Shown here piece by piece: positions 1 to 64,000 of a stretch of DNA of 64,000 bases (the stretch's first letter is position 1; each line of letters starts with the position of its first letter). Where the stretch lies: the NCBI RefSeq assembly GCF_000429645.1, contig NZ_AUCG01000023.1, forward strand, positions 62,001 through 126,000, in the 5' to 3' direction. The DNA comes from Niveispirillum irakense DSM 11586. Lineage in GTDB: Bacteria > Pseudomonadota > Alphaproteobacteria > Azospirillales > Azospirillaceae. The translations under genes and the position numbers were made by a program. The notes beneath the pieces were generated by a model. It was not told the DNA's origin and did not search any database. It saw only the letters and a program-made list of their open reading frames with translations.

Positions 1-1
1 G

Positions 2-112
2 GCAAGTCCTGAGGCCATGCGCGCAGCGCACGAAATCAACGGCCCCACCTATGCCCACGCCATCGTGACCGCCGCCGAATTGCTGGCCGCCCTGGCCATC
101 CCGACCATCTGA
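2..112 (+). CDS. C-terminal end of an unidentified protein (partial, runs off the left edge)
   Basis: An open frame enters from the left edge and ends at TGA 110-112, giving 36 residues with a mostly helical, Ala-rich end (…TAAELLAALAIPTI). The stop is 12 bases before the hydrolase start, so the two genes are probably cotranscribed. Too little remains to name a family. Confidence 0.5.
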   Translation, partial: ASPEAMRAAHEINGPTYAHAIVTAAELLAALAIPTI

Positions 113-124
113 GGAGAGCTGGAA

Positions 125-1003
125 ATGGATAGTTTGTCCTTCGACCACACCGCCCTGACCGCGCCCAACCGCACTGTGGAGGTGGGCGGGCGCCACCTGG
201 CCTATCGCCGCTTCGGGCATGGACCCGACCTTATCCTCTGTATCCGGTTCCGGGGCACGATGGATAGCTGGGACCCGCTGTTCCTGGACCTGCTGGCCCG
301 GAATTTCACTGTTACAATCTTCGATTATTCCGGCCTTGGCCTCTCCACCGGCAAACCCAGCTATGCCAAGACGGACATGGCCCGCGATGTGGACGATCTG
401 GTCACCTCGCTGGGCCTCGGTCGCGTGGTCATTGCCGGCTGGTCGCTGGGTGGGTTCGCGGCCCAGGTCTTCGCCGCCCTTCATCCGGCCAAGGTCAGCC
501 ATGTGCTTGCCATCGGTACCATGCCGCCCGGCCTGATGGTCAAGGCGCAGGAGCCGCTGTTCCTGCAAACCGCCTTCAAGCCGGAATACGGAATGGAGGA
601 GGAATATATCCTGTTCTTTGAACCGGACAGCGCTCGATCCCGTGCGGCGGGCGACGCCTCCGTGGTGCGCATCGCATCGCGGTCCATGGTGGTGGACGCC
701 GTCACCCCGCCTGCCGTGATGATCCAGTCGGTGATCGAAAGCTCTGACCCGACCACGCCCTTTCCCGATCCCGATGGCAGGTATCAGGCCTTCTACCGCG
801 CCACAGACATTCCCGTGCTGGCCCTGTCGGGAGACCATGACATCATGTTCCCAGTGGAAAACTGGTACGCCATGAACGACCTCTGGCCCACCCTGTTCGT
901 GGCCACCTGGCCCGACAGCGGCCACGGCCCCCAGCACCAATATCCGGAACTGAGCGCCGATTTGATTGCCAGCTTCGTAAAGAACAATCCGCGTCCGGCC
1001 TGA
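125..1003 (+). CDS. alpha/beta hydrolase fold protein
   Basis: A 292-residue cytoplasmic alpha/beta hydrolase. The nucleophile elbow GWSLGG puts the catalytic Ser at residue 107, SGDHD supplies the acid (Asp237 or Asp239) and SGHGP the His at 267, so the triad is complete. FDYSGLGLS at about 67-75 is the usual strand-4 loop. One oddity is the oxyanion region, which reads CIRFRGTMDSW where most relatives have HGxxG. The start follows GAGGAG with good spacing. The upstream partial gene ends 12 bases before it. The substrate (ester, lactone or C-C bond) cannot be told from sequence. No signal peptide is visible. Confidence 0.85.
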   Translation: MDSLSFDHTALTAPNRTVEVGGRHLAYRRFGHGPDLILCIRFRGTMDSWDPLFLDLLARNFTVTIFDYSGLGLSTGKPSYAKTDMARDVDDLVTSLGLGRVVIAGWSLGGFAAQVFAALHPAKVSHVLAIGTMPPGLMVKAQEPLFLQTAFKPEYGMEEEYILFFEPDSARSRAAGDASVVRIASRSMVVDAVTPPAVMIQSVIESSDPTTPFPDPDGRYQAFYRATDIPVLALSGDHDIMFPVENWYAMNDLWPTLFVATWPDSGHGPQHQYPELSADLIASFVKNNPRPA

Positions 1004-1073
1004 GTGGCGCTGGCGGTCACTTGGTAACGGCTGCCAGAGATTTTGACCGGCGGGCTTATCCGTGGAGGGGAAA

Positions 1074-1547
1074 ATGCTGCTTGGATTGTCGATCGAGGCT
1101 TTTACGCTTCTGCATGTCATCATCTCCCTGATCGGGATCGCCACGGGGCTAGTCTGGCTGCTGGCCGCCGTTGGGGGCCGGTGGTTGGGCCGGATGAACG
1201 CGGTGTTCCTTGTCACCACCATTGTTACTACCGTCACGGGTTTCATGTTCCCGATCACGGCCTTCACCCCGGCGCTGGGCGTCGGTGGTGTGTCTCTGGT
1301 GGTTCTGATCGTGGCTCTTGTCGCTCACCGTCGCCATTGGTCCCTGACCTACATTGTGACGGCAGTTATCGCGCTATACCTTAATTGCTTTGTCGCCGTG
1401 GTGCAGGCCTTCCAGAAAGTCGGCCCCTTGAGCGATCTTGCTCCCAGGGGCAGCGAGCCGCCATTCGTGTTGGCCCAGGGGGTGCTATTGCTGGCGTTTG
1501 GGGCCCTGGGTTGGCTTTCCACCCGGCGGGGGTCTTTATTGGCCTGA
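1074..1547 (+). CDS. small four-helix membrane protein of unknown function
   Basis: 157 residues with four hydrophobic segments (about 8-30, 42-62, 70-90 and 95-115) and a last one near 130-150, separated by short basic loops. I chose ATG 1074 over an in-frame GTG at 1062 because GGAGGGG at 1064-1070 lies just before it. It resembles the many small DUF2306/DoxX-sized membrane proteins, but I do not recognise a family. It follows the hydrolase by 70 bases and converges on nasS, 37 bases away. Confidence 0.6.
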   Translation: MLLGLSIEAFTLLHVIISLIGIATGLVWLLAAVGGRWLGRMNAVFLVTTIVTTVTGFMFPITAFTPALGVGGVSLVVLIVALVAHRRHWSLTYIVTAVIALYLNCFVAVVQAFQKVGPLSDLAPRGSEPPFVLAQGVLLLAFGALGWLSTRRGSLLA

Positions 1548-1584
1548 TTATGCGACGGGACCGGCCCGGTTCTGGCAACAGCCG

Positions 1585-2595
1585 TCAATCTTCCAACGAG
1601 AGATCGTAATAGTGGGCATCCCACACAGAGGCGAGCCAAGCTGAATCTTCCATATCCTGCTGATCCAGTTGACCGGCTTTAACCATGTCTGCCAATAGGC
1701 TTACAGCCTGTCCCTGGTCTGGCCGGCACTGGTAGCTGGTGGTGCCGGTCTTTGCCAAGGTTGACGCGATCAGTTCTGCCGGAAGGCCGACATAGAAAGG
1801 TTCGGCCAGCAGCCGCGCCAATTCCATATGGTTTTCGGGGTCAAGGCACCAGTCCGTCGCCCGGATCATGGCGCGTATCAGCGCCCTTATGCGGTCTCGG
1901 CTCTGCCGGGCCCAGTCGGCGCGGAGCGCCAACACCTTCTCTACACCACCGGGTTGAAGATCGGCCTTGGAGGCGACGATGGTGCCGATCCGCCGTTCTT
2001 CCGCCAGACTGTTCCAGGGTTCCCCCACGCAATAGCCATTGATCCAGCCCTGGGTCAGGCTTTCCACCATGCGTGGCGGTGCGACAATGCCGATATTCAC
2101 TTCCCTGGCCGCGTCGATCCCGCCATTGCTGAGCCAGGTCAGCAACTCGTAATGATGGGAGGAGAACGGGAAGACGATGGCGAATGACAAGGGCGGGCGG
2201 CCTGCCCGGCGACCGGCATCAATGATCGGTCGCAGTGCCTTTGCCGTCTGGGCGGGCGGCCCGGCCATGATCTCCGGCGCTGTGGCCACCATGGCAGCAT
2301 ACAGGGATGCCGACAAGGTGATGGCATTATTCCCCAGGCCCAGGGTCACCGGCACCACCAGCGGCACCGCGGGTACCCCGGCGATCCCACGGTGCATGGC
2401 CAGGGCCAGGGGTGCCAGCAGATGGGCACCATCCACCAATCCGAAGGCCAGCTTGTCACGAAGGGCCGCCCAGGAATTTGAGCGTTCCAACACCAGGTCG
2501 ATCCCTTCAGCGGTGGCAAAGCCACGTTCCGCCGCGACAACGGGAATGGCGCAATCCACCAGGGGCGCAAAGCCCAGCTTGACGATCTCCGCCAT
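1585..2595 (-). CDS. nasS: NasS-type nitrate/nitrite sensor (NrtA/CmpA-like binding protein without signal peptide)
   Basis: 336 residues of the NrtA/CmpA periplasmic-binding fold (KLGFAPLVDCAIPVVAAE at the start, then the LLAPLALAMHRG and GYCVGEPWN segments typical of nitrate-binding relatives). It has no signal peptide or lipobox, which fits a cytoplasmic sensor rather than a transporter subunit, and no ABC permease or ATPase is nearby. In known NasS/NasT pairs NasS holds the ANTAR protein NasT inactive until nitrate or nitrite binds. It lies 2 bases after nasT in the same operon. ATG 2595 is preferred (GGAG 8 bases upstream); a GTG at 2601 is also possible. Confidence 0.88.
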   Translation of the reverse strand: MAEIVKLGFAPLVDCAIPVVAAERGFATAEGIDLVLERSNSWAALRDKLAFGLVDGAHLLAPLALAMHRGIAGVPAVPLVVPVTLGLGNNAITLSASLYAAMVATAPEIMAGPPAQTAKALRPIIDAGRRAGRPPLSFAIVFPFSSHHYELLTWLSNGGIDAAREVNIGIVAPPRMVESLTQGWINGYCVGEPWNSLAEERRIGTIVASKADLQPGGVEKVLALRADWARQSRDRIRALIRAMIRATDWCLDPENHMELARLLAEPFYVGLPAELIASTLAKTGTTSYQCRPDQGQAVSLLADMVKAGQLDQQDMEDSAWLASVWDAHYYDLSLED

Positions 2596-2597
2596 CC

Positions 2598-3185
2598 TCA
2601 CAACTCCATCTCGAACGCGGTAATGACGCTCTGGGCAATGTCGGCCAGCTTGCGGTTCTGCTTCATGGCTGTGCGTCGCATCAGCGTATAGGCATCCTCT
2701 TCCGACAGGCCGCGGTTTTTCATCAACAGGCCCTTGGCGCGTTCCACCAGCTTGCGGTCCTGCAATTTGGCCTGCGCCTCGTCCCGTTCCCGGCGCAGCC
2801 GGTCAAAGGCGTTGAAGCGGCTGACCGCCGTTTCCACAATCGGCTTGATCCGGTCCTGCCGCAAGCCATCCACCACATAGGCGCTGACGCCGGCCTCAAT
2901 GGCGGCATGGATCATCTGGCTGTCGCTCTGGTCCACAAACATGGCGATGGGTCGCTGCACCAGCCGGCTGACCTGGAACATCTGTTCCAGCGTGTCGCGG
3001 TCCGGGTTTTCCAGATCGATGATAATGACATCCGGGGCCAGCGCCTGGATGCGGGCCAGCAGATTGACCGAAGGGCCGATGGTGGAAACGCGCACCCAGC
3101 CGGCTTCCACCAGCCCACGCTCCACCACCGCCGCCCGGTCGGGGCTGCCATCAATGATCAGGATGGAAAGATCGGCATTGCCCAT
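2598..3185 (-). CDS. nasT: NasT-type ANTAR response regulator (transcription antiterminator)
   Basis: 195 residues: a receiver-like domain (about 5-120; ILIIDGSPDRAAVVERGL, DVIIIDLENPDRD), a short coiled linker, then an ANTAR domain at about 135-192 (LVERAKGLLMKNRGLSEEDAY, ending LADIAQSVITAFEMEL). ANTAR proteins bind pairs of hairpins with hexanucleotide loops in nascent mRNA and stop a terminator from forming. The matching target lies in front of nirB at 5316-5385. It is translated just before nasS. A palindromic repeat and 245 bases separate it from the upstream transporter, so it may have its own promoter. The RBS is weak. Confidence 0.92.
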   Translation of the reverse strand: MGNADLSILIIDGSPDRAAVVERGLVEAGWVRVSTIGPSVNLLARIQALAPDVIIIDLENPDRDTLEQMFQVSRLVQRPIAMFVDQSDSQMIHAAIEAGVSAYVVDGLRQDRIKPIVETAVSRFNAFDRLRRERDEAQAKLQDRKLVERAKGLLMKNRGLSEEDAYTLMRRTAMKQNRKLADIAQSVITAFEMEL

Positions 3186-3292
3186 GGTTGGTTTTTTGGC
3201 GCCTGTTTATTTGGGTGTTTGCGGAGATCGTAAAGGTTTCCGGGTGCAGTAAGATAAGGATGACTTGAGGGGAAGTATTTTGCCTTTTTCTA

Positions 3293-3375
3293 CCGTCACC
3301 CCGGCGAAGGCCGGGGTCCAGTTCGTAGAGCGAAGTGCTTGGCAATCTGGACCCCGGCCGCAGCATGGGTGACGG
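3293..3375. repeat. intergenic palindromic repeat, copy 1
   Basis: Left arm 3293-3321 (CCGTCACCCCGGCG…GGGGTCCAG) is answered by a right arm at 3347-3375 (CTGGACCCCGG…GGGTGACGG) around a 25-base spacer. Both arms contain a smaller G/C hairpin. It lies between the nitrate transporter and nasT and could be transcribed as a stem-loop. A second element with the same layout is at 8333-8422. Confidence 0.75.
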
Positions 3376-3430
3376 TGATGATGGGCTATCTGTGTACGGG
3401 GTGGCACCCACCGACGCTACCCCATCCCCC

Positions 3431-4801
3431 TTATTCCGCCGCTACAACCACAGCCCCCGTCTGCCGCGTCGCCGCATCCCGTTCGGCCAATGCCGCTTCC
3501 AGCCGGCGCTTCTCCTCCGCCGCCACTTCAGGCGAGAAGCGGATGGCGAGTGCCGCGAAAGAGGCCACCGTGACGCCGATGCCCAGGTAAAACAGCCCCT
3601 GCTGATAGGTCAGGCTTTCTGATTTGAACAGGAATCCGGCCGCCACTGCACCCATATTCCCGCCAGCCCCGACAATGCCGGCCACGGCCCCCAGTGCCTT
3701 GCGGTTGATGAAGGGGACGATGCCGAAGGTGGCACCGCAGCCCATCTGCACGAAGATGGAGAACAGCATCATCGCCACCACGGCGGCGACCAGAACCCCC
3801 ATCTGGGAGAACAGGATCAGCGCCAGCCCTTCCAGGAACAGCACGGCGAACAGCAGCAGCACCCGGCCCCGCAGGCCGGATTTCGTCGCCAGCCGGTCAG
3901 AGACATAGCCGCCCAGCGTGCGGGCAAACAGGCACATGGCACCGAACAGACCGGCGATCATGCCGGCGGTGGCCAGATCCAGCTTGAACTTGTCGAAGAA
4001 ATAGATCGCCGCAATATTGTGCAACGTCAGTTCCACGCCAAAGCAGGCACCATAGGCGATGAACAGGGCCCAGACGCGGATATCGCGGGCGGCCACGGCG
4101 AAGCTCTGCATCCCGCCCAACCCGTCGCGCCCTGCAGCCAGCGCACCGCTGGACCGCAGTTCAGCGAAATTGCCCTCCGGGCAATCCTGGGTGAAGTTCC
4201 AGTAGAGCCAGGCAGCGACCAGCAGCACCAGCCCCGGCACCACCATGGCCAGCCGCCAGCCCATGGTCTGTTCCACGCCCAGCGACACGATGGCGGCCAT
4301 GATCAGTGGCATCACCATCTGGGTGATCCCGCCGCCCAGATTGCCCCAACCCGCCGTGGTGGCATTGGCCGTGCCCACCACATTGGGCGCGAACATCACC
4401 GAGGTATGGTACTGGGTGATGACGAAAGAGGCACCGATGGCCCCGATGGCCAGCCGGGCCAGCAGGAAGGTTTCATAGGAATGGGCCAGCCCGATACACA
4501 TGACCGGGATGGAGCCGAGAACCAGCAGCCCCGTATAGGTTTTACGCGGCCCCAACCGGTCGCAAAGCGGCCCGATCAACAACCGCACCAGCACGGTGAT
4601 GGCGACCGAGGCAATGATGGTATTGCCGATCTGGGCCTTGGTCAGGCCCAGATCGTCGCGCACCACCGCCATCAGGGGGGCGATGCCGAACCAGCCGAAA
4701 AAGCAGAGAAAAAACGCGAACCACGTCAGGTGAAAGGCGCGCATCTGCACTGTCTTCAAGGAGAACAGATCGATGCGCGTTGCTTTATGCCGGATTTCCA
4801 T
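3431..4801 (-). CDS. nitrate/nitrite transporter, MFS NNP family (NarK/NasA)
   Basis: 456 residues with about 12 membrane segments. The nitrate signature GWGNLGGG is present near residue 150, together with the NNP-type first helix (FHLTWFAFFLCFFGWFGIAPLM) and conserved arginines in helices 2 and 8. It should import nitrate (or exchange nitrite) for the assimilatory reductases encoded divergently. The N-terminus carries a 20-residue basic cytoplasmic stretch. It is followed by the palindromic repeat and then nasT-nasS on the same strand. Distinguishing nitrate import from nitrite export needs experiment. Confidence 0.9.
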   Translation of the reverse strand: MEIRHKATRIDLFSLKTVQMRAFHLTWFAFFLCFFGWFGIAPLMAVVRDDLGLTKAQIGNTIIASVAITVLVRLLIGPLCDRLGPRKTYTGLLVLGSIPVMCIGLAHSYETFLLARLAIGAIGASFVITQYHTSVMFAPNVVGTANATTAGWGNLGGGITQMVMPLIMAAIVSLGVEQTMGWRLAMVVPGLVLLVAAWLYWNFTQDCPEGNFAELRSSGALAAGRDGLGGMQSFAVAARDIRVWALFIAYGACFGVELTLHNIAAIYFFDKFKLDLATAGMIAGLFGAMCLFARTLGGYVSDRLATKSGLRGRVLLLFAVLFLEGLALILFSQMGVLVAAVVAMMLFSIFVQMGCGATFGIVPFINRKALGAVAGIVGAGGNMGAVAAGFLFKSESLTYQQGLFYLGIGVTVASFAALAIRFSPEVAAEEKRRLEAALAERDAATRQTGAVVVAAE

Positions 4802-5286
4802 CGTGCGAGCCCCTACGTCCCGGGCCGCTGGCGCTTGATTGTCTGCGCGCGGCCGCTTGAGTTCACCCGTCGGGCCATCCGCACCGTCACGATATCCAAC
4901 ACGATATCATCCACGCTGCGGGCGGCCATGCGATAAGGCACCTGTCGCCGATCCGGCCGGGGGGCCGTGTGATCGGTTTCAGGCGCCATTGCCTGGTCGT
5001 CCGCCATTGGACGATGTCGTGTCTCTCCCTGCGTCGGGAGTGCTGGGTATTCAGCAACGGTCATGCCAATTCCGGTGCAATGCAGTAGGGGGTTGATAGA
5101 TAAGGATAATCACGCCTTCGGTTCCAGATCGGTGCAAGGGGGGCCTGTTCGCTGTTGCACAAATTAAAGGCTTCCATCAGCAGGTGCCTTGATTTTGCGC
5201 AATAATCACCCGTGTTCATGGCCCTGCTGCAAACCTCCCATTCTAAGGATCAAGCCTTATCAAATGCTTAGTGTCCGGCCCCCCGG

Positions 5287-5303
5287 TTGGCACGGCTTTC
5301 GCT
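5287..5303 (+). promoter_or_regulatory. sigma-54 (RpoN) promoter of nirB-nirD-nasA-cysG
   Basis: TTGGCACGGCTTTCGCT matches the -24/-12 consensus YTGGCACGRNNNTTGCW with one change (TCGC for TTGC) and exact 12-base GG-to-GC spacing (5289 to 5301). It predicts transcription starting near 5314, two bases before the first leader hairpin. GGTGCA half-sites at 5074-5079 and 5131-5136 might belong to NtrC sites, but their partner halves are poor. Confidence 0.75.
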
Positions 5304-5313
5304 AAGATCAGGG

Positions 5314-5395
5314 CAGGCCGGCAACGCTGCTGGCCCCTGCTGCCCTGGAAGGGGTGGCGACATAGGGTGCCCAAGGCCGGGCCCCACCGGATAAT
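5314..5395 (+). promoter_or_regulatory. ANTAR (NasT) RNA target: two hexaloop hairpins in the nirB leader
   Basis: Hairpin P1: GGCCGGC (5316-5322), loop AACGCT (5323-5328), GCTGGCC (5329-5335). Hairpin P2: stem 5366-5372 with loop AAGGCC (5373-5378) and 5379-5385, with one mismatch. Both loops are six bases with A at position 1 and G at position 4, the published mark of ANTAR-binding RNAs. An intrinsic terminator begins 11 bases after P2. The 30-base gap between P1 and P2 is longer than in many examples. Confidence 0.75.
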
Positions 5396-5453
5396 GGCGT
5401 CCGAACATGTGATTGACCCCAACGGGTCGGCTGCATGGTCGGACGCCTTTTTT
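5396..5453 (+). terminator. leader terminator (attenuator) in front of nirB
   Basis: GGCGTCCGA (5396-5404) pairs perfectly with TCGGACGCC (5439-5447) and is followed by TTTTTT (5448-5453). An inner GACCC/GGGTC hairpin (5415-5428) strengthens the fold. It ends 36 bases before the nirB start codon, so without antitermination the operon would be cut off. Confidence 0.85.
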
Positions 5454-5489
5454 ATTGCGCATTTTTTGCGCGAGCGAGGATGGACCGAC

Positions 5490-7970
5490 ATGACGACCAA
5501 CCATTCTTCTCCCCCCGACGGCGCCCCCAAGCCCCGCCTTGTCGTGATCGGCAACGGTATGGCCGGTATCCGCGCCGTGGAAGAATTGCTGGACCGGGCC
5601 CCCGGCCTTTATGACATCAGCGTCTTTGGCGCTGAACCACGGGTCAATTACAACCGCATCATGCTGTCGCCGCTGCTGTCGGGGGAAAAGACCTTCGACC
5701 AGATCGTCATCAATGATCGGGACTGGTACAGCGACAACGGCATTACCTTGTATGCTGGCGATGCGGTGGAGATGATCGACCGCCAGCGGCAGGTCGTCAT
5801 CGCCACATCCGGGCTGGAATGCCCCTATGACCGGCTGCTGATCGCCACCGGCTCCATGCCCATTGTCATTCCCATTCCCGGTGCCCGCCTGCCCGGCGTT
5901 GTCACCTTCCGCGATGTGGATGATGTGGATGCCATGCTGGCCGCCAGCGCCAAGGGTGGCCATGCTGTAGTGATTGGTGGTGGCTTGCTGGGGCTGGAAG
6001 CCGCCGTCGGGCTGAAGGCGCGCGGCATGGATGTGACGGTGCTGCATCTGGCTGGCCATCTGATGGAACGCCAGTTGGATGCCTCTGCCGGCCATCTGCT
6101 GGCCAAGGAACTGGAACGGCGCGGGCTGAGTGTGCTGACCGCGGCCGACACTGCCGCCATTTTGGGCGAAAGCCATGTGACCGGCGTGGCGTTGAAGGAT
6201 GGCAGGGAACTGCCTGCCGATCTGGTGGTGATGGCTGTCGGCATCCGCCCGGATACAAGGCTGGCGGCGGCTGCCGGGCTGGAGGTCGGGCGCGGCATCC
6301 TGGTCGACGACCATATGGTGACGAACGACCCCGCCATCATGGCCGTGGGTGAATGCGTGCAGCATCGCGGTTCCTGCTATGGGTTGGTGCAGCCGCTGTT
6401 TGAGATGGCCAAGGTGCTGGCCGACCATCTGGCCGGGCGCAAGGGCGCTGGCTATGCCGGTTCCGTCACCTCCACCAAGCTGAAGGTCACCGGCGTGGAT
6501 GTGTTCTCCGCCGGGGATTTCAGCGGCGGGCCGGGGACCGAAGATATCGTGTTCCGCGATGCCGGGCGCGGCATCTATAAGCGGATCGTGCTGGAAGAAG
6601 GCCGCATCAAAGGGGCCGTGCTGTATGGCGATACCGGGGATGGCGGCTGGTATTTCCAACTGTTGAAGGCGGGGGAGGATGTGTCGCCCCTGCGTGATAC
6701 GCTGATCTTCGGCCAGGGTTTCGCCCCGTCGGAAGGCGGTGCGGCAAACCCTACCGCCGCCGTTGCGGCGCTGCCTGATACGGCGGAAATCTGCGGCTGC
6801 AACGGCGTCTGCAAGGGCACCATCGTCAAAGCGATCAATGAGAAGGGCCTGACCACGCTGGATGCAGTGAAGGCCTGCACCAAGGCGTCGGCATCCTGTG
6901 GTTCCTGCACCGGTCTGGTGGAAGGGCTGTTGGCCCATACGCTGGGCGGGGATTATCAGGCCGCCGGCGTCAAGCCGATGTGCAAATGCACCGACCATGA
7001 CCATGACAGCGTGCGCCGCCTGATCCGCGTGCAGGGCTTGAAATCCATCCCCGATGTGATGCAGGCTCTGGAATGGAAGACACCCGATGGCTGCCATTCC
7101 TGCCGCCCGGCGTTGAATTACTATCTGCTGGCCTCCTGGCCCGGTGAATATGTCGACCACGCCGCCAGCCGCTTCGTGAATGAACGGGTCCACGCCAATA
7201 TCCAGAAGGACGGCACCTATTCCGTCGTGCCGCGCATGTGGGGCGGCCTGACCAATGCCAGCGAGTTGCGCGCCATCGCCGATGTGGTGGAGAAGTTCGA
7301 TATCCCCACCGTGAAGGTGACAGGCGGCCAGCGCATCGACCTGCTGGGGGTGAAAAAGGATGATCTGCCCGCCGTTTGGGCAGACCTGAACGCGGCGGGT
7401 ATGGTCTCCGGCCACGCCTATGGCAAGTCGCTGCGCACGGTGAAGACCTGCGTCGGGTCCGACTGGTGCCGCTTTGGTACGCAGAAATCGCTGGAGGTCG
7501 GCGTCAATCTGGAACGCATGACCTGGGGTTCCTGGACGCCGCACAAGTTCAAGATGGCCGTTTCCGGCTGCCCGCGAAACTGTGCCGAAGCCACCATCAA
7601 GGATTTCGGCGTCATCGCCACCGATGGCGGTTTTGACCTGCTGGTCGGCGGCAATGGTGGCATCAAGCTGCGCGGCACCGACCTGCTGGCCAAGGTGACG
7701 ACGGAAGAGGAGGTGCAGGAATATTGCGCTGCCTTCATGCAGCTCTACCGCGAAGAGGCGCATTATCTGGAACGTACCGCCCCCTGGATTGAGCGGGTGG
7801 GGCTGGATTTCGTCAAGGCCCGCGTCGTGGATGACGCAGAGAACCGCCGTGCCCTGCATGAACGGTTCCTGGCCAGCCAGCGCCATGCCCAGGTCGACCC
7901 CTGGGCCGAACGCGCCCCCGGTACGGCCGCCGCCGCCCGTGATTTCCGCACGCTTGCTACTGTGGAGTGA
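5490..7970 (+). CDS. nirB: assimilatory nitrite reductase, large subunit NirB
   Basis: 826 residues catalysing reduction of nitrite to ammonia with NAD(P)H. Order: FAD/NAD(P)H dehydrogenase domain (1-about 400; VVIGNGMAGIRAVEEL, then VVIGGGLLGLEAA), BFD-like [2Fe-2S] domain (C435, C437, C470, C473), then the sulfite/nitrite reductase half with the siroheme-[4Fe-4S] cysteines C654, C660, C694 and C698 (TCVGSDWC, SGCPRNC). All cofactor residues are present. ATG 5490 is chosen because GAGCGAGGA lies just upstream and the preceding DNA is the untranslated regulatory leader. nirD follows after 5 bases. Confidence 0.97.
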   Translation: MTTNHSSPPDGAPKPRLVVIGNGMAGIRAVEELLDRAPGLYDISVFGAEPRVNYNRIMLSPLLSGEKTFDQIVINDRDWYSDNGITLYAGDAVEMIDRQRQVVIATSGLECPYDRLLIATGSMPIVIPIPGARLPGVVTFRDVDDVDAMLAASAKGGHAVVIGGGLLGLEAAVGLKARGMDVTVLHLAGHLMERQLDASAGHLLAKELERRGLSVLTAADTAAILGESHVTGVALKDGRELPADLVVMAVGIRPDTRLAAAAGLEVGRGILVDDHMVTNDPAIMAVGECVQHRGSCYGLVQPLFEMAKVLADHLAGRKGAGYAGSVTSTKLKVTGVDVFSAGDFSGGPGTEDIVFRDAGRGIYKRIVLEEGRIKGAVLYGDTGDGGWYFQLLKAGEDVSPLRDTLIFGQGFAPSEGGAANPTAAVAALPDTAEICGCNGVCKGTIVKAINEKGLTTLDAVKACTKASASCGSCTGLVEGLLAHTLGGDYQAAGVKPMCKCTDHDHDSVRRLIRVQGLKSIPDVMQALEWKTPDGCHSCRPALNYYLLASWPGEYVDHAASRFVNERVHANIQKDGTYSVVPRMWGGLTNASELRAIADVVEKFDIPTVKVTGGQRIDLLGVKKDDLPAVWADLNAAGMVSGHAYGKSLRTVKTCVGSDWCRFGTQKSLEVGVNLERMTWGSWTPHKFKMAVSGCPRNCAEATIKDFGVIATDGGFDLLVGGNGGIKLRGTDLLAKVTTEEEVQEYCAAFMQLYREEAHYLERTAPWIERVGLDFVKARVVDDAENRRALHERFLASQRHAQVDPWAERAPGTAAAARDFRTLATVE

Positions 7971-7975
7971 CCATC

Positions 7976-8299
7976 ATGCACCGTCCGCTTGATTGGAAAG
8001 ATATCGGCCAGCTCACCGACATTCCGGTGCAGGGCGCGCGGCGGGTGGAACACCCGGCTGGCCGCATCGCCGTATTCCGCACCATCGACGATCAGGTTTT
8101 CGCCCTGCGCGATGAATGCCCGCACAAGAAGGGGCCTTTGTCGGAAGGCATTGTGCATGGCCATGCCGTGACCTGCCCATTGCATAATTGGGTGATCGAC
8201 CTTGCCACCGGGGAGGCGACCGGCCCGGATGAAGGCTGCACCGGCCATATCCCGGTGCGGGTGGAAGGCGGCCGGGTGCTGTTGGGGTTGGTGGGGTAG
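7976..8299 (+). CDS. nirD: nitrite reductase small subunit NirD (Rieske-type)
   Basis: 107 residues with an intact Rieske-like fold: CPHKKGPLSEG and CPLHNW supply two Cys-X-His pairs, so it may hold a [2Fe-2S] cluster, unlike NirD versions that have lost the ligands. It is the partner of NirB. GGAG eight bases before ATG 7976 sets the start, 5 bases after the nirB stop. Confidence 0.95.
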   Translation: MHRPLDWKDIGQLTDIPVQGARRVEHPAGRIAVFRTIDDQVFALRDECPHKKGPLSEGIVHGHAVTCPLHNWVIDLATGEATGPDEGCTGHIPVRVEGGRVLLGLVG

Positions 8300-8332
8300 G
8301 GGGGGTCGTCTTCCGTCTTCAATTTTTTATTT

Positions 8333-8422
8333 GCCTCCCCCGCGAAAGCGGGGGTCCAGGGGCCAAGGGCGCCAAAGCGTTGTTCTGATGGCCCTGGATC
8401 CCCGCTTCCGCGGGGAAAGCAG
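8333..8422. repeat. intergenic palindromic repeat, copy 2
   Basis: Left arm 8333-8364 (CCTCCCCCGCGAAAGCGGGG…) and right arm 8388-8422 (TGGCCCTGGATCCCCGC…CAGG) form a long inverted repeat with small G/C hairpins in each arm and a shared GGTCCAG/CTGGA core. It resembles the element at 3293-3375. It sits inside the nirD-nasA intergenic stretch, so it is likely transcribed. Confidence 0.75.
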
Positions 8423-8485
8423 GAAAGAGCAAGCGGCTCTGTCTGTCTCGACCCTCGCGCTTCCTCCCCCAAACCCGGAGCACCC

Positions 8486-11134
8486 ATGCCCACCCCCGAA
8501 ATCCGCACCACCTGTCCTTATTGCGGCGTTGGCTGTGGCGTGATCGTCAGTGCCACGCGCGATGGCTGGGCTGTGGGTGGTGATCCCGACCATCCCGCCA
8601 ACCAGGGACGTCTCTGCTCCAAGGGGGCGGCCCTGATCGATACTGTTGCGGCGGAGGCCAAAGGCGATGTGCGCCTCACCCAGCCGATGGTCGATGGAAA
8701 CCCCGTCCCCTGGGACAGGGCCATCCGCACCGTGGCCGACCGGTTGTCCGCCACCCTGGCCGACCATGGCCCCGATGCCGTTGCCTTCTACGTCTCCGGC
8801 CAGTTGCTGACGGAGGATTATTATGTCGCCAACAAGCTGATCAAAGGCTTCATCGGCAGCCCGCATATCGACACCAACTCCCGGCTCTGCATGGCCTCCA
8901 CCGTCGCCGGGCATAAACGCGCCTTCGGGGCCGATGTGGTGCCCGGCTGTTATGAGGATCTGGAACTGGCCGATCTGGTGATCTTGGTTGGCTCCAACCT
9001 TGCCTGGTGCCATCCGGTGCTGGCCCAGCGGCTGCGCGCGGCGCGTCAACAGCGCGGCACCCGCGTGGTGTTGATCGACCCGCGCGGCACCGCCAGTTCT
9101 GACCTGGCCGACCTGCATCTGGCGCTCAAACCCGGCAGCGATGTCGCTTTGTTCAACGGCCTGCTGGCCCATCTGGAACAGGCCGGTGCCATCGACCGCG
9201 ACTATGCCCTGCGCCATGTCCAGGGGCTGGAAGCAGCGCTGGACGCAGCATACGCGGATGCCGCCGATGTGGCGGAAAGCTGCAACCTGGACCCCGCCGA
9301 CCTTGCCACCTTCTACGACTGGTTCACCACTACGCCGCGCACCGTCACCGTGTTCAGCCAAGGCGTGAACCAGTCGTCGCGCGGGACGGACAAGGTGAAT
9401 GCCATCCTGAATGTGCATCTGGCCACGGGTCGGGTGGGCAAGCCGGGTTCCAGCCCCTTTTCCGTCACCGGCCAGCCCAACGCCATGGGCGGGCGGGAGG
9501 TGGGGGGGCTGGCCAACCAGTTGGCGGCCCATATGAACCCCGATTATCCGCTGGATGTGGAACGGCTGCGCCGGTTCTGGAAGGCACCGGCTTTGAAGGG
9601 CGGCCAGGGCTTGAAGGCGGTGGACATGTTTCGCGCCATCCGCGACGGGCGGATCAAGGCGCTGTGGATCATGGCGACCAACCCCGCCGTCAGCCTGCCG
9701 GAATCCGATCTGGTACGCGAGGCGCTGGCCTTGTGCCCCACGGTAATCGTCTCCGATATCGTTGATGATACAGACAGCCTGCACCATGCCCATATCCGCC
9801 TGCCGGCGCTGGGCTGGGGGGAGAAGGACGGCACCGTTACCAATTCTGAACGCCGTATTTCCCGCCAGCGCCCCTTCCGCGTCGGACCGGGGGAGGCAAA
9901 ACCCGATTGGTGGATCATGACCCAGGTGGCCAGGGCCATGGGCTTTGGGACGGCCTTCCCCTATCGCACGGCGGTGGAGATTTTCCGCGAACATGCCGCC
10001 CTGTCGGATTTTGAGAATGATGGCTTGCGCGCCTTTGATATCGGCGCCATGGCGCGGGTACGGGACGGCGATTACCAGCAGATGGCCCCCTTCCAATGGC
10101 CGCTGCCGGCGGGGGCCAAGCGGGGGACCGACCGGCTTTATGGCGACGGGCGGTTCAGCCACACCAATGGCAAGGCCCGCATGATCGCTGTGCGCCAGCA
10201 GGCCCCGGTGGAACGCGCCTCCCTGCGCTTTCCGCTGATTGCCAATACCGGGCGTTACCGCGACCAGTGGCACACCATGACCCGCACCGGGCTGGCCCCC
10301 CGCCTGTCGGCCCACCGGCCTGAACCGCTGCTGGAGATCAATCCGCAGGATGCGCTGGCCGCTGACCTGATGGAGGGCGACATCGCCCGTGTCACCAGCC
10401 TGCAGGGCGCCGTGCTGATGCGGGTGGCGGTGACGGAGGCACAAGCCCAGGGGCAGATATTCCTGCCCATGCATTGGAACGACCTTTACGCCAGCCATGG
10501 CGGGATCGGACGGCTGTTCGCCGGCCATGTCGATCCCATTTCCGGCCAGCCGGAAAGCAAGCATGTGCCGGTACGGGTGGAACGGCTGGTCACCCAATGG
10601 CAGGCCCTGCTGATGACCAGCCGCCCGCTGGACCTGTCCAACGTCTCCTATTGGGTCCGCCGGGATGCCGGCCCCTGCCAGCATTACCGGCTGGCGGGAG
10701 ATGCCCCGCCTGCCCTGGCAGGGCTGGAAGATTGTGAACATCTGGAATTCACCGATCCTGCCCGCGCGCTCACCCGCCATGCCTGGCTGGAAAAGGGCCG
10801 GCTCGTGGCCTGCCTGTTCGCCGCCCCCGATCTGCCCAGCCTGGCCACCGACTGGCTGACCGGCCTGTTCACCCAGCCCAGCCTGTCACCGACGGATCGC
10901 GCCCGGCTGCTGGCCGGGCGGCCGCCGGAGGCCGATGCCTGTGCCACGAAAGGTGCGCTGATCTGCGCCTGCAACAATGTTGGCCGCAATGCCATCGACG
11001 CCGCCATCCGCAGCGGGAACGCCTGCACGACCGCCGAGGTCAGCCGTCTGACCGGGGCCGGCACCGGCTGCGGTTCCTGCCTGCCCGAGATCAAGGAGAT
11101 TTTGCGCCATGTCGCACCTGTCGCCGCTGCCTGA
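8486..11134 (+). CDS. nasA: assimilatory nitrate reductase catalytic subunit NasA (Mo-bisMGD)
   Basis: 882 residues. The N-terminal CPYCGVGCGV plus LCSKG bind a [4Fe-4S] cluster. The molybdopterin oxidoreductase core follows (about 60-560) with the SRLCMAS segment expected at the Mo site, then the MGD-binding C domain (about 600-720). At the C-terminus a BFD-like [2Fe-2S] domain (ICACNN at about 827, GCGSC at about 862) should receive electrons from a reductase. There is no signal peptide, so the enzyme is cytoplasmic and assimilatory. It stands 186 bases after nirD and overlaps cysG by 26 bases. A separate NasB-type flavoprotein is not seen here. Confidence 0.95.
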   Translation: MPTPEIRTTCPYCGVGCGVIVSATRDGWAVGGDPDHPANQGRLCSKGAALIDTVAAEAKGDVRLTQPMVDGNPVPWDRAIRTVADRLSATLADHGPDAVAFYVSGQLLTEDYYVANKLIKGFIGSPHIDTNSRLCMASTVAGHKRAFGADVVPGCYEDLELADLVILVGSNLAWCHPVLAQRLRAARQQRGTRVVLIDPRGTASSDLADLHLALKPGSDVALFNGLLAHLEQAGAIDRDYALRHVQGLEAALDAAYADAADVAESCNLDPADLATFYDWFTTTPRTVTVFSQGVNQSSRGTDKVNAILNVHLATGRVGKPGSSPFSVTGQPNAMGGREVGGLANQLAAHMNPDYPLDVERLRRFWKAPALKGGQGLKAVDMFRAIRDGRIKALWIMATNPAVSLPESDLVREALALCPTVIVSDIVDDTDSLHHAHIRLPALGWGEKDGTVTNSERRISRQRPFRVGPGEAKPDWWIMTQVARAMGFGTAFPYRTAVEIFREHAALSDFENDGLRAFDIGAMARVRDGDYQQMAPFQWPLPAGAKRGTDRLYGDGRFSHTNGKARMIAVRQQAPVERASLRFPLIANTGRYRDQWHTMTRTGLAPRLSAHRPEPLLEINPQDALAADLMEGDIARVTSLQGAVLMRVAVTEAQAQGQIFLPMHWNDLYASHGGIGRLFAGHVDPISGQPESKHVPVRVERLVTQWQALLMTSRPLDLSNVSYWVRRDAGPCQHYRLAGDAPPALAGLEDCEHLEFTDPARALTRHAWLEKGRLVACLFAAPDLPSLATDWLTGLFTQPSLSPTDRARLLAGRPPEADACATKGALICACNNVGRNAIDAAIRSGNACTTAEVSRLTGAGTGCGSCLPEIKEILRHVAPVAAA

Positions 11135-12695
11135 CCGGGCCGACCCCATGCCCTATTTCCCCATCTTCCTGGACCTGCGCGGACGGGTCGTGCTGCTGGT
11201 CGGCGGTGGGGAGGCCGCCGCCAGCAAGGCGCGGCTGCTGATCCGTGCTGGCGCCGATATCTTTCTTGTCGCTGAGAATTTATCGCCTGAAATGGCGGAA
11301 CTGGTGGAGCAGGGTGCCATTTCCCGGATTGAACAGCGGTTTCGGCCCGGCCTGCTGGATGGTGCCACGCTTGCCTTCGACGGGGCTGGTGATGCTGAAC
11401 TGACGGATCGCCTCCGCGCTGCCGCCTTTTCCCGCAATGTGCCGGTGAATGTCATCGACGTGCCGGACCAGTGCGATTTCACCGTGCCGGCCATTCTGGA
11501 CCGGTCACCGATCATCGTCGCTATTTCCACCGGGGGCGGCGCGCCGGCATTGGCGCGGAATATCCGGCAGCGGCTGGAACTGGCCATTCCCGCCTCTTAC
11601 GCCGGGATCGCCCGTGCCGCCGCCCACTGCCGTAAGCGGGTCCGTTCTGCCCTGGACGGGTTCCGGGACCGGCAGCGTTTTTGGGACGCGCTTTTTACCG
11701 ATGACCGGCTTATGGGCTTGCCGGAAGCTGCCGCCATCGAGGCCATTGAAGCGGCCCTGACAAAGCCGGAAAATGAGCCCCCCGCCGGATCGGTCACCCT
11801 GGTCGGTGCCGGTCCCGGCGATCCCGGCCTGCTGACCGTAAAGGCCGTGCAGGCCATCGCCACCGCCGATGTGATCCTGCATGATGCGCTGGTGCCCGAT
11901 GCCATCCTGGCACTGGCCCGCCGGGAAACGCGGCTGATCTCCGTCGGCAAGCGCGCCGGTTGCCGCTCCGTGCCGCAGGAATTCACCAACCGGCTGATGG
12001 CGAGCGAGGCTAAGCGGGGCCTGCGCGTCGTGCGGCTGAAAGGGGGGGACCCTTTCATCTTCGGTCGGGCGGGAGAAGAAGCCGCGTTCCTGCGTGAGCA
12101 GGGCGTGAGCGTGGAGATCATTCCCGGCATCACCGCAGCCATGGGGGCCGCGGCCCAGTTGGGCATCCCCCTTACCCATCGCGGTGTCGCCCGGTCGCTG
12201 CGCATCGTCACCGCCCATTGCCGGACGGATGAGGAAACCGACCTGATCGACTGGCACAGCCTTGCCGATGCCAACACGACCCTGACGCTTTACATGGGCC
12301 GGGACCGGTTGCCTATGATCGTCGCTGATCTGATGGCGGCGGGATTGCCGCCCGACACCCCCGCGGCCCTGGTCGCTGACGCGACCCGCCCGGCCATGAA
12401 GGTCTGGTATGGGGCGCTGGCCGGGTTGCCCGCCCTCACCGCAACGGACGATAATAAGGCACCCTCCTTGATCCTGGTCGGCAAGGCAGTGGCGCTGGCG
12501 CCGGGCTGGTCAACGGGGCAGCCTATGCTGGTGGATCCACCGGATAGGGCGTTTTGCCAGAGCTTTTGGGAACAGCCTTTGTCAACAGGGCTTGGGGCGC
12601 GGCAAATCCTCAGCAATGGCCAGAAGGGCGTCGGGCTTCACGACGACGATTTGCTGGCGCCCGCCCGCGGTCAAACCATCACTTTCCCATGCTGA
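11109..12695 (+). CDS. cysG: siroheme synthase CysG (dehydrogenase/ferrochelatase plus uroporphyrinogen-III methyltransferase)
   Basis: 528 residues. The N-terminal precorrin-2 dehydrogenase/ferrochelatase (about 14-220; VLLVGGGEAAASKARLL) is followed by the SUMT domain (about 228-470; VTLVGAGPGDPGLLT, RLKGGDPFIFGRAGEE, GITAAMGAAAQLGIPLTHR). It makes siroheme for NirB, which explains its place in the operon. AAGGAG 10 bases before ATG 11109 supports that start, which lies inside nasA. The last 50 or so residues extend past the usual CysG end and lie antisense to the end of the convergent regulator gene (114 bases of overlap). Confidence 0.95.
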   Translation: MSHLSPLPDRADPMPYFPIFLDLRGRVVLLVGGGEAAASKARLLIRAGADIFLVAENLSPEMAELVEQGAISRIEQRFRPGLLDGATLAFDGAGDAELTDRLRAAAFSRNVPVNVIDVPDQCDFTVPAILDRSPIIVAISTGGGAPALARNIRQRLELAIPASYAGIARAAAHCRKRVRSALDGFRDRQRFWDALFTDDRLMGLPEAAAIEAIEAALTKPENEPPAGSVTLVGAGPGDPGLLTVKAVQAIATADVILHDALVPDAILALARRETRLISVGKRAGCRSVPQEFTNRLMASEAKRGLRVVRLKGGDPFIFGRAGEEAAFLREQGVSVEIIPGITAAMGAAAQLGIPLTHRGVARSLRIVTAHCRTDEETDLIDWHSLADANTTLTLYMGRDRLPMIVADLMAAGLPPDTPAALVADATRPAMKVWYGALAGLPALTATDDNKAPSLILVGKAVALAPGWSTGQPMLVDPPDRAFCQSFWEQPLSTGLGARQILSNGQKGVGLHDDDLLAPARGQTITFPC

Positions 12696-13295
12696 AAGGA
12701 TGCGGCTGACCGTATGCAAGGTCGTGCCTGTCATCTCCGCCAGATCCTGGCGGGAGAGAGGAAAACTGATCTCCACCCCGTCGGACACTGCGCGGCCCGC
12801 CTGTTGGGCCAGACGCAACAAGGCATAGGCCACTCTCCGTTCGACCCGCTGGGTGGAAAGCTGCCGCACGCGCGTCTGCAGGTCTTCCAGCCGGTCACCC
12901 AACATTGCCATGGTGTTCATGGCGATCTGCGGATAAGTCAGCATCAGATTTTTCATCGTATCAACTGACCAGAGCAATTCCACGCTATCGGTGACGGCGA
13001 CCGCATCCCCAGGATAACCGGCCAGAAACATGGCCAGCGTCCCATACATCTCTCCCGGTCCAACGAACTGAACCAGCATCTGCTGACCATCCAATGTCGT
13101 GTGCTGGATCTTGATGCGGCCATCAATCAAGGCATGGCAGGTGGTTGCCTGGTCGCCCTGCTTGAATACCGTCCCCCCTTTTGGGACGTGGCGTGCCTGA
13201 CCATGCTCCATCACAGCCTGTAATGCGGCCGCATCCAGCCCGGCGAACATGCGCATCGGTTTCAGCAGGGAGGGGTCGGGTTTCAGCTTGTCCAT
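12582..13295 (-). CDS. Crp/Fnr-family regulator, Dnr/NnrR type (first of two)
   Basis: 237 residues: cyclic-nucleotide-binding-like beta barrel (about 20-130), dimer helix (about 125-150), winged helix (about 160-225) with recognition helix RQDLAEMTGTTLHTVSRILSAWE. It has none of the N-terminal cysteines that hold the FNR cluster, so a heme/NO-sensing Dnr or NnrR role is likely. It is closely related in sequence to the regulator at 19990. ATG 13295 with AAGGA upstream is preferred to an in-frame GTG at 13313. An FNR-type box at 13434-13447 lies upstream. Its 3' end overlaps cysG tail to tail. Confidence 0.88.
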   Translation of the reverse strand: MDKLKPDPSLLKPMRMFAGLDAAALQAVMEHGQARHVPKGGTVFKQGDQATTCHALIDGRIKIQHTTLDGQQMLVQFVGPGEMYGTLAMFLAGYPGDAVAVTDSVELLWSVDTMKNLMLTYPQIAMNTMAMLGDRLEDLQTRVRQLSTQRVERRVAYALLRLAQQAGRAVSDGVEISFPLSRQDLAEMTGTTLHTVSRILSAWESDGLTAGGRQQIVVVKPDALLAIAEDLPRPKPC

Positions 13296-13433
13296 TGCTT
13301 CCTTGTTCTCCACAAGCGGGTGCCCTTTTCGGCGATCCCGGTTTGCTTATCCGATCATGGGGCGGTGCAGTGCATCTTTGATATCTCATTCATGTTTATT
13401 GGGTGAATGATATGGGGGCTGTTTCAAATAAAT

Positions 13434-13447
13434 TTGATCCACATCAA
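13434..13447. promoter_or_regulatory. FNR/FixK-type box
   Basis: TTGATCCACATCAA is a perfect TTGAT-N4-ATCAA palindrome, extended to ATTTGAT/ATCAAAT. It is the only box of this exact FNR class that I found in the denitrification region. It is centred 145 bases before the minus-strand regulator start and 230 bases before the plus-strand gene at 13671. It most likely drives the regulator. Confidence 0.8.
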
Positions 13448-13597
13448 ATATTTCACCCGAATACAGGGGACTATTTTCTGAAAATTGATAAAATCTCTGT
13501 ATCCATTTGCTATTTATCAAAAAATATTATTGGCGGTTTTACTCTCACTGGGCGGGCGGGCTATGTGACGATGTAAGGCGGGATACAGCCGCGGAGT
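13448..13597. other. AT-rich divergent intergenic stretch
   Basis: This stretch between the FNR box and the Dnr box holds no convincing gene. It contains an inverted repeat TTGATAAA (13485-13492) with TTTATCAA about 18 bases downstream, which may be a further regulator site, and is much richer in A+T than its surroundings. Confidence 0.4.
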
Positions 13598-13611
13598 TTG
13601 CCAAAGCGCAA
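13598..13611. promoter_or_regulatory. Dnr/NnrR box upstream of the RIC operon
   Basis: TTGCCAAAGCGCAA, centred 66 bases before ATG 13671. It belongs to the set of seven TTGNN-N4-NNCAA sites described for this region. Confidence 0.7.
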
Positions 13612-13670
13612 GGACGGTGACGATCAAGCCTGTTTGGATAAGCCGCATCCCCATAATGAGGCTTTTCCAG

Positions 13671-13922
13671 ATGAAGACGCAATTCATCCAGTTCCGTCGT
13701 GATGCGGCCCATCTTCTGCTGTTGCAGCACAATGCCATGCTTGGCGCACAGGCCGATGGCTCGGTTATCTGTGCCATTGAGGATTGCCCCGAGGCGCTGC
13801 CCTCCGAGCGGCTGCTGCAACGGCTGCAGGGCCTGTTCCCGACACCGGGCACTACGCGCATCAGTTTTACCGACCTGCCCGAACGCGACGGTGGCTGCTG
13901 CGGCGGCCGGTGCGGTGGCTGA
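13671..13922 (+). CDS. 83-residue protein with C-terminal CCGGRCGG motif, unknown function
   Basis: Small soluble protein beginning MKTQFIQFRRDAAHLLLLQ and ending DGGCCGGRCGG, with two further cysteine-containing turns (CAIEDC). The clustered cysteines suggest metal or NO chemistry, but no family is recognised. ATG 13671 is preferred because the Dnr box then stands at the same distance as in neighbouring units; an upstream in-frame GTG (13617) would overlap the promoter. It is followed 18 bases later by the hemerythrin gene, so the two are cotranscribed. Confidence 0.65.
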   Translation: MKTQFIQFRRDAAHLLLLQHNAMLGAQADGSVICAIEDCPEALPSERLLQRLQGLFPTPGTTRISFTDLPERDGGCCGGRCGG

Positions 13923-13940
13923 AGGAGCCAGAGGAACAAC

Positions 13941-14423
13941 ATGACATCCCTGGCGGAATCCGTATTCCTATCCACTTCGGCTCTGGTCGGTCTGATCCAG
14001 AGCCGTTTCCATGAAGGTCACCGGCGGCAATGGGAAGAATTGCTCTACCTGTCACAGAAGGTGGAGAGCGTCCATGGCCAGCACCCGGACTGTCCCAAGG
14101 GCCTTCACGCCCTGTTGACCCAAGTGGCAGCAGAGCTGGAGGAGCATATGCAGAAGGAGGAGCAAATATTGTTCCCGGCCATGCTGTCCGGTGGCTCCCT
14201 GTTCCTGGCCGGGCCCATCGCCTGCATGGCGGAAGAACATGATCTGTTCGGCGCTCAGTTGCGCCAGATGGCGGCGCTGACGCACAACTTCACACCCCCG
14301 GCCCGCGCCTGTGCCACATGGCGGGCACTCTATAGCAGCCTGCACCATTTTGTGCAGGAGGCGGAAGAGCATGTGCAGTGGGAGAACGACGTCCTGTTTC
14401 CGCGCTTCAATATGCCGATCTGA
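13941..14423 (+). CDS. hemerythrin-domain protein, short RIC (DnrN/YtfE-like) type
   Basis: 160 residues, a four-helix hemerythrin bundle: FHEGHRRQWEEL, LEEHMQKEEQILFPAM, EEHDLFGAQL and HHFVQEAEEHVQWENDVLFPRF supply the His and Glu ligands of a di-iron site. Such proteins repair Fe-S clusters or handle iron under nitrosative stress. The N-terminal ScdA_N domain of full-length YtfE is absent, so this is the short DnrN-like form. It lies in the NO regulon behind the small cysteine protein and ends before a strong hairpin at 14436-14474. Confidence 0.85.
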   Translation: MTSLAESVFLSTSALVGLIQSRFHEGHRRQWEELLYLSQKVESVHGQHPDCPKGLHALLTQVAAELEEHMQKEEQILFPAMLSGGSLFLAGPIACMAEEHDLFGAQLRQMAALTHNFTPPARACATWRALYSSLHHFVQEAEEHVQWENDVLFPRFNMPI

Positions 14424-14435
14424 GTTGTTGAGCCT

Positions 14436-14474
14436 GGGGACACGCGGAGCGGCACCATCCCTCCGCGTGTCCCC
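14436..14474. terminator. hairpin terminator after the RIC operon
   Basis: GGGGACACGCGGAG (14436-14449) pairs perfectly over 14 bases with CTCCGCGTGTCCCC (14461-14474), followed on the plus strand by a weak T-rich run (TTATTGTG). Confidence 0.75.
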
Positions 14475-14516
14475 TTATTGTGTGATGGGTGCGGGCGAAC
14501 TGTAAGGGCTGAGCCT

Positions 14517-14553
14517 GGAAAAAAGAGGGGCACGGCGGCGATGCCCGTGCCCC
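14517..14553 (-). terminator. terminator after nnrS
   Basis: Read on the minus strand, GGGGCACGG (14553-14545) pairs with CCGTGCCCC (14535-14527) and is followed by TCTTTTTT, a typical intrinsic terminator 18 bases past the nnrS stop codon. Confidence 0.75.
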
Positions 14554-14570
14554 CGGGAAGATCGCCCTGC

Positions 14571-15776
14571 TCACCCTGGTCGGCCATCGGCGCGGCGGGA
14601 AACCAGAATGGGTGCATAGATGATGAGAAACAGGATGAAGGCGCCCATCCAGGCGGTCCCGGCAATCCGGTAGGCAATCATCATATCCGGCAGCAACGGG
14701 GCCAGCACCCGGACCAGTACGCCCAGGGTCAGCAGCAGGTACGCCGCGACCGTTGCCTTGGCGGCGACAATCTCCCGCCCGGTATGGCCCAATGCTGCAC
14801 GGCTCATCACAGCCAGGATCATGGTGGCGAAGGCGCCGGCGGTCAACGCATGTATCCAGCTTTGACCGACAGTCAATCCTGTCAGAAGCCATGCAGCTTT
14901 CAGAAACAGGCCGACGGGGATCCAGCCATAAGCCACATGAAGGATGAACAGAATGGGTTGATCCGCCCCTTTCCATCCCCGCCACCGCGCCAGTCGCAGC
15001 CCATTCGCCAAGCCGGCGATAAGGGCAAGTGCCCCCGGCACCCAGCCTTCCGGCTGCAGGATATCGGCCAGCGTCAGTCCCAGCAAAGTGCCCAGGGCCA
15101 GCCGATCCACCCCGCCAAAGGCGGGTATGGCGGCGGGTCTGCCCAGCCGCTTCAACGCACTGCTGGTAAAGGAGGGAACGATCCGTCCGCCGATCAACGC
15201 CACCATGATCAGGACCATGTCGATGGCCAAGACCCGTCCCGTCGCCCAGATCCCTGGCATCCAGCCCAGACGATCCAGATGATAGAGGGCGCTGGCGGTC
15301 GTTAGCATCAGCAGCAACAGCAGCATCACATAGTTACGCCGGTTCCGTGCGCGGATGATGGAGGGCAGCACCATGGCCCCGAGGGCCGGGAAGAAGGCAA
15401 GGTCGATAAGCGCCCCCGGCAATGGTGCCAGTGGCGCGATCGGGTTAAGGGCCAGCCGCCCGGCCAGCCACAGAAGCGTGAGTGCTACCAGTTTGCCGCC
15501 GGCAAATCCCCGTTCCCCGGTCCAGTTTGGCACCGCCGTCAACAGGAAGCCGGCAATGGCGGCCCCGGCAAAGCCGAACAGCATCTCATGGCCATGCCAG
15601 TTGGCAGGCAGGCCCAGACTGTCGGGCCAATGGCCGCTGTGCAGAACATGTAGCCAGAGCGTAAGCAGGATAATGGCATGCAGCCCCGCGGCCAGAAAGA
15701 ACGGGCGGAACCCGTAGGCGAACAAAGCGAGGCGCGCGGGACGGGGACGAAATGTCTCTTCAAAGGGCTGGGTCAT
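14571..15776 (-). CDS. nnrS: NnrS family heme-copper membrane protein
   Basis: 401 residues with about 12 membrane helices. FAYGFRPFFLAAGLHA near the start, LPANWHGHEMLFGFAGAAIAGF and later His-containing helices are typical of NnrS, a heme- and copper-containing membrane protein that relieves nitrosative stress by an unsettled mechanism. ATG 15776 is the likely start; the frame stays open upstream but covers the Dnr box. It is the last gene of the pseudoazurin-norE-norF run and also has its own box at 15834. Confidence 0.92.
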   Translation of the reverse strand: MTQPFEETFRPRPARLALFAYGFRPFFLAAGLHAIILLTLWLHVLHSGHWPDSLGLPANWHGHEMLFGFAGAAIAGFLLTAVPNWTGERGFAGGKLVALTLLWLAGRLALNPIAPLAPLPGALIDLAFFPALGAMVLPSIIRARNRRNYVMLLLLLMLTTASALYHLDRLGWMPGIWATGRVLAIDMVLIMVALIGGRIVPSFTSSALKRLGRPAAIPAFGGVDRLALGTLLGLTLADILQPEGWVPGALALIAGLANGLRLARWRGWKGADQPILFILHVAYGWIPVGLFLKAAWLLTGLTVGQSWIHALTAGAFATMILAVMSRAALGHTGREIVAAKATVAAYLLLTLGVLVRVLAPLLPDMMIAYRIAGTAWMGAFILFLIIYAPILVSRRADGRPG

Positions 15777-15833
15777 GGCGGCGATACCTTTTACTGCGTC
15801 CACCCTTTTTACCGCCGTCAAAAGGCGCTGGCG

Positions 15834-15847
15834 TTGTGCCGGCACAA
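15834..15847. promoter_or_regulatory. Dnr/NnrR box upstream of nnrS
   Basis: TTGTGCCGGCACAA, a perfect 14-bp palindrome centred 64 bases before the nnrS ATG. Confidence 0.7.
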
Positions 15848-15903
15848 ACAACCGGCATTGAGGTTTTGGTTGGTGGGTGATTTTGCAGCCCTGCCGTAAA
15901 GGC

Positions 15904-16155
15904 TTATCCGCCGATCCCTGTCAGCCTGTGCAGCAGGAACAGGCAACCGATGAGTGCCGTAAAAAAGGAACCGAAAGCGATTTGCCAGGGACGTCCTGCG
16001 TGACGCATCTCGGCGAAAACCAGCAGGACGATCATCACCTTGGCGAAGGTGAGGCCGAAAACCAGGGCGGCGGCACTGGCGGGAAGGGCACTGGCGATCA
16101 TGGACAGGCCGGTCAGGCCGAGCAATGTGATGGCGGCGATATGGATGGCACGCAT
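15904..16155 (-). CDS. norF: NorF-like small membrane protein
   Basis: 83 residues with three membrane helices, of the cytochrome c oxidase subunit IV-like type (MIVLLVFAEMRHAGRPW). With NorE it forms the accessory pair found beside many cNor operons, needed for full NO reductase activity but not catalytic. It begins 4 bases after the norE stop codon. Confidence 0.78.
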   Translation of the reverse strand: MRAIHIAAITLLGLTGLSMIASALPASAAALVFGLTFAKVMIVLLVFAEMRHAGRPWQIAFGSFFTALIGCLFLLHRLTGIGG

Positions 16156-16159
16156 CAGG

Positions 16160-16756
16160 TCACCGGATGATATAGAGGGTGGGGAAGATCATCAGCCAGA
16201 TCAGATCGGTGAAATGCCAATACCGGGCATAGTCCGCCAGAGAGTGCTTTTGCGATTTCAGGAAGGACAAGCCGAACAGCGCCAACCCCAAAGCCACATG
16301 CAGTGCGTGGAAACCTGTGATCAGGTAGTAGATTTGGGCGAATGCGGCCTCATAATCGAACCTTTCAATGCTGATGGTATATTCCTGGATTTTAAAGACC
16401 AGGAACAGAAGGCCGCAAGCCATGGCGCCGATCAGTGCCGGCGCGGAGCGGCGGCCTTCCTGCTGGCGCTCCACGGCGGTGGCGGCAAGCCAGCCGCTGA
16501 TGATCAGGGCAAACGTTTCCAGGATGGCGGGCGCGACCGCCAGCATCGACTGGCCTTCAACAAAAGCTTCCCTGTTCAGCAGCTTCATCACGCCAAAGCC
16601 GATCAGCAAGCCTGAAAAAACCAGCAGATCGCCGATGATGAAGATCCACATCATGACATTGCCGGGGATATCCCCCTGATCGGCAAGGGTGATTTCAGCA
16701 GCATTCTGCCCCCCGTTTGCTGGAAAGGGGGCCGGTGCGGAAAGGGGTGAAGACAT
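16160..16756 (-). CDS. norE: NorE-like protein (cytochrome c oxidase subunit III family)
   Basis: 198 residues, five membrane helices of the heme-copper oxidase subunit III family. Marks are GNVMMWIFIIGDLLVFSGLLIGF, ITGFHALHVALGL and YWHFTDLIWLMIF. No catalytic subunits I/II of an oxidase are next to it, and norF follows, so it is assigned to NO reductase maturation. ATG 16756 follows GGAGA; upstream in-frame sequence is antisense-like and overlaps the preceding gene. Confidence 0.85.
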   Translation of the reverse strand: MSSPLSAPAPFPANGGQNAAEITLADQGDIPGNVMMWIFIIGDLLVFSGLLIGFGVMKLLNREAFVEGQSMLAVAPAILETFALIISGWLAATAVERQQEGRRSAPALIGAMACGLLFLVFKIQEYTISIERFDYEAAFAQIYYLITGFHALHVALGLALFGLSFLKSQKHSLADYARYWHFTDLIWLMIFPTLYIIR

Positions 16757-16793
16757 GAGGGATCTCCGGCACTGCCGCGCGGGAACGGATGGG

Positions 16794-17171
16794 TCAGGCC
16801 GGCCCGTACCATAGGCGCGGCAGCACCGCGTAAGCGGCCAGGCCCAGCAGTTGAATGGCACCAGCCATTGTTGTGAAACGGGAAAAATGCGCGGTGAGGG
16901 GAACGCCGCACAGGCCGGCGGCGATGCTGGCATCAAGGCTGAAGAACAGCAGCAGCGCCACCAGACCGGCCTGAAGCGGCTGATCCCCGATACGGGACGC
17001 AACCATCCGCCAGCGTTGGGTCAGCCCCAACCCCACCACGCCCGCCGCAAGAAAGCCAGCCAGTTCAACCAGGGCCCCAATCGGGGCACCGACCCGTGCA
17101 TCAAGCCATAAGGTGCGCAGCAGGCCGGTGCCAAGATAGAGCAGGCAGAGGGGAAGCCCATACAGGATCAT
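16794..17171 (-). CDS. 125-residue membrane protein in the nor/pseudoazurin operon, unknown function
   Basis: Four hydrophobic segments (about 2-20, 28-50, 66-85 and 97-118) with short loops and a C-terminal PRLWYGPA. I do not recognise a family. It is placed between pseudoazurin (53 bases upstream) and norE (37 bases downstream) on the same strand and so belongs to the same Dnr-controlled unit, which points to a role in NO or copper handling. Confidence 0.65.
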   Translation of the reverse strand: MILYGLPLCLLYLGTGLLRTLWLDARVGAPIGALVELAGFLAAGVVGLGLTQRWRMVASRIGDQPLQAGLVALLLFFSLDASIAAGLCGVPLTAHFSRFTTMAGAIQLLGLAAYAVLPRLWYGPA

Positions 17172-17224
17172 GGCGGGTTTCCCCTCGGTTTCCCCAATGC
17201 CGGTGGCGTGCGGCCCTGGTTGTT

Positions 17225-17656
17225 TCAAAGCCCGCCCAGCAAGGTCTCGAACTTCTTGCCTGCGCGCCCTGGGTTCTTCACCGCCTTGACGGCTTCCAGA
17301 TTGGAGGGTTTGCCAACGATGACCGCCCCCACCATGCCCATGGCAAAATGGGGTTTGCATTTCACACCATAGACCCCTTCGGCGGTGAAGGTGACGGTAA
17401 CGTCCTGGCCCATTTTGCCGGTAAAGGCCTCTGCACCTGCGGGCAACATGCCCTGGATCGTCTCGGCATTATGGCCGGGATCGGTGGCTTTGAAGGTAAT
17501 GCTGTCACCGGGCGCGATCCGGATCAGTTCCGGCTCAAACACCATGGCACCGGCGGTACCCTTGTTCAGCATCTTCACCTCATGATTGGCGGCTGTCGCC
17601 ATTGTGGGCAGGCCAATGACAAGGGCAGCGGCGAGGAGAAGGCTTTTGGTGTTCAT
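17225..17656 (-). CDS. pseudoazurin (type 1 copper electron carrier)
   Basis: 143 residues with a Sec signal peptide (about 1-22, ending ATAANHE) and one cupredoxin domain. Copper ligands are visible: His in GHNAET and the cluster YGVKCKPHFAMGM (Cys, His, Met). It would donate electrons to NirK, encoded 1.0 kb upstream, in the periplasm. ATG 17656 lies six bases after GGAG. The Dnr box at 17725-17738 is centred 75 bases upstream. Confidence 0.93.
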   Translation of the reverse strand: MNTKSLLLAAALVIGLPTMATAANHEVKMLNKGTAGAMVFEPELIRIAPGDSITFKATDPGHNAETIQGMLPAGAEAFTGKMGQDVTVTFTAEGVYGVKCKPHFAMGMVGAVIVGKPSNLEAVKAVKNPGRAGKKFETLLGGL

Positions 17657-17724
17657 CATGGGCTCCATCAGGGAATATCGACATTCGTCACGGGCATCGA
17701 TATCGCGGATGGAGAAGGGCGCCT

Positions 17725-17738
17725 TTGCGCCAGGGCAA
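17725..17738. promoter_or_regulatory. Dnr/NnrR box upstream of pseudoazurin
   Basis: TTGCGCCAGGGCAA, TTGC…GCAA palindrome centred 75 bases before the pseudoazurin ATG, the same distance as at nirK. Confidence 0.75.
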
Positions 17739-17796
17739 ACAGGACGTGAATAGCCTGACGGCAGGCGGCTATCGGGACAGGATGTCGCGGGGCGCC

Positions 17797-18618
17797 TTAC
17801 AGCCCCAACCAACGCCGCAGGCCGCCTTCATCCCGGACCAGCCGAATGCCCAGGTTTGCCGGTGGGATACCAACGGAGCAGGCACCGGCCTTCGGATCGC
17901 GGATGAAGCCGACCATCAGGGCGCGGTGGCTCCCTTCGGCAACACGGACGCCGCAATTTTCCGACACCTGTGTCTGCCCGTCCGGTTTGACATGGTGGCG
18001 GATATAGCAGGTTGAAGTCCATTCCCAGACATTGCCCGACAGATCAGCAAGGCCATGTTCGTTGATCCCGAAATGACCGGTCGGCATCGGCCTGGAATCA
18101 ACCTTCTCCTGCCCGCGTGACTCTGCCGTGTAGGTCGCGATCCAGCGCTTTGACGGGTTGTCGGGGTCGCTGATTTCCGTATAGGCATCGTCTTTATAAC
18201 GGGAGCCGGCGGCCAATGCCCATTCCCGGTCGGTTGGCAGCCGCCATCTTTCGCCGGTCTTTGCGGACAGCCAGTCTGCATAGGCCACGGCATCGTCGTA
18301 ATTGACCCCCGTCACCGGGCGATCAGCGTCCCCGGCCTTGTCCAGAACGGGGCAGGCACCGGCCGCGACGCATTGATCATACTCCCCCCTGGTGACCTGG
18401 TTCCGCATGATGGTCAGGGGGGCGTCAAGCGTGATGTCGCGCAGGGGGCCGTTGACCGGCGTGCCATGGTGGAGGAACTCCCCGGCTTCCCGATAGGCGA
18501 TGGACGCCGCACGGATACGCACCGTGCCGCTTTCGTCCGGGGCAGGGGTGAGGACATGGGCGGCGGTGAGTGCGGAAAGCCCGATCAGGGCCGCTTTGAT
18601 GCTGCTGGATGCCAACAT
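17797..18618 (-). CDS. nirV: NirV: formylglycine-generating-enzyme (SUMF1)-like protein
   Basis: 273 residues with a signal peptide or anchor (about 1-25) and one FGE-sulfatase fold (about 45-265): RNQVTRGEYDQCV, VTGVNYDDAVAYADWLSAKTGERWRLPTDREWALAA, LADLSGNVWEWTST. NirV commonly follows nirK; its function is unproven and not required for activity in tested strains. GGGAGA precedes ATG 18618. The gene begins 71 bases after nirK on the same strand, so a nirK-nirV operon is likely. Confidence 0.88.
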   Translation of the reverse strand: MLASSSIKAALIGLSALTAAHVLTPAPDESGTVRIRAASIAYREAGEFLHHGTPVNGPLRDITLDAPLTIMRNQVTRGEYDQCVAAGACPVLDKAGDADRPVTGVNYDDAVAYADWLSAKTGERWRLPTDREWALAAGSRYKDDAYTEISDPDNPSKRWIATYTAESRGQEKVDSRPMPTGHFGINEHGLADLSGNVWEWTSTCYIRHHVKPDGQTQVSENCGVRVAEGSHRALMVGFIRDPKAGACSVGIPPANLGIRLVRDEGGLRRWLGL

Positions 18619-18689
18619 GGGACATCTCCCGACCGCATGATGGAAGCGACAGGCGACCTGTGGACTGCCCCCAGGTCGCTTGCGCATGA

Positions 18690-19817
18690 TCAGTTGATGG
18701 TGATGGGGCCCGGCGGCGTTACCTGCTGCATCAGGTCGTTGTTCCAGTCCCCCTCCACCTTGACATGGGCGGTGGCACCCAGTTCCGCCGCTTCGATCAG
18801 GTTATGGTTCACATAGGCATAGATGCCGGGCTGGTGGAACGTATAGGTGGCCACGCCTGCGCTACCGCCTGCGACAAACCATGTTTCCAGCCCTTTCTCT
18901 GGCGCATTGACGAACTTGCCGCGTTCCCAGACATAATCGCCATGGCCGCCGATCAGGTGCGGGCGGGTGTCGCGATTGGCCGTGCTGTGGATGAACAGCA
19001 CTGTTTCCCCCACCTTGGCCGTCATGGCCTTGGCACCGGTCAGCGCGCCGACGGCACCGTTAAACACCACATGGGTGGGGACCAAGCCTTTCATCACCTC
19101 CACCGTGTCGGCATAGGAATCGCCGGCACTTTCATAATCCTTGTACTTGCCATTGGCGTCCTTGGGCACATAAAGGTCGAATTCACCGATCGTGTAGGCG
19201 CGGTCATAATGGATGGGCTTGCCCTTCTCATCCTTCAGCCCATCACGCGGCAGGACCATGATTGTGCCGGACATGCCGCTGACCACGTGCCAGGGGATCA
19301 TGCCCGGTGGGGCGCAGTGATAGACGAAGGCCCCGATTTTGGTGGCCTTGAAGCGCAGGGTCGCCTGTTCGCCGGGATTGATCAGGGTCAGTTGCGCGCC
19401 GCCCAGGGCACCGGTGGCGGCGTGGAAGTCGATATTATGCGGCATGGAGTTGGTGTCGGGGTTGATCAGCGTCAACTCAACATAATCCCCTTCATGCACC
19501 ACCATGGTGGGGCCGGGCATCGACCCGTCGAAGGTCATGGCCTGGAAGGTCGTGCCCGCCCCATCAATGACGATCTCCTTTTCCTCGATCTTCATCGTGA
19601 ACTGGACGACTTTGGGCCCGCCTTTGGCAATTTGGTCATGGTCCATCACATTGGGCGGGGCCACCAACTTCGCCTTCACCCGGGGCAGCCCGATGGTCAT
19701 ATCCGCCTGCGCCTTGGCGTGGACGGTAGGATTGTGGCTTTCATCAGCGTGGATCGGGGCTGCCATCAGCAGGGCGACGGAAGCGGCGCCGCAAAGGGCT
19801 TTACGCAGGGACAACAT
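18690..19817 (-). CDS. nirK: copper-containing nitrite reductase NirK
   Basis: 375 residues, signal peptide about 1-24 (cleavage near IHADES), then two cupredoxin domains. Type 1 and type 2 copper ligands are visible: [27 protein letters not shown] and, in domain 2, [12 protein letters not shown]. It reduces nitrite to NO in the periplasm, fed by pseudoazurin. ATG 19817 follows AAGGA; a frame that stays open to 19877 would run into the promoter. It is divergent from the second Crp/Fnr regulator with a shared box at 19886-19899. Confidence 0.96.
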
Positions 19818-19885
19818 GGCATGTCCTTTCTTGGTTATTGCCGTTGCTGTTGATGGAAGTAGATGCGAAGTCTCCATTACGATAT

Positions 19886-19899
19886 TTGCGAAAAGGCAA
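19886..19899. promoter_or_regulatory. Dnr/NnrR box between nirK and the second regulator
   Basis: TTGCGAAAAGGCAA, centred 75 bases before the nirK ATG and 97 bases before the divergent regulator start. It could serve both. Confidence 0.75.
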
Positions 19900-19989
19900 T
19901 GATGGGCTTAAGTGGATTACAGCCGGTCATTCGGTCGCAGGTGTGTCCGCGGGTATTTTGATAAAATGTTGAAAATACTGGAGGCGTGA

Positions 19990-20694
19990 ATGGCGGCCCA
20001 ACGTTTTGACCAGTCACTTATTCGTGGTCTCAGCATCTTTCAGGCAATGAATGATGCGGACCTTGATGCTGTTCTTGCCATGGCGTCGGTTCGCCGGCTG
20101 GTCGAAGGGACTGCCGCCTTTACCCAGGGGCATGAAGCGACCGAGTTCTTCTGTTTGTTGAATGGCTGCCTGAAAGTGACCCAGACGACGCTGGATGGGC
20201 AGCAGGTGGTGGTCCGCCACGTCAATCCCGGCGATATTTTCGGCATTGCCATGGCGATGCGCCGTCCTGATTATCCGGCCACGGCGGTTGCTATTGTTGA
20301 AAGCCTGGTGCTGGCCTGGTCATCCAGCCAGTGGGAGAGCTTCATTGCCCGTTGCCCGACCCTGGCCGCCAATGCCCTGCAGACGGTCGGCCAGCGCCTG
20401 CAGGACGCCCATACAAGGATACTGGAATTATCGACCGAGGAGGTGGAGCGCCGGGTTGCCCATGCTGTGCTGCGCCTGACCCGTCAGGCCGGGCGCAAGA
20501 CGGACGAGGGGCTTCTGATCGACTTTCCGGTTACCCGGCAGGACATCGCGGAGATGACGGGAACCACCCTGCATACGGTCAGCCGCGTCATGGCGGCCTG
20601 GGAGGCCAAAGGGCTGATCACCTCCAGCCGCAAGCGCGTCGTGGTGGTGGACGCGCACCGGCTTTATATGCTGGCCGAGCGCAGCGGGGATTAA
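19990..20694 (+). CDS. Crp/Fnr-family regulator, Dnr/NnrR type (second of two)
   Basis: 234 residues with the same build as the protein encoded at 12582: sensor barrel (about 15-125), dimer helix (HTRILELSTEEVERR), winged helix with RQDIAEMTGTTLHTVSRVMAAWEAKG. No FNR cluster cysteines. The shared TTLDGQQ strand and near-identical recognition helix imply that both proteins read the same DNA box. The start follows CTGGAGG. Position next to nirK suggests it is the NO-responsive activator of nir and nor. Confidence 0.9.
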   Translation: MAAQRFDQSLIRGLSIFQAMNDADLDAVLAMASVRRLVEGTAAFTQGHEATEFFCLLNGCLKVTQTTLDGQQVVVRHVNPGDIFGIAMAMRRPDYPATAVAIVESLVLAWSSSQWESFIARCPTLAANALQTVGQRLQDAHTRILELSTEEVERRVAHAVLRLTRQAGRKTDEGLLIDFPVTRQDIAEMTGTTLHTVSRVMAAWEAKGLITSSRKRVVVVDAHRLYMLAERSGD

Positions 20695-20705
20695 ACGGCG
20701 GGCAC

Positions 20706-20933
20706 TTACTTCTGCCCGTCCCTTTCAATCACCCGGTTGAGATCGGCCAGGAATGGCGATAGCGGGACGCCATGTTCGACACAGGCTTGCCGCACATCAT
20801 GGATATGCGCGATGGGGCAGCCGATGCACATCATCTTGCGCTGGATGAAGAGGGGGATCGTCACCTTGTGGGTGGCCATCAGATCGTCAAGGATCGTTTC
20901 CGCTCCAATCGGCGTGGTCAGCGCTGCGGCCAT
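20706..20933 (-). CDS. DUF1858 domain protein
   Basis: 75 residues spanning one DUF1858 domain. The redox-type motif is MMCIGCPIAH (Cys-X-X-Cys), in a small helical fold often fused or adjacent to hybrid-cluster and iron-sulfur proteins. GGGGAGG stands before ATG 20933. It converges on the second regulator (11 bases apart) and lies 120 bases after norD, but has its own Dnr box at 20989-21002. Function unknown; a thiol or NO-linked role is inferred from context. Confidence 0.85.
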   Translation of the reverse strand: MAAALTTPIGAETILDDLMATHKVTIPLFIQRKMMCIGCPIAHIHDVRQACVEHGVPLSPFLADLNRVIERDGQK

Positions 20934-20988
20934 GGTGCAACCTCCCCGGATGATGGGGATAGGCTAGGCTTGACCGGGGACCATGTCG

Positions 20989-21002
20989 TTGTGGTTTCGC
21001 AA
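20989..21002. promoter_or_regulatory. Dnr/NnrR box upstream of the DUF1858 gene
   Basis: TTGTGGTTTCGCAA, centred 62 bases before ATG 20933. Less symmetric than the others, but with the same outer TTG…CAA and the same spacing. Confidence 0.6.
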
Positions 21003-21052
21003 ACTTCGCCGGAGATGCACCGTTGTCCCGCCGATGCCAGTGCAGGTGATTG

Positions 21053-22960
21053 TCAGCCCACCAACTGCCGGTAAATGGCCGGCAGTGCGGCGGGCAGTCG
21101 TTCAGGATGGGTGATGATCGCATAGGCGCCGCGGCCAAAAAGATAGGGGAAATAATCCTGCGCCGCTTCATCCACCGTGACGCCGAAGACTTTCAGTCCT
21201 TGTTTGCGCGCTTCCCGGATGGCGGCGCGCGTATCCTCAATGCCGTAGCGGCCTTCGTAATAATCGATATCGTTGGGCTTGCCGTCGGTCAGCAGCAGCA
21301 GCAGCCGGTGCCGTTGCGGGCGCTGGGCCAACTGTGCCGTGACATGGCGCACCGCTGCACCCATGCGGGTATATTGCCCCGGCTTCAGTCCCTCAATCCG
21401 CCGAACCACCCGCGCATCCATGGGGTCGGTGAAATCCTTCACCAGATCCACCCGGACGTCCCGCCGGCGGCGGGAGGTGAAGGTGAAGATCGCATGTTCA
21501 TCGCCGCAGGCATCCAGCCCCTGGCTCAGCGCCAGCAGGGCCGCCTTTTCCACATCGATCACCCGCAGATCGCCAATGGCAGCATCGGTGGACAGCGAGA
21601 CATCCATCAGCACGGCCATGGATAAATCCCGTTCGATGGCGCGCCCGGCAATGAACAGGTTCTCCGATCCGGGCCCGCCGGCTTTGCGGTCGGCGGCGGC
21701 GCGCACCAGGGCCGAGAGGTCCAGCTCCTCGCCATCGGGCTGACCCTGCAGCACCACCCGGCGGGGGCGCAGCGCCTCGAACTGACGGCGCACGGCGCGG
21801 ATCTGGCGCTGCATTTCTGGTGAGGGGTGCCACACCTCGCCATCCTCCCGCGCGCGGGCGGCGATGATGCGGCAATGGTTGGGCCGGTGGGCCTGTTTCT
21901 TCCAGTCCCATTCCGGATAGGTCAGGCCCTGGGTCAGGGCCGTCTCTTCCACAGCCGAGGGGGCGAGGTCCAGATCCAGTTTCAGCCGGGCGGCAGTGCG
22001 CTGCCGGTTGCTGCCAATGGTCAGGTCGGTCAGATCGTCGGCGGCCTGACGGGCGCCTTCCTCATCATCCTCATCCACCCGGCGGTTCACATTGACCATT
22101 TCGGCCAGGGAGAAGATGGTTTCAAACCGGTGGAAACAGAGCGGATCGCCCCGGTCGCTCTGGTCGGTTTCCCGCCGTTCCGCCTGTCGGCGGCGCTGAT
22201 CGGCGGTGACGGCGCTGCCCGCTTCCTCCTCCCGCTCGTCTGGCGGGGCCGCCCCCGGCATCTGCCGCAGCTCCCCGAACAGCGGGATGGGCAGGAAAGG
22301 GCGGTAGCCGCGCGGGGCGGAGAGGGTGCTGATATCCGCCCCCGGCTCCTCAATCAGGGCCAGAAAGCCATTATCTGTCGGGCGGCGTCCGCCCAGGATG
22401 GCGCGGATCGCGGTTTCGAGTTGCGCTTCCACCCCCGGCAGGCGGCGTTCCGGCCGGGCCGCCAGCGTGGCGGCGCGCAGCCGGTGGAACAGCGGGCGCA
22501 GGCCGGGCCATGCCTGCAGCGCGGCGCGCGTGCCGGCGACGGCGGCGCGCAGGGCCAGAATGTCGCGGGCCAGCGCATCGTCAGCGCTGGCCACTGGCCG
22601 GGCATGGGCAAACCAGGCCACCAGCCATTCATAAAGGGCGGCATTATCGGCTGCATTGGGGAAATAATCGATGATCGCGGGCAGGCGCAGGCTGCTATTG
22701 TCCAGCACGGCGCGTTCCAGCTTCTCCTGCCCCAGCCCGATGCGCTGCATGAAGCCCAGCCGGTGGGGGGAAGGGGCGGCAGCCGCTTCGGCCAGGCGGA
22801 TGGCGCCATCCCCGCCCAGGGCGCGGAACAGCACGCCCAGCCGCCCCCGGATATCCGCCAGCCGGATGGCGGCCTGCGGATGGTGCGGCAGGGTGGTCAG
22901 GCCGCCCACCAGCCGATGCCAGCGGGTGCCGATAAATTCTTCCGGTTCGAAAAGGGACAT
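21053..22960 (-). CDS. norD: NorD, von Willebrand A-domain protein for NO reductase activation
   Basis: 635 residues: a long charged N-terminal region (about 1-400) and a C-terminal vWA domain with the MIDAS motif DVSLS near residue 450 and TDGKPNDIDYYEGRYG near 575. NorD works with the MoxR-type ATPase NorQ to insert non-heme iron into NorB. It starts 6 bases after the norQ stop codon. Confidence 0.93.
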   Translation of the reverse strand: MSLFEPEEFIGTRWHRLVGGLTTLPHHPQAAIRLADIRGRLGVLFRALGGDGAIRLAEAAAAPSPHRLGFMQRIGLGQEKLERAVLDNSSLRLPAIIDYFPNAADNAALYEWLVAWFAHARPVASADDALARDILALRAAVAGTRAALQAWPGLRPLFHRLRAATLAARPERRLPGVEAQLETAIRAILGGRRPTDNGFLALIEEPGADISTLSAPRGYRPFLPIPLFGELRQMPGAAPPDEREEEAGSAVTADQRRRQAERRETDQSDRGDPLCFHRFETIFSLAEMVNVNRRVDEDDEEGARQAADDLTDLTIGSNRQRTAARLKLDLDLAPSAVEETALTQGLTYPEWDWKKQAHRPNHCRIIAARAREDGEVWHPSPEMQRQIRAVRRQFEALRPRRVVLQGQPDGEELDLSALVRAAADRKAGGPGSENLFIAGRAIERDLSMAVLMDVSLSTDAAIGDLRVIDVEKAALLALSQGLDACGDEHAIFTFTSRRRRDVRVDLVKDFTDPMDARVVRRIEGLKPGQYTRMGAAVRHVTAQLAQRPQRHRLLLLLTDGKPNDIDYYEGRYGIEDTRAAIREARKQGLKVFGVTVDEAAQDYFPYLFGRGAYAIITHPERLPAALPAIYRQLVG

Positions 22961-22966
22961 GGGCGC

Positions 22967-23773
22967 TTACCCCCAGGCCAGTTCGGCCACCCGGGCCAGG
23001 GCGGCCTGCACATCCGGATCATCGCTGAGCGGTTGCAGCAAGGCGGCCTCCAGTGCTGCGGCCGGCTTGATCCCGGACCGGATCAGGGTGGCGGCATAGA
23101 CCAGCAGCCGGGTCGATGCTCCTTCTTCCACATCCTGGCCCTTCAGGTCACGCAGTGCATTGGCCACCCGCACCAGCGGCAGGCAGCGGTCCTTGGGCAA
23201 GCCGCTTTCGGCGGCAACGATGGCGGCCTCCGTCTCCGGATCGGGATAGCCGAATTCCAGGGCGATGAAGCGCTGCCGGGTGGAGGGCTTCAGCGCCTTC
23301 AGCACATTCTGGTAACCAGGGTTGTAGGAGATCACCAGCATGAATTCCGGCGGGGCGCTCAGCAGCTCCCCCGTCCGTTCCAGCGGCAGCACGCGCCGGT
23401 CATCGGTGACGGGGTGCAGCACCACGGTCACGTCTTTGCGCGCCTCCACCACCTCATCCAGGTAAAGGATGGCGCCTTCGCGCATCGCCCGGGTCAAGGG
23501 GCCGTCGGCCCACACGGTTTCCCCGCCTTTCAGCAGGTAACGGCCAGTCAGGTCGGCGGCGGTCAGGTCATCATGGCAGGCAACAGTATAAAGCGGACGA
23601 CCCAGCCGGGCCGCCATATGGGCGACGAAACGGGTCTTGCCGCAGCCGGTCGGGCCTTTCAGCAGCACCGGCAGACGGTTGCGATAGGCCTGTTCGAACA
23701 ACAGGCATTCATGGCCGGCGGGCGCATAGAAGGGCGCCGTATCAACGGCCTGCAGGGTGACGGCTGTGGGCAT
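22967..23773 (-). CDS. norQ: NorQ, MoxR-type AAA+ ATPase
   Basis: 268 residues of a MoxR AAA+ ATPase. Walker A is GPTGCGKTR (about 39-47), Walker B ILYLDEV (about 97-103), with sensor motif SYNPGYQ further on. It remodels NorB together with NorD. GGAGA precedes ATG 23773. It follows norB by 63 bases. Confidence 0.95.
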   Translation of the reverse strand: MPTAVTLQAVDTAPFYAPAGHECLLFEQAYRNRLPVLLKGPTGCGKTRFVAHMAARLGRPLYTVACHDDLTAADLTGRYLLKGGETVWADGPLTRAMREGAILYLDEVVEARKDVTVVLHPVTDDRRVLPLERTGELLSAPPEFMLVISYNPGYQNVLKALKPSTRQRFIALEFGYPDPETEAAIVAAESGLPKDRCLPLVRVANALRDLKGQDVEEGASTRLLVYAATLIRSGIKPAAALEAALLQPLSDDPDVQAALARVAELAWG

Positions 23774-23836
23774 GGCTTGTCTCCGGAAAAGGTGGACAGG
23801 GCCGGGCGCGGTGTGATTTCCACACCCGGCACCGGC

Positions 23837-25195
23837 TCACTCGGCAGCGACGGGGGCAGCACCGGCGTGCCGCCGCACCGCCTTGCGGGCATCGCGGACA
23901 GGACCGAACACGGCCCACAGGAACATCAGTGCCGCCACGACAACCAGCACGCCGGAGCCCAGACGCACCCAGTAGAAAGGTGCGATATGGTCCTGCACCT
24001 CCATATAGGACATGCCCATCACCCGCTGCAGATGCACCTGGATGGCACCGGCGAAGGTCAGGGCAAAGGTCATTACCGTCATGCCGCCGGCCATGATCCA
24101 GAAGGCGACCACGTTCAGCGTCTGATGATAGGGGGCCTTGCCGCGCAGATAAGGCATGGCATAGCTGATCATGGCGAGGTTGAGCATGACATAGGCCCCG
24201 AAGAAGGCCAGATGTCCGTGCGCCGCCGTCACCTGCGTGCCATGGGTATAGTAATTGACGAAAGACAGCGTGTGCAGAAAGCCCCAGATCCCGGCGCCGA
24301 AGAAGGCGCCGACGGTGCAGCCCAGTGACCACAGCATGGCGGCACGGTTGGGATGGTCCTTACGACCCTTGAACACCATCCTGAAGGCGAAAATCACCAT
24401 GGCGAAGAAGGGGGCGATTTCCAGCGCAGAGAAGATCGAGCCGATCCACTGCCAATATCCTGGCGCGCCGATCCAGTAATAATGGTGACCGGTGCCCAGC
24501 AGGCCGGAGAACAGGGCCAGGCCGACGATGGAATAAAGCCATTTCTCAATGATTTCACGGTCTACGCCGGTCATTTTGATCATCAGGAAGGCGAGAACTG
24601 AGGCCATCACCAGTTCCCACACGCCTTCCACCCACAGATGGACCACGTACCACCAATAGACCTTGTCGACGGCCAGATTGTCCGGCGTATAGAAGGCGAA
24701 CAGCCAGAAAACGGCGATGCCCCACAGGCCCAGCAGCAGCACATTGGTCACCGCCGTGCGTCGGCCCTTCAGCACGGTCATGGAGACATTATAGAGGAAG
24801 ATCAGCGCCACCACGACGATGGCCGCCTTGATCCAGAGCGGCTGTTCCAGGAATTCCCGCCCCTCATGCACGCCCTGCGTATAGCCGGCGACGGCGGCCA
24901 GCGCCCCGAACATCAGCAGGCCCAACTGGACATAGGCCAGCATTGGACTTTCAATGTCCCGCTCGGCCTCCTCCGGGATCAGATAATAGGTGCAGCCGAA
25001 AAAGCCCATCAACAGCCAGACGATCAGGGCGTTGGTGTGGATCATGCGGATGATGTTGAAGGGCAGCAGTTCTGACAGCGTGTTGGGCAGCACATAGACA
25101 GTGCCGGCCAGCCCTCCCGCTGCGATCTGCACGCCGAACAGGATCATGGCGCAGGCGAAATACCAATAGGCCACTTTTTGTGATGCGTATTTCAT
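23837..25195 (-). CDS. norB: nitric oxide reductase catalytic subunit NorB (cNor)
   Basis: 452 residues with 12 membrane helices, heme-copper oxidase family. Ligands are visible: IHTNALIVWLLMGF (low-spin heme), VVHLWVEGVWELV (FeB His and Glu), TGHHYYWIG (two FeB His) and AHGHLAFFGAY (heme b3 side). There is no N-terminal quinol-oxidase extension, so this is the cytochrome c-dependent cNor. It reduces 2 NO to N2O. GAGGAGA precedes the start, 12 bases after norC. Confidence 0.97.
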   Translation of the reverse strand: MKYASQKVAYWYFACAMILFGVQIAAGGLAGTVYVLPNTLSELLPFNIIRMIHTNALIVWLLMGFFGCTYYLIPEEAERDIESPMLAYVQLGLLMFGALAAVAGYTQGVHEGREFLEQPLWIKAAIVVVALIFLYNVSMTVLKGRRTAVTNVLLLGLWGIAVFWLFAFYTPDNLAVDKVYWWYVVHLWVEGVWELVMASVLAFLMIKMTGVDREIIEKWLYSIVGLALFSGLLGTGHHYYWIGAPGYWQWIGSIFSALEIAPFFAMVIFAFRMVFKGRKDHPNRAAMLWSLGCTVGAFFGAGIWGFLHTLSFVNYYTHGTQVTAAHGHLAFFGAYVMLNLAMISYAMPYLRGKAPYHQTLNVVAFWIMAGGMTVMTFALTFAGAIQVHLQRVMGMSYMEVQDHIAPFYWVRLGSGVLVVVAALMFLWAVFGPVRDARKAVRRHAGAAPVAAE

Positions 25196-25207
25196 GGTCG
25201 TTTCTCC

Positions 25208-25690
25208 TCAGCCCGCATCATTGGGCGGCCAGCCCTGGGTGTTGATGCGGCTGGTCCATTCCAGGAAATCGACAAGATCGTTGAGTTCCTGGTCACTGAG
25301 ATTGAATTGCGGCATCTGGCGACGGCCCTCGATGCCCGAAGGCTGCGACTGCATCCAGGCGATCAGCCCTTCGCGGGCGGATTGCGGATCGGTGCGCCCA
25401 CCGAAGCGGACCCAGACATTGCCCAGTTCCGGCGCGAAATAGGCCCCTTCACCCAAGATCGAATGGCAATTGACGCAGGCATTCTTTTCCCAGACATGCT
25501 TGCCGCGCAGCACGCTTTCACTCAGCGTCGCCTCGTCGGTGGATTTGGTGAGGATGTGCCAATGGCTCTGCGCCGTGAGGCCGACAAAAATGACGAAGAA
25601 AAAGACGGAGCCGCCGTAAAATATGTTACGGGCGGCTGATTTACTGAATCGCTCGACCGGTGGCCGATGCGGTTCATGGGTTGACGACAT
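25208..25690 (-). CDS. norC: nitric oxide reductase cytochrome c subunit NorC
   Basis: 160 residues: an N-terminal membrane anchor (about 22-43; FYGGSVFFFVIFVGLTAQ) and a periplasmic cytochrome c domain with CVNCH (about 72-76) and an axial Met in RRQMPQF. It passes electrons to NorB. ATG 25690 follows GGGAG. First gene of norCBQD, with the box at 25772-25785 upstream. Confidence 0.95.
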   Translation of the reverse strand: MSSTHEPHRPPVERFSKSAARNIFYGGSVFFFVIFVGLTAQSHWHILTKSTDEATLSESVLRGKHVWEKNACVNCHSILGEGAYFAPELGNVWVRFGGRTDPQSAREGLIAWMQSQPSGIEGRRQMPQFNLSDQELNDLVDFLEWTSRINTQGWPPNDAG

Positions 25691-25771
25691 GCTGTGCTCT
25701 CCCGTTGCAGGTCCATTGAAGGCAGGTGTCGCGGTCGAGGTCACAGCTACGGCGTTTACAAGCGGGGGACT

Positions 25772-25785
25772 TTGCCACGGCGCAA
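25772..25785. promoter_or_regulatory. Dnr/NnrR box upstream of norC
   Basis: TTGCCACGGCGCAA, centred 88 bases before the norC ATG. Confidence 0.7.
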
Positions 25786-25933
25786 ACATCCGCGCGTTTG
25801 CCCCGTCTGTTTACCGGATGCCTCTATGCGGGCAGGTGCAAGGAAACCCCAGCATCTCCCCCGTAGATGCTCAGGCGGATCTCCAGAAATTGTGGATTGG
25901 GCCTGACCATGGGCGGACCAGCGGGGGCCGTAC

Positions 25934-25947
25934 TTGACGTGCCGCAA
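25934..25947. promoter_or_regulatory. Dnr/NnrR box upstream of nnrU
   Basis: TTGACGTGCCGCAA, centred 69 bases before the nnrU ATG. The 319-base norC-nnrU intergenic region thus holds one box for each divergent unit; no gene is seen in it. Confidence 0.7.
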
Positions 25948-26009
25948 CCTTCCCGGCCTGGGGCTGTATTAAGGTGCCGCGATCACCGGGCGGCGGCAGG
26001 AGATGGCAG

Positions 26010-26705
26010 ATGGACAGTATGTGGCCGGTAGGGGAGTTCATCCTCGCTTTCACGGCGTTCCTAGTTTCCCACCGGCTGCCGGCGCATCCGCATGTGCGGC
26101 GCGTGCTGACGGATCGTCTTGGGACGCGGGGCTTCCTGCTGGCCTATTCGGCCCTGTCCATCCTGCTGCTGGGCTGGGTTTTTGCTGCCGCTGGGCAGGC
26201 GCCCTATATTCCCCTCTGGGAAACAGGCCCGGTGCTGGCGCATCTGGCCCTGCTGGGCATGGCGGCAGCGTTCCTGCTGGCCTGCCTGTCGGTGGGGCGG
26301 CCCAATCCCTTTTCCTTCGGGGGCGCGCATAATGATCGCTTCGACCCAGCCCGACCGGGCATCGTGCGACTGACCCGGCATCCATTGCTCGCGGCGCTGG
26401 CGCTCTGGTCGGGCGCGCATCTGCTGGCCAATGGCGATGGGGTGCATGTGCTGCTGTTTGGCAGCTTCCTGCTGTTTTCCATCGCTGGTCGCCGGGTGCT
26501 GGACCGACGCTGCCGGGAACGGATGGGGCCGTCTTGGCAGGGGCTGGCCGATGCGGTGGCGACAGTCCCCTTATCCGCCACCTTGTTGCCGCTGGGGCCA
26601 ACCTTTCTGCGCAGCATCCTGGCTATCACCTTGATGGGGTTGGTGCTGCTACTCCATCCGCTGCTGTTCGGGGTTGATCCGCTGGGCGCCTATTTCCTGC
26701 CCTGA
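26010..26705 (+). CDS. nnrU: NnrU family membrane protein
   Basis: 231 residues, six or so membrane helices. The family signature is the first half (FILAFTAFLVSHRLPAHPHVRRVL, GTRGFLLAYSALSILLLGWV) and GIVRLTRHPLLAALALWSGAHLLANGD. NnrU accompanies nitrite/NO reductase genes and was first linked to denitrification gene expression; its molecular role is unknown. CAGGAG lies before ATG 26010. Confidence 0.88.
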   Translation: MDSMWPVGEFILAFTAFLVSHRLPAHPHVRRVLTDRLGTRGFLLAYSALSILLLGWVFAAAGQAPYIPLWETGPVLAHLALLGMAAAFLLACLSVGRPNPFSFGGAHNDRFDPARPGIVRLTRHPLLAALALWSGAHLLANGDGVHVLLFGSFLLFSIAGRRVLDRRCRERMGPSWQGLADAVATVPLSATLLPLGPTFLRSILAITLMGLVLLLHPLLFGVDPLGAYFLP

Positions 26706-26743
26706 AAAAGCCCAAGCCCATCGGGGCCCGAACTAAGGGTGCT

Positions 26744-27859
26744 TTATAACTCTCGTCCAGCCGCGTCGGACAGGACGCGCAACAGGTTGCCGCTCCACAT
26801 TTTTTCCAGATCATCCGGGGAAAAGCCGGCGGCCAACAGCCGCTCGGTGACGCGGGGCAGGCCGGTCACGTCCCGGAGGCCGGCGACACCGCCGCCGCCA
26901 TCCCAATCCGCGCCAAAGCATACATGCTCTACGCCGGCCACGTTGATCGTATGTAACAGCGCCCGGATGTAATCCTCAAAATCGGCACTCCACATGGGGG
27001 CCGTATCGTCCAGTGCGTTCCAGCGCCGGGCAAGATCAGTCTGTTCGGCGATGGGGAGGTCACCAATATGCCCCATGGTGTGGAACAGGCTGGCCCTTTC
27101 CGGCACCATATGCATGGCCGAAAGGTAGATGGTGGTGAAGCCAATCACCCCGCCTTTGGCTGCCAGCGCACGAATGCGGCCATCATCCAGATTACGCGGA
27201 TGATTGAAATAGCCGCGCGTGCCGGAATGGGACAGGATCAACGGTGCCCTTGATGCTTCCAGCATCTGGTCAAACGCTTCGTCAGAGGCGTGGCTGGCAT
27301 CAATCACCATGCCCAGACGGTTCATCTCCGCCACCCAGCCTTCGCCCAGCGGGCTGAGCCCGTTCCAGCGGGGCGCGTCGGTGGAACTGTCGGCCAATTG
27401 ATTGGCGCGGATATGCACCGGCCCCGCCATTCGCACGCCCTGCGCATGGAATTCGGCCAGCAGGCCCAAATCCTCGCCGATCGGGTAACTGTTCTCGATG
27501 CTTTTGAACGCGACCAGTTTTCCCTGTCCATGCAGGCGCACGGCATCGGCGGCTGCGGTCGCGGCGCCGATATGATCGGGGAAAAGGGCAAGCGTCTCGT
27601 CGATTTCCCGCGACCGCTGACGGGCCGATGCCAATGCTGCGGCATAGGCGTCGTCCGTCAGCGGTCCCTGGGGCGTATAGATGACGAAGAAACCGCCCGA
27701 CAGGTTGCCCGCCATGCGTGGCATGTCGAGTTGGGCGACATCCGTTTCCAACCCGTGCCGCTCATTGAAATGCCAGCCTTCGCGGGAAAAATGGACCGGC
27801 GTGTCGAGATGGGCATCCAGCGTCAGCAGGCGGCGGTGAAGGTCGGTGGTGTGGGGCAT
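26744..27859 (-). CDS. membrane-dipeptidase-like zinc peptidase, family M19
   Basis: 371 residues with the M19 (renal dipeptidase) TIM-barrel layout. Zinc ligands are readable: His17 and Asp19 in LDAHLDTP, Glu in SIENSYPIG, His in DASHASDEA and LILSHSGTRG, Asp in CFGADWDG. M19 enzymes accept dipeptides with a C-terminal D-residue. No signal peptide is apparent, so it acts in the cytoplasm. CAGGAGA precedes ATG 27859. It lies directly downstream of a TonB receptor on the same strand, 72 bases away. Confidence 0.9.
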   Translation of the reverse strand: MPHTTDLHRRLLTLDAHLDTPVHFSREGWHFNERHGLETDVAQLDMPRMAGNLSGGFFVIYTPQGPLTDDAYAAALASARQRSREIDETLALFPDHIGAATAAADAVRLHGQGKLVAFKSIENSYPIGEDLGLLAEFHAQGVRMAGPVHIRANQLADSSTDAPRWNGLSPLGEGWVAEMNRLGMVIDASHASDEAFDQMLEASRAPLILSHSGTRGYFNHPRNLDDGRIRALAAKGGVIGFTTIYLSAMHMVPERASLFHTMGHIGDLPIAEQTDLARRWNALDDTAPMWSADFEDYIRALLHTINVAGVEHVCFGADWDGGGGVAGLRDVTGLPRVTERLLAAGFSPDDLEKMWSGNLLRVLSDAAGREL

Positions 27860-27931
27860 AGTGTCTCCTGCGGCAAGGATGCCGGTCCTGATCATTGCCG
27901 ACAAGAGGGACCGGCATCCGCCGCACCGGCG

Positions 27932-30172
27932 TCAATAGTTTGTGGAGAGACTCAACCCGAAGCTTTGCGGGCGGATGATGCCGGTAGCCAGGGCGCCGCC
28001 CGGGAAAACGGGCATACCACTGGACAGGCGTGACGCGGTGGAGGTGCGGCCCTTGCTGTTGCCGACATTCTTGGCATAGGCATCCAGGGCGAAATTGCCG
28101 AAATCCAGCCCTGCCCGCAGATCAATAACCTGGTAAGACGGCAATTGCCGCTGATGGCCGGTAGCGGCGCGATAGGTGGCGTCGTAACTGGCCTGCTGCT
28201 TGGAGAGGAACCGGACCGAACCGCCGACCGATGCAATGATGTCGCCCGTCAGATCCCAGCTATAATCGCCGTTCAGTGCGGCGCTGAATTTCGGCGTGAA
28301 GGGCAGGCGGTCGCCATCGTACCCGCCGATGACCGGTGTGGTATCGTCCAGCAGCTTGGCGTTGGTATAGGCGGCATTGGCTGACAGTTCCAGGCCGCGC
28401 ATGGGGCGGAAGGTCAGGGTGCCTTCGGCGCCGTCGCTCTTGGCCTTGCCGCCATTGACGTTGATGCCATAGTCGTTGACGACGGCAATAAGCTGGATGT
28501 CACGCCAGTCGAGATGGAAGACCGACAGGTCGGCGCTGAACATGCCATCGGCGGACTGCACCTTGGCCCCGGCCTCGTAGCTGATCAGCGTGTCGCTGTC
28601 GAACTGGCGCAGCGTATCGGCCGGCGCCGTCGGCGGCAGCGGGTTGGGCCCGCCGGGGCGATAGCCCTTGGCGACGCGGACATAAATTGACGCATTCTCC
28701 GACAGTTTATATTTCGGGGCCGCGGAGAAGGTGAAGACGCTTTCCGATGACCGGATGTCGGGATAGACGGACGTGCCGCCGGCCAGGGCACCGTCGGTGG
28801 TCTGGCTGGCCTTCTGCCGGTTATGGCTGTAGCGGGCACCGAAATCGACATCGAACTGTTCGTCCAGATGCACCGTGGCATTGGCGAAGCCGGCAAATTC
28901 CTCATATTTGGAGGGCAGGCGCACATCGGCCAGCAGCGGCAGGGCGGCGATCGGTGTCAGCGTGCCGGGGGTTACGGCGGTATAGCCCTGCAGCAGTTCG
29001 GCCTTTTCATGCACGTAATAGCCGCCGATCAGCCATTCAAACGGGCCGGGTTCGGACGAGGTCAGACGCAGTTCCTGGGTGAACTTTTCGACATTGGTGT
29101 CCTGGCCCATGTAAAGCTCGTTCGGCGTGCCGAAGGCGCCTTGGATCAGGCTGGAAAGGTTATAGGTAAGGTCTATGCGGCTGGCCTGCTTCTGGGAGCT
29201 GAAGCTGGTGGAGGACAGGATGTCGGCGAAACCCGCTTCATACTGAGCCGTGGCATTATAGACGCGGTAACGGATATCGCGGAAAGAAGGCACGAACTGG
29301 GAGAAGGTGGGGCGGCCATAGAGCATGGCGATGCTCTCCTGGTCGCTTTCCACCGTGCTGGGCGCGTCGGCCTTGATATCCTGCAGCAGGGCGCTCAGCC
29401 GCAGCGAGAAGCCGCTGTCCGGCGCATAAAGGGCAGAGATGCGGCCGCCATAGCTCTGGCTGTCATTGATATTGCTGGCCTGATCCGACCCGGCGGTGCC
29501 GATGCTATCGATGAAGCCGCCCGTCTTGCGGTAATAGCCAGACGCACGCACGGCGAAATCCGGCGACATCGGCATATTGATCATCGTATTGCCGGAATAG
29601 GACAGGTCGCCGCCCTTCACCGTCTCCACACCCACGCGAGAACGGCTTTCCACCCCCTGCGGGTTGGGTTCATTGGTGATATATTTCAAGACGCCGCCCA
29701 GCGAACTGGCACCATAAAGTGTGCCCTGCGGCCCGCGCAGAACCTCCACCCGACTGATGTCGAACGTGTCGAAATCGCCGGCCAGGATGGCGCCATTGGC
29801 CAGGGCGGTGCTGGAGCCGAACGGCGTCTCGTCCATATAGACCGACACGGTGGATGCCACGCCGCCGGTATTGACGCCGCGCATCACCAGGCGGCCCTGG
29901 CCGGGCGTATCCTGGGCCAGTTGCAGGCCGGGAACCAGCTTCAGATAATCCTGGATGGTGTTCGCCTGCTGCTTCTCCAGCGTGGCGCCACTGACCACCG
30001 ACACGGATTGCGGCACATCAATCAGTGTCTGGCGGCGCTTCTGCGCCGTGACGATGATCTCTTCCAGCACGATGCCGGATGACGAGGTCTGGCCCTGTGC
30101 CATGACCGGCGCGGTTGCCGTGACAGCCATCATTCCGGTGGCCAGCAGCAGCGTGTTACGAAATGTCCCCAT
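27932..30172 (-). CDS. TonB-dependent outer-membrane receptor
   Basis: 746 residues: signal peptide about 1-26 (ending APVMAQ), plug domain with TonB-box-like LEEIIVTAQKR, GTLYGASSLGGVLKYITNEPN, then a 22-strand barrel with a C-terminal aromatic end (FGLSLSTNY). The set of enzymes around it suggests a short peptide or other small organic substrate rather than a siderophore. GGAGA precedes ATG 30172. The upstream promoter has TTGACA (30274-30269) with an AT-rich -10 region and a TTAGAAAA half-site at 30255-30248. Confidence 0.92.
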   Translation of the reverse strand: MGTFRNTLLLATGMMAVTATAPVMAQGQTSSSGIVLEEIIVTAQKRRQTLIDVPQSVSVVSGATLEKQQANTIQDYLKLVPGLQLAQDTPGQGRLVMRGVNTGGVASTVSVYMDETPFGSSTALANGAILAGDFDTFDISRVEVLRGPQGTLYGASSLGGVLKYITNEPNPQGVESRSRVGVETVKGGDLSYSGNTMINMPMSPDFAVRASGYYRKTGGFIDSIGTAGSDQASNINDSQSYGGRISALYAPDSGFSLRLSALLQDIKADAPSTVESDQESIAMLYGRPTFSQFVPSFRDIRYRVYNATAQYEAGFADILSSTSFSSQKQASRIDLTYNLSSLIQGAFGTPNELYMGQDTNVEKFTQELRLTSSEPGPFEWLIGGYYVHEKAELLQGYTAVTPGTLTPIAALPLLADVRLPSKYEEFAGFANATVHLDEQFDVDFGARYSHNRQKASQTTDGALAGGTSVYPDIRSSESVFTFSAAPKYKLSENASIYVRVAKGYRPGGPNPLPPTAPADTLRQFDSDTLISYEAGAKVQSADGMFSADLSVFHLDWRDIQLIAVVNDYGINVNGGKAKSDGAEGTLTFRPMRGLELSANAAYTNAKLLDDTTPVIGGYDGDRLPFTPKFSAALNGDYSWDLTGDIIASVGGSVRFLSKQQASYDATYRAATGHQRQLPSYQVIDLRAGLDFGNFALDAYAKNVGNSKGRTSTASRLSSGMPVFPGGALATGIIRPQSFGLSLSTNY

Positions 30173-30300
30173 CAAGCTCTCCTGTTCAGATCCTTGACCC
30201 GTGCCTTTTGGCTTGTTTGGGCCAACTGCATCCCGTTTAGAACATTATTTTCTAATTTTACTATATGTCAAAGATTTTTCCGATTCTCCGTCCAATCGGA

Positions 30301-31320
30301 TCAACCGGCAGCCATTGCAGCCGCACGCGTGCCCCAGACGTCGCTGCCGACATGGATGTCGCCATCCCGATAGACCGCTCCGGGTGTCCGGTCCTGCGCC
30401 AGGAAAATGGGTGAGTCGAGATCGACAATGTCGCAGAACTGGCCCAGTACGAAGGCCGGTGCCATGGCCAGACTGCTGCCAACCATGTTGCCGACCATGA
30501 CACCCAGACCCAGGCGCCGTGCTTCGGCTGCCATCAGCAGCCCCTCGGTCAGGCCGCCGCACTTGTCCAGCTTGATATTGATGACATTGAAGCGACCGAC
30601 GGCACCGGCGACATCAGCCAGCGACACGATGCTTTCGTCGCCAGCGACGGGGATGGGGCATTTATAGCCCTCCAGATCGGCATCACGGGTGCGGGCCAGC
30701 GGCTGTTCCAGCAAGGCCACGCCAGCGGCACGCAGCGTGGTAACCAGCGGGTCCAGTTGATCAATTGTAAAGCCCTGATTGCCATCGACGCTGAGCCAGG
30801 CATCCGGCCGCGCGGCATGGATGGCTTCCACACGCGCCATATCCAGCGGCAGATCACCGGTCAGCTTGATCTTGATGGCTCTGGCGTCGGCATAGTTAAC
30901 GGCCCCTTGTGCCATCGCTTCCGGCGTGTCGGCACCCAGCGTGTAAGTGGTGCGCAGAGGCGTGGGTTCCGCCGAAAGCCCGGCCAACTGCCAGACCGGG
31001 CGATCGCTGCGTGCCGCTTCCAGTTCCCACAGGGCGCCATCTACGGCATTGCGGGCACCGCCGGGCGGCAGAATTTGGCGCAATTCCTCCCGCGTCGGGC
31101 TGGCTTCGATGGCGCTGCGGGCGCTGGCAAGCTGGCTTGTCATATGGGCGACATCATCACCCAGGAAGTAAACACCGCCGCCTTCGCCACGCCCCTGATA
31201 CGTGCCATCTGACAGAGTTACGACGACGACGTCTGAATGTTCAAAGACATAGCCGGAAATGTGGAACGGTTGCGCCAGCCGCAACCGTTCGGTCGCGACC
31301 GTCATGGTCAGTCTTGTCAT
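30301..31320 (-). CDS. dipeptide epimerase (enolase superfamily, L-Ala-D/L-Glu epimerase type)
   Basis: 339 residues of the muconate-lactonizing subgroup. The acid/base lysines are in KIK (Lys152) and KLDK (Lys253); metal ligands are Asp179 (SVDGNQ), Glu205 (LLEQPL) and Asp228 (AGDES). This arrangement is that of dipeptide epimerases such as YcjG/YkfB, which interconvert L-Ala-D-Glu and L-Ala-L-Glu. Other specificities exist in the family. AAGGG lies upstream of ATG 31320. It is upstream of the TonB gene and divergent from the first XRE-cupin regulator. Confidence 0.85.
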   Translation of the reverse strand: MTRLTMTVATERLRLAQPFHISGYVFEHSDVVVVTLSDGTYQGRGEGGGVYFLGDDVAHMTSQLASARSAIEASPTREELRQILPPGGARNAVDGALWELEAARSDRPVWQLAGLSAEPTPLRTTYTLGADTPEAMAQGAVNYADARAIKIKLTGDLPLDMARVEAIHAARPDAWLSVDGNQGFTIDQLDPLVTTLRAAGVALLEQPLARTRDADLEGYKCPIPVAGDESIVSLADVAGAVGRFNVINIKLDKCGGLTEGLLMAAEARRLGLGVMVGNMVGSSLAMAPAFVLGQFCDIVDLDSPIFLAQDRTPGAVYRDGDIHVGSDVWGTRAAAMAAG

Positions 31321-31436
31321 TGATTGATCACCCTTGTGGCGGAAAAGGTCGCGGTGGGCCTGGCTTGTTCCTGATTGCCCTGCTGGCTACTTACCAATAG
31401 AATTGGCCTGTCGAATAGCCAAAACAATCCTGATCG

Positions 31437-31450
31437 GGATAATATTATCC
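31437..31450. promoter_or_regulatory. palindrome GGATAATATTATCC in the epimerase/regulator intergenic region
   Basis: Perfect 14-bp inverted repeat, flanked by a direct repeat ATCCTGAT (31427-31434 and 31447-31454) and by TTAGAAAA (31454-31461), all just upstream of the XRE-cupin gene. Also nearby is CCAAT-AGA-ATTGG at 31394-31406. Likely autoregulatory or divergent operator region. Confidence 0.5.
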
Positions 31451-31483
31451 TGATTAGAAAATGCGTCAATGGAGTAACTGCAC

Positions 31484-32119
31484 GTGTCCACCGCACTGCC
31501 GACCCTTGGATCGCTGTTACGCGGCCTCCGCTCCCGCAAAGGCTGGACGCTTAAGGAGATGAGCGAGAAAACCGGCATACCGGTTTCCACCTTGTCGAAG
31601 GTGGAGCATGACCGGCTGACCCTGACCTATGACAAGCTGCAGCAGTTAAGCCGGCGGCTGGGGGTACGGATGTCGGAGCTTTTCGCGGAACCGGAAGCGG
31701 ACCCCTCACCAGCGGCGGTGACGGCGCGGCGCAGTTTTGGTGACCTGGACCGTGCGGTTCGGGTAGAAACCGATAATTACGACTATTATTATTTATGCAC
31801 GGAGCTACGCCGGAAGCGTATGATCCCGGTGCTCACCAAGATCAGGGCCAAAACATCCAAGCAGTTTGGCCAGCTTGTTCATCATTCCGGGGAAGAGTTT
31901 ATTTTTATTCTTAAGGGACGGGTCGTCGTGAATACGGAGTTTTACGATCCTGTGGTCCTGGAGGCCGGACAGTCCATCTATATCGACAGCACGATGGGGC
32001 ATGCCTATCTCGTGGCGGAAGGGTGTGAAGAGGCCGAGGTGCTCGGCGTCATGTCGAGTGCCGATGAGGAATTGATGCAATCGCTTCTGTCGCTGCATGA
32101 CGAGAAGCCGGCCCTGTAA
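31484..32119 (+). CDS. XRE-family regulator with C-terminal cupin domain (first of two)
   Basis: 211 residues: HTH_XRE at about 5-62 (LRGLRSRKGWTLKEMSEKTGIPVSTLSKVEHDRLTLT type), linker, then a cupin at about 125-195 (HHSGEEFIFILKGRVVVNTEFY, IYIDSTMGHAYLV) that should bind a small ligand, often an amino acid or amine derivative. GTG 31484 is used, with GGAG nine bases upstream. It stands divergent from the epimerase. Confidence 0.88.
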   Translation: MSTALPTLGSLLRGLRSRKGWTLKEMSEKTGIPVSTLSKVEHDRLTLTYDKLQQLSRRLGVRMSELFAEPEADPSPAAVTARRSFGDLDRAVRVETDNYDYYYLCTELRRKRMIPVLTKIRAKTSKQFGQLVHHSGEEFIFILKGRVVVNTEFYDPVVLEAGQSIYIDSTMGHAYLVAEGCEEAEVLGVMSSADEELMQSLLSLHDEKPAL

Positions 32120-32226
32120 AGTCAGTCCGACTTGATCGGTCATGATCAGGCCGGATTTCACGGGATGGAGGCGCCGGACGGACGGATCGACGCCGCTGAG
32201 TAAACGATTCTTCGATTGGACCGCTT

Positions 32227-32247
32227 TTCTCTAAACAGAGAATTTTT
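32227..32247 (+). terminator. probable terminator after the first XRE-cupin gene
   Basis: TTCTCT (32227-32232), loop AAAC, AGAGAA (32237-32242), then TTTTT. The stem is short and A+T rich, so it may be weak. Confidence 0.45.
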
Positions 32248-32277
32248 CTGATAAGGAGGATGCCGCTCTACGCCAGC

Positions 32278-32952
32278 TCACCGCCCCGTTGGGTTGCGTT
32301 TTCTCTTCGGCTTGGCGGCAGGTTCGTCGAAGGCAGAGGGTTCATTCAGGCGCAGTGCGTCGGCAATGGCGGTTTCCGGGCTGGTGCAGACGGACAGGGT
32401 ACGGCACGGTCCATCGTCGGCAGCGAGATAGGCATGGCCCATCGTGCTGTCGAGATAGATGCTTTCGCCCGCGCGCACCAGGGTCGGGGCATAAAACTCG
32501 GTATGGACCTCGATGGCCCCTTCCATCACATAAATGAATTCCTCACCCGGATGGCGGACGAGGGTGCCAAATTCCTCCATGGTGCGGGCACGATGCTCCA
32601 CCATGATCGGGATCATCTTTTTGTGGGTGATATCCGTGTTCAGATAGCGATGACGGTAATTCTTGGTATCGATTTCGGCATCGTCGCCAAGGCGGTCGAT
32701 ACTGCGCCGGGTCATGACGGGGGAAGGCGTATCGGCGGGTTGGCTGTCCGGTGTGAACAAGGTGCCGATATCAACGCCCAGCCCTTCGCACAGGCTGACG
32801 ATCTTGTCGAAGGTCAGCGACATGCGGTCATTTTCGACTTTCGACAAGGTGGAGACGGCAAGGCCGGTGCGCTCCGCCACATCGGCCAGAGTCCATTCAT
32901 TCCGTAGACGCAGGCGCCGCAGGGCCTTTCCGATCGGTGCTTTCCGCGTCAT
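32278..32952 (-). CDS. XRE-family regulator with C-terminal cupin domain (second of two)
   Basis: 224 residues with the same layout as the gene at 31484: HTH at about 10-65 (LRLRNEWTLADVAERTGLAVSTLSKVEN) and cupin at about 130-195 (RHPGEEFIYVMEGAIEVHTEFY, SIYLDSTMGHAYLA). The two are paralogues placed tail to tail. TGGAGG stands 13 bases before ATG 32952, rather far. It is divergent from the amine oxidase gene at 33303. The C-terminus ends in a basic PKRKRNPTGR tail. Confidence 0.88.
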   Translation of the reverse strand: MTRKAPIGKALRRLRLRNEWTLADVAERTGLAVSTLSKVENDRMSLTFDKIVSLCEGLGVDIGTLFTPDSQPADTPSPVMTRRSIDRLGDDAEIDTKNYRHRYLNTDITHKKMIPIMVEHRARTMEEFGTLVRHPGEEFIYVMEGAIEVHTEFYAPTLVRAGESIYLDSTMGHAYLAADDGPCRTLSVCTSPETAIADALRLNEPSAFDEPAAKPKRKRNPTGR

Positions 32953-33302
32953 GGTGAACTATGGACCTCCAGAAAAGACATTTCCCCGAAGCGGGGTGAG
33001 TTGGTGCTTCGGAAAATAAAAAATGCCATAGGGCAAGGGTCTGTGGAAAGCTTTTCCCTGTGATTGCCCGCGTCATGGGCGCAAAGCATGGGCAGGGAAA
33101 GCCCCTGTATCGCTGCAAGGCTGTTGGAAATTGCCTGTCATGCAGGCCATTTTTCGTCGTTCAGCGGGGGTGGCCCCGCTGGATCACGCCATTATCCAAA
33201 CAGGTTTGCGGATGGCATTTTGTGTATTTTTCTTATTATAAGAAAAATATTTGACATATAGGACATCAATTCTCACGATGCCGGCAGTGGGAGGTGACCT
33301 CA
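32953..33302. promoter_or_regulatory. divergent promoter region with palindromic operator of the DAO-type oxidase gene
   Basis: TATTTTTCTTA (33225-33235) - TTA - TAAGAAAAATA (33239-33249) is a perfect inverted repeat directly before TTGACA (33251-33256), a likely -35 element, so binding should block transcription of the oxidase gene. Near the regulator, CCGAAGC and GCTTCGG (32985-33015) form a second inverted repeat. No gene is seen in these 350 bases. Confidence 0.6.
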
Positions 33303-34445
33303 ATGCAGGCATTTGATATCGTGATTGTGGGGGCCGGCATGGCTGGCGCTTCCATCGCGGCGGCGCTGGTTGATGCCGGTGTCGAGGGGCGGCGGATTCT
33401 GCTGGCCGAGCGGGAGGAGTTTCCCGGCTACCATACGACGGGCCGCTCCGCGGCACTTTACAGTGTTCTTTATGGCAATAACATCGTCTGTGCCCTGACG
33501 GCTGCCAGCCGCGCCTTTTATCTGGCGCCTCCTTCCGGCTTTACCGATCATCCATTGCTGACACCGCGCGGCTGTCTCTACATTGCCGATGAAGCGGCGC
33601 TGGGGCATTTGGACGAACTCCAGGCCACAGCGCAGCGGGTGGGCGCGCGCACCGTCAGGATGGGGCCAGAGGAGGCGCGCCAGATGGTGCCCGTCCTGCG
33701 CCAGGAGCTTCTGGCTGCTGCCTTGTGGGAGGAAGAGGCCATGGATATTGATGTCCATGGCTTGCACCAGGGTTATCTGCGCCGGGCGCGCGCGGCTGGT
33801 GTTGTCCTTTCCGTCGGCGCTGAATTGTGCGCCGCGACCCCAGATGGGCAGGGTTGGGTTCTCACCTTCGGGACCGAGAAGGTCCGGGCTTCCATGCTGG
33901 TCAATGCCGCGGGTGCCTGGGCGGATACGGTTGCGGAGATCGCGGGCGTGCCGCTGGTTGGGCTGATGCCGTTGCGCCGCACCGCCATCATGCTGGACCC
34001 GCCGGGTGGCGTCGACAGTCATCGCTGGCCGGCGGTGATTGATGCTGGCGGCAGCTTCTATTTCAAGCCGGATGCCGGCATGCTTTTGGCCTCGCCCGCC
34101 GATGAAACCCCATCGCCCCCTTGCGACGCGCAGGCGGACGAATGGGACATTGCCGTTTGTATTGACCGCGTGCAGGGGGCGACCGAGTTGCCGATCCGCC
34201 GTGTAACGCGCAGTTGGGCCGGTCTGCGCAGCTTTGTCGCCGACCGCAGTCCTGTTGTGGGGCGCCCGGCAGCGCATCCTAATTTCTTCTGGTTTGCGGG
34301 TCAGGGCGGCTATGGCATCCAGATGGCGCCGGCTCTGGCCCAGGTCGGTGCTTCCCTGCTGGTTACCGGGGAGGTTCCGCCCGCTCTGGCAGGGTTGGGG
34401 GTGGATATTGCCTCCCTTGCGCCTGATCGATGTCAGGGCCAGTAA
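33303..34445 (+). CDS. FAD-dependent amine/D-amino-acid oxidase (DAO family)
   Basis: 380 residues of the glycine oxidase/D-amino-acid dehydrogenase fold. The dinucleotide motif GAGMAGASIA is at about 10-19, followed by FPGYHTTGRSAALY, and VNAAGAWAD and WFAGQGGYGIQMAP are typical DAO segments. It should oxidise an amino acid or amine to an imine, which fits the RidA gene next to it. ATG 33303 follows GGGAGG; an in-frame GTG at 33294 overlaps the RBS. The preferred substrate cannot be read from sequence. Confidence 0.87.
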   Translation: MQAFDIVIVGAGMAGASIAAALVDAGVEGRRILLAEREEFPGYHTTGRSAALYSVLYGNNIVCALTAASRAFYLAPPSGFTDHPLLTPRGCLYIADEAALGHLDELQATAQRVGARTVRMGPEEARQMVPVLRQELLAAALWEEEAMDIDVHGLHQGYLRRARAAGVVLSVGAELCAATPDGQGWVLTFGTEKVRASMLVNAAGAWADTVAEIAGVPLVGLMPLRRTAIMLDPPGGVDSHRWPAVIDAGGSFYFKPDAGMLLASPADETPSPPCDAQADEWDIAVCIDRVQGATELPIRRVTRSWAGLRSFVADRSPVVGRPAAHPNFFWFAGQGGYGIQMAPALAQVGASLLVTGEVPPALAGLGVDIASLAPDRCQGQ

Positions 34446-34462
34446 AATGATGTGACAAGGAA

Positions 34463-34497
34463 AAAGCCCCGGCGGTCCATCCACCGGGGCTTTTTTT
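34463..34497 (+). terminator. terminator after the DAO-type oxidase gene
   Basis: AAAGCCCCGG (34463-34472) pairs with CCGGGGCTTT (34484-34493), followed by a run of T. Confidence 0.85.
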
Positions 34498-34552
34498 GTT
34501 GTCCTGTTCCAAGCGGGAAACAGCGGTCCTTTTGTGATTTCTGCTTTATGCG

Positions 34553-34909
34553 TCAGCCTTGTATACGGCGCGCAATGGCTTCGATCTCGATCCTGGCGCC
34601 CGGCAGCATCAGGTCCGACCGCACGGTGGAGCGGGCGGGGCGGTGGCTGCCGAAGCTGGCGGCATAAGCCTCATTGAACGCTGCGAAATCGGCCGTATCG
34701 GTCAGCCAGACGGTTGTCTTCACCACGTTTGACAGGCCGAGCCCATGGCCCTTCAGCACACTGGCGATATTGGCCAGCACCTGCCGGGTCTGGGCGGCGA
34801 TATCGTCGGGTGCAACGATGGCGCCATCCGCCCCGAAAGCGAGCTGACCGGACAGGAACAGGAGATCACCGGCTGGGACGGCGGGGGATAAAGCAGGGGC
34901 GATGGCCAT
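34553..34909 (-). CDS. RidA family (YjgF/YER057c/UK114) enamine/imine deaminase
   Basis: 118 residues, one RidA fold. The catalytic-type Arg is Arg106 in GARIEIEAIA, and GQLAFGADG and NVVKTTVWLTD are family segments. The N-terminus is about 10 residues shorter than E. coli RidA. AAGGAT lies upstream of the start. It would hydrolyse the 2-imino acid released by the neighbouring oxidase or protect PLP enzymes. Confidence 0.9.
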   Translation of the reverse strand: MAIAPALSPAVPAGDLLFLSGQLAFGADGAIVAPDDIAAQTRQVLANIASVLKGHGLGLSNVVKTTVWLTDTADFAAFNEAYAASFGSHRPARSTVRSDLMLPGARIEIEAIARRIQG

Positions 34910-34930
34910 GGTTCACATCCTTAAAGACCA

Positions 34931-34961
34931 AGAAAACCCCGGCCCTGTGAAGGCCGGGGTT
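34931..34961 (-). terminator. terminator after the serine hydrolase gene
   Basis: On the minus strand AACCCCGGCC pairs with GGCCGGGGTT (34961-34952 with 34944-34935) and is followed by TTCTTGG with further T. It lies 21 bases past the stop codon of the hydrolase at 34982. Confidence 0.8.
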
Positions 34962-34981
34962 GGAACAAAAGGCAAACTGGA

Positions 34982-36964
34982 TCAGTAGTTCAGGCTGAAG
35001 CTGACCAGATGGAAGGTGGCGATGAACCACAGCACCGCCAGGAACATCACCACCACCAGGCTGGCCCGGATCCGGGCCCACAAGCCGGCGGGCTGCCGCC
35101 ACAGGTGCCAGGCCTGCCAGACGGCAGGCACCAGCCCCAGGACTGCCAAGACCCCTGCCAGTTGCAGCAGGCGCAGCAGCCACAGGATGGTGCCTTCCAT
35201 CAGGGGGGTGATAGCCAGCGCCATGACGCCGATCATGCCGCCCAGCGACACCAGGGCCATTAGGCTGGCCACACGCACCAGCCGGTCGGCCAGCAGGGGA
35301 CGGCCGGACAAGGGGTGCGGCTGGCGATAATGGCGGCGAACCAGCGCTGCCACGGGCCACCACAATACCGTGAACAGGGCGAGAAACAGTGTGACGCCCA
35401 GCGCGGGCAGGCTCCAGGCCTTATTGATGGAGGCGGGCACCCGCTCAAACACGAAGATGGCAGGGTAATCGTCGGTGGTGATGGCGGTGACACGGCCGGA
35501 CGCATCGGTGCGCGTATGCATCAGGCTGTCGGTACCTACCTCCTGCCAGCGATCCGGTGCCACTTCGCGCCAGCGCTTGGGCAGGCGGGCATAATCGCGG
35601 AACAGGGTGAAGGAGACGGTGCCGTCGCTGTTCGTCACCAGATCGCCCTGGCCGAACAGGTTGGTCAAGCTGACCAGCGTGCTGTCGACGCGGCGCGACG
35701 TGTAGAAGGTGCCGCTCACCGGCACCGCGCGCTTCACCGTTTCCGTCGGCGGCTCGGGCGCTGGTTCCCGGGCCGGGAAATAGCGGTCGGCGATCAGGGC
35801 ACGCAACTGGTCGCGGATCGGACCGGGGGAGGTACCGTCGCCGGTGCTGTTCATGGAGATGAAGAGGCCCACACCCTCATCCAGCCAGAGCGCCAGATCG
35901 CTATGGAACAGCACGGTGTCGCCGCCATGGCCCATGATGCGGTAGCCATTGCGGTTCTGCTCATAGAAGCCAAGGCCCATGGCCAGTTTCTGGCCCGGCA
36001 GCGGCCGGTGCTGCGGCTTGTGCATCTCCGCAAAAGTTTCCGGCTTCAGGATGCGGCCATTCTGGCCCTGGCCGCCATTCAGCACGGCGATCATGAACCG
36101 GCCCATATCGGCACCACTGGCGGCGAGCGCGCCAGCGGGGGCCGGGTTGGTGATCTCAAACGGACGGGCCGGATCGCGGGAGGATTCGTACCCCTTTGAC
36201 ATGAAGGGCGCCAGGGCCGGCGGCAGCGGCTGCACCATGGTGGAATGGGGCATGCCGGCGGGGGTCAGGATGTGGCGGGTGATATAGTCGGCATAAGGTT
36301 CGCCGCTCAACCGCTGCACGATATAGCCGGCCAGCGCCGTGGCATAGTTGGAATAGGCGGCTGTGACGCCCGGCTTGAAGATGCGGGCCGGGATGTTGCC
36401 GGCCAGCAGCTTGCCCAGGTCGGCGGGCGCGTCCCCGCCCAGCACGATCAGATGCTTTACCGTCTCTTCGAACCCGGCCGTATGCGTCATGATATGGCGC
36501 ATGGTGATGGGTTCGTCGAAGGTCGCCGGGATCTTGAAATCCAGGTACTGGTTGACGTCGGCATCCAGGTCCAGGCGCCCGGCCTCCACCTGCTGCATCA
36601 CCGCGATCCAGGTGAACAGTTTGGAAACGGAGCCCGGCCGGAACATGGTGGTTTCCGGATCGACGGGCTTGCCCGTTTCCCGGTCAGAAACACCATAGCC
36701 TTTATTGAACAGGATTTGCCCGTCTTTGACGATGGTGACAACGGCCCCGGCAATGTCACCCCGTTTCAGGGCATAGGGCAGCAATCCGTCCACCAGCGTT
36801 TCTACATCCGCTGCGGTCAGCGGGTGGGTGGTAACGGCGGTGTTTTCCGCCGGGCTGGTGATGACGGGGGTCGTATCGGGAACCTGACCCAGGGCGGGGC
36901 CCACCTGCAAGGCAAGCGCCAGACTGAGGGCCAGAAGTCTCCAGCATGGTTTATAGTGTTTCAT
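34982..36964 (-). CDS. exported serine hydrolase, beta-lactamase/D-aminopeptidase (class C-like) family with C-terminal membrane helices
   Basis: 660 residues: signal peptide about 1-26, beta-lactamase-like domain about 50-410 with Ser112-Val-Ser-Lys115, Tyr204-Ser-Asn206 and GHGGDT in place of KTG, then an extra beta domain (about 420-520) and four hydrophobic helices (about 530-655). The catalytic Ser would face the periplasm. Relatives include D-aminopeptidases, esterases and penicillin-binding-like proteins. With the D-dipeptide genes around it, a peptidase trimming D-residue peptides is a fair guess. Confidence 0.85.
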   Translation of the reverse strand: MKHYKPCWRLLALSLALALQVGPALGQVPDTTPVITSPAENTAVTTHPLTAADVETLVDGLLPYALKRGDIAGAVVTIVKDGQILFNKGYGVSDRETGKPVDPETTMFRPGSVSKLFTWIAVMQQVEAGRLDLDADVNQYLDFKIPATFDEPITMRHIMTHTAGFEETVKHLIVLGGDAPADLGKLLAGNIPARIFKPGVTAAYSNYATALAGYIVQRLSGEPYADYITRHILTPAGMPHSTMVQPLPPALAPFMSKGYESSRDPARPFEITNPAPAGALAASGADMGRFMIAVLNGGQGQNGRILKPETFAEMHKPQHRPLPGQKLAMGLGFYEQNRNGYRIMGHGGDTVLFHSDLALWLDEGVGLFISMNSTGDGTSPGPIRDQLRALIADRYFPAREPAPEPPTETVKRAVPVSGTFYTSRRVDSTLVSLTNLFGQGDLVTNSDGTVSFTLFRDYARLPKRWREVAPDRWQEVGTDSLMHTRTDASGRVTAITTDDYPAIFVFERVPASINKAWSLPALGVTLFLALFTVLWWPVAALVRRHYRQPHPLSGRPLLADRLVRVASLMALVSLGGMIGVMALAITPLMEGTILWLLRLLQLAGVLAVLGLVPAVWQAWHLWRQPAGLWARIRASLVVVMFLAVLWFIATFHLVSFSLNY

Positions 36965-37009
36965 CTCTTGGTCCCTGTTCGTGGATTATGTGGTTTATTT
37001 TATTTTTAT

Positions 37010-38353
37010 TCAGTGGCTTGTGCGGTCTGCCAAGGCTTGGCGCGTGCGGCGGTAATGCGGCTTGGCCCGCCATAGAGCGAGGGCGGCCAGCGCCATCAGC
37101 GGCATGCAGGTCACCAGGATCGACCAGCCCACCGCGTTCGGATCACCGAAAACATGGTCGGTCGTCAGTGCCACCACCGTCGGTCCCATGCCCAGCCCGA
37201 TGGCGGTAAAGAGAAAGGCCTGGATGGCCGTCGTCATACCCCGCAGTTCCGACGGCACCAGATCCAGCACGGCGGCAATGCCCGTGCTGGCCCCCACGGC
37301 CAGGAGGAAGGCGAAAAGCCCAAACAGCGTCAGCAGCAGGGTGGTGGAGCCACTGACCGAGAAGAACATGCAGGGCACGGCCAGGCTCGTGGCCAGGGCG
37401 GCGATGATCAGCTTGCCCCCGGTGACGCCGCGCTGTTCCAGAAAATCCGCCAGGATGCCGCCGGACACGGTTCCCAACCCGGCAACGCCGATCAGGATGC
37501 CGCCCAGGGCCGCGCCCGTTTCCGCAGCGCTAAAGCCATGGACACGCATCAGCAGCGACGGCGTCCAACTGTTGGTGCCGTAATCGACAAGCTGGGTCAG
37601 GGTCAGCCCGCCCAGAAGCAGCACGAAGGCGGCGCGGTGCTTGCCCATATAGCGCAGCAGCGGCCCCAGGCCGGTATTGTCTTTTCCGCCCAGGCTTTCG
37701 CGCCGCTGCGGTTCCCGGATCGGCAGAACAAGCAGCGCCATCACGCCGCCGACCAGACCCAGTGTCACCAGTACGGCGCGCCAGGGGGGCAACTCGCCCA
37801 CCAGCGGCAAACCGCTGAGCGCGCCGCTGGCGTAGAGTTCGATCAGAACGCCGCCGGTCAGGGTGGCGGTGCCGCCGCCCATCACCATGCCAGCCAGGAA
37901 GATGCCCACTGCCGTGCCACGCCGGTGAGCGGGAAACAGGTCGGGGATCATCGACAGGGCGGCGGGTGCCAGTGCAGCTTCCCCGACTCCTACCAGGATC
38001 CGGGCAGCGAAGAGTTGACCATAACTCTGCGCCAGACCGCATAACAAGGTGGCGAAACTCCAGACCAGCACGCCGGCCAGGATCAGGTTACGCCGCCCGT
38101 GCCGATCCGCATGGCGGCCCATGGGCAGTCCGGCAATGGAATAGATGACGGCGAATGCCGCCCCTTGCAGAAAACTGACCTGTGTATCGGTGATGGCCAT
38201 CTCCGCCCGGATCGGGCTGACCAGCAGGTTCAGGATCAGGCGATCCGTATAAGACAGCATCGCGGCAAGGGCGAAAACGCCGATGGCGTACCATGCCTGG
38301 GGGCTGACCCCGGCTTCGGTCCTGCCCGGTGGGAGATCTGCGGCGACACCCAT
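37010..38353 (-). CDS. MFS transporter
   Basis: 447 residues, 12 membrane helices, with the MFS loop motif GxxxDRxGRR (GRHADRHGRRNLI). It resembles the Spinster/AAHS-like branch (SYTDRLILNLLVSPIRAEM at the first helix). It probably carries the substrate or product of the surrounding pathway across the inner membrane. CTGGAGGGG precedes the start. The promoter carries the palindrome at 38379-38394. The serine hydrolase gene lies 45 bases downstream on the same strand. Confidence 0.88.
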   Translation of the reverse strand: MGVAADLPPGRTEAGVSPQAWYAIGVFALAAMLSYTDRLILNLLVSPIRAEMAITDTQVSFLQGAAFAVIYSIAGLPMGRHADRHGRRNLILAGVLVWSFATLLCGLAQSYGQLFAARILVGVGEAALAPAALSMIPDLFPAHRRGTAVGIFLAGMVMGGGTATLTGGVLIELYASGALSGLPLVGELPPWRAVLVTLGLVGGVMALLVLPIREPQRRESLGGKDNTGLGPLLRYMGKHRAAFVLLLGGLTLTQLVDYGTNSWTPSLLMRVHGFSAAETGAALGGILIGVAGLGTVSGGILADFLEQRGVTGGKLIIAALATSLAVPCMFFSVSGSTTLLLTLFGLFAFLLAVGASTGIAAVLDLVPSELRGMTTAIQAFLFTAIGLGMGPTVVALTTDHVFGDPNAVGWSILVTCMPLMALAALALWRAKPHYRRTRQALADRTSH

Positions 38354-38776
38354 GGCACCCCTCCAGAATGACTAATAATTTTCTTATAAGAAAAATTTTG
38401 TTCAATGGATACAGATTTGTCAAATCCGAGCGATGATTGGCCAGGTGAGCCATCAGTCGGCCTGTCAGGGGCGGCAATATCATCGGTTGGAGCATGGGCC
38501 CATGATCTCGTGGGTACCGCGAGAGAGCGGGGAGCGGGCTGGCATGATCCACATGTTTGAGGTCTCGCCATCGGGGTCATCCGTTCAGAGATGACTTATC
38601 CCTTCGCGATTGCAGCATCCTTCAAACCAGTTCTGGCCCCTGCCGGGTTCGACAAGTAGCATGACGGGCGCCCCTGGTCGGGTTGGGTGTGAAGGTGGTC
38701 GCGTTTGCGCGGGTGCCTTCGTTACATGCAGGGGGCATCCCCTGTCCGGCGCCAACCTTCCAGTGTGGGAGACGGT
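38354..38776. promoter_or_regulatory. intergenic region with palindrome TTTTCTTATAAGAAAA
   Basis: The palindrome at 38379-38394 is perfect over 16 bases and shares TAAGAAAA half-sites with the oxidase promoter at 33225-33249. TTGACA on the minus strand at 38425-38420 is a possible -35 element for the MFS gene, with the palindrome just downstream of the -10 region. I see no gene or other site in the remaining 380 bases. Confidence 0.6.
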
Positions 38777-39589
38777 ATGGTCCGCATTCATCTGGGCTGT
38801 CAGCTTACTTACGATTTTCCGCAGAACACGGCTATGATTGTCATGCTGAACGTGCATTATTCGCGCGTGGCGCAATTAGAGCGGCCGGACCACCTGATCA
38901 CCAATCCGCCCGTCCCCATTGAAAGTTACCGTGACGGTTTCGGGAATTGGTGCTGCCGGCTGGTGGCGCCGGCCGGGCGCTTTGTTCTGGGCACCGACAG
39001 CGTTATCCGTGACGATGGCCTGCCCGATCCGGTGGCCTTGGACGCGGTGCAGCATGCAGTGCAGGATCTACCCCCTGACACCTTGCTGTTCCTGCTACCC
39101 AGCCGCTATTGCGAAACCGACACTCTGTCCGCTGAAGCCTGGCGCCTGTTTGGAAAGGCCCCTACCGGATGGGGGCGGGTGCAGGCAATCTGCGATTTCG
39201 TGCATGGGCACATCAAGTTCGGCTATGAACATTCCAGGCCTACCCGCACGGCTGCGGAAGCCTATGCCGAGGGACGGGGCGTCTGCCGCGATTATGCCCA
39301 TCTGGCTGTCGCCTTCTGCCGCGCCATGAATATTCCCGCCCGCTATTGCACCGGCTATATCAGCGATATCGGCCAGCCGCCGCCCTATGCGGAGATGGAT
39401 TTCGCGGCCTGGATGGAAGTCTATCTCGGGGGACGCTGGCATGTATTCGACCCGCGCAACAACCAGCCCCGTATCGGCCGCATTCTGATTGCAACCGGGC
39501 GCGATGCTGCCGACGTGCCGCTGACCCACACTTTCGGGGCGAATAATCTGGCAGGGTTCCGGGTATGGACCGCGCCGGTGGGCGAGTAA
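38777..39589 (+). CDS. transglutaminase-like cysteine protease family protein
   Basis: 270 residues: an N-terminal beta domain (about 1-110) and a transglutaminase core (about 130-235). The nucleophile Cys170 is in GVCRDYAHLAVAFCRA. At the place where most relatives have a His-Ala-Trp motif this protein has AAWMEVYLGGRWHVFD, so the usual catalytic His is absent; His222 is close by and might serve. GGAGA precedes ATG 38777 and the start matches the usual N-terminus of the family. Confidence 0.82.
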   Translation: MVRIHLGCQLTYDFPQNTAMIVMLNVHYSRVAQLERPDHLITNPPVPIESYRDGFGNWCCRLVAPAGRFVLGTDSVIRDDGLPDPVALDAVQHAVQDLPPDTLLFLLPSRYCETDTLSAEAWRLFGKAPTGWGRVQAICDFVHGHIKFGYEHSRPTRTAAEAYAEGRGVCRDYAHLAVAFCRAMNIPARYCTGYISDIGQPPPYAEMDFAAWMEVYLGGRWHVFDPRNNQPRIGRILIATGRDAADVPLTHTFGANNLAGFRVWTAPVGE

Positions 39590-39666
39590 CAACCGTACCC
39601 TTATCATAACGCCGTTCATAAAGGGGGCGGACACGGCGCGGCGCGGTCCGCCATATTGATCGCTGC

Positions 39667-39820
39667 CTAGCCGTGTGCCGCTGCTACCGCGTTTCCAACC
39701 AGGATCAGCACCATCCAGCAGGCCGGGCCGGAACTGCTGCTCGATCCGTGAAATGGTGTCCTGGTCCATCCGTTCTGCGATCTAAGGCGATAAATTCTCC
39801 GCGACCAGAAGGATATCCGC
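39667..39820 (-). pseudogene. cysG remnant with in-frame stop and internal deletion
   Basis: On the minus strand 39820 down to about 39710 encodes ADILLVAENLSP-stop-IAERMDQDTISRIEQQFRPGLLDGA, matching CysG residues about 46-85 of the intact gene at 11109 (ADIFLVAENLSPEMAELVEQ…). It then passes, with a change of frame, into LILVGNAVA ending at TAG 39669-39667, which matches the CysG segment LILVGKAVA near residue 460. About 370 codons are missing between the two. It is a decayed second cysG copy between the transglutaminase and dehydrogenase genes. Confidence 0.8.
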
Positions 39821-39823
39821 TGT

Positions 39824-40900
39824 TCACGCCAAGGCGTCGGCGATGGCTTTGCCGCAGGTGACGGTATCGGCGGGGCCGCCCAGGTCGCGGGTGCGCAGGG
39901 CGGGTTGGGCCAGCACCGTCTCAATGGCGCGCAGGATGGCGGATGCTGCCGCATGTTCGCCCAGATGATCCAGCATCAGGGACGCCGACCAGATCTGTCC
40001 CACCGGGTTGGCAATGCCCTTACCGGCAATATCGGGGGCGGAGCCATGGACCGGCTCGAACAGGGAGGGGAATTTGCCATCCGGGTTGATGTTGCCGGCG
40101 GGGGCGATACCGATGGTGCCGGTGCAGGCGGGGCCGAGATCAGACAGGATATCGCCGAACAGGTTGGAGGCGACCACCACATCGAACCAGTCCGGATGCT
40201 GCACGAAATGGGCGGCCAGGATGTCGATATGGTATTTGTCCCAGCGCACATCGGGATAATGCGCCGCCATCGCCTCTACCCGCTCATCCCAATAGGGCAT
40301 GGTGATGGCGATGCCGTTGGATTTGGTCGCCGATGTCAGGTGCTTCTTCTCCCGCCGCTGCGCCAGATCGAAGGCATATTTCAAGATACGGTCGGTGCCG
40401 ATGCGGGTCATCACCGTTTCCTGCATCACCACTTCGCGCTCCGTACCGGGAAAGATGCGGCCGCCGATGGAGGAATATTCGCCTTCGGTATTTTCCCGCA
40501 CGACGTAGAAATCAATCTCCCCCGGCGTGCGGCCGGCCAGCGGGCTGGGCACGCCCGGCATCAGGCGAACGGGGCGCAGATTGACATATTGGTCAAATTC
40601 GCGCCGGAACTGGATCAGCGATCCCCAGAGCGAAACATGGTCGGGCACGGTGGCCGGCCAGCCGACGGCGCCGAAGAAGATGGCATCATGGCTGCCGATC
40701 TGCTGCTTCCAGTCATCCGGCATCATCTTGCCATGCTGCTGGTAATAGTCGCAGCTTGCGAAGTCGAAATGGTCGAAGGCGAACTGGCAGCCATAGCGTA
40801 CCGCAACGGCCTCCAGCACGCGCAGGCCCTCCGGCACCACTTCCTTGCCGATCCCGTCGCCGGGGATGACGGCGATGCGGTAGGGACGGTTCATCGTCAT
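39824..40900 (-). CDS. tartrate/D-malate dehydrogenase (isocitrate/isopropylmalate dehydrogenase family)
   Basis: 358 residues of the beta-decarboxylating dehydrogenase family. RIAVIPGDGIGKEVVPEG opens the protein; VNLRPVRLMPGV, DFYVVRENTEGEYSS, the Lys in ATKSNGI and DILSDLGPACTGTIGIAP mark the active site and metal Asp residues. The sequence around RENTEGEYSS and the Trp-rich region (GAVGWPATVPDHVSLWGSL) is that of TtuC/DmlA rather than LeuB. It oxidises tartrate or D-malate with NAD. It follows the glycerate kinase gene by 10 bases in the same operon. Confidence 0.88.
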   Translation of the reverse strand: MTMNRPYRIAVIPGDGIGKEVVPEGLRVLEAVAVRYGCQFAFDHFDFASCDYYQQHGKMMPDDWKQQIGSHDAIFFGAVGWPATVPDHVSLWGSLIQFRREFDQYVNLRPVRLMPGVPSPLAGRTPGEIDFYVVRENTEGEYSSIGGRIFPGTEREVVMQETVMTRIGTDRILKYAFDLAQRREKKHLTSATKSNGIAITMPYWDERVEAMAAHYPDVRWDKYHIDILAAHFVQHPDWFDVVVASNLFGDILSDLGPACTGTIGIAPAGNINPDGKFPSLFEPVHGSAPDIAGKGIANPVGQIWSASLMLDHLGEHAAASAILRAIETVLAQPALRTRDLGGPADTVTCGKAIADALA

Positions 40901-40910
40901 TCTTCAATCC

Positions 40911-42173
40911 TCAACTGATCAGGATGGCTCTGAAATCATTGACATTGGTGCGGGTGGGGCCGGTCATCAGCAGGCAGCCCAGGGCTTGGAAGAAACTGTA
41001 GGCATCATTGTTTGCCAGCAGGGCCGGCGCGGAGATGCCGGCTTGTTCGGCCCGGTGCAGGATGTCCGGGCCGATCCAGGCGCCGGCATTATCCTCCGAC
41101 CCGTCAATGCCATCGGTATCAGCGGCCAGGGCATGGATGCCCGGCTCTCCCGCCAATTCCATGGCAAGCGCCAGCAGAAATTCCGCATTGCGCCCGCCTT
41201 GCCCCTGTCCACGCACGGTGACGCTGGTTTCCCCACCCGACAGCAGGACGCAAGGGCGGGGTATCCTGCCGCCACCGTGCAGGATGTCCCGGACCTTTGC
41301 CGCATGCTGCTGCGCCACAAGGCCCGCTTCCCCCTCAATATCGCTGCCCAGGATGATCGGTGTCAGGCCCAACTCATGTGCTCGCATCGCTGCGGCTTCC
41401 AGAGCGGCGGTCGGGGTGGCAATGATGCGGTGATGGCCGGTGGGCAGCGCATCCGGTGCCTTGGGTGTTTCACTGGCCGGGTCGGCCAGCCACGCCAGCA
41501 CTGCGGGGGGAGCGGTGATCTTGTACCGTTCCAGGATCGCCAGCGCCTGCTGTCTTGTAGTGTGATCGGGCAGGGTGGGGCCGGAAGCGATGGTGCCGGG
41601 ATCATCCCCCGGCACGTCGGAGATCATCAGGGTGACGACACGGGCCGGGGCCGCCATCTGCGCCAGCCGGCCTCCCTTAACAGAGGAGAGATGTTTGCGC
41701 AGACAATTCATCTCCGCGATGGTCGCCCCGCTTTTCAGCAGGGCGCGGGTCACCGCCTGTTTGTCGGCCAGGGTCAGGCCGGGGGCAGGTGCCGCCAGCA
41801 GCGCCGACCCGCCGCCGGACAGCAGGCACAGCACCAGATCATCCGCCGTCAGCCCGGATAACAGCCCTACCATGTCCTGCGTGGCGCGGATGCCGGCGGC
41901 ATCCGGAACGGGGTGGGCCGCTTCCACCACGCGGATGGCCCGACATGGCATACCATGGCCATAGCGTGTGATGACCATCCCCGACAGGGGGCCTGGCCAA
42001 TGCTGTTCAACCGTCGCTGCCATGGCGGCGGCGGCCTTGCCGGCCCCGATCACCAGGGTGCGCCCTTTGGGTGGGGGTGGCAGGTGCGGCGGCAAGCACG
42101 TTGCTGGGGAGGCGGCGGCCAAGGCCGCTTCGAACAGCATTTGCAAACGGGATAAGGGCGAAGGGTCGGTCAT
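40911..42173 (-). CDS. MOFRL-family glycerate 2-kinase (TtuD-like)
   Basis: 420 residues with the DUF4147 kinase domain (about 1-240; TLVIGAGKAAAAMA, LLSGGGSALL) and MOFRL domain (about 300-410; VLLSGGETSVTVRGQGQGGRNAEFLLALA, DTDGIDGS). Proteins of this family phosphorylate D-glycerate at O2; older annotation as hydroxypyruvate reductase stems from the tartrate operon gene ttuD. The stop codon of MmgE/PrpD overlaps its start by 4 bases. It links tartrate-type substrates to glycolysis. Confidence 0.9.
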   Translation of the reverse strand: MTDPSPLSRLQMLFEAALAAASPATCLPPHLPPPPKGRTLVIGAGKAAAAMAATVEQHWPGPLSGMVITRYGHGMPCRAIRVVEAAHPVPDAAGIRATQDMVGLLSGLTADDLVLCLLSGGGSALLAAPAPGLTLADKQAVTRALLKSGATIAEMNCLRKHLSSVKGGRLAQMAAPARVVTLMISDVPGDDPGTIASGPTLPDHTTRQQALAILERYKITAPPAVLAWLADPASETPKAPDALPTGHHRIIATPTAALEAAAMRAHELGLTPIILGSDIEGEAGLVAQQHAAKVRDILHGGGRIPRPCVLLSGGETSVTVRGQGQGGRNAEFLLALAMELAGEPGIHALAADTDGIDGSEDNAGAWIGPDILHRAEQAGISAPALLANNDAYSFFQALGCLLMTGPTRTNVNDFRAILIS

Positions 42174-43543
42174 GGCGCGTCCGTTGAGCGCATCGCCGCA
42201 AACAGGGGACGGTAATCCTGCTGCTGTTCCAGAAGCCTAACGAAGGCGAGGGCTGCATCCTGCTTGTCAGGGCCGATATGATCGGCGGCCATGCGGCGGA
42301 ACTTCGCTGCGAAATCCGCATCATTCATTGGCGTTTCCACTGAACCGGGGCCGGAGATCACCTCCCGCGTGAGAATCTCCCCGGATTTCAGAGTGACCGT
42401 TACGCGGTTCGCCAGATGCTGCGGGAACAGGGCTGTCAGGCCAGGATCTTCCGTCACCGTCGTCATGGACATGAGGGCAACCGCACGCGGGTCGGCAATC
42501 TGCGCCGGGGCGTAAGAGGCGAGCGTGATATCCCCATCCATCAACCCGCGCGCCACATTATAGGGCAGGCTGTGATCGGCAGTTTCCCGGGTGGCTGGCC
42601 GCCATTTCTCGGGATCGCTGGCCAGGATGCGGAAACCGATATCCGTTGTGTCGATATGGATCGCCGCGATTTCCTCCAGGTCTGGGACCATGGCCTTCAA
42701 CTCAATCGCGGCCCAGACGGCAGTGTGCAATTCGCCATTGGTGGGGAAGGTCTTGGTCAGGGATTTCAGGATACGGAAATCACCATTTTCGGGCGTGCCG
42801 AAACGGTTGATGTCGAAATCCAGGTCGCCCGACACCTGGGCGATGAAGCCCATCCTTCCTTCAAAAATGGGTGATGGTCCGTCCATGCCATGGCGGGCAA
42901 GCTGGGCACAGAAAATGGCGTTGCGCGCAGCATTCGCAGCGGAACTTCCCTTCCAGTCCGACAATTCCCCCGACCGGACCTGACGCATGGCGATATGACC
43001 GTTCAGGGCCATGTTGATGGCCTGCACCGTCTGCCGCTCCGTCAACCGCATCAATCGGGATGCCGCAGCGGCAACGGAAACGAGGATGTAGTTCACATGA
43101 TCCCAGCCCCGGCGGTTGAGGCCGGCGGCGTCCTGCAGGCGCATCTGCACCTCATAGGCCAACACGATGGCCGTAATCAGGTCGCTTCCCGAGGCACCCT
43201 CGGCTTCCGCCACGGCCAGACATGCAGGGATATTGTCGCTGGGATGGCCGGGTTCCCGGCTCATGTAGCCGTCATTGTAATCGAGATAGCGAACCATCGT
43301 CCCGTTTGCGAAGGCCGCGATATCCGGGCTGGTGCGCAGGTTCGTGCCAAACACGCTGGATGCCTGGAAAGGCAGGGTTGCCGCGTGTGCGATGGCGGCT
43401 TTCGCGGGCCTTGACCCATAGGCGCCCAGAATACAGGCCAAGCTGTCAACGATCCGCTGTTTCACCCGCTCCACCACAAGCGGGGGGAGGTTACGGCCAT
43501 CCAATGATGTGGCGTAATGTGCGATCTGTTCTGCAATATTCAT
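42170..43543 (-). CDS. MmgE/PrpD family protein (dehydratase/isomerase of carboxylic acids)
   Basis: 457 residues with the all-helical PrpD first domain and alpha/beta second domain. Recognisable segments are VKQRIVDSLACILGAYGSRPAKAA, FANGTMVRYLDYNDGYM and HPSDNIPACLAVAEAEGASG. Family members act on 2-methylcitrate, cis-aconitate, itaconate-related and other branched acids; which one applies here is unknown. ATG 43543 gives the usual family N-terminus. First enzyme gene after the TonB receptor on the minus strand. Confidence 0.87.
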   Translation of the reverse strand: MNIAEQIAHYATSLDGRNLPPLVVERVKQRIVDSLACILGAYGSRPAKAAIAHAATLPFQASSVFGTNLRTSPDIAAFANGTMVRYLDYNDGYMSREPGHPSDNIPACLAVAEAEGASGSDLITAIVLAYEVQMRLQDAAGLNRRGWDHVNYILVSVAAAASRLMRLTERQTVQAINMALNGHIAMRQVRSGELSDWKGSSAANAARNAIFCAQLARHGMDGPSPIFEGRMGFIAQVSGDLDFDINRFGTPENGDFRILKSLTKTFPTNGELHTAVWAAIELKAMVPDLEEIAAIHIDTTDIGFRILASDPEKWRPATRETADHSLPYNVARGLMDGDITLASYAPAQIADPRAVALMSMTTVTEDPGLTALFPQHLANRVTVTLKSGEILTREVISGPGSVETPMNDADFAAKFRRMAADHIGPDKQDAALAFVRLLEQQQDYRPLFAAMRSTDAP

Positions 43544-43602
43544 CTTAATACCTTGTCGGCAATTGGGATTGGCCCGGCGGTCAGGTGCCGGGCCTTCCAG
43601 GC

Positions 43603-45759
43603 TCACATCCGCCAGCCCAGCGTCGCGCCGAAGGTGCGCGGTGGGTTGTAAGCGCCGAAATTGGCGCCCAGGAACACCAGTTGGTGGGTGCGCGTCACTT
43701 CGTTGGTCAGGTTTTTGCCCCACAGGGACAGTGACCAGTTACCGGACACGCTGTTGAAAACGATGCGCCCGTCGACGAAATGCGTGGGCGCGCGCCGCTC
43801 CGGCCCTTCATTGGAATTATCGTCGAAGATCATGCTTTCATACCGATAGTCGGCGGCGAACAGCAGGCTGTGGCCGCTTTCCAGGAACGTCTCGTAGGAG
43901 GGGGAGATGACCAGCTTGTGCTTGGGCGTGCGGGACAGGCGGTTGCCGGCATAATCTTCGCCCGGTTCGGGGGCGAACTCGTCGAAGGTGGCATCCGTGT
44001 AGCCATAGGTGGCGGTCAGATTTGCCCCTTTGAACGGGCGCCATTGCAGATAGGTCTCATAGCCCTGGATGGTGGCCTTGCCAGCATTTTCCGTGACGAT
44101 GGAAAGATTGGGCAGGGTCCGCCGTGTCTGCAGGTCGGTATATTTCATTACATAAAGGGTGTTGTTCCAGATCAGGCGCCCATCCAGGAAGCTGCTTTTC
44201 TGGCCCACCTCATACTGGGTGGCATATTCGGGATCGAAGCTATCGGCGGCTTCTTCAGCGGAGCCGGGTGTGTCCTGGAAACCGCCACTTTTGAAGCCAC
44301 GGGAAACCATGGCGTAAAGCTGATGGTCGCGGTCCAGCTTATATTGCGCGCCACCACGCCAGGTCCAGGCCTCGTAACTGTCCGACGTGGTGACGTCGAA
44401 CCGTTCGGACCCGCGCAGCACCGCGGTACCAGCCGTGTTGGAGACCCGGTAATCCTTCTCGTCCCGGGAATAGCGCAGGCCGCCGATCAGGGAGAATTGG
44501 TCCCCCAGTGGGACCGTCGCGTCGCCATAGGCGGCGTAACTGTTCAGTTTGGCCGCCTGGGTATAAATCTCGGTCGCTGGGCGACCCATATCAATGACCA
44601 GCGTGTCCGTGCGGTCAGTGTCACTGTTGAAATTGTAAAGGCCGGCTACCCATTGGATACGGCTGTCGGGCAGGGCGGTCAGGCGCAGTTCGTGGCTGGA
44701 AAAGTCGCTGGTCTCGTCATTGCCACCACTGATATTGATGGCATTGGTCGTCGAATTGCCGCCATCCAGATCATAAAAGACATTATAATCCAGATCGCGA
44801 TATGAGCCGAGATAGGTGAGGCTGGCAAAGGGCAGATCCCATTCCAACTGTCCCCGCACCCCCCAGGTATCCTTATTCTGATATCCGTCGGTGGAACTGG
44901 CGATATGCTTGCGGTCGCGGTCAACCGTCCAGAGCGCGGAGGTGGGATCGTCCGTATCCAGGTCCAGCACATGCTGGGCCGGCCCCGTCGCCCGGTCGCG
45001 CGTGCCGTCTACCGTCAGCAGCACGCGTACCGTCTCCGATGGTTCACCCGCCAGATGCAGGCGGCCGCTGCGCGTATCCTGGTCATCCACCCGGTTGCCT
45101 GTGAAGCTATTGCGGCTGTAGCCATCATGCGTGCGCACGGCACCGCTGGCGCGGGCCGCCCATTTTCCCTGCACCAGCGGTACATTGACGAAACCAGCCG
45201 CTTCCAGCCGTTCATAATTGCCAACCGTCGCCTCCACGGCAGCGTCGACCTCATCAAGCGATGGCCGTCCGGTCACCACATTGATGGCGCCCCCCACGAC
45301 ATTGCGGCCGTAAAGTGTGCCCTGGGGGCCCTTCAACACCTCAATCCGTGATACGTCGAACGCATCAAAGGCGACGGCTGCCGGCCGGCCCAGATAGATT
45401 TCGTCCAGGAAAACGGCTGAACTGGGATCTCCAGCAGCGCCCCGATCGCTGGAGCCGATGCCGCGAATGGTGATGCGCGGCTGGGAGGCGGGGAAGGCGT
45501 CGAAATTCAACCCGGGTGTGCGCCCGGCAATATCGTCGATCTGGCGCAGACGCGCCTGTTCGATTTCCGCCGCCCCGAAGGCGGTGACGGTGACCGGCAC
45601 ATCTTGCAGACGCTCGCTGCGGCGCTGCGCTGTGACGATGATTTCATCCAACTGGTCACCGGCCCCCGTGTTGGGTACCTGGGCCAAGGCGGCGCCTGAG
45701 GACAATATCATCATGGCGAAAGTCCCGCAGGTCATGGCCTGGCGGCGCATCAGCTTCAT
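43603..45759 (-). CDS. TonB-dependent outer-membrane receptor
   Basis: 718 residues with a signal peptide (about 1-26, ending AALAQ), a plug with DEIIVTAQRRSERLQDVPVT and GTLYGRNVVGGAINVVTGRP, and a barrel ending FGATLGWRM. It likely imports the substrate of the downstream dehydrogenase/kinase/PrpD operon, whose genes follow after 59 bases on the same strand. AGGGAGG precedes ATG 45759. The decamer TTGGATGCAA (45839-45848) lies in its promoter region. Confidence 0.92.
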   Translation of the reverse strand: MKLMRRQAMTCGTFAMMILSSGAALAQVPNTGAGDQLDEIIVTAQRRSERLQDVPVTVTAFGAAEIEQARLRQIDDIAGRTPGLNFDAFPASQPRITIRGIGSSDRGAAGDPSSAVFLDEIYLGRPAAVAFDAFDVSRIEVLKGPQGTLYGRNVVGGAINVVTGRPSLDEVDAAVEATVGNYERLEAAGFVNVPLVQGKWAARASGAVRTHDGYSRNSFTGNRVDDQDTRSGRLHLAGEPSETVRVLLTVDGTRDRATGPAQHVLDLDTDDPTSALWTVDRDRKHIASSTDGYQNKDTWGVRGQLEWDLPFASLTYLGSYRDLDYNVFYDLDGGNSTTNAINISGGNDETSDFSSHELRLTALPDSRIQWVAGLYNFNSDTDRTDTLVIDMGRPATEIYTQAAKLNSYAAYGDATVPLGDQFSLIGGLRYSRDEKDYRVSNTAGTAVLRGSERFDVTTSDSYEAWTWRGGAQYKLDRDHQLYAMVSRGFKSGGFQDTPGSAEEAADSFDPEYATQYEVGQKSSFLDGRLIWNNTLYVMKYTDLQTRRTLPNLSIVTENAGKATIQGYETYLQWRPFKGANLTATYGYTDATFDEFAPEPGEDYAGNRLSRTPKHKLVISPSYETFLESGHSLLFAADYRYESMIFDDNSNEGPERRAPTHFVDGRIVFNSVSGNWSLSLWGKNLTNEVTRTHQLVFLGANFGAYNPPRTFGATLGWRM

Positions 45760-46120
45760 TCCATTCCTCCCTTTTTGATCCCGGTCATCGCCGGGTGTGG
45801 AGAGAGCCTATGTGCAATGAATGCGGTTGGTCAACAAATTGGATGCAAAAATTTATGACAGTGGATGTTTTTATTTGACGAAATGAACCCATCGCCACAG
45901 GATGAGCCGCATTGACGGTGCCATTCAGCGGTGGAGGGGCGGGTTGGCAGGGTTGCTTGAGGGCTCCCCGGCTGCCCCTCCTGCCGGTATGGCCATCGTT
46001 CGGCGCCTGCGGATCGCGGGCAAGGCTTTCACACATGCGAACGGTTCTGTGGCGGCGATGCCTTCCGGTATCGGACAATATACCTGCCCGGATCACCGTG
46101 GCTGCGGGGGAGACGACAAG
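45760..46120. promoter_or_regulatory. divergent control region with TTGCATCCAA site (TonB receptor / CitMHS)
   Basis: TTGGATGCAA at 45839-45848 (TTGCATCCAA on the minus strand) is followed on that strand by TTGTTGACC. The same decamer occurs at 50028-50037 and 54805-54814. The rest of the region, up to the TTG start at 46121, holds an open but unconvincing extension of the carrier frame and no other gene. Confidence 0.65.
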
Positions 46121-47452
46121 TTGATCGATACATTGCTTTCGCCGGCGCTGCTGGGAACCTTGATGATCGTCACCTTCATGGTGCTGATCATGACCAAGCG
46201 GATGTCGGCGATCACCGCCCTGCTGGCGGTTCCCATCCTGTTCGGTCTGCTGGCCGGGGCTGGCACCGGTCTTGGTCAGATGATCCTGGAGGGTGTCATT
46301 CAGGTGGCCCCCACAGCCCTGATGCTGACCTTTGCCGTGCTCTATTTCGCCATCATGATGGATGCGGGTCTTTTTGATCCGCTGGTGCGAACGGTGCTGA
46401 AGGCTGTTGGCAATGATCCTGTCCGCATTGCGCTGGGCACGGCCATCCTGACCACCATCGTTTCCCTGGATGGGGATGGCACGACGACGGCGCTGATCAT
46501 CATCACCGCCTTCCTGCCGGTTTATCGCCGCGTCGGGATGAACCCGCTGATCCTGGCGACATTGCTGGGCCTGTGCAATTCGCTGATGAATTACGTTCCG
46601 TGGGGCGGCCCGTCTGCGCGTGCCGCTGCGGCGATTGGTGTGGATGTGGGGCAGGTGTTCGGACCATTGGTCCCGGCTATGCTGGCGGGGCTTCTCGCAA
46701 CCTTCCTGCTCGCCTACTTCCTTGGCCGGTCGGAAAAACGACGGTTGGCGGCAACCGGTACGATGGTGACAGGCGTCAGTGGGGAACCGGCGACGCCCTT
46801 CCTGCCGGGCGCTGACCCTGCTATCCGCCGGCCCCGCCTGTTCTGGTTCAACCTGGCACTGACCCTGGGGCTGGTGCTGGGGATGGTGTTCGGGCTGGCG
46901 CCGCTGCCGGTGATGATGATGGGGGCCTTCGCCATCGCCGCCACCGTCAATTACCCGAAACTGCGGGACCAGAAGGCACGGATTTCCGCGCATGCCGACA
47001 ATGTGGTCAATATTGTTGTGCTGATCTTCGCGGCTGGCGCCTTCACCGGTATCCTGAATGGCACCGGTATGGTCGATGCCATGGCCAATGCCGCCTTGTC
47101 GGTCATTCCGCCCGCCATCGGCAGCTATATGGCGCCGATCACGGCCCTTGCCAGCATGCCGCTGACCTTCGTGATGTCGAATGATGCTTATTATTTCGGT
47201 GTCGTTCCGGTCATTGCCAGTGCGGCTGCTGGCTATGGCATCGATGCGGAGGCCATCGCCCGCGCCTCCCTCATCGGCCAGCCGGTTCATACATTAAGCC
47301 CGCTGCTGGCACCGATTTACCTCGCTTGCGGCCTGCTGGGTGTCGATGTTGCCGATGCGCAGCGCTTCGCCCTGAAATGGGCGGTGCTGATCTCCCTGGT
47401 GGTGCTGGTGATGGCCTTGGCGACCGGCGCCTTCCCCCTGCAGGCGGGGTGA
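46121..47452 (+). CDS. CitMHS-type citrate/dicarboxylate carrier
   Basis: 443 residues, about 12 membrane helices, of the CitMHS (citrate-Mg:H+/citrate) family: MVLIMTKRMSAITALLAVPILFGL at the start, then SLDGDGTTTALI and, in the second half, MSNDAYYFGVVPV. TTG 46121 is the best start: GGGGGAGA stands 8 bases upstream and the protein then begins as relatives do. Earlier in-frame starts would add about 70 low-complexity residues. It likely carries a metal-complexed di- or tricarboxylate. It overlaps nothing and precedes the AbrB-type gene by 3 bases. Confidence 0.87.
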   Translation: MIDTLLSPALLGTLMIVTFMVLIMTKRMSAITALLAVPILFGLLAGAGTGLGQMILEGVIQVAPTALMLTFAVLYFAIMMDAGLFDPLVRTVLKAVGNDPVRIALGTAILTTIVSLDGDGTTTALIIITAFLPVYRRVGMNPLILATLLGLCNSLMNYVPWGGPSARAAAAIGVDVGQVFGPLVPAMLAGLLATFLLAYFLGRSEKRRLAATGTMVTGVSGEPATPFLPGADPAIRRPRLFWFNLALTLGLVLGMVFGLAPLPVMMMGAFAIAATVNYPKLRDQKARISAHADNVVNIVVLIFAAGAFTGILNGTGMVDAMANAALSVIPPAIGSYMAPITALASMPLTFVMSNDAYYFGVVPVIASAAAGYGIDAEAIARASLIGQPVHTLSPLLAPIYLACGLLGVDVADAQRFALKWAVLISLVVLVMALATGAFPLQAG

Positions 47453-47455
47453 GCC

Positions 47456-48499
47456 TTGTCGGCGCTGGTGAAAGGGGGGCAGTGGCTGATCCTGGTGCTT
47501 GCCACTGCTGTCATGGTTCCCGGCTTGAAATTGGTGGGCGTGCCGGCGGCGCTGCTGCTGGGGCCTCTGCTGGTGGGGATCGCCTGCGGGCTGGCCGGAT
47601 TTGCCATCCGACCGCCGAAGATCGCCCTGCTTTGCAGCTACACCATGGTCGGCTGTCTGGTGGCCGTGGCGCTGGGCAGTGCGGTGGGACCGGCCATGCT
47701 GGCCCAATTGCCGGTATTGCTGGCGATTGGCGGCGCCACATTGCTGGCCAGTGCCGGCCTGGGCTGGGTTCTGGCCCGGCTGGGCTGGTTCTCCGGCGCG
47801 ACCGCCATCTGGGGCCTGTCCCCTGGCGGTGCGGCTGGCATGGTGGCACTCGCGCAGGAGCAGGGCGGGGATGGACGTATGGTCGCCGTCATCCAGTATC
47901 TGCGGATATTAATGGTGACCGGCTCGGCCATCGCGCTTGCCCATATGTTGACGGGTCCCGTCCCCACACCCCCGATGGCAAGTTGGTTTCCGCCCCTGCA
48001 GATGCCGGGGCTGCTGGAAACCATGGGGCTGGCGGCGTTGGGCGTGGTGGTGGCCCGTCTGTTCCGCTTTCCGGCTGGTGCCTTTCTGGTGCCGGGTCTG
48101 GCCGGTGCCGCCCTGATCGCGGCCGGGCTGACACGGCCATCGGTGCCGCCCCTGCTGGCGGCGGCGGCCTATGGCTTCATCGGTTGGAATATCGGGCTCA
48201 GCTTCACGCGGTCGACCCTGGCCGACTGTGCCCGCGCCTTGCCGCGCATCCTGGCGGCCTGTCTGCTTCTGATCGGCCTGTGTGCCGGGCTGGGGGCGCT
48301 GGTCAGTCTGCTTTGCGATGTCGATTGGTTGACCGGTTATCTGGCGACGACGCCGGGCGGTATTGATGCCATCCTGATCATCGGCGCCACGGTGCCGGTT
48401 GATCTGCCCTTCATCCTGTCGGCCCAGGTGCTGCGTGTTCTGCTGGTGCTGCTGTGCGGGCCGGCGCTGGCGACCTATGTCGCCCGTCAGGTCACGTGA
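47456..48499 (+). CDS. AbrB-family (AmoA-like) membrane protein, possible transporter
   Basis: 347 residues with about ten membrane helices in two repeats; each half carries the family hallmark (GLSPGGAAGMVALAQEQG with YLRILMV, and ATTPGGIDAILIIG with QVLRVLLV). The family is called AbrB duplication or AbrB-like permease and is poorly characterised, with proposals of substrate export. TTG 47456 serves as the start, 4 bases after the carrier gene, so it is cotranscribed. Confidence 0.8.
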   Translation: MSALVKGGQWLILVLATAVMVPGLKLVGVPAALLLGPLLVGIACGLAGFAIRPPKIALLCSYTMVGCLVAVALGSAVGPAMLAQLPVLLAIGGATLLASAGLGWVLARLGWFSGATAIWGLSPGGAAGMVALAQEQGGDGRMVAVIQYLRILMVTGSAIALAHMLTGPVPTPPMASWFPPLQMPGLLETMGLAALGVVVARLFRFPAGAFLVPGLAGAALIAAGLTRPSVPPLLAAAAYGFIGWNIGLSFTRSTLADCARALPRILAACLLLIGLCAGLGALVSLLCDVDWLTGYLATTPGGIDAILIIGATVPVDLPFILSAQVLRVLLVLLCGPALATYVARQVT

Positions 48500-48523
48500 C
48501 CATCAAAAAGAGGGAGGAAGACC

Positions 48524-49291
48524 ATGTCCAATGTTGAAAAAATACCGGACGGAATGTCCGCTGAGGAATGGCGGCTGCGGGTCGATCTGGCGGCGGCTTT
48601 CCGCCTAGTGGCCCTTTACGGCTGGGATGATCTGATTTTCACCCATCTGTCGGTGCGCATTCCCGGCCCGGAACATCATTTTCTGATCAACCCCTATAAC
48701 CTGATGTTTGAGGAGATCACCGCCTCTTCCCTGGTGAAGATTGATGTGGAGGGCAGGGCGGTCGATCCCACGCCGCATATGGTGAACCCGGCCGGCTTCA
48801 CCATCCATTCCGCCATCCATATGGCGCGCGACGATGCGCAGGCAGTGATCCATCTGCACACGCCCCATGGTCAGGCGGTGTCGGCGATGCGCGACGGGCT
48901 GCTGCCCTATACCCAGACGGCGATGATTGCCCATCATGATATCGCCTTCCATGAATATGAAGGCATCGCCACCGATCTGGAGGAGCGCGAGCGGCTGGTC
49001 GCTGATCTGGGCAACCGGAACCTGATGCTGCTGCGCAATCACGGGACGCTGGCTGTCGGTTCCTCCATCGCCATCGCTTTCCTGCGCATCTATTTCATGG
49101 AACGGGCGTGTGAGGCGCAGGTGCATATGCTGGCCGCCGGACGCGACAATCTGCATCCGCCGTCTCCCGGCGTTGCCGACAAGGTCCGCCAGCAATCGTC
49201 CGGCCCCATGGCCGATATGGCGGCGGAAAGGCTGGCCTGGCCCGCGCTGCTGCGGCGGCTGGACCGTATCAATCCGGGCTTCCGGTGCTGA
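48524..49291 (+). CDS. class II aldolase/adducin family protein
   Basis: 255 residues of the zinc-dependent class II aldolase fold. Metal ligands are His residues in IHLHTPHG (about 104-111) and the later LLRNHGTLAVG (about 165-175). Family members cleave or decarboxylate sugar-acid phosphates or related hydroxy acids. GGGAGG stands before the start. Its stop codon overlaps the next gene by one base. Confidence 0.88.
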   Translation: MSNVEKIPDGMSAEEWRLRVDLAAAFRLVALYGWDDLIFTHLSVRIPGPEHHFLINPYNLMFEEITASSLVKIDVEGRAVDPTPHMVNPAGFTIHSAIHMARDDAQAVIHLHTPHGQAVSAMRDGLLPYTQTAMIAHHDIAFHEYEGIATDLEERERLVADLGNRNLMLLRNHGTLAVGSSIAIAFLRIYFMERACEAQVHMLAAGRDNLHPPSPGVADKVRQQSSGPMADMAAERLAWPALLRRLDRINPGFRC

Positions 49292-49968
49292 TGGCCGCGC
49301 GGCCGATGCTGGGTGTGGTCCCCCTTCTGGAAGCCGACCCCTGGTTTGCCGGCTTGCCGCCGGCCTGCCGGGGATGGCTGGCCGCTGCCGCCCGCCAGCA
49401 GAAACTGGCGGATGGTGAGCATGCCTACCGGATCGGCGATCCGCCCGGCGGGCTTTATCGGGTTCTGTCCGGTGAGGTTCGTCTGGTGTCATACCCTGAA
49501 ACCGGTCGGCAACTGGTCAATCTCGTTGCGCGGGCGGGCCGGTGGTTTGGTGAATTGTCCATCCTGGATGGCGGCCCCCGCCCGCATGATGCCATTGCCG
49601 CCGGCCGGTCCCTGGTGCTGCATATTCCCCTGGCTGATATCCACGCCATGGCGCAGGCAAACCCGGCGCTTTACCGGCATATCGCGCTGCTGGCCTGCCA
49701 GCAGCATCGCGCCACGATTGATCATATCGGGCTGATGTTGCTGCGCAGCCCGCCGGCACGGCTGGCCCATATCCTGCTGACCATGGCGGGGGAGGCCCCC
49801 TGCCGGCGGTTTGTGCGGATCAACCGCGAAGATCTTGCCTGCCGGATCGGCATGCCGCGCCGCAGCCTCAGCCGGCTGCTGGAGAGTGCAGAACAGACGG
49901 GCCTGATCCGCACCATTCATGGACGGATCGAAATCCTGAATCTGGAGGGGCTTTCCTCCCTCACCTGA
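49291..49968 (+). CDS. Crp/Fnr-family regulator (catabolic type)
   Basis: 225 residues with a cyclic-nucleotide-binding-like barrel (about 15-125) and a C-terminal winged helix with REDLACRIGMPRRSLSRLLESAEQTGLI. It lacks the clustered cysteines of FNR and the Dnr recognition helix seen in the two nitrogen-oxide regulators, so it reads a different site. ATG 49291 overlaps the stop codon of the aldolase gene by one base, so the regulator is made with the pathway enzymes. Confidence 0.82.
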   Translation: MAARPMLGVVPLLEADPWFAGLPPACRGWLAAAARQQKLADGEHAYRIGDPPGGLYRVLSGEVRLVSYPETGRQLVNLVARAGRWFGELSILDGGPRPHDAIAAGRSLVLHIPLADIHAMAQANPALYRHIALLACQQHRATIDHIGLMLLRSPPARLAHILLTMAGEAPCRRFVRINREDLACRIGMPRRSLSRLLESAEQTGLIRTIHGRIEILNLEGLSSLT

Positions 49969-50027
49969 TCCTCCCGCCGCTCTGCCTTTTGGCTGTCGGT
50001 CGGGGAAATTGCGGCCTGAGTCAAATT

Positions 50028-50037
50028 TTGCATCCAA
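50028..50037 (+). promoter_or_regulatory. TTGCATCCAA site before the AtuA-like gene
   Basis: TTGCATCCAA, followed by AACC and TTGACT (50042-50047), a likely -35 element, so a protein bound here would touch RNA polymerase. Lies between the Crp-like regulator and the AtuA-like gene. Confidence 0.6.
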
Positions 50038-50116
50038 AACCTTGACTCAATGAATTCAATAAATCACTCTCCCTTCCACGGCCTTGATGAAGGCCCCCCA
50101 ATCACCTGGATTGAGC

Positions 50117-51502
50117 ATGATGGACGGTCCGATCAAAATCCTGGTCCCCACCGGGTCGCTGGGCGCTGGTGCGCGTGAAGACGAGGTGCGCTACGGCATC
50201 GCCCGGGGCGCGCATGCCATCGCCACCGATGCCGGGTCCACCGATAGTGGCGCGGCCTATCTGGCGCTGGGCATCTCCAAGAATAATCGCGGTTCCGTGA
50301 AGCGCGACCTGACCATCCTGATGCGGGCGGCGGCAGATGCGGGTATCCCGCTGATTGTCGGCACCAGCGGTCAGGCCGGTGGTGACCGTAATGTCGACTG
50401 GACCCGGGATATCGCGGTGGAGGTTGCCAAGGAACTGGGCCTGCGGCCGAAAATCGCCCTGCTCTATTGTGAGCAGGAGAAGGAGACGTTGAAGCGGTAT
50501 AACGGGGCCGGAAAGGTCCGCCCGCTGCCGCCGCTGGGCGCGCTTGACGATGCGACCATCGATGCCTGCGACCATATCGTTGCCGTGATGGGGCCGGAAC
50601 CCTATATTGCGGCCCTGGCCTCGGGTGCAGATATCATCCTGGGCGGGCGTACCACTGACACGGCGGTGCTGGCCAGCTTTGCCCTGCTGAAAGGGGCGTC
50701 GGTTGGTGCCTCCTGGCATGCGGCGAAGATCGCGGAATGCGGCGGGCAATGCACCGTCTCCCCCGCGGCCAGCGCTGGCGTTCTGATCAGCATCGGCGCG
50801 GATGGGTTTGAGGTGGAACCCCTATCCATCGAAAACCGCTGCAGCCCGGAGAGTGTCTCCGCCCATATGCTGTATGAGAACAGCAATCCCTTTCTGCTGA
50901 CAGAGCCGGGCGGCGTGCTGGATGTGACCGATGCGGTCTATACCCAGCTTGATGCCCGCCGGGTGGCGGTCGCCGGTTCCGTCTGGAAGCATCAGTCTTA
51001 TACGATGAAGCTGGAAGGGGCGGGCAGCCGCCGGTTCCAGACCATCATGCTGATCGGCATCCAGGACCCGCATGTCCTGGGCGATGTGGATGCGTTCCAC
51101 GACCGGATGCTGGCGGCGCTTTATGACCGGGTCCATAAGACCATCGGTCCCGCGGCTGGTGATTTCCATATCTCGCTGCGCATGTATGGCTGGAACGCCG
51201 TTTCCGGTGACCGCCCTCCGCCTGGCACGCCGGCCCCGCGGGAGATCGGGGTGCTGTTCGTCGCCACTGCCGACAGCCAGGAGATGGCGTCGCAGATCGC
51301 CAAGGCCTGCAACCCCTATTTCTTCCATTTCCCCGTGCTGATGGACGAGGAACTGCCCAGCTATGGCTTCGCCTTCAGCCCGGCCGACATTGATCGGGGC
51401 CCGGTCTACGAGTTCCTGCTGAACCATGTGGTGGAACTGGAAGACCCGATGGAACTGGTGCGTACCGTCTGGATCGACATGGCCCAAGGGGAGGTGGCGT
51501 GA
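50117..51502 (+). CDS. AtuA-like (DUF1446) protein, acyclic terpene utilization family
   Basis: About 461 residues. The N-terminal segment KILVPTGSLGAG and the Gly-rich stretch IILGGRTTDTAVLASFAL mark the AtuA/DUF1446 fold; the C-terminal part has a second domain (about 345-460). AtuA is known from citronellol/geraniol degradation, but most relatives, paired with DUF4387 as here, stand in operons for carboxylic acids and have no proven activity. The start is uncertain between 50087 and 50117/50120; 50117 has GGA at a proper distance and the usual N-terminus. Confidence 0.82.
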   Translation: MMDGPIKILVPTGSLGAGAREDEVRYGIARGAHAIATDAGSTDSGAAYLALGISKNNRGSVKRDLTILMRAAADAGIPLIVGTSGQAGGDRNVDWTRDIAVEVAKELGLRPKIALLYCEQEKETLKRYNGAGKVRPLPPLGALDDATIDACDHIVAVMGPEPYIAALASGADIILGGRTTDTAVLASFALLKGASVGASWHAAKIAECGGQCTVSPAASAGVLISIGADGFEVEPLSIENRCSPESVSAHMLYENSNPFLLTEPGGVLDVTDAVYTQLDARRVAVAGSVWKHQSYTMKLEGAGSRRFQTIMLIGIQDPHVLGDVDAFHDRMLAALYDRVHKTIGPAAGDFHISLRMYGWNAVSGDRPPPGTPAPREIGVLFVATADSQEMASQIAKACNPYFFHFPVLMDEELPSYGFAFSPADIDRGPVYEFLLNHVVELEDPMELVRTVWIDMAQGEVA

Positions 51503-51810
51503 TGGTCAAGCTCAAGGATGTCTGCCGTCATGTCCGGTCGAAGAATGCCGGCCCCTACTGGGTCACCTTTGATCTGTTTTTCGACGGGCCGGAAAAGTTC
51601 CGCGATTACCATGACCATCCTGCCCTGGGACCGGACACGTTCCAGCGCCTTTATGGCGCCGATCCGGCCCTGGTGCGCCATTACCCGGTGCCCAGCCTGA
51701 ATATGGTGAAAATCTCCCATGCCCGCATCAGCCCGCAAGGCGGCGTCGTTGAACGCGACATGCATTGCGGCCAGCAATTCGTGCGGTTGCTGGATGTGGA
51801 GCTGACATAA
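51502..51810 (+). CDS. DUF4387 protein
   Basis: 102 residues with the DUF4387 pattern (VRSKNAGPYWVTFDLFFDG, FRDYHDHP, PVPSLNMVKISHAR). Almost always found next to an AtuA-like protein and likely its small subunit. GGGAGG lies upstream. Its start overlaps the AtuA-like stop codon by one base, which suggests coupled translation and a fixed stoichiometry. Confidence 0.87.
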   Translation: MVKLKDVCRHVRSKNAGPYWVTFDLFFDGPEKFRDYHDHPALGPDTFQRLYGADPALVRHYPVPSLNMVKISHARISPQGGVVERDMHCGQQFVRLLDVELT

Positions 51811-51823
51811 GTTTTTCAAGTTC

Positions 51824-51948
51824 CGGGTCGGCGGGGGGACCAGCAGCCTCTTTCAGCCGCCCACCCGTTAAAGGGAGCCTCGGGGCCGTTCGGCCCGAAT
51901 AGGTGAGCAATCAATAAGGGTGGCTTGAGCGCGACGACAAGATCGCCA
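51824..51948 (+). promoter_or_regulatory. structured 5' leader of the MipA-like gene
   Basis: Before the MipA-like gene three stems can be drawn: CGGGTCGGCGG (51824-51834) with CCGCCCACCCG (51857-51867), CGGGGCCG with CGGCCCG (51881-51897), and GGGTG…CACCC around an inner GCGA/TCGC hairpin between about 51919 and 51957. No T tract follows, so it is not a simple terminator. It could be a cis-acting RNA; it matches no riboswitch that I can name. Confidence 0.35.
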
Positions 51949-52002
51949 GCGTCACCCGTCCCCGGGAGGGACAGCGTCCTTCTTTCACGAGGAGAATTGA
52001 TC

Positions 52003-52800
52003 ATGCGAGGCTTCCGCCTCCCTTTCCTGCTGGCCGCATGCGCGGTCGGCACCCCGGTGCTCGCCGACGAAGCACCGGCGCGCCAATGGTCGGGTGAACT
52101 GGTTGCCGGTGTCGGCGCCCGGCCCGATTATCTCGGCTCCGACGATATGGAACTGACCCCCTATGTCGCCGGACATCTTGCCTATGACCGCTATTTCCTG
52201 GAAGCCCAGGGCTTGGAGGTCAGGCTTGGCGTGGAACTGACCCCCCAACTGGCACTGGGACCGATGATGGATTTTTCCAATGCCCGCGACCACAAGGTCA
52301 AAAGCGACCGTGTGGCCCTGTTGCCGGAAATTGATGATGCTTTCGAAGCCGGTGGCTTTATCAGCTACGGCTGGCAGGGGATCTTCAGTGGGCGGGACGC
52401 ATTGACCCTGGATGCCACCTATCTGATGGACACGTCCAACACCCATGATGGCTCCATCGGCTCCGTCGGCCTGACCTATGGGCGCAAGCTGGGGGACCGC
52501 TGGTCGGTGGGGACCAGTGTGCGCCTGACCTATGTTGATGATAAATATGCGCAAACCTATTTCGGCATCAGCCCTTCTGCTGCGACCGCCAGCGGTCTGC
52601 CCGCCTACAGTCTTGGCGGTGGGGTGCGCGATGTCGGTATCAGCGCCAAACTGGGCTATGACCTGAGCGAGAACTGGAGCGTGCAGCTATTGGGCAATTA
52701 CAAACAATTAATGGGGAATTTCAAGGATAGCCCGGTCGTGGATCTGGAGGGCAGCGCCAGCCAGTTCTCCGGCGCTGTCGCCATCGGCTACCGGTTCTGA
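52003..52800 (+). CDS. MipA/OmpV family outer-membrane protein
   Basis: 265 residues: signal peptide (about 1-22, ending PVLADE), then a 12-strand-like barrel with alternating hydrophobic strands and the typical start WSGELVAGVGARPDYLGSDDMELTPYVAG and C-terminal AIGYRF. MipA-like proteins were first linked to scaffold assembly of murein enzymes; many members act as porins. GAGGAG stands before ATG 52003. It would let the carboxylate substrate reach the CitMHS carrier. Confidence 0.87.
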   Translation: MRGFRLPFLLAACAVGTPVLADEAPARQWSGELVAGVGARPDYLGSDDMELTPYVAGHLAYDRYFLEAQGLEVRLGVELTPQLALGPMMDFSNARDHKVKSDRVALLPEIDDAFEAGGFISYGWQGIFSGRDALTLDATYLMDTSNTHDGSIGSVGLTYGRKLGDRWSVGTSVRLTYVDDKYAQTYFGISPSAATASGLPAYSLGGGVRDVGISAKLGYDLSENWSVQLLGNYKQLMGNFKDSPVVDLEGSASQFSGAVAIGYRF

Positions 52801-52835
52801 TGGGGCAAACCATCTAACATCCGTAACATGGGCAC

Positions 52836-52859
52836 CACCGCCGGTTCCTGCCGGCGGTG
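52836..52859. terminator. hairpin between the MipA-like gene and the GntR gene
   Basis: CACCGCCGG (52836-52844) pairs with CCGGCGGTG (52851-52859) over a six-base loop. No T run follows on either side, so as a terminator it would depend on other factors. Confidence 0.4.
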
Positions 52860-52879
52860 ATGCTGCCCTTTGCGGTGCC

Positions 52880-53641
52880 TCAGCGGGGGATGACGATGGC
52901 ATGCAGGCGGCGCTTGGTGGCCAGGACATGGTCCGCCATCAGACGCCGCGCCGCCTCGCCATCCTCTCGGCGGAAAGCGTCGAGCAGCGCCTCGTGTTCT
53001 GCCTGGGATTCCAGGATATGTGACGGTGGTGCCGCACCAAGCTGCCGGTTGCGCGGGGAGATGCAGGCCGCCAGGCTGGGACACAGGCGCGCCGCATCGC
53101 CGAGGATGGGATAGATCAGCGTCATGCGGACGGCATTGCGCAGGACTTCGTTGCGCGAGGCGACCATGATCGAACGATGGAACTGCCGGTTCAATTCGTA
53201 CCATTCATATTCGATCTGTTCTGACCATTCGCCACGGTCAAGAATAGCGCGGGCCTGCGCCACCAAATCGGTAGAACGCCGTAGCGCATCGGGCTCCCAC
53301 CCCAGTTCCACGGCGGCGCGGGCGGCCATGCCTTCCAGGGTGGCGCGCACCTCGATACTGTCGAACACATCACCAATGGTCACGGCCCGCACCGTATAGC
53401 CGCGATTGACGCTGTATTTCACAAGCCCTTCGGCGGACAGCACGGCCAGGGCGCTGCGGATCGGGGTGCGCGATACATCCAGCAAGGTGGCCAGCGCCTC
53501 GGCGCGCAGCTTGCTGTCCGGCGCAATCTTGCCGGTCACGATCATTTCGCGCAGGCGCATCAGGACGGAATGGGTGGCCGGTTCGGTCTGCTGCGGATCG
53601 GCCAGGGTATCTTCCTGCTCCGGCTCGTCCATCGTCGCCAT
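52880..53641 (-). CDS. GntR-family regulator, FCD subfamily
   Basis: About 253 residues: winged helix with the AEALATLLDVSRTPIRSALAVLSAEGLV signature (about 45-75), then an all-helical FCD ligand domain with metal-type residues (LNRQFHRSIMVASRN, ESQAEHEALLDAF, RLMADH). FCD regulators usually sense organic acids. The start is unsure: 53641 (ATG) gives a typical length, but the frame is open to a TTG at 53731. Placed 24 bases or more after the hydroxyacid dehydrogenase gene on the same strand, it is the best candidate to bind the TTGCATCCAA sites. Confidence 0.82.
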   Translation of the reverse strand: MATMDEPEQEDTLADPQQTEPATHSVLMRLREMIVTGKIAPDSKLRAEALATLLDVSRTPIRSALAVLSAEGLVKYSVNRGYTVRAVTIGDVFDSIEVRATLEGMAARAAVELGWEPDALRRSTDLVAQARAILDRGEWSEQIEYEWYELNRQFHRSIMVASRNEVLRNAVRMTLIYPILGDAARLCPSLAACISPRNRQLGAAPPSHILESQAEHEALLDAFRREDGEAARRLMADHVLATKRRLHAIVIPR

Positions 53642-53755
53642 GTTCGTCACGTTTGCCACATCCCCCTCTGCGCCCGTTTGCTGCGGGCCGCACCTTTCTT
53701 CTTTTAAAGCAATCGTGTCGGGATCGCGCAACCTGAAAGGCCCCCCAGCCCCGGA

Positions 53756-54757
53756 TTAGCGACCGTCTGCGACAATGGTGCCCGGTGGCGGTGTCTCCCC
53801 GTTCAACACGGCGACGATGGAACGGGCGGCGACCAGATTGGTCCGCGCCAACCCTTCATGGGACGATGCGGCGGCATGCGGGGTGGCAACGACGTTGGGC
53901 AAGGCCAGCAGCGCGTCGGTGACGGGTTTATAGGCCGGGTCATCTTCACTGACGAAGACATCCAGGCCAGCACCCCCCAGATGGCCAGTGCGCAGGGCTT
54001 CCAGCAGTGCCGCATCATCGACCAGCCCGCCGCGCGCCGTGTTGATCAGGATGGCGCCTTTCTTCATCGCACCCAGCGCCGCCGCATTGATCAGGAAGCG
54101 TGTTTGCGGTGTCAGGGGGGCGTGCAGGCTGACATAGTCGCTGCGACGCAGCAGTTCCGGCAGGTCGATGAACTCCACGCCCTGCAGGTCGGCATCCGCC
54201 GGATTGGGGTTGCGGGTATGGACCAGGATTTTGGTGTCGAAACCCGACAGGCGCCGCACCACATTTTTGCCGATCCGGCCCAGTCCGACCAGACCCACCG
54301 TCTTTTCGCACAGGTCATTGCCGCTGAGGATCGACCAATCACCCTGAAGCATGTTTGCCTGGGATTCCCGAAAGCGGCGACCGACCGCGATCATCAGGCC
54401 GACCGTGTGATCGGCCACCGACGCATCATTGCCGCCGGCGGCAATGGTGACAACGCGGCCCAGATCCCGCGCCGCTGCGATATCCACGCGGTCATATCCC
54501 ACGCCGCGTCGGGCGATCACCTTCAGGTCGGGCAGTGCTTCCAGCAATGGCCGCGTCACGCGGGCATGGCCGACGATCCAGCCGGAGGCCCCTTCCAGCA
54601 TCCGGCGCAGCATATCCATATCCAGATCCCCATCGCCCTTGCCGGGCGGCGGCGGGGCCAGTTCCACCGCAAAGCCATGGGCGCGGAGATAGGCCAGCGA
54701 CCGGTCATCGAAAAAGCGTTGGGTGACGACGATCTTGCGATTGGACGGCAAGGACAT
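53756..54757 (-). CDS. D-isomer-specific 2-hydroxyacid dehydrogenase
   Basis: 333 residues with the catalytic and NAD domains of the family. GLVGLGRIGKNVVRR is the dinucleotide motif (about 150-164), NTARGGLVDD holds the active Arg, AGLDVFVSEDDP the Glu, and TPHAAASSHEG the His. The N-terminus KIVVTQRFFDDRSLAYLRAHG fits family members acting on hydroxypyruvate, D-glycerate or phosphoglycerate-like acids. It would link hydroxypyruvate or keto acids to D-glycerate for the MOFRL kinase. A promoter with a TTGCATCCAA site lies upstream. Confidence 0.9.
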   Translation of the reverse strand: MSLPSNRKIVVTQRFFDDRSLAYLRAHGFAVELAPPPPGKGDGDLDMDMLRRMLEGASGWIVGHARVTRPLLEALPDLKVIARRGVGYDRVDIAAARDLGRVVTIAAGGNDASVADHTVGLMIAVGRRFRESQANMLQGDWSILSGNDLCEKTVGLVGLGRIGKNVVRRLSGFDTKILVHTRNPNPADADLQGVEFIDLPELLRRSDYVSLHAPLTPQTRFLINAAALGAMKKGAILINTARGGLVDDAALLEALRTGHLGGAGLDVFVSEDDPAYKPVTDALLALPNVVATPHAAASSHEGLARTNLVAARSIVAVLNGETPPPGTIVADGR

Positions 54758-55391
54758 GGGGCAGGGCTCACCAATTCCGGAAGGGGATGTTGGTGTTATA
54801 ATAATTGCATCCAAATAAATGACAACTGAATTCAAATTTGGTGGGAAACCGGGGTTCCTGTTGCGACCACAGTTGTTCAGTGTAACAGGGCATCGGATGA
54901 ATATTTTTATATATGAAATGAAAATCAGCCGTGGATTTTTAGGCTCCTTGCAGGTACGCTGTATCAAATGAAACGTTATTCCATATAATGGGAACGTTTC
55001 AGTCCATTGCAGAAATAAAATAATCGATTTAGGGAGAGGTTCGGGATGTGTAAGCGCCATGCCCGCGCGCAATCTGGCGGAATACCGGCTGCTGATCGCC
55101 CACGCCGGCCCGGATCGCTCGACTAACAGCCTTCTCATTGACAGGTTCCCCTGGCGCTGCGCTGTGCATGTCCGTTATCGCCACATGCTGCCCAAGGCCT
55201 GTCTTGCAAGATGTAAGGGCCCCTCCCTTGCATACCCCCGTTCCCATCAGGTGGAACGGGGGCGGTGACACTGGCCCCGGACGCTCTTGCCGCAATGACA
55301 AGGGTATCCGGGGTCCTTTGTCTTTTTAAAAGCGGGTGTCGTCCGGCCTGCCGGTGCACGCCCCCGTGATCCATGCCGGAGCGGAGATCCC
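54758..55391. promoter_or_regulatory. 634-base intergenic region with promoters, operators and leader hairpins
   Basis: From left to right: TTGGATGCAA/TTGCATCCAA (54805-54814) inside the 17-base spacer between TTGTCA and ATTATA of a minus-strand promoter for the dehydrogenase gene; inverted repeat TGAAACGTT (54969-54977) and AACGTTTCA (54993-55001), LacI-operator-like; hairpin CCCCGTTCC/GGAACGGGG (55236-55261); and a long hairpin GGCCCCGGA/TCCGGGGTCC (55273-55316) followed by TTTGTCTTTTT. The last resembles an attenuator before the 55392 gene. No gene is seen. Confidence 0.6.
55273..55327 (+). terminator. possible leader terminator before the DUF4450-like gene
   Basis: GGCCCCGGA (55273-55281) pairs with TCCGGGGTCC (55307-55316), with a 25-base loop, followed by TTTGTCTTTTT. 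It lies between the LacI-like operator and the gene, so it could attenuate the operon or end a short RNA. Confidence 0.5.
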
Positions 55392-58300
55392 ATGTATCGC
55401 CATCGCCTGCCGTCCCTGCTGCTGACTGCCAGCGCCATCACTGCCCTTGTCGTTACATCCGGTTTCGCGGCGCCGCCCTCCGGCCTGTCCGCTACCGGTG
55501 GTACCCGGGCTAACCTGGAAGGCGCGATGGAACGGCCATTGCGCTACCGTCCGGATGGCGGCGATTTTGTGATCGAAAATGGGACGGAATTTTTCAACCG
55601 TCCGCTCTATGGCGGCAACACGGCGTTCCGTGTCGATGGCGGCGACCGGCCGGAATTTGTGCTGTATCTGCCGGGGCGTGGCGGCAATCTGCGCCTTGCC
55701 ATCGCCACCCCGGCGGGCACCCGATGGCTGCATGCCGCATCCCGGATCACCGCCCGTTACCGACCGGGGGAACTGCATTACACCATTGCTGATCCGCTAT
55801 TGGGGCCGGGCGCGGAATTGCGCCTGTCCGTCCTTGCCTATGCGGAGACGGAAGGGCTGGCGCTGAAGCTGGAAGGTAGTGGATTGCCGACAGGCACGGC
55901 GCTGATATGGGCCTATGGCGGGGTCAATGGTCAGCGGGGCAAGCGCGATGGCGATATCGGTACGGAGACGGTACCTATCAGCCAATGGTTCCAGCTTCAG
56001 CCTGATTTTGCCCAGGGCAACCAGATTGATCTGGATGATCAAGGCTTTATCCTGACCTCTCCCGCCGGCCGCATTGCCGGGACCGTCCCGGCTGCGGCCC
56101 GCCAGCATCTGGCCGATGCGTCTGACTGGAATGATCTGGACCGCCTGTTGCAGAAGACGGCCGGGGAACAGGGCCAGATGCCGGCCCGGCCCCTGGTTGT
56201 CGGGCAGGTGCCCTTGGGTAACAAGCAGCCGGTCCATCTGTCATGGCAAAGGCTGGATCGCGGCGGCGCACAGGAATTGTCGGATTATGTTGCCGTCACG
56301 GCCGACCGCAAGGGGCTGGATCGAAGCGTGAAGCCCGTATCCTTGCCGCCGCGCTTTACCCCGGATGCCGTGCCGGCGCGGTATGAGGCGGCGGTGAGAC
56401 ACTTCCAGGCCCTGCGCCGGCAGTTGGTGATCGACACGCCCGATCCCTGGATCAATGCGGCCGCCGGTGCTTTGAACATTGCCGCCGATGCCGTGTGGGA
56501 CGAGGCCGAGCAGGCGGTGATGCATGGGGCCATCGCCTGGCGGGCCAAGCTGCTGGGCTGGCGCGGTGCCTATGCGCTGGATGCGCTGGGTTGGCACGAG
56601 CGCGCGCGGGCGCATCTGGATTATTGGGCGGGCCGGCAGAATACCGATCCGATCCCGGCGCATATCCCCCCGGCCGATGCCGACAGCAACCTTGCCCGCA
56701 GTGAGGCGGGGCTGCATTCCAACGGCGATATCGCCAATGCCCATTATGATATGAATCTGGTCTATATCGATGCCCTGATGCGGCATCTGCTCTGGACCGG
56801 CGATCTCGACATGGCGCGGCGTCTGTGGCCGACCATTGAGCGGCATCTGGCTTGGGAACGGCGTCTGTTCCGCCGCACCTTCGGCCCGGATGGAAAGCCG
56901 CTTTACGATGCCTATGCCGCCATCTGGGCCAGCGACGATTTGCAGTATCATGGCGGTGGGGTGGCCTATAGCTCCGCCTATAATTACGACCATAACCGCA
57001 TGGCGGCCCGTCTGGCCCGTTTGCTGGGCCATGATCCTGCCCCTTATGAGGCGGAAGCAGCGGCGATTGCCGCCGGCATGCGCCGCCATCTCTGGCAGCC
57101 TTCCTTGGGCGCCTTTGCTGAGTTCAAGGATCTGCTGGGCCATCAGATGGTGCATCCCAGCGCAGGCTTGTGGAGCTTCTACCACACGATGGATGCGGGC
57201 CTGCCATCGCGGCAGGAGGCATGGCGGATGGCCGATGCGGTGCTGACCGGGCATCCGTCGCTGCCCGTGACGGGACCAGGGGTGCCGGACGGCGACCACC
57301 GCGTCTTCGCCACCACCAACTGGATGCCCTATGTCTGGTCGGTCAATAATGTCGTGATGGGGGAGAACCTCCACACGGCCCTGGCTTTGTGGCAGGCCGG
57401 GCGCGCGGAGGAGGCATTCGCGCTCAGCCGCAGTGCCATCCTGGCCAGCCTTTATATGGGCATCACGCCCGGCAATATCGGCACGCTGAATTATCTGGAT
57501 GTCTATCGCCGGGAATCCCAGCGCGATTTCGCTGATGGCAGCGGCGTGATGGCCCGCACGCTGGTGGAAGGCCTGTTCGGCATCCGCCCCGATGCGCTGG
57601 CGGGGCTGTTGCGGGTGGAGCCGGGATTGCCGGCGGAGTGGGACCATGCCAGCCTGAAACATCCACAGATCGGCCTGTCGTTCCAGAGGGATGGCATGGT
57701 GGAGCGCTGGCGGCTGGACCAGCCGGGTGACCGTTTCCATACTGTGACCTTGCGCCTGCCCGCCCACCGTGACCGTATTGCCGGCGTGACGGCCAATGGC
57801 AGCCCGGTGGCGTGGCAGCCCGTGGTCGATGCCGTTGGCCGCCCCCTGGTGGAAATCACGGTCGCAAGCGGAAAGGCGGTTGATCTGGTCATCACCTGGG
57901 ACGGTCAGGAACTGGAGAAACCGGCGCCCGGGGCTGATTTCGTCTGGCATCAGCAGGGGCAGATGGGCTGGTTTGTGCCCCCGGCACCGGTTGAGACGAA
58001 TGATCCGGCCTTGCCCGGTTTTGATTGGCGGGCACCCCGTGATCATGCCCGTTTCGACACGCTGGACCTGTCTGGGCAGTTTAATGACAAGGTCACCGCC
58101 ATTTTCCAGGCGGGTAAATATCAAAGCCCACGCGCCCCCCATGTCACGCTGGCCATCCCGTCGCAGGGGATTGGCGCCTGGGCTGGGCATGTCCATGCCA
58201 TGGCGGACATTGATGATAGTGGTCTGCGCAAGCGCGCCGGTACGGCTGGCGGACGCTTGGCAATGCCCAATGGCGTGCCGTTCCGCACCCCGTCCCAGGC

Positions 58301-58775
58301 CGCGGCGGACAATATCCTGTTCACCAGCCAGTGGGACAATTATCCCCGCACCGCAACCCTGCCGCTGAAAGGCAAGGCAAAGGTGCTTTATCTGCTGATG
58401 GCCGGCTCCACCAACCATATGCAAAGCCGGATCGACAATGGCGCCGTGCTTGTTACCTACAAGGACGGCGGCACGGCACGCCTGCCTTTGCGCAATCCGG
58501 ATAATTGGTGGCCGATTGAACAGGATTATTTCATTGATGATTACCAGTTCCGCCGCCCTGGCCCGCTGCCGCCGCGCATCGACCTGAAGACGGGGGTGGT
58601 GCGCTTGCTGGACGAGCAAGCTTTTAAGGGGCGTGGCGGGTCGGTTGCTGGCGGGGCGGCGACGGCGCTTGCCCTGGAACTGGACCCGGAACGGGAGCTT
58701 CACTCCCTGACAATCCACGCCCTTGCCAATGAGGTGGTGGTTGGCCTGATGGCGGCAACGCTGGAACGGCCCTGA
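55392..58775 (+). CDS. large exported DUF4450-like protein, predicted glycoside hydrolase
   Basis: 1127 residues: signal peptide about 1-27 (ends SGFAAPPS), N-terminal beta-sandwich (about 35-320), an (alpha/alpha)6-type domain (about 340-760; WINAAAGALNIAADAVWDE, HSNGDIANAHYDMNLVYIDAL, YDHNRMAARLARLLG, TTNWMPYVWSVNN) and C-terminal beta domains (about 770-1127). The layout is that of DUF4450 proteins and GH families with the same toroid. The deoxysugar genes next to it suggest an exo-acting fucosidase or rhamnosidase. Activity is unproven. No lipobox is seen. Confidence 0.75.
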   Translation: MYRHRLPSLLLTASAITALVVTSGFAAPPSGLSATGGTRANLEGAMERPLRYRPDGGDFVIENGTEFFNRPLYGGNTAFRVDGGDRPEFVLYLPGRGGNLRLAIATPAGTRWLHAASRITARYRPGELHYTIADPLLGPGAELRLSVLAYAETEGLALKLEGSGLPTGTALIWAYGGVNGQRGKRDGDIGTETVPISQWFQLQPDFAQGNQIDLDDQGFILTSPAGRIAGTVPAAARQHLADASDWNDLDRLLQKTAGEQGQMPARPLVVGQVPLGNKQPVHLSWQRLDRGGAQELSDYVAVTADRKGLDRSVKPVSLPPRFTPDAVPARYEAAVRHFQALRRQLVIDTPDPWINAAAGALNIAADAVWDEAEQAVMHGAIAWRAKLLGWRGAYALDALGWHERARAHLDYWAGRQNTDPIPAHIPPADADSNLARSEAGLHSNGDIANAHYDMNLVYIDALMRHLLWTGDLDMARRLWPTIERHLAWERRLFRRTFGPDGKPLYDAYAAIWASDDLQYHGGGVAYSSAYNYDHNRMAARLARLLGHDPAPYEAEAAAIAAGMRRHLWQPSLGAFAEFKDLLGHQMVHPSAGLWSFYHTMDAGLPSRQEAWRMADAVLTGHPSLPVTGPGVPDGDHRVFATTNWMPYVWSVNNVVMGENLHTALALWQAGRAEEAFALSRSAILASLYMGITPGNIGTLNYLDVYRRESQRDFADGSGVMARTLVEGLFGIRPDALAGLLRVEPGLPAEWDHASLKHPQIGLSFQRDGMVERWRLDQPGDRFHTVTLRLPAHRDRIAGVTANGSPVAWQPVVDAVGRPLVEITVASGKAVDLVITWDGQELEKPAPGADFVWHQQGQMGWFVPPAPVETNDPALPGFDWRAPRDHARFDTLDLSGQFNDKVTAIFQAGKYQSPRAPHVTLAIPSQGIGAWAGHVHAMADIDDSGLRKRAGTAGGRLAMPNGVPFRTPSQAAADNILFTSQWDNYPRTATLPLKGKAKVLYLLMAGSTNHMQSRIDNGAVLVTYKDGGTARLPLRNPDNWWPIEQDYFIDDYQFRRPGPLPPRIDLKTGVVRLLDEQAFKGRGGSVAGGAATALALELDPERELHSLTIHALANEVVVGLMAATLERP

Positions 58776-58813
58776 ATGAAAAAGGGGAGGGTGAGCTTCT
58801 GCCGTCCCTCCCC
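58776..58813 (-). terminator. terminator after the deoxysugar operon
   Basis: On the minus strand GGGGAGGG (58813-58806) pairs with CCCTCCCC (58791-58784), followed by TTTTTCATTC. It ends the minus-strand operon just past the SDR gene. Confidence 0.8.
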
Positions 58814-58826
58814 GCAGGCCGCCCCC

Positions 58827-59564
58827 TCAGATCGTCCAGCCGCCGTCAATCACATGGGCCTGACCGGAGGTGAAGGCGCTTTCATCCGACGCCAGATAGA
58901 GCGCCAGGGCCGCGATTTCCTTCGGGTTGCCGATCCGGCCCATGGGCTGGCGGGCGGTGAAGGCGGCCCAGGCAGCATCATAATCGCCGGTGGCGCGCAA
59001 CCTGTCATGGAGGGAAGGGGTGTCCACAGTGCCGGGGCAGATGGCGTTACAGCGGATGCCGGCGGCGACAAAATCCGCAGCGACCGCCCGCGTCAGCCCC
59101 AGCACCGCCGCCTTGGATGCACCATAGGCGAAGCGGTTGGCCACCCCTTTGATGGAACTGGCGACCGAGGACATGTTGATGATGGACCCTCCCTTGGCGG
59201 CCAGCATGCCCGGCAGCACGGCGCGGATCAGGCGATATTGCGCCGTCACATTCAGATCAAAGGCCAGTGCCCAATCATCCTCGCTACAGTCCAGAATGGT
59301 GCCGCCATGGACGATGCCGGCGCAGTTGAACAGGATGTCCACCTGCCCGATGGCCGCGACGGTCGCCTTGATATCGTCCGGGTCGCGCACGTCCAGGCGC
59401 CGCGTCTGGCAGCCTTCCAGCCCGGCCAGGGCCGCGTCATTAATGTCGGTCGCCCAGACAAGGGCCCCTTCGGCTGCGAACAGTTCCGCCGTGGCGCGGC
59501 CAATGCCTTGGCCGGCGGCGGTGATCAGGGCGGTCTTTCCCGCCAGTCTTCCGGCTTTTTCCAT
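58827..59564 (-). CDS. SDR-family dehydrogenase, 2-keto-3-deoxy-L-fuconate dehydrogenase type
   Basis: 245 residues of a classical short-chain dehydrogenase. NAD motif TAAGQGIGRATA (about 15-26), active Ser in NMSSVASS, YGASKAAVLG (Tyr and Lys). Its length and the sequence near GKTALITAAGQGIGRAT resemble the 2-keto-3-deoxy-L-fuconate dehydrogenases of non-phosphorylating L-fucose pathways, which make 2,4-diketo-3-deoxy-fuconate. Last gene of the operon, followed by the terminator at 58776-58813. Confidence 0.85.
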   Translation of the reverse strand: MEKAGRLAGKTALITAAGQGIGRATAELFAAEGALVWATDINDAALAGLEGCQTRRLDVRDPDDIKATVAAIGQVDILFNCAGIVHGGTILDCSEDDWALAFDLNVTAQYRLIRAVLPGMLAAKGGSIINMSSVASSIKGVANRFAYGASKAAVLGLTRAVAADFVAAGIRCNAICPGTVDTPSLHDRLRATGDYDAAWAAFTARQPMGRIGNPKEIAALALYLASDESAFTSGQAHVIDGGWTI

Positions 59565-59584
59565 GATCGATATCCCCTTGCCCG

Positions 59585-60787
59585 TCAGGCGACACGCGGC
59601 ATGCAGCCGGGGCCGGAAGGCTCAAAACTCTTATAGGTCAGGATGAATTCACGGTGGCCCAGCGCTTCGGACTTGGTTTCCGCCCCGCCGGCCACGGCTT
59701 CCACCAGGGCCACGATCTCGGCGCCCACACTGTCCAGCGTGGCGCTTCCTTCCAGGATGGCACCGGCATTCACGTCCATATCCTCCCCCATCCGCCGCCA
59801 GGTCTCCGGATTGCCGGTGACCTTGATGACGGGCGCAATGGCGGAGCCGACGACGGAGCCGCGACCGGTGGTGAACAGGGTCAGATGCGCGCCACAGGCC
59901 ATCATCTCCACAATTTCCGCATTGTCGGAAATATTGGGGAAGCCGAATTTGGGCGGCCCGTCCGGCACCACATCCAGCAGGTAAAGCCCCGGCGCGGTCG
60001 GCTGTTCTGCCGGTTTGATGACGCCGACAATGGGCCGGCTGCCGGATTTCACATAGGCGCCAGCGGATTTCTCCTCCTGTGAGGACAGGCCGCCTTCGGC
60101 ATTGCCGGGAGCGAAGCTGCCATAGCCCATGGCGCGATAATAGGTCTCCGCCTTGGCGATGGAGGCGGTGATGGCGTCGGCCACGGCGGGGGTGGATGCC
60201 CGCACCGCCATTGGCCCTTCGCAGCCAATCATCTCCCCCGTCTCTTCAAAGATGCAGGTGGCGCCGGCATCCACAAGCCGGTCGAAGGCACGGCCCACCG
60301 CCGGGTTGGCGGTGATGCCGCTGGTCCCGTCCGACCCGCCGCAGATCGTGCCGATTACCAGATCGCTCAATGCCAGGGGAACGCGCACTTCCTTGTCTGC
60401 CATCTGCGCCCGGACGCGGGTGACGGCTTCCAGCCCTTTTGCAATCGCGGCTTTGGTGCCGCCGGCCTGCTGGATGACGATGGTTTCCACCGGCCGGCCC
60501 GATGCGGCGGCATGGGCGGCCAGCCCTTCGCGGTCGAAACTCTCACAGCCCAGCGACAACAGCACCACGCCGCCGACATTGGGGTGGGCGACCAGCGCCT
60601 TCATCATGCGCTTGGCATAATCATTGGGGTAGCAGCCGGGAAAGCCCACCAGATGCACATGTGGATCATCCGCCAGATCGACGATACGCCGGGCGGTGTG
60701 ATGGGCGCATTCCACCAGATAGGCCACGATCACGATGTCGCGGATGCCCTTGCGGCCATCGGCGCGCAGATAACCCAGAGCCTGCAT
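59585..60787 (-). CDS. UxaA-family dehydratase, large subunit (altronate/aldonate dehydratase type)
   Basis: 401 residues corresponding to the C-terminal catalytic part of altronate dehydratase UxaA, with VECAHHTARRI, FPGCYPNDYAKRMM, LSLGCESFDREGL and GTICGGSDGTSGITANPAVG. The N-terminal SAF part is encoded separately just upstream. In this position it most likely dehydrates an aldonate such as L-fuconate, a step done elsewhere by enolase-type dehydratases. ATG 60787 lies 5 bases after the small-subunit stop codon. Confidence 0.85.
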   Translation of the reverse strand: MQALGYLRADGRKGIRDIVIVAYLVECAHHTARRIVDLADDPHVHLVGFPGCYPNDYAKRMMKALVAHPNVGGVVLLSLGCESFDREGLAAHAAASGRPVETIVIQQAGGTKAAIAKGLEAVTRVRAQMADKEVRVPLALSDLVIGTICGGSDGTSGITANPAVGRAFDRLVDAGATCIFEETGEMIGCEGPMAVRASTPAVADAITASIAKAETYYRAMGYGSFAPGNAEGGLSSQEEKSAGAYVKSGSRPIVGVIKPAEQPTAPGLYLLDVVPDGPPKFGFPNISDNAEIVEMMACGAHLTLFTTGRGSVVGSAIAPVIKVTGNPETWRRMGEDMDVNAGAILEGSATLDSVGAEIVALVEAVAGGAETKSEALGHREFILTYKSFEPSGPGCMPRVA

Positions 60788-60792
60788 GGATA

Positions 60793-61086
60793 TTACCCCT
60801 TCGCGGCATCGCGCAGATGCGCGCTGATATAATCGCTTTTCATATTGTGCATATGGACCCAACCGCCGGCTTTGACCGGATGGGTCATGGAACCGATGGG
60901 CGCGCCATATTTGATGACCTTGGTGCCTGCCGGCAGGTCGATCCGCGCCAGCTTGTGGCCCAGCGCCACCTGTTCGGCGGCGATGATATCAACGCCGTCC
61001 GCGCTGATCGCTTCACCGGCCATCACCGTGCGGCAGCAGACAACAACATTGTCATCTGCATGCAGAAGAATAATCGCGGGTGCCAT
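60793..61086 (-). CDS. UxaA-family SAF-domain protein (small subunit)
   Basis: 97 residues spanning one SAF domain (LLHADDNVVVCCRTVMAGE, VALGHKLARIDLPAGTKVIKYGAPIG, VHMHNMKSDY). In single-chain UxaA this domain is the N-terminus. GGAGG stands before ATG 61086. It is coupled to the large subunit. Confidence 0.88.
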   Translation of the reverse strand: MAPAIILLHADDNVVVCCRTVMAGEAISADGVDIIAAEQVALGHKLARIDLPAGTKVIKYGAPIGSMTHPVKAGGWVHMHNMKSDYISAHLRDAAKG

Positions 61087-61126
61087 CACCCAACCTCCAG
61101 CCCAGGAAAAAGGTTGCCGTCGCTGT

Positions 61127-62161
61127 TCATGGGGACACCGCCGGTACGGGGGCATCGGGATGCAGCAGCCCGCCCTCCCGCAATGCCGCCCAAAAGTCGG
61201 GCGGAATGGTCTGATGGTGCAGGGCCAGCATTGCCCGCACCCGGTCCGGGCTGTCCAGGCCGGGGATGACACTGGCAACGCAAGGATGCGCCAGGGGGAA
61301 GCGCAGGGCAGCGGCGGCCAGCGGCACCTCATACCGCGCGCATACCTGCTCAATCCGGCGGACCCGCGTGATGATCTCCGGCGGGGCCGGCGCATAATTA
61401 TAATAGGGGACCGTATCGCCATGCGTGCCGCTGGCCAGGATGCCGGAATTAAACGCCCCCCCGATGATCACCGATGTGCCCTGGCGGCTGCATTCCGGCA
61501 GCAACCGGTCCAGCGCGCCCTGTTCCAGCAATGTATAGCGCCCGGCCAGCAAGATGGCGTCCAGTGGTGCCACCTCCAGGCATTCCAGGCAGGCCTCCAC
61601 CTCGTTGACGCCAATGCCATAGCCGGCAATAGCGCCTTCCTTCTTCAACCGTTCCAGCGCGCGGAAGCCGCCGCCGCGCGTCAGTTGCGCGAACCGTTCG
61701 GCATGGGCATCGCCATGGGTCACCCGGCCGATATCATGGACCAACAACAGGTCAATCCGGGACAGCCCCAGCCGGTGCAGCGAGGCCTCCCACGACCGCA
61801 AAATGCCATCATGGCTGTAATCATAGACCGGCGTGAAGGGCAGGGGGGACCGGAAGCCGTGTCGCTCCCCGTCATTGCGGATGGTGGGATCTGGTGTCAG
61901 CAGGCGACCGACCTTGGTGGACAGCACCACCCCGGCCCGCCCCCGTATCCCGTCACCAACCCGACGTTCAGACAGGCCAAACCCGTAATAGGGCGCCGTG
62001 TCGACAAAGCCGATCCCGGCATCCAGGGCGGTGGCCAGCGTTGCGGCGGCATCTTCATCAGACAGGGGGCGGTAGAGATTGCCCAAAGCCGCCCCGCCAA
62101 AGCCGATTTCGCTGACCCACAGACCGGTTTGCCCCAAGGGGCGCGTGGCAATCTGCGTCAC
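61127..62161 (-). CDS. aldo/keto reductase, L-fucose/D-arabinose (galactose) dehydrogenase-like
   Basis: 344 residues with the AKR barrel. Asp in DAGIGFVDTAPYYGFG, Tyr in the same segment, Lys in STKVGR and His in LLVHDIG form the tetrad. The family includes NAD(P)-dependent L-fucose and D-arabinose/D-threo-aldose dehydrogenases that make aldonolactones. GTG 62161 overlaps the mutarotase stop codon by 4 bases, the usual mark of translational coupling. Confidence 0.85.
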   Translation of the reverse strand: MTQIATRPLGQTGLWVSEIGFGGAALGNLYRPLSDEDAAATLATALDAGIGFVDTAPYYGFGLSERRVGDGIRGRAGVVLSTKVGRLLTPDPTIRNDGERHGFRSPLPFTPVYDYSHDGILRSWEASLHRLGLSRIDLLLVHDIGRVTHGDAHAERFAQLTRGGGFRALERLKKEGAIAGYGIGVNEVEACLECLEVAPLDAILLAGRYTLLEQGALDRLLPECSRQGTSVIIGGAFNSGILASGTHGDTVPYYNYAPAPPEIITRVRRIEQVCARYEVPLAAAALRFPLAHPCVASVIPGLDSPDRVRAMLALHHQTIPPDFWAALREGGLLHPDAPVPAVSP

Positions 62162-62523
62162 TGCACACCTGTGGATCGGGAAGAGCCATGCTGGCCCAGG
62201 TCGAAGATGCAGTCCATCGGGTGCCATTTCTCACCCGATGCCGCCTCCGGCAGCCGGCGCTGGAACCTGTCCATCAAGGATTCCCAGCGGGCAGCGGCAT
62301 CGGACAGGGCCGGACCGGTCGGGCGCGGATAATCGGCCTCCACCTCGCTGACCATCACCATCCGGTTGCCGGTGCGCCAGATTTGCATGGATTTCACGCC
62401 GCTGGCCCTTATATGGGCCAGCACTTCCGGCCATACCCCGCCCGGCTGATGCAGCTTTTCATATTCCGTGATCAGATCCCGGTCTTCGACCAGATCGAGG
62501 CTGAGACAGAGCCGCCTTGTCAT
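62158..62523 (-). CDS. L-rhamnose/L-fucose mutarotase family (RhaM/DUF718)
   Basis: 121 residues of the dimeric alpha/beta-barrel mutarotase family (RLCLSLDLVEDRDLITEYEKLH, VWPEVLAHIRASGV, SMQIWRTGNRMVMVSEVE, WHPMDCIFDL). The enzyme converts the alpha and beta pyranose forms before dehydrogenation. The adjacent FucP-type carrier favours fucose over rhamnose. Start and stop codons overlap those of both neighbours by 4 bases. Confidence 0.88.
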   Translation of the reverse strand: MTRRLCLSLDLVEDRDLITEYEKLHQPGGVWPEVLAHIRASGVKSMQIWRTGNRMVMVSEVEADYPRPTGPALSDAAARWESLMDRFQRRLPEAASGEKWHPMDCIFDLGQHGSSRSTGVQ

Positions 62524-63833
62524 GCCACATCCCCCTGACGGCGGGCGTGCAGCGCGAAGGCAAGGCAGATGGCAAAGCAGGCCGCCGGGATCGGCATCGC
62601 ATAATGGATGCCGCCTGCCAGATCAGAAACCAAGCCCATCAATGGCGGCACCAGCGCGCCCCCGATGATGGACATGATCAGGAAGGACGATCCCATTTCC
62701 GTGTCCGGCCCCAGGTCGCGCAGGCCCAGCGCGAAAATGGTGGGGAACATGATGGACATGAAGAAGCTGGTCAGCCACAGGGCGCCGACCGCGGGCACAC
62801 CGGTCATGAAGGTGGCGGCAAGGCACAGCAGGATGTTGGCCCCGGCATAGAGCGCCAGCAGGCTGGCCGGTGGCACCCGCCGCTGGATGATCGCGCCGCT
62901 GAAACGACCGATCATCAACAGGGCGAAGCTGCCCGACAGCAAAAAGGCCACGGTCCTTTCATCCATGCCGGGCATCACATCCTTGGTGAAATCGATAAAG
63001 AAGCTCCAGATTCCGACCTGCGCGCCGACATAGAAGAACTGCGCGATCACCGCCCGCCGCAAGCCGGCATGGCGCAGGGCGGCAAAGGCCGGGCGTTTGC
63101 CGACGGCTGGCGCGGTGTCTGTCGCCCCCGGCGCCGTCATGGCGGGAAAAGGGGTGCGGGCGATCAGCAGGGCCAGCAGCACGACCGCGATGCCGATGAT
63201 CAGATAAGGCCCTTGTACGGCCGCCGCCTCCGACGCCCGCCACGCCGCCTGGGCCGTCGCATCCATGCCGGCCAGCGTGTCGGCGCTATGGTCTACACCG
63301 GAGAAGATGAACAGGCCGCCGATCACCGGCCCCAGGATGGCCCCAACCCCATAGAAGGATTGGGCCAGATTCAGCCGCGCCGACCCGGTTTCCGGCCGGC
63401 CCAGCACAATGACATAGGGGTTGGCGGCGGTTTCCAGAAAGGCCAGCCCGAAAGCGATGGTGTAAAGCGCGATCAGGAACAGCCCGTAAGCCTGGATAGA
63501 GGCTGCCGGATAAAACAGGAAGGCACCAACAGCATAAAGCCCCAGCCCGGCCAGGATTGCCTTCTTATAGCCGATACGCCGGATCAGCAGACCGGCCGGG
63601 ATGGCGGCGCAGAAATACCCGACATAAAACGCGAACTGGATCAGCCCGGACTGGCCCCGGCTGAGATCCAGCGCCTTCTGGAACTGGCGGATCAGCACAT
63701 CATTCAGCGACGCTGCCAGCGCCCAGGAGAAGAACAGGCTGGTGACCAAGATGAAGGCGACCAGATGGCGCCGGTCCACAAGCGGCGGACGGGCGGCAAC
63801 GGGTCTGGTGGCGCTGCTGGTATCGGCGACCAT
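62520..63833 (-). CDS. FucP-type MFS sugar permease
   Basis: 437 residues, 12 membrane helices. Signature segments of the fucose:H+ symporter family are FFSWALAASLNDVLIRQFQKALDLSRGQSGLIQFAFYVGYF and AFLETAANPYVIVLGRPETGSARLNLAQSFYGVGAILGPVIGG. It should import the deoxysugar with a proton. ATG 63833 follows AAGGA; the frame stays open upstream without an RBS. First gene of the minus-strand operon. Confidence 0.92.
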   Translation of the reverse strand: MVADTSSATRPVAARPPLVDRRHLVAFILVTSLFFSWALAASLNDVLIRQFQKALDLSRGQSGLIQFAFYVGYFCAAIPAGLLIRRIGYKKAILAGLGLYAVGAFLFYPAASIQAYGLFLIALYTIAFGLAFLETAANPYVIVLGRPETGSARLNLAQSFYGVGAILGPVIGGLFIFSGVDHSADTLAGMDATAQAAWRASEAAAVQGPYLIIGIAVVLLALLIARTPFPAMTAPGATDTAPAVGKRPAFAALRHAGLRRAVIAQFFYVGAQVGIWSFFIDFTKDVMPGMDERTVAFLLSGSFALLMIGRFSGAIIQRRVPPASLLALYAGANILLCLAATFMTGVPAVGALWLTSFFMSIMFPTIFALGLRDLGPDTEMGSSFLIMSIIGGALVPPLMGLVSDLAGGIHYAMPIPAACFAICLAFALHARRQGDVA

Positions 63834-64000
63834 GGCAGTTTCCTTATCCCTGACATTGTTACGTCCACCGCTTTGGTGGCGGCCGCTTGGCACGGCATCC
63901 GCCACGGTCCAGCCGTGGCGCTTTATGATTTCTGGATATCATTTATAAAAATGCTTTCAAATGAGAAAATAGAGGTGGGCCTCCAGAACATTTAGTTTCA
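63834..64000. promoter_or_regulatory. upstream region of the deoxysugar operon (runs off the right edge)
   Basis: The last 167 bases turn A+T rich (63935-64000) and should hold the promoter of the FucP-led operon. ATTTCTGGATATCATTTAT around 63927-63946 could be an operator, but no pattern shared with other sites in the window was found. No gene is seen. Confidence 0.35.

Follow-up and report, generated by a model that had tools for sequence, protein, structure and literature searches.

The leader of nirB in the window analysed here (a stretch of 64,000 nucleotides from Niveispirillum irakense DSM 11586) reads as an ANTAR-kind antitermination leader controlled by NasS-NasT, in a three-hairpin form and placed under a sigma-54 promoter. 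We give this reading a probability of about 0.85. The canonical pair with a short linker is made by the second and third hairpins (H2 and H3), and the first (H1) is an extra upstream hairpin. The antiterminator is H3, not H2. The kind of switch and the AND gate made of sigma-54 and antitermination are already known; what deserves attention is the layout with three hairpins.

The leader lies between two divergent sets of nitrate assimilation genes:

5490..7970, plus strand: nirB, nitrite reductase large subunit (TIGR02374, 956.8 bits against a cut-off of 578.35)
8486..11134, plus strand: assimilatory-type nitrate reductase with a BFD domain at the C-terminus, named from its domain set and context
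11109..12695, plus strand: cysG, siroheme synthase
3431..4801, minus strand: narK-type nitrate/nitrite transporter (TIGR00886, 314.5 bits against a cut-off of 311.7), divergent from nirB
2598..3185, minus strand: nasT, with receiver and ANTAR domains, the sole ANTAR match in the genome
1585..2601, minus strand: nasS-like nitrate sensor (NMT1_2), named from its family and position

The top models for the product of 8486..11134 were Fdh-alpha and NasC, each under its own cut-off. Judged by domains and neighbourhood, the locus encodes a NasS-NasT system, i.e., a NasT with receiver and ANTAR domains adjoining an NMT1-like NasS. The genome has one sigma-54 gene (rpoN), and one of its 78 matches to the NtrC model passes the curated cut-off (ntrC). 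The closest named relatives by NirB (97-98% identical) are Niveispirillum sp. SYP-B3756 and Azospirillum sp. RU38E. The reading frame of nirB is open upstream as far as 5271; a coding role of the leader was considered and set aside.

Transcription of nirB is expected to start from the following elements:

5287..5303, plus strand: sigma-54 (RpoN) promoter of nirB, TTGGCACGGCTTTCGCT, of the -24/-12 type with GG-N10-GC
5314, plus strand: predicted start of transcription, which the promoter geometry puts about 12 nt downstream of the -12 GC

The promoter TTGGCACGGCTTTCGCT has one mismatch to TGGCACRNNNNTTGCW. The number of sigma-54 matches with at most two mismatches in the window (25) is about that expected by chance (24.4); support for the call comes from its position and conservation. 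In 18 of 20 aligned leaders, TGGCA was found at a distance of 98-106 nt from the H3 anchor, on its 5' side; in one other (L047) it lies at 91 nt, and in the last (L049) the corresponding stretch consists of N. The site thus combines GG-N10-GC, TGGCAC/TTGC-like elements and a conserved position. The sequence-only reading that preceded this analysis had placed an antitermination leader of the NasT type immediately downstream of a sigma-54 promoter at 5287-5303, with nasT and nasS near nirB. All of this is supported: the promoter has the right spacing, and nasT and a nasS-like gene were both found close by. We regard NtrC as the putative activator of this promoter. The Paracoccus-type pattern for NtrC sites was found 119 times against 111.2 expected, i.e., at chance frequency. 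According to passages on Pseudomonas stutzeri, mutation of ntrC lowers nas expression there (PMC8443478).

The leader itself (5314-5489) folds better than all of 200 dinucleotide shuffles (z = -4.6), and it contains these elements:

5316..5335, plus strand: H1, GGCCGGC-AACGCT-GCTGGCC, a hexaloop with A1/G4, about 2 nt past the predicted start
5337..5359, plus strand: spacer hairpin between H1 and H2, with no A1/G4 hexaloop, stable in folds
5365..5385, plus strand: H2, GGG-U-GCCC-AAGGCC-GGGC-CCC, with a bulged U and A1/G4, the P1 of the short-linker pair
5388..5403, plus strand: H3, CGGAT-AATGGC-GTCCG, with A1/G4, the antiterminator (P2), overlooked in the sequence-only reading
5396..5404, plus strand: terminator 5' arm, GGCGTCCGA, common to the loop and 3' stem of H3
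5439..5447, plus strand: terminator 3' arm, TCGGACGCC
5448..5453, plus strand: terminator U-run (T6)

The targets of ANTAR proteins carry at least two hairpins with 6-nt loops of the A1/G4 kind, and this leader has three (AACGCT, AAGGCC, and AATGGC). In the minimum free energy fold, an A-U pair closes the loop of H1 down to a tetraloop. We filed the leader as a variant because the recognition element is defined by exactly two hairpins and H1 is a third conserved hexaloop hairpin. The two hairpins that had been proposed (H1 and H2) and the terminator, with its 9-bp stem (5396-5404 paired with 5439-5447) and T6, are all present. They had been called a complete leader, which did not hold: H2 has no contact with the terminator (they are 10 nt apart and have no common bases) and it is H3 that excludes it. 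The long linker noted between H1 and H2 is real, although it measures 29 nt instead of 30 and holds the spacer hairpin. It does not lie within the active pair, which is H2-H3 with a linker of 2 nt. Hence the active pair falls inside, and H1-H2 outside, the range of 2-25 nt accepted for actinobacterial ANTAR RNAs in the passages describing them (PMC8164766). The 2-nt linker counts against our reading to some extent because cutting the eutP linker of Enterococcus faecalis to 3 nt lowered induction, according to the passages on that system (PMC3369931). No Rfam family matched anywhere in the window at gathering thresholds. A short hairpin (GCGCA-TTTTT-TGCGC, 5457-5471) lies between the terminator U-run and the ribosome-binding site of nirB, and by eye a similar sequence is found in Niveispirillum relatives.

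Loop positions 4-6 and the 3' stem, which make up the 3' half of H3, double as the 5' arm of the terminator (5396-5403 are common to both), and the two structures are thus mutually exclusive. Overlap of P2 with the terminator characterises the ANTAR motif in the published passages (PMC3369931; PMC3369936); H3 has it (5388-5403 against 5396-5404) and H2 does not. Partition-function folds of growing transcripts gave probabilities for H3 of 0.80, 0.96, 0.90, 0.57, 0.92, and 0.95 at transcript ends 5403, 5408, 5415, 5425, 5432, and 5440, respectively. At ends 5448 and 5455 the probability was 0.00 for H3 and 1.00 for the terminator. In simulated folding, H3 therefore forms first and is displaced when the terminator is completed.

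We aligned 20 leaders, seven Niveispirillum-like (including that of the window), two of Caenispirillum, ten of Thalassospira, and one of a further alphaproteobacterium; they are closely related in groups, and the counts below are of sequences, not of evolutionary events. Lack of conservation of the hairpins in related genomes, which had been named as grounds for abandoning the claim, did not occur: the H3 hexaloop hairpin is present in 20/20 leaders, with 99% of its cells paired. The columns of H3 are nearly invariant and no pair changed on both sides, which is conservation without covariation. In H2, one pair is A-U in ten leaders, G-C in nine and unpaired in one. Over H1-H2-H3 and all 20 rows, 20 cells changed on both sides (0/500 shuffles as high), as did five pairs (7/500 shuffles as high), while further pair types were no higher than in shuffles (263/500); slid registers all scored lower. 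These counts include four rows of the Niveispirillum lacus clade (L031, L035, L051, and L006) whose H1 is shifted in the alignment by about two columns and from which some of the H1 cells changed on both sides come. With the remaining 16 rows, 100% of the H1 cells are paired, four of the five pairs show changes on both sides (2/500 shuffles), and the covariation score, 0.485, exceeds the mean of the shuffles, 0.253 (0/500 as high). The loops of H1 vary (AACGCT, AACGGC, AACGAC, AGTGTC, ACAGAT, AAGGTC, AAAGCT, and AATGGC) with A1 and G4 constant. H1 is weak in the N. lacus clade, where by eye it has an internal A-A mismatch, and in L051 its loop is GGCGTT, which has lost A1. The terminator has one pair that is G-C in ten leaders and A-U in the ten others; its covariation rests on this pair, and two of the five measures were matched by most shuffles (345 and 500 of 500). 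Because the varying pair includes position 5 of the H3 loop, this loop changes along with the 3' arm of the terminator while A1 and G4 are kept. By eye, the leaders of Caenispirillum and Thalassospira have other stems at the place of the spacer hairpin.

A covariance model of the nirB-type leader (R1) matched 18 of 385 genomes of the class at E ≤ 0.01. At E ≤ 0.0017 it matched 15 genomes, all of them among the 59/385 with a NasT match (E ≤ 1e-20); four of the 15 (G000, G005, G008, and G226) supplied sequences to the model and 11 are independent of it. The three other matches (L094, L095, and L096, E 0.004-0.008) were rejected, as their central stretches showed no A..G.. hexaloop hairpins; one of them is in a genome with NasT (G134). 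Elsewhere in the genome of the window, R1 matches had E values of 0.33 and above and were rejected, leaving the nirB leader alone. R1 did not report the narK leader described below, and its silence elsewhere in the genome is therefore weak.

We then surveyed 140 regions around nasT genes, 100 from Alphaproteobacteria and 40 from other Proteobacteria. The set comprised 59 of the 62 NasT places (all except those of G000, G008, and G321), one additional region whose leader was already known (G021:C3), and regions of further genomes, which were picked for spread of genera (40 of 55 in Alphaproteobacteria and 40 of 47 outside). An A..G.. hexaloop hairpin overlapping a terminator was found 52 times in the alphaproteobacterial regions and 39 times in the others; 41 and 35 of these have at least one further A..G.. 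hairpin in the 100 nt upstream, and ten and ten have at least two further ones, where 11 control loop classes together gave one. The leaders with an overlapping hairpin and at least one upstream, minus two that are likely spurious (L161 and L224), make a set of 74 out of 76. This selection inflates the frequencies of single slots, and the informative figure is the joint count; each related genome counts on its own, and some contribute two leaders. The distances of A..G.. hairpins to the P2 loop form two clusters, one at about -15 to -30 and the other at about -40 to -90. Under a relaxed stem rule, with hairpins counted as near when their loop starts 15-36 nt ahead of the P2 loop and as mid/far at 37-100 nt, both slots are filled in 24/74 leaders (12 alphaproteobacterial and 12 other), whereas 14 of 15 control loop classes gave 0 and G..G.. 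gave 4. The other 50 leaders lack one or both slots under this rule, which shows that three hairpins are not obligatory.

A sigma-54 site (at most three mismatches of 13, GG-N10-GC fixed) precedes the P2 loop by 50-190 nt in 52/74 leaders, against 0/74 for control stretches 260-400 nt upstream. Sigma-54 with antitermination is thus the common state among these leaders. The AND gate that had been proposed for nirB stands as regards initiation and readthrough as separate inputs, but not as something special to this locus. Promoters start at a median of -95 relative to the P2 loop in leaders with near and far hairpins (n=17), -70.5 in those with a near hairpin only (n=24), and -90 in those with a far one only (n=11); the first two differ significantly (Mann-Whitney, p 1.8e-6). 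In an earlier version of this test (16 and 25 leaders with medians of -95.5 and -70, respectively; p 1.7e-7), hairpins 5' of the predicted start were excluded from the count, a filter that by construction biases the test towards this outcome; without the filter, one far hairpin in 30 is located 5' of that start. In the filtered test, the 5'-most hairpin after the predicted start lies at a median of 10 nt (near-plus-far, 0-23) or 8 nt (near-only, 0-38). Hence the transcript tends to begin just ahead of its first hairpin, and this tracking favours the view that H1 belongs to the device.

Which hairpins NasT would use can be read differently. In an ordinary two-hairpin ANTAR leader made of H2-H3, H1 would be a hairpin stabilising the 5' end whose resemblance arose by chance. 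This is unlikely. The 24 of the 52 promoter-bearing leaders that have a near hairpin only fit it, as does the weakness of H1 in one Niveispirillum clade. Against it stand the joint presence of near and mid/far hairpins well beyond the control classes, the compensatory changes in H1, the constancy of A1 and G4 in loops that otherwise vary, and the presence of at least two upstream hairpins in 22/48 partly hand-picked leaders where shuffles give 0.13. One could instead take H1 and H2 as the NasT pair, blocking the terminator at a distance, with H3 incidental. These two hairpins have C-G loop-closing pairs in the window and stronger stems (-14.0 kcal/mol for H1 and -6.9 for the core of H2, against -5.9 for H3). 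We nevertheless hold this to be improbable: the 10 nt between H2 and the terminator mean that the H1-H2 pair alone could not exclude it, the nearly invariant H3 sits where the known motif has its P2, and the 29-nt linker exceeds that of known ANTAR RNAs.

That the structure is a plain attenuator or a constitutive terminator outside NasT control is very improbable given the A1/G4 hexaloops, the overlap of P2 with the terminator, the adjacent nasT and nasS, and the co-occurrence with NasT in all 15 genomes. A point that counts against the three-hairpin NasT leader, which we prefer, is the loop-closing pair of H3: it is U-G in 19/20 aligned leaders and C-G in 1/20, whereas C-G is favoured in the SELEX results reported for NasR (PMC7496416).

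The elements, their conservation, their exclusive pairing and the order of folding are those observed or computed above; the chemistry and binding of NasS-NasT would follow characterised relatives, i.e., Paracoccus, where passages describe NasT binding the nasA leader RNA once nitrate releases it from NasS (PMC3795266), and Bradyrhizobium, from which passages also give these steps (PMC4724949; PMC6759348). Nitrogen limitation would permit initiation through RpoN, probably with NtrC, and RNA polymerase would make H1, the spacer hairpin, H2 and H3 in this order. When nitrate is lacking, NasS would hold NasT, H3 would be brief and displaced as the 3' arm of the terminator emerges, and transcription would stop before nirB. 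When nitrate is present, the freed NasT would bind the A1/G4 hexaloops; on H3 and H2 it would occupy the 5' arm of the terminator, allowing polymerase to read on through nirB and the gene for nitrate reductase. H1 would offer a further NasT site at the extreme 5' end, most likely serving to load or retain NasT before H3 exists. Such preloading is favoured, and free NasT of Paracoccus is reported to be oligomeric in the passages on it (PMC3795266).

Several characterised leaders resemble this one. The nasA leader of Paracoccus denitrificans is alike in having NasS-NasT, hairpins before a nas operon and an Ntr input (PMC3795266; PMC5424462). In the passages on it two hairpins (HI and HII) were tested, and three A1/G4 hairpins with a switch between H3 and the terminator, as in the nirB leader, are not described; the 2013 paper mentions "a series of regulatory hairpins", for which it does not show the data. 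Nitrate assimilation in Klebsiella oxytoca depends, in the passages describing it, on Ntr (NtrA, NtrB, and NtrC) plus antitermination by NasR (PMC5424462). Its nasF leader shares with that of nirB the Ntr-dependent expression, the nitrate-dependent antitermination, and P1/P2 hexaloops with P2 overlapping the terminator, but the one-component NasR replaces NasS-NasT and, as described there, there are two hairpins (PMC3369936; PMC7496416). The eut leaders of E. faecalis, targets of EutV, also have dual A1/G4 hexaloop hairpins with P2 exclusive of the terminator; they differ, in the passages available, by the control of EutV through phosphorylation, by linkers of 5-12 nt and by having two hairpins per leader (PMC3369931). 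The literature searched, which covered few subscription journals, gave no description of three ANTAR hairpins, which speaks only weakly for novelty.

Models of ANTAR switches place one protein dimer on two hairpins. It is possible, though less likely than not, that three-hairpin arrays are a second, widespread layout of NasT-controlled leaders in Proteobacteria, in which a dimer or higher oligomer of NasT would assemble on the first hairpins once these emerge from the polymerase and be handed to the antiterminator hairpin when it appears. If true, the array would buy time against formation of the terminator or steepen the response to nitrate, and the window would hold two such leaders back to back (nirB and narK), each with its own sigma-54 promoter. 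Scanning a nitrate leader for just two hairpins can select the wrong pair, as happened here. The nasAB leader of Azotobacter vinelandii (AEM 2012) is said to direct NasT antitermination of a nitrate assimilation operon, to go by the title of that work.

The survey gave some further observations. Hexaloops with G1, often GA.G.., occur where A..G.. was expected, in the near slots of five leaders (L084, L127, L140, L143, and L164) and in the narK leaders. GA.G loops fill the near slot in 7/74 leaders, against 0-2 for CA.G, TA.G, GC.G, GT.G, and GG.G; a G may be tolerated at the first position of ANTAR loops. A genome of the same genus (G005) has a second leader, L097, with hairpins GGGGACC-AATGGC-GGTTCCC and CGGAC-AATGGC-GTCTG and a terminator; by eye, the start of the gene that follows looks like an outer-membrane porin, a position hinting at a wider NasT regulon. 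Four nirB-type leaders of Sphingomonas and Brevundimonas (L054, L055, L058, and L072) have AAGGAT/AAGGAC loops in the first hairpin and AAGGCC/AAAGCC loops in the hairpin on the side of the terminator; no sigma-54 match was found in them by a pattern that also missed the promoters of Thalassospira.

The divergent narK gene has a leader with its own hairpins:

5053..5069, minus strand: second sigma-54-like promoter, for narK, with one mismatch
5025..5040, minus strand: hairpin CTCCC-GACGCA-GGGAG, with a G1/G4 loop, 2 nt past the predicted start (5042)
4997..5014, minus strand: hairpin TCGTCC-AATGGC-GGACGA, with A1/G4
4980..4995, minus strand: hairpin CAGGC-AATGGC-GCCTG, with A1/G4, whose 3' half pairs alternatively with 4937-4944
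4813-4929, minus strand: 38-codon reading frame (ATGGCCGCC...) between the hairpins of the leader and the start of narK

Among the loci collected, the core of the middle hairpin was found in 16 distinct leaders, including that of the window. At -22 to -30, 16/16 of these narK-type leaders have a hairpin with an A..G.. or G..G.. hexaloop, and 5/16 have the downstream one. A sigma-54 site (at most three mismatches) was found in 16/16, and a narK start within 420 nt in 13/16. When the whole window was scanned for tandem perfect hexaloop hairpins, the narK pair was one of two A..G.. matches, and control classes gave 0-3; it is by conservation that this pair stands out, which its number alone would not achieve. 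In the alternative long stem, the last hairpin pairs with a segment just before an AUG, and the U-run is weak. The leader may have an output other than intrinsic termination, e.g., on translation, because no good U-run follows this stem. The 3' arm of the stem (4944-4937) ends 7 nt before the ATG of the 38-codon frame.
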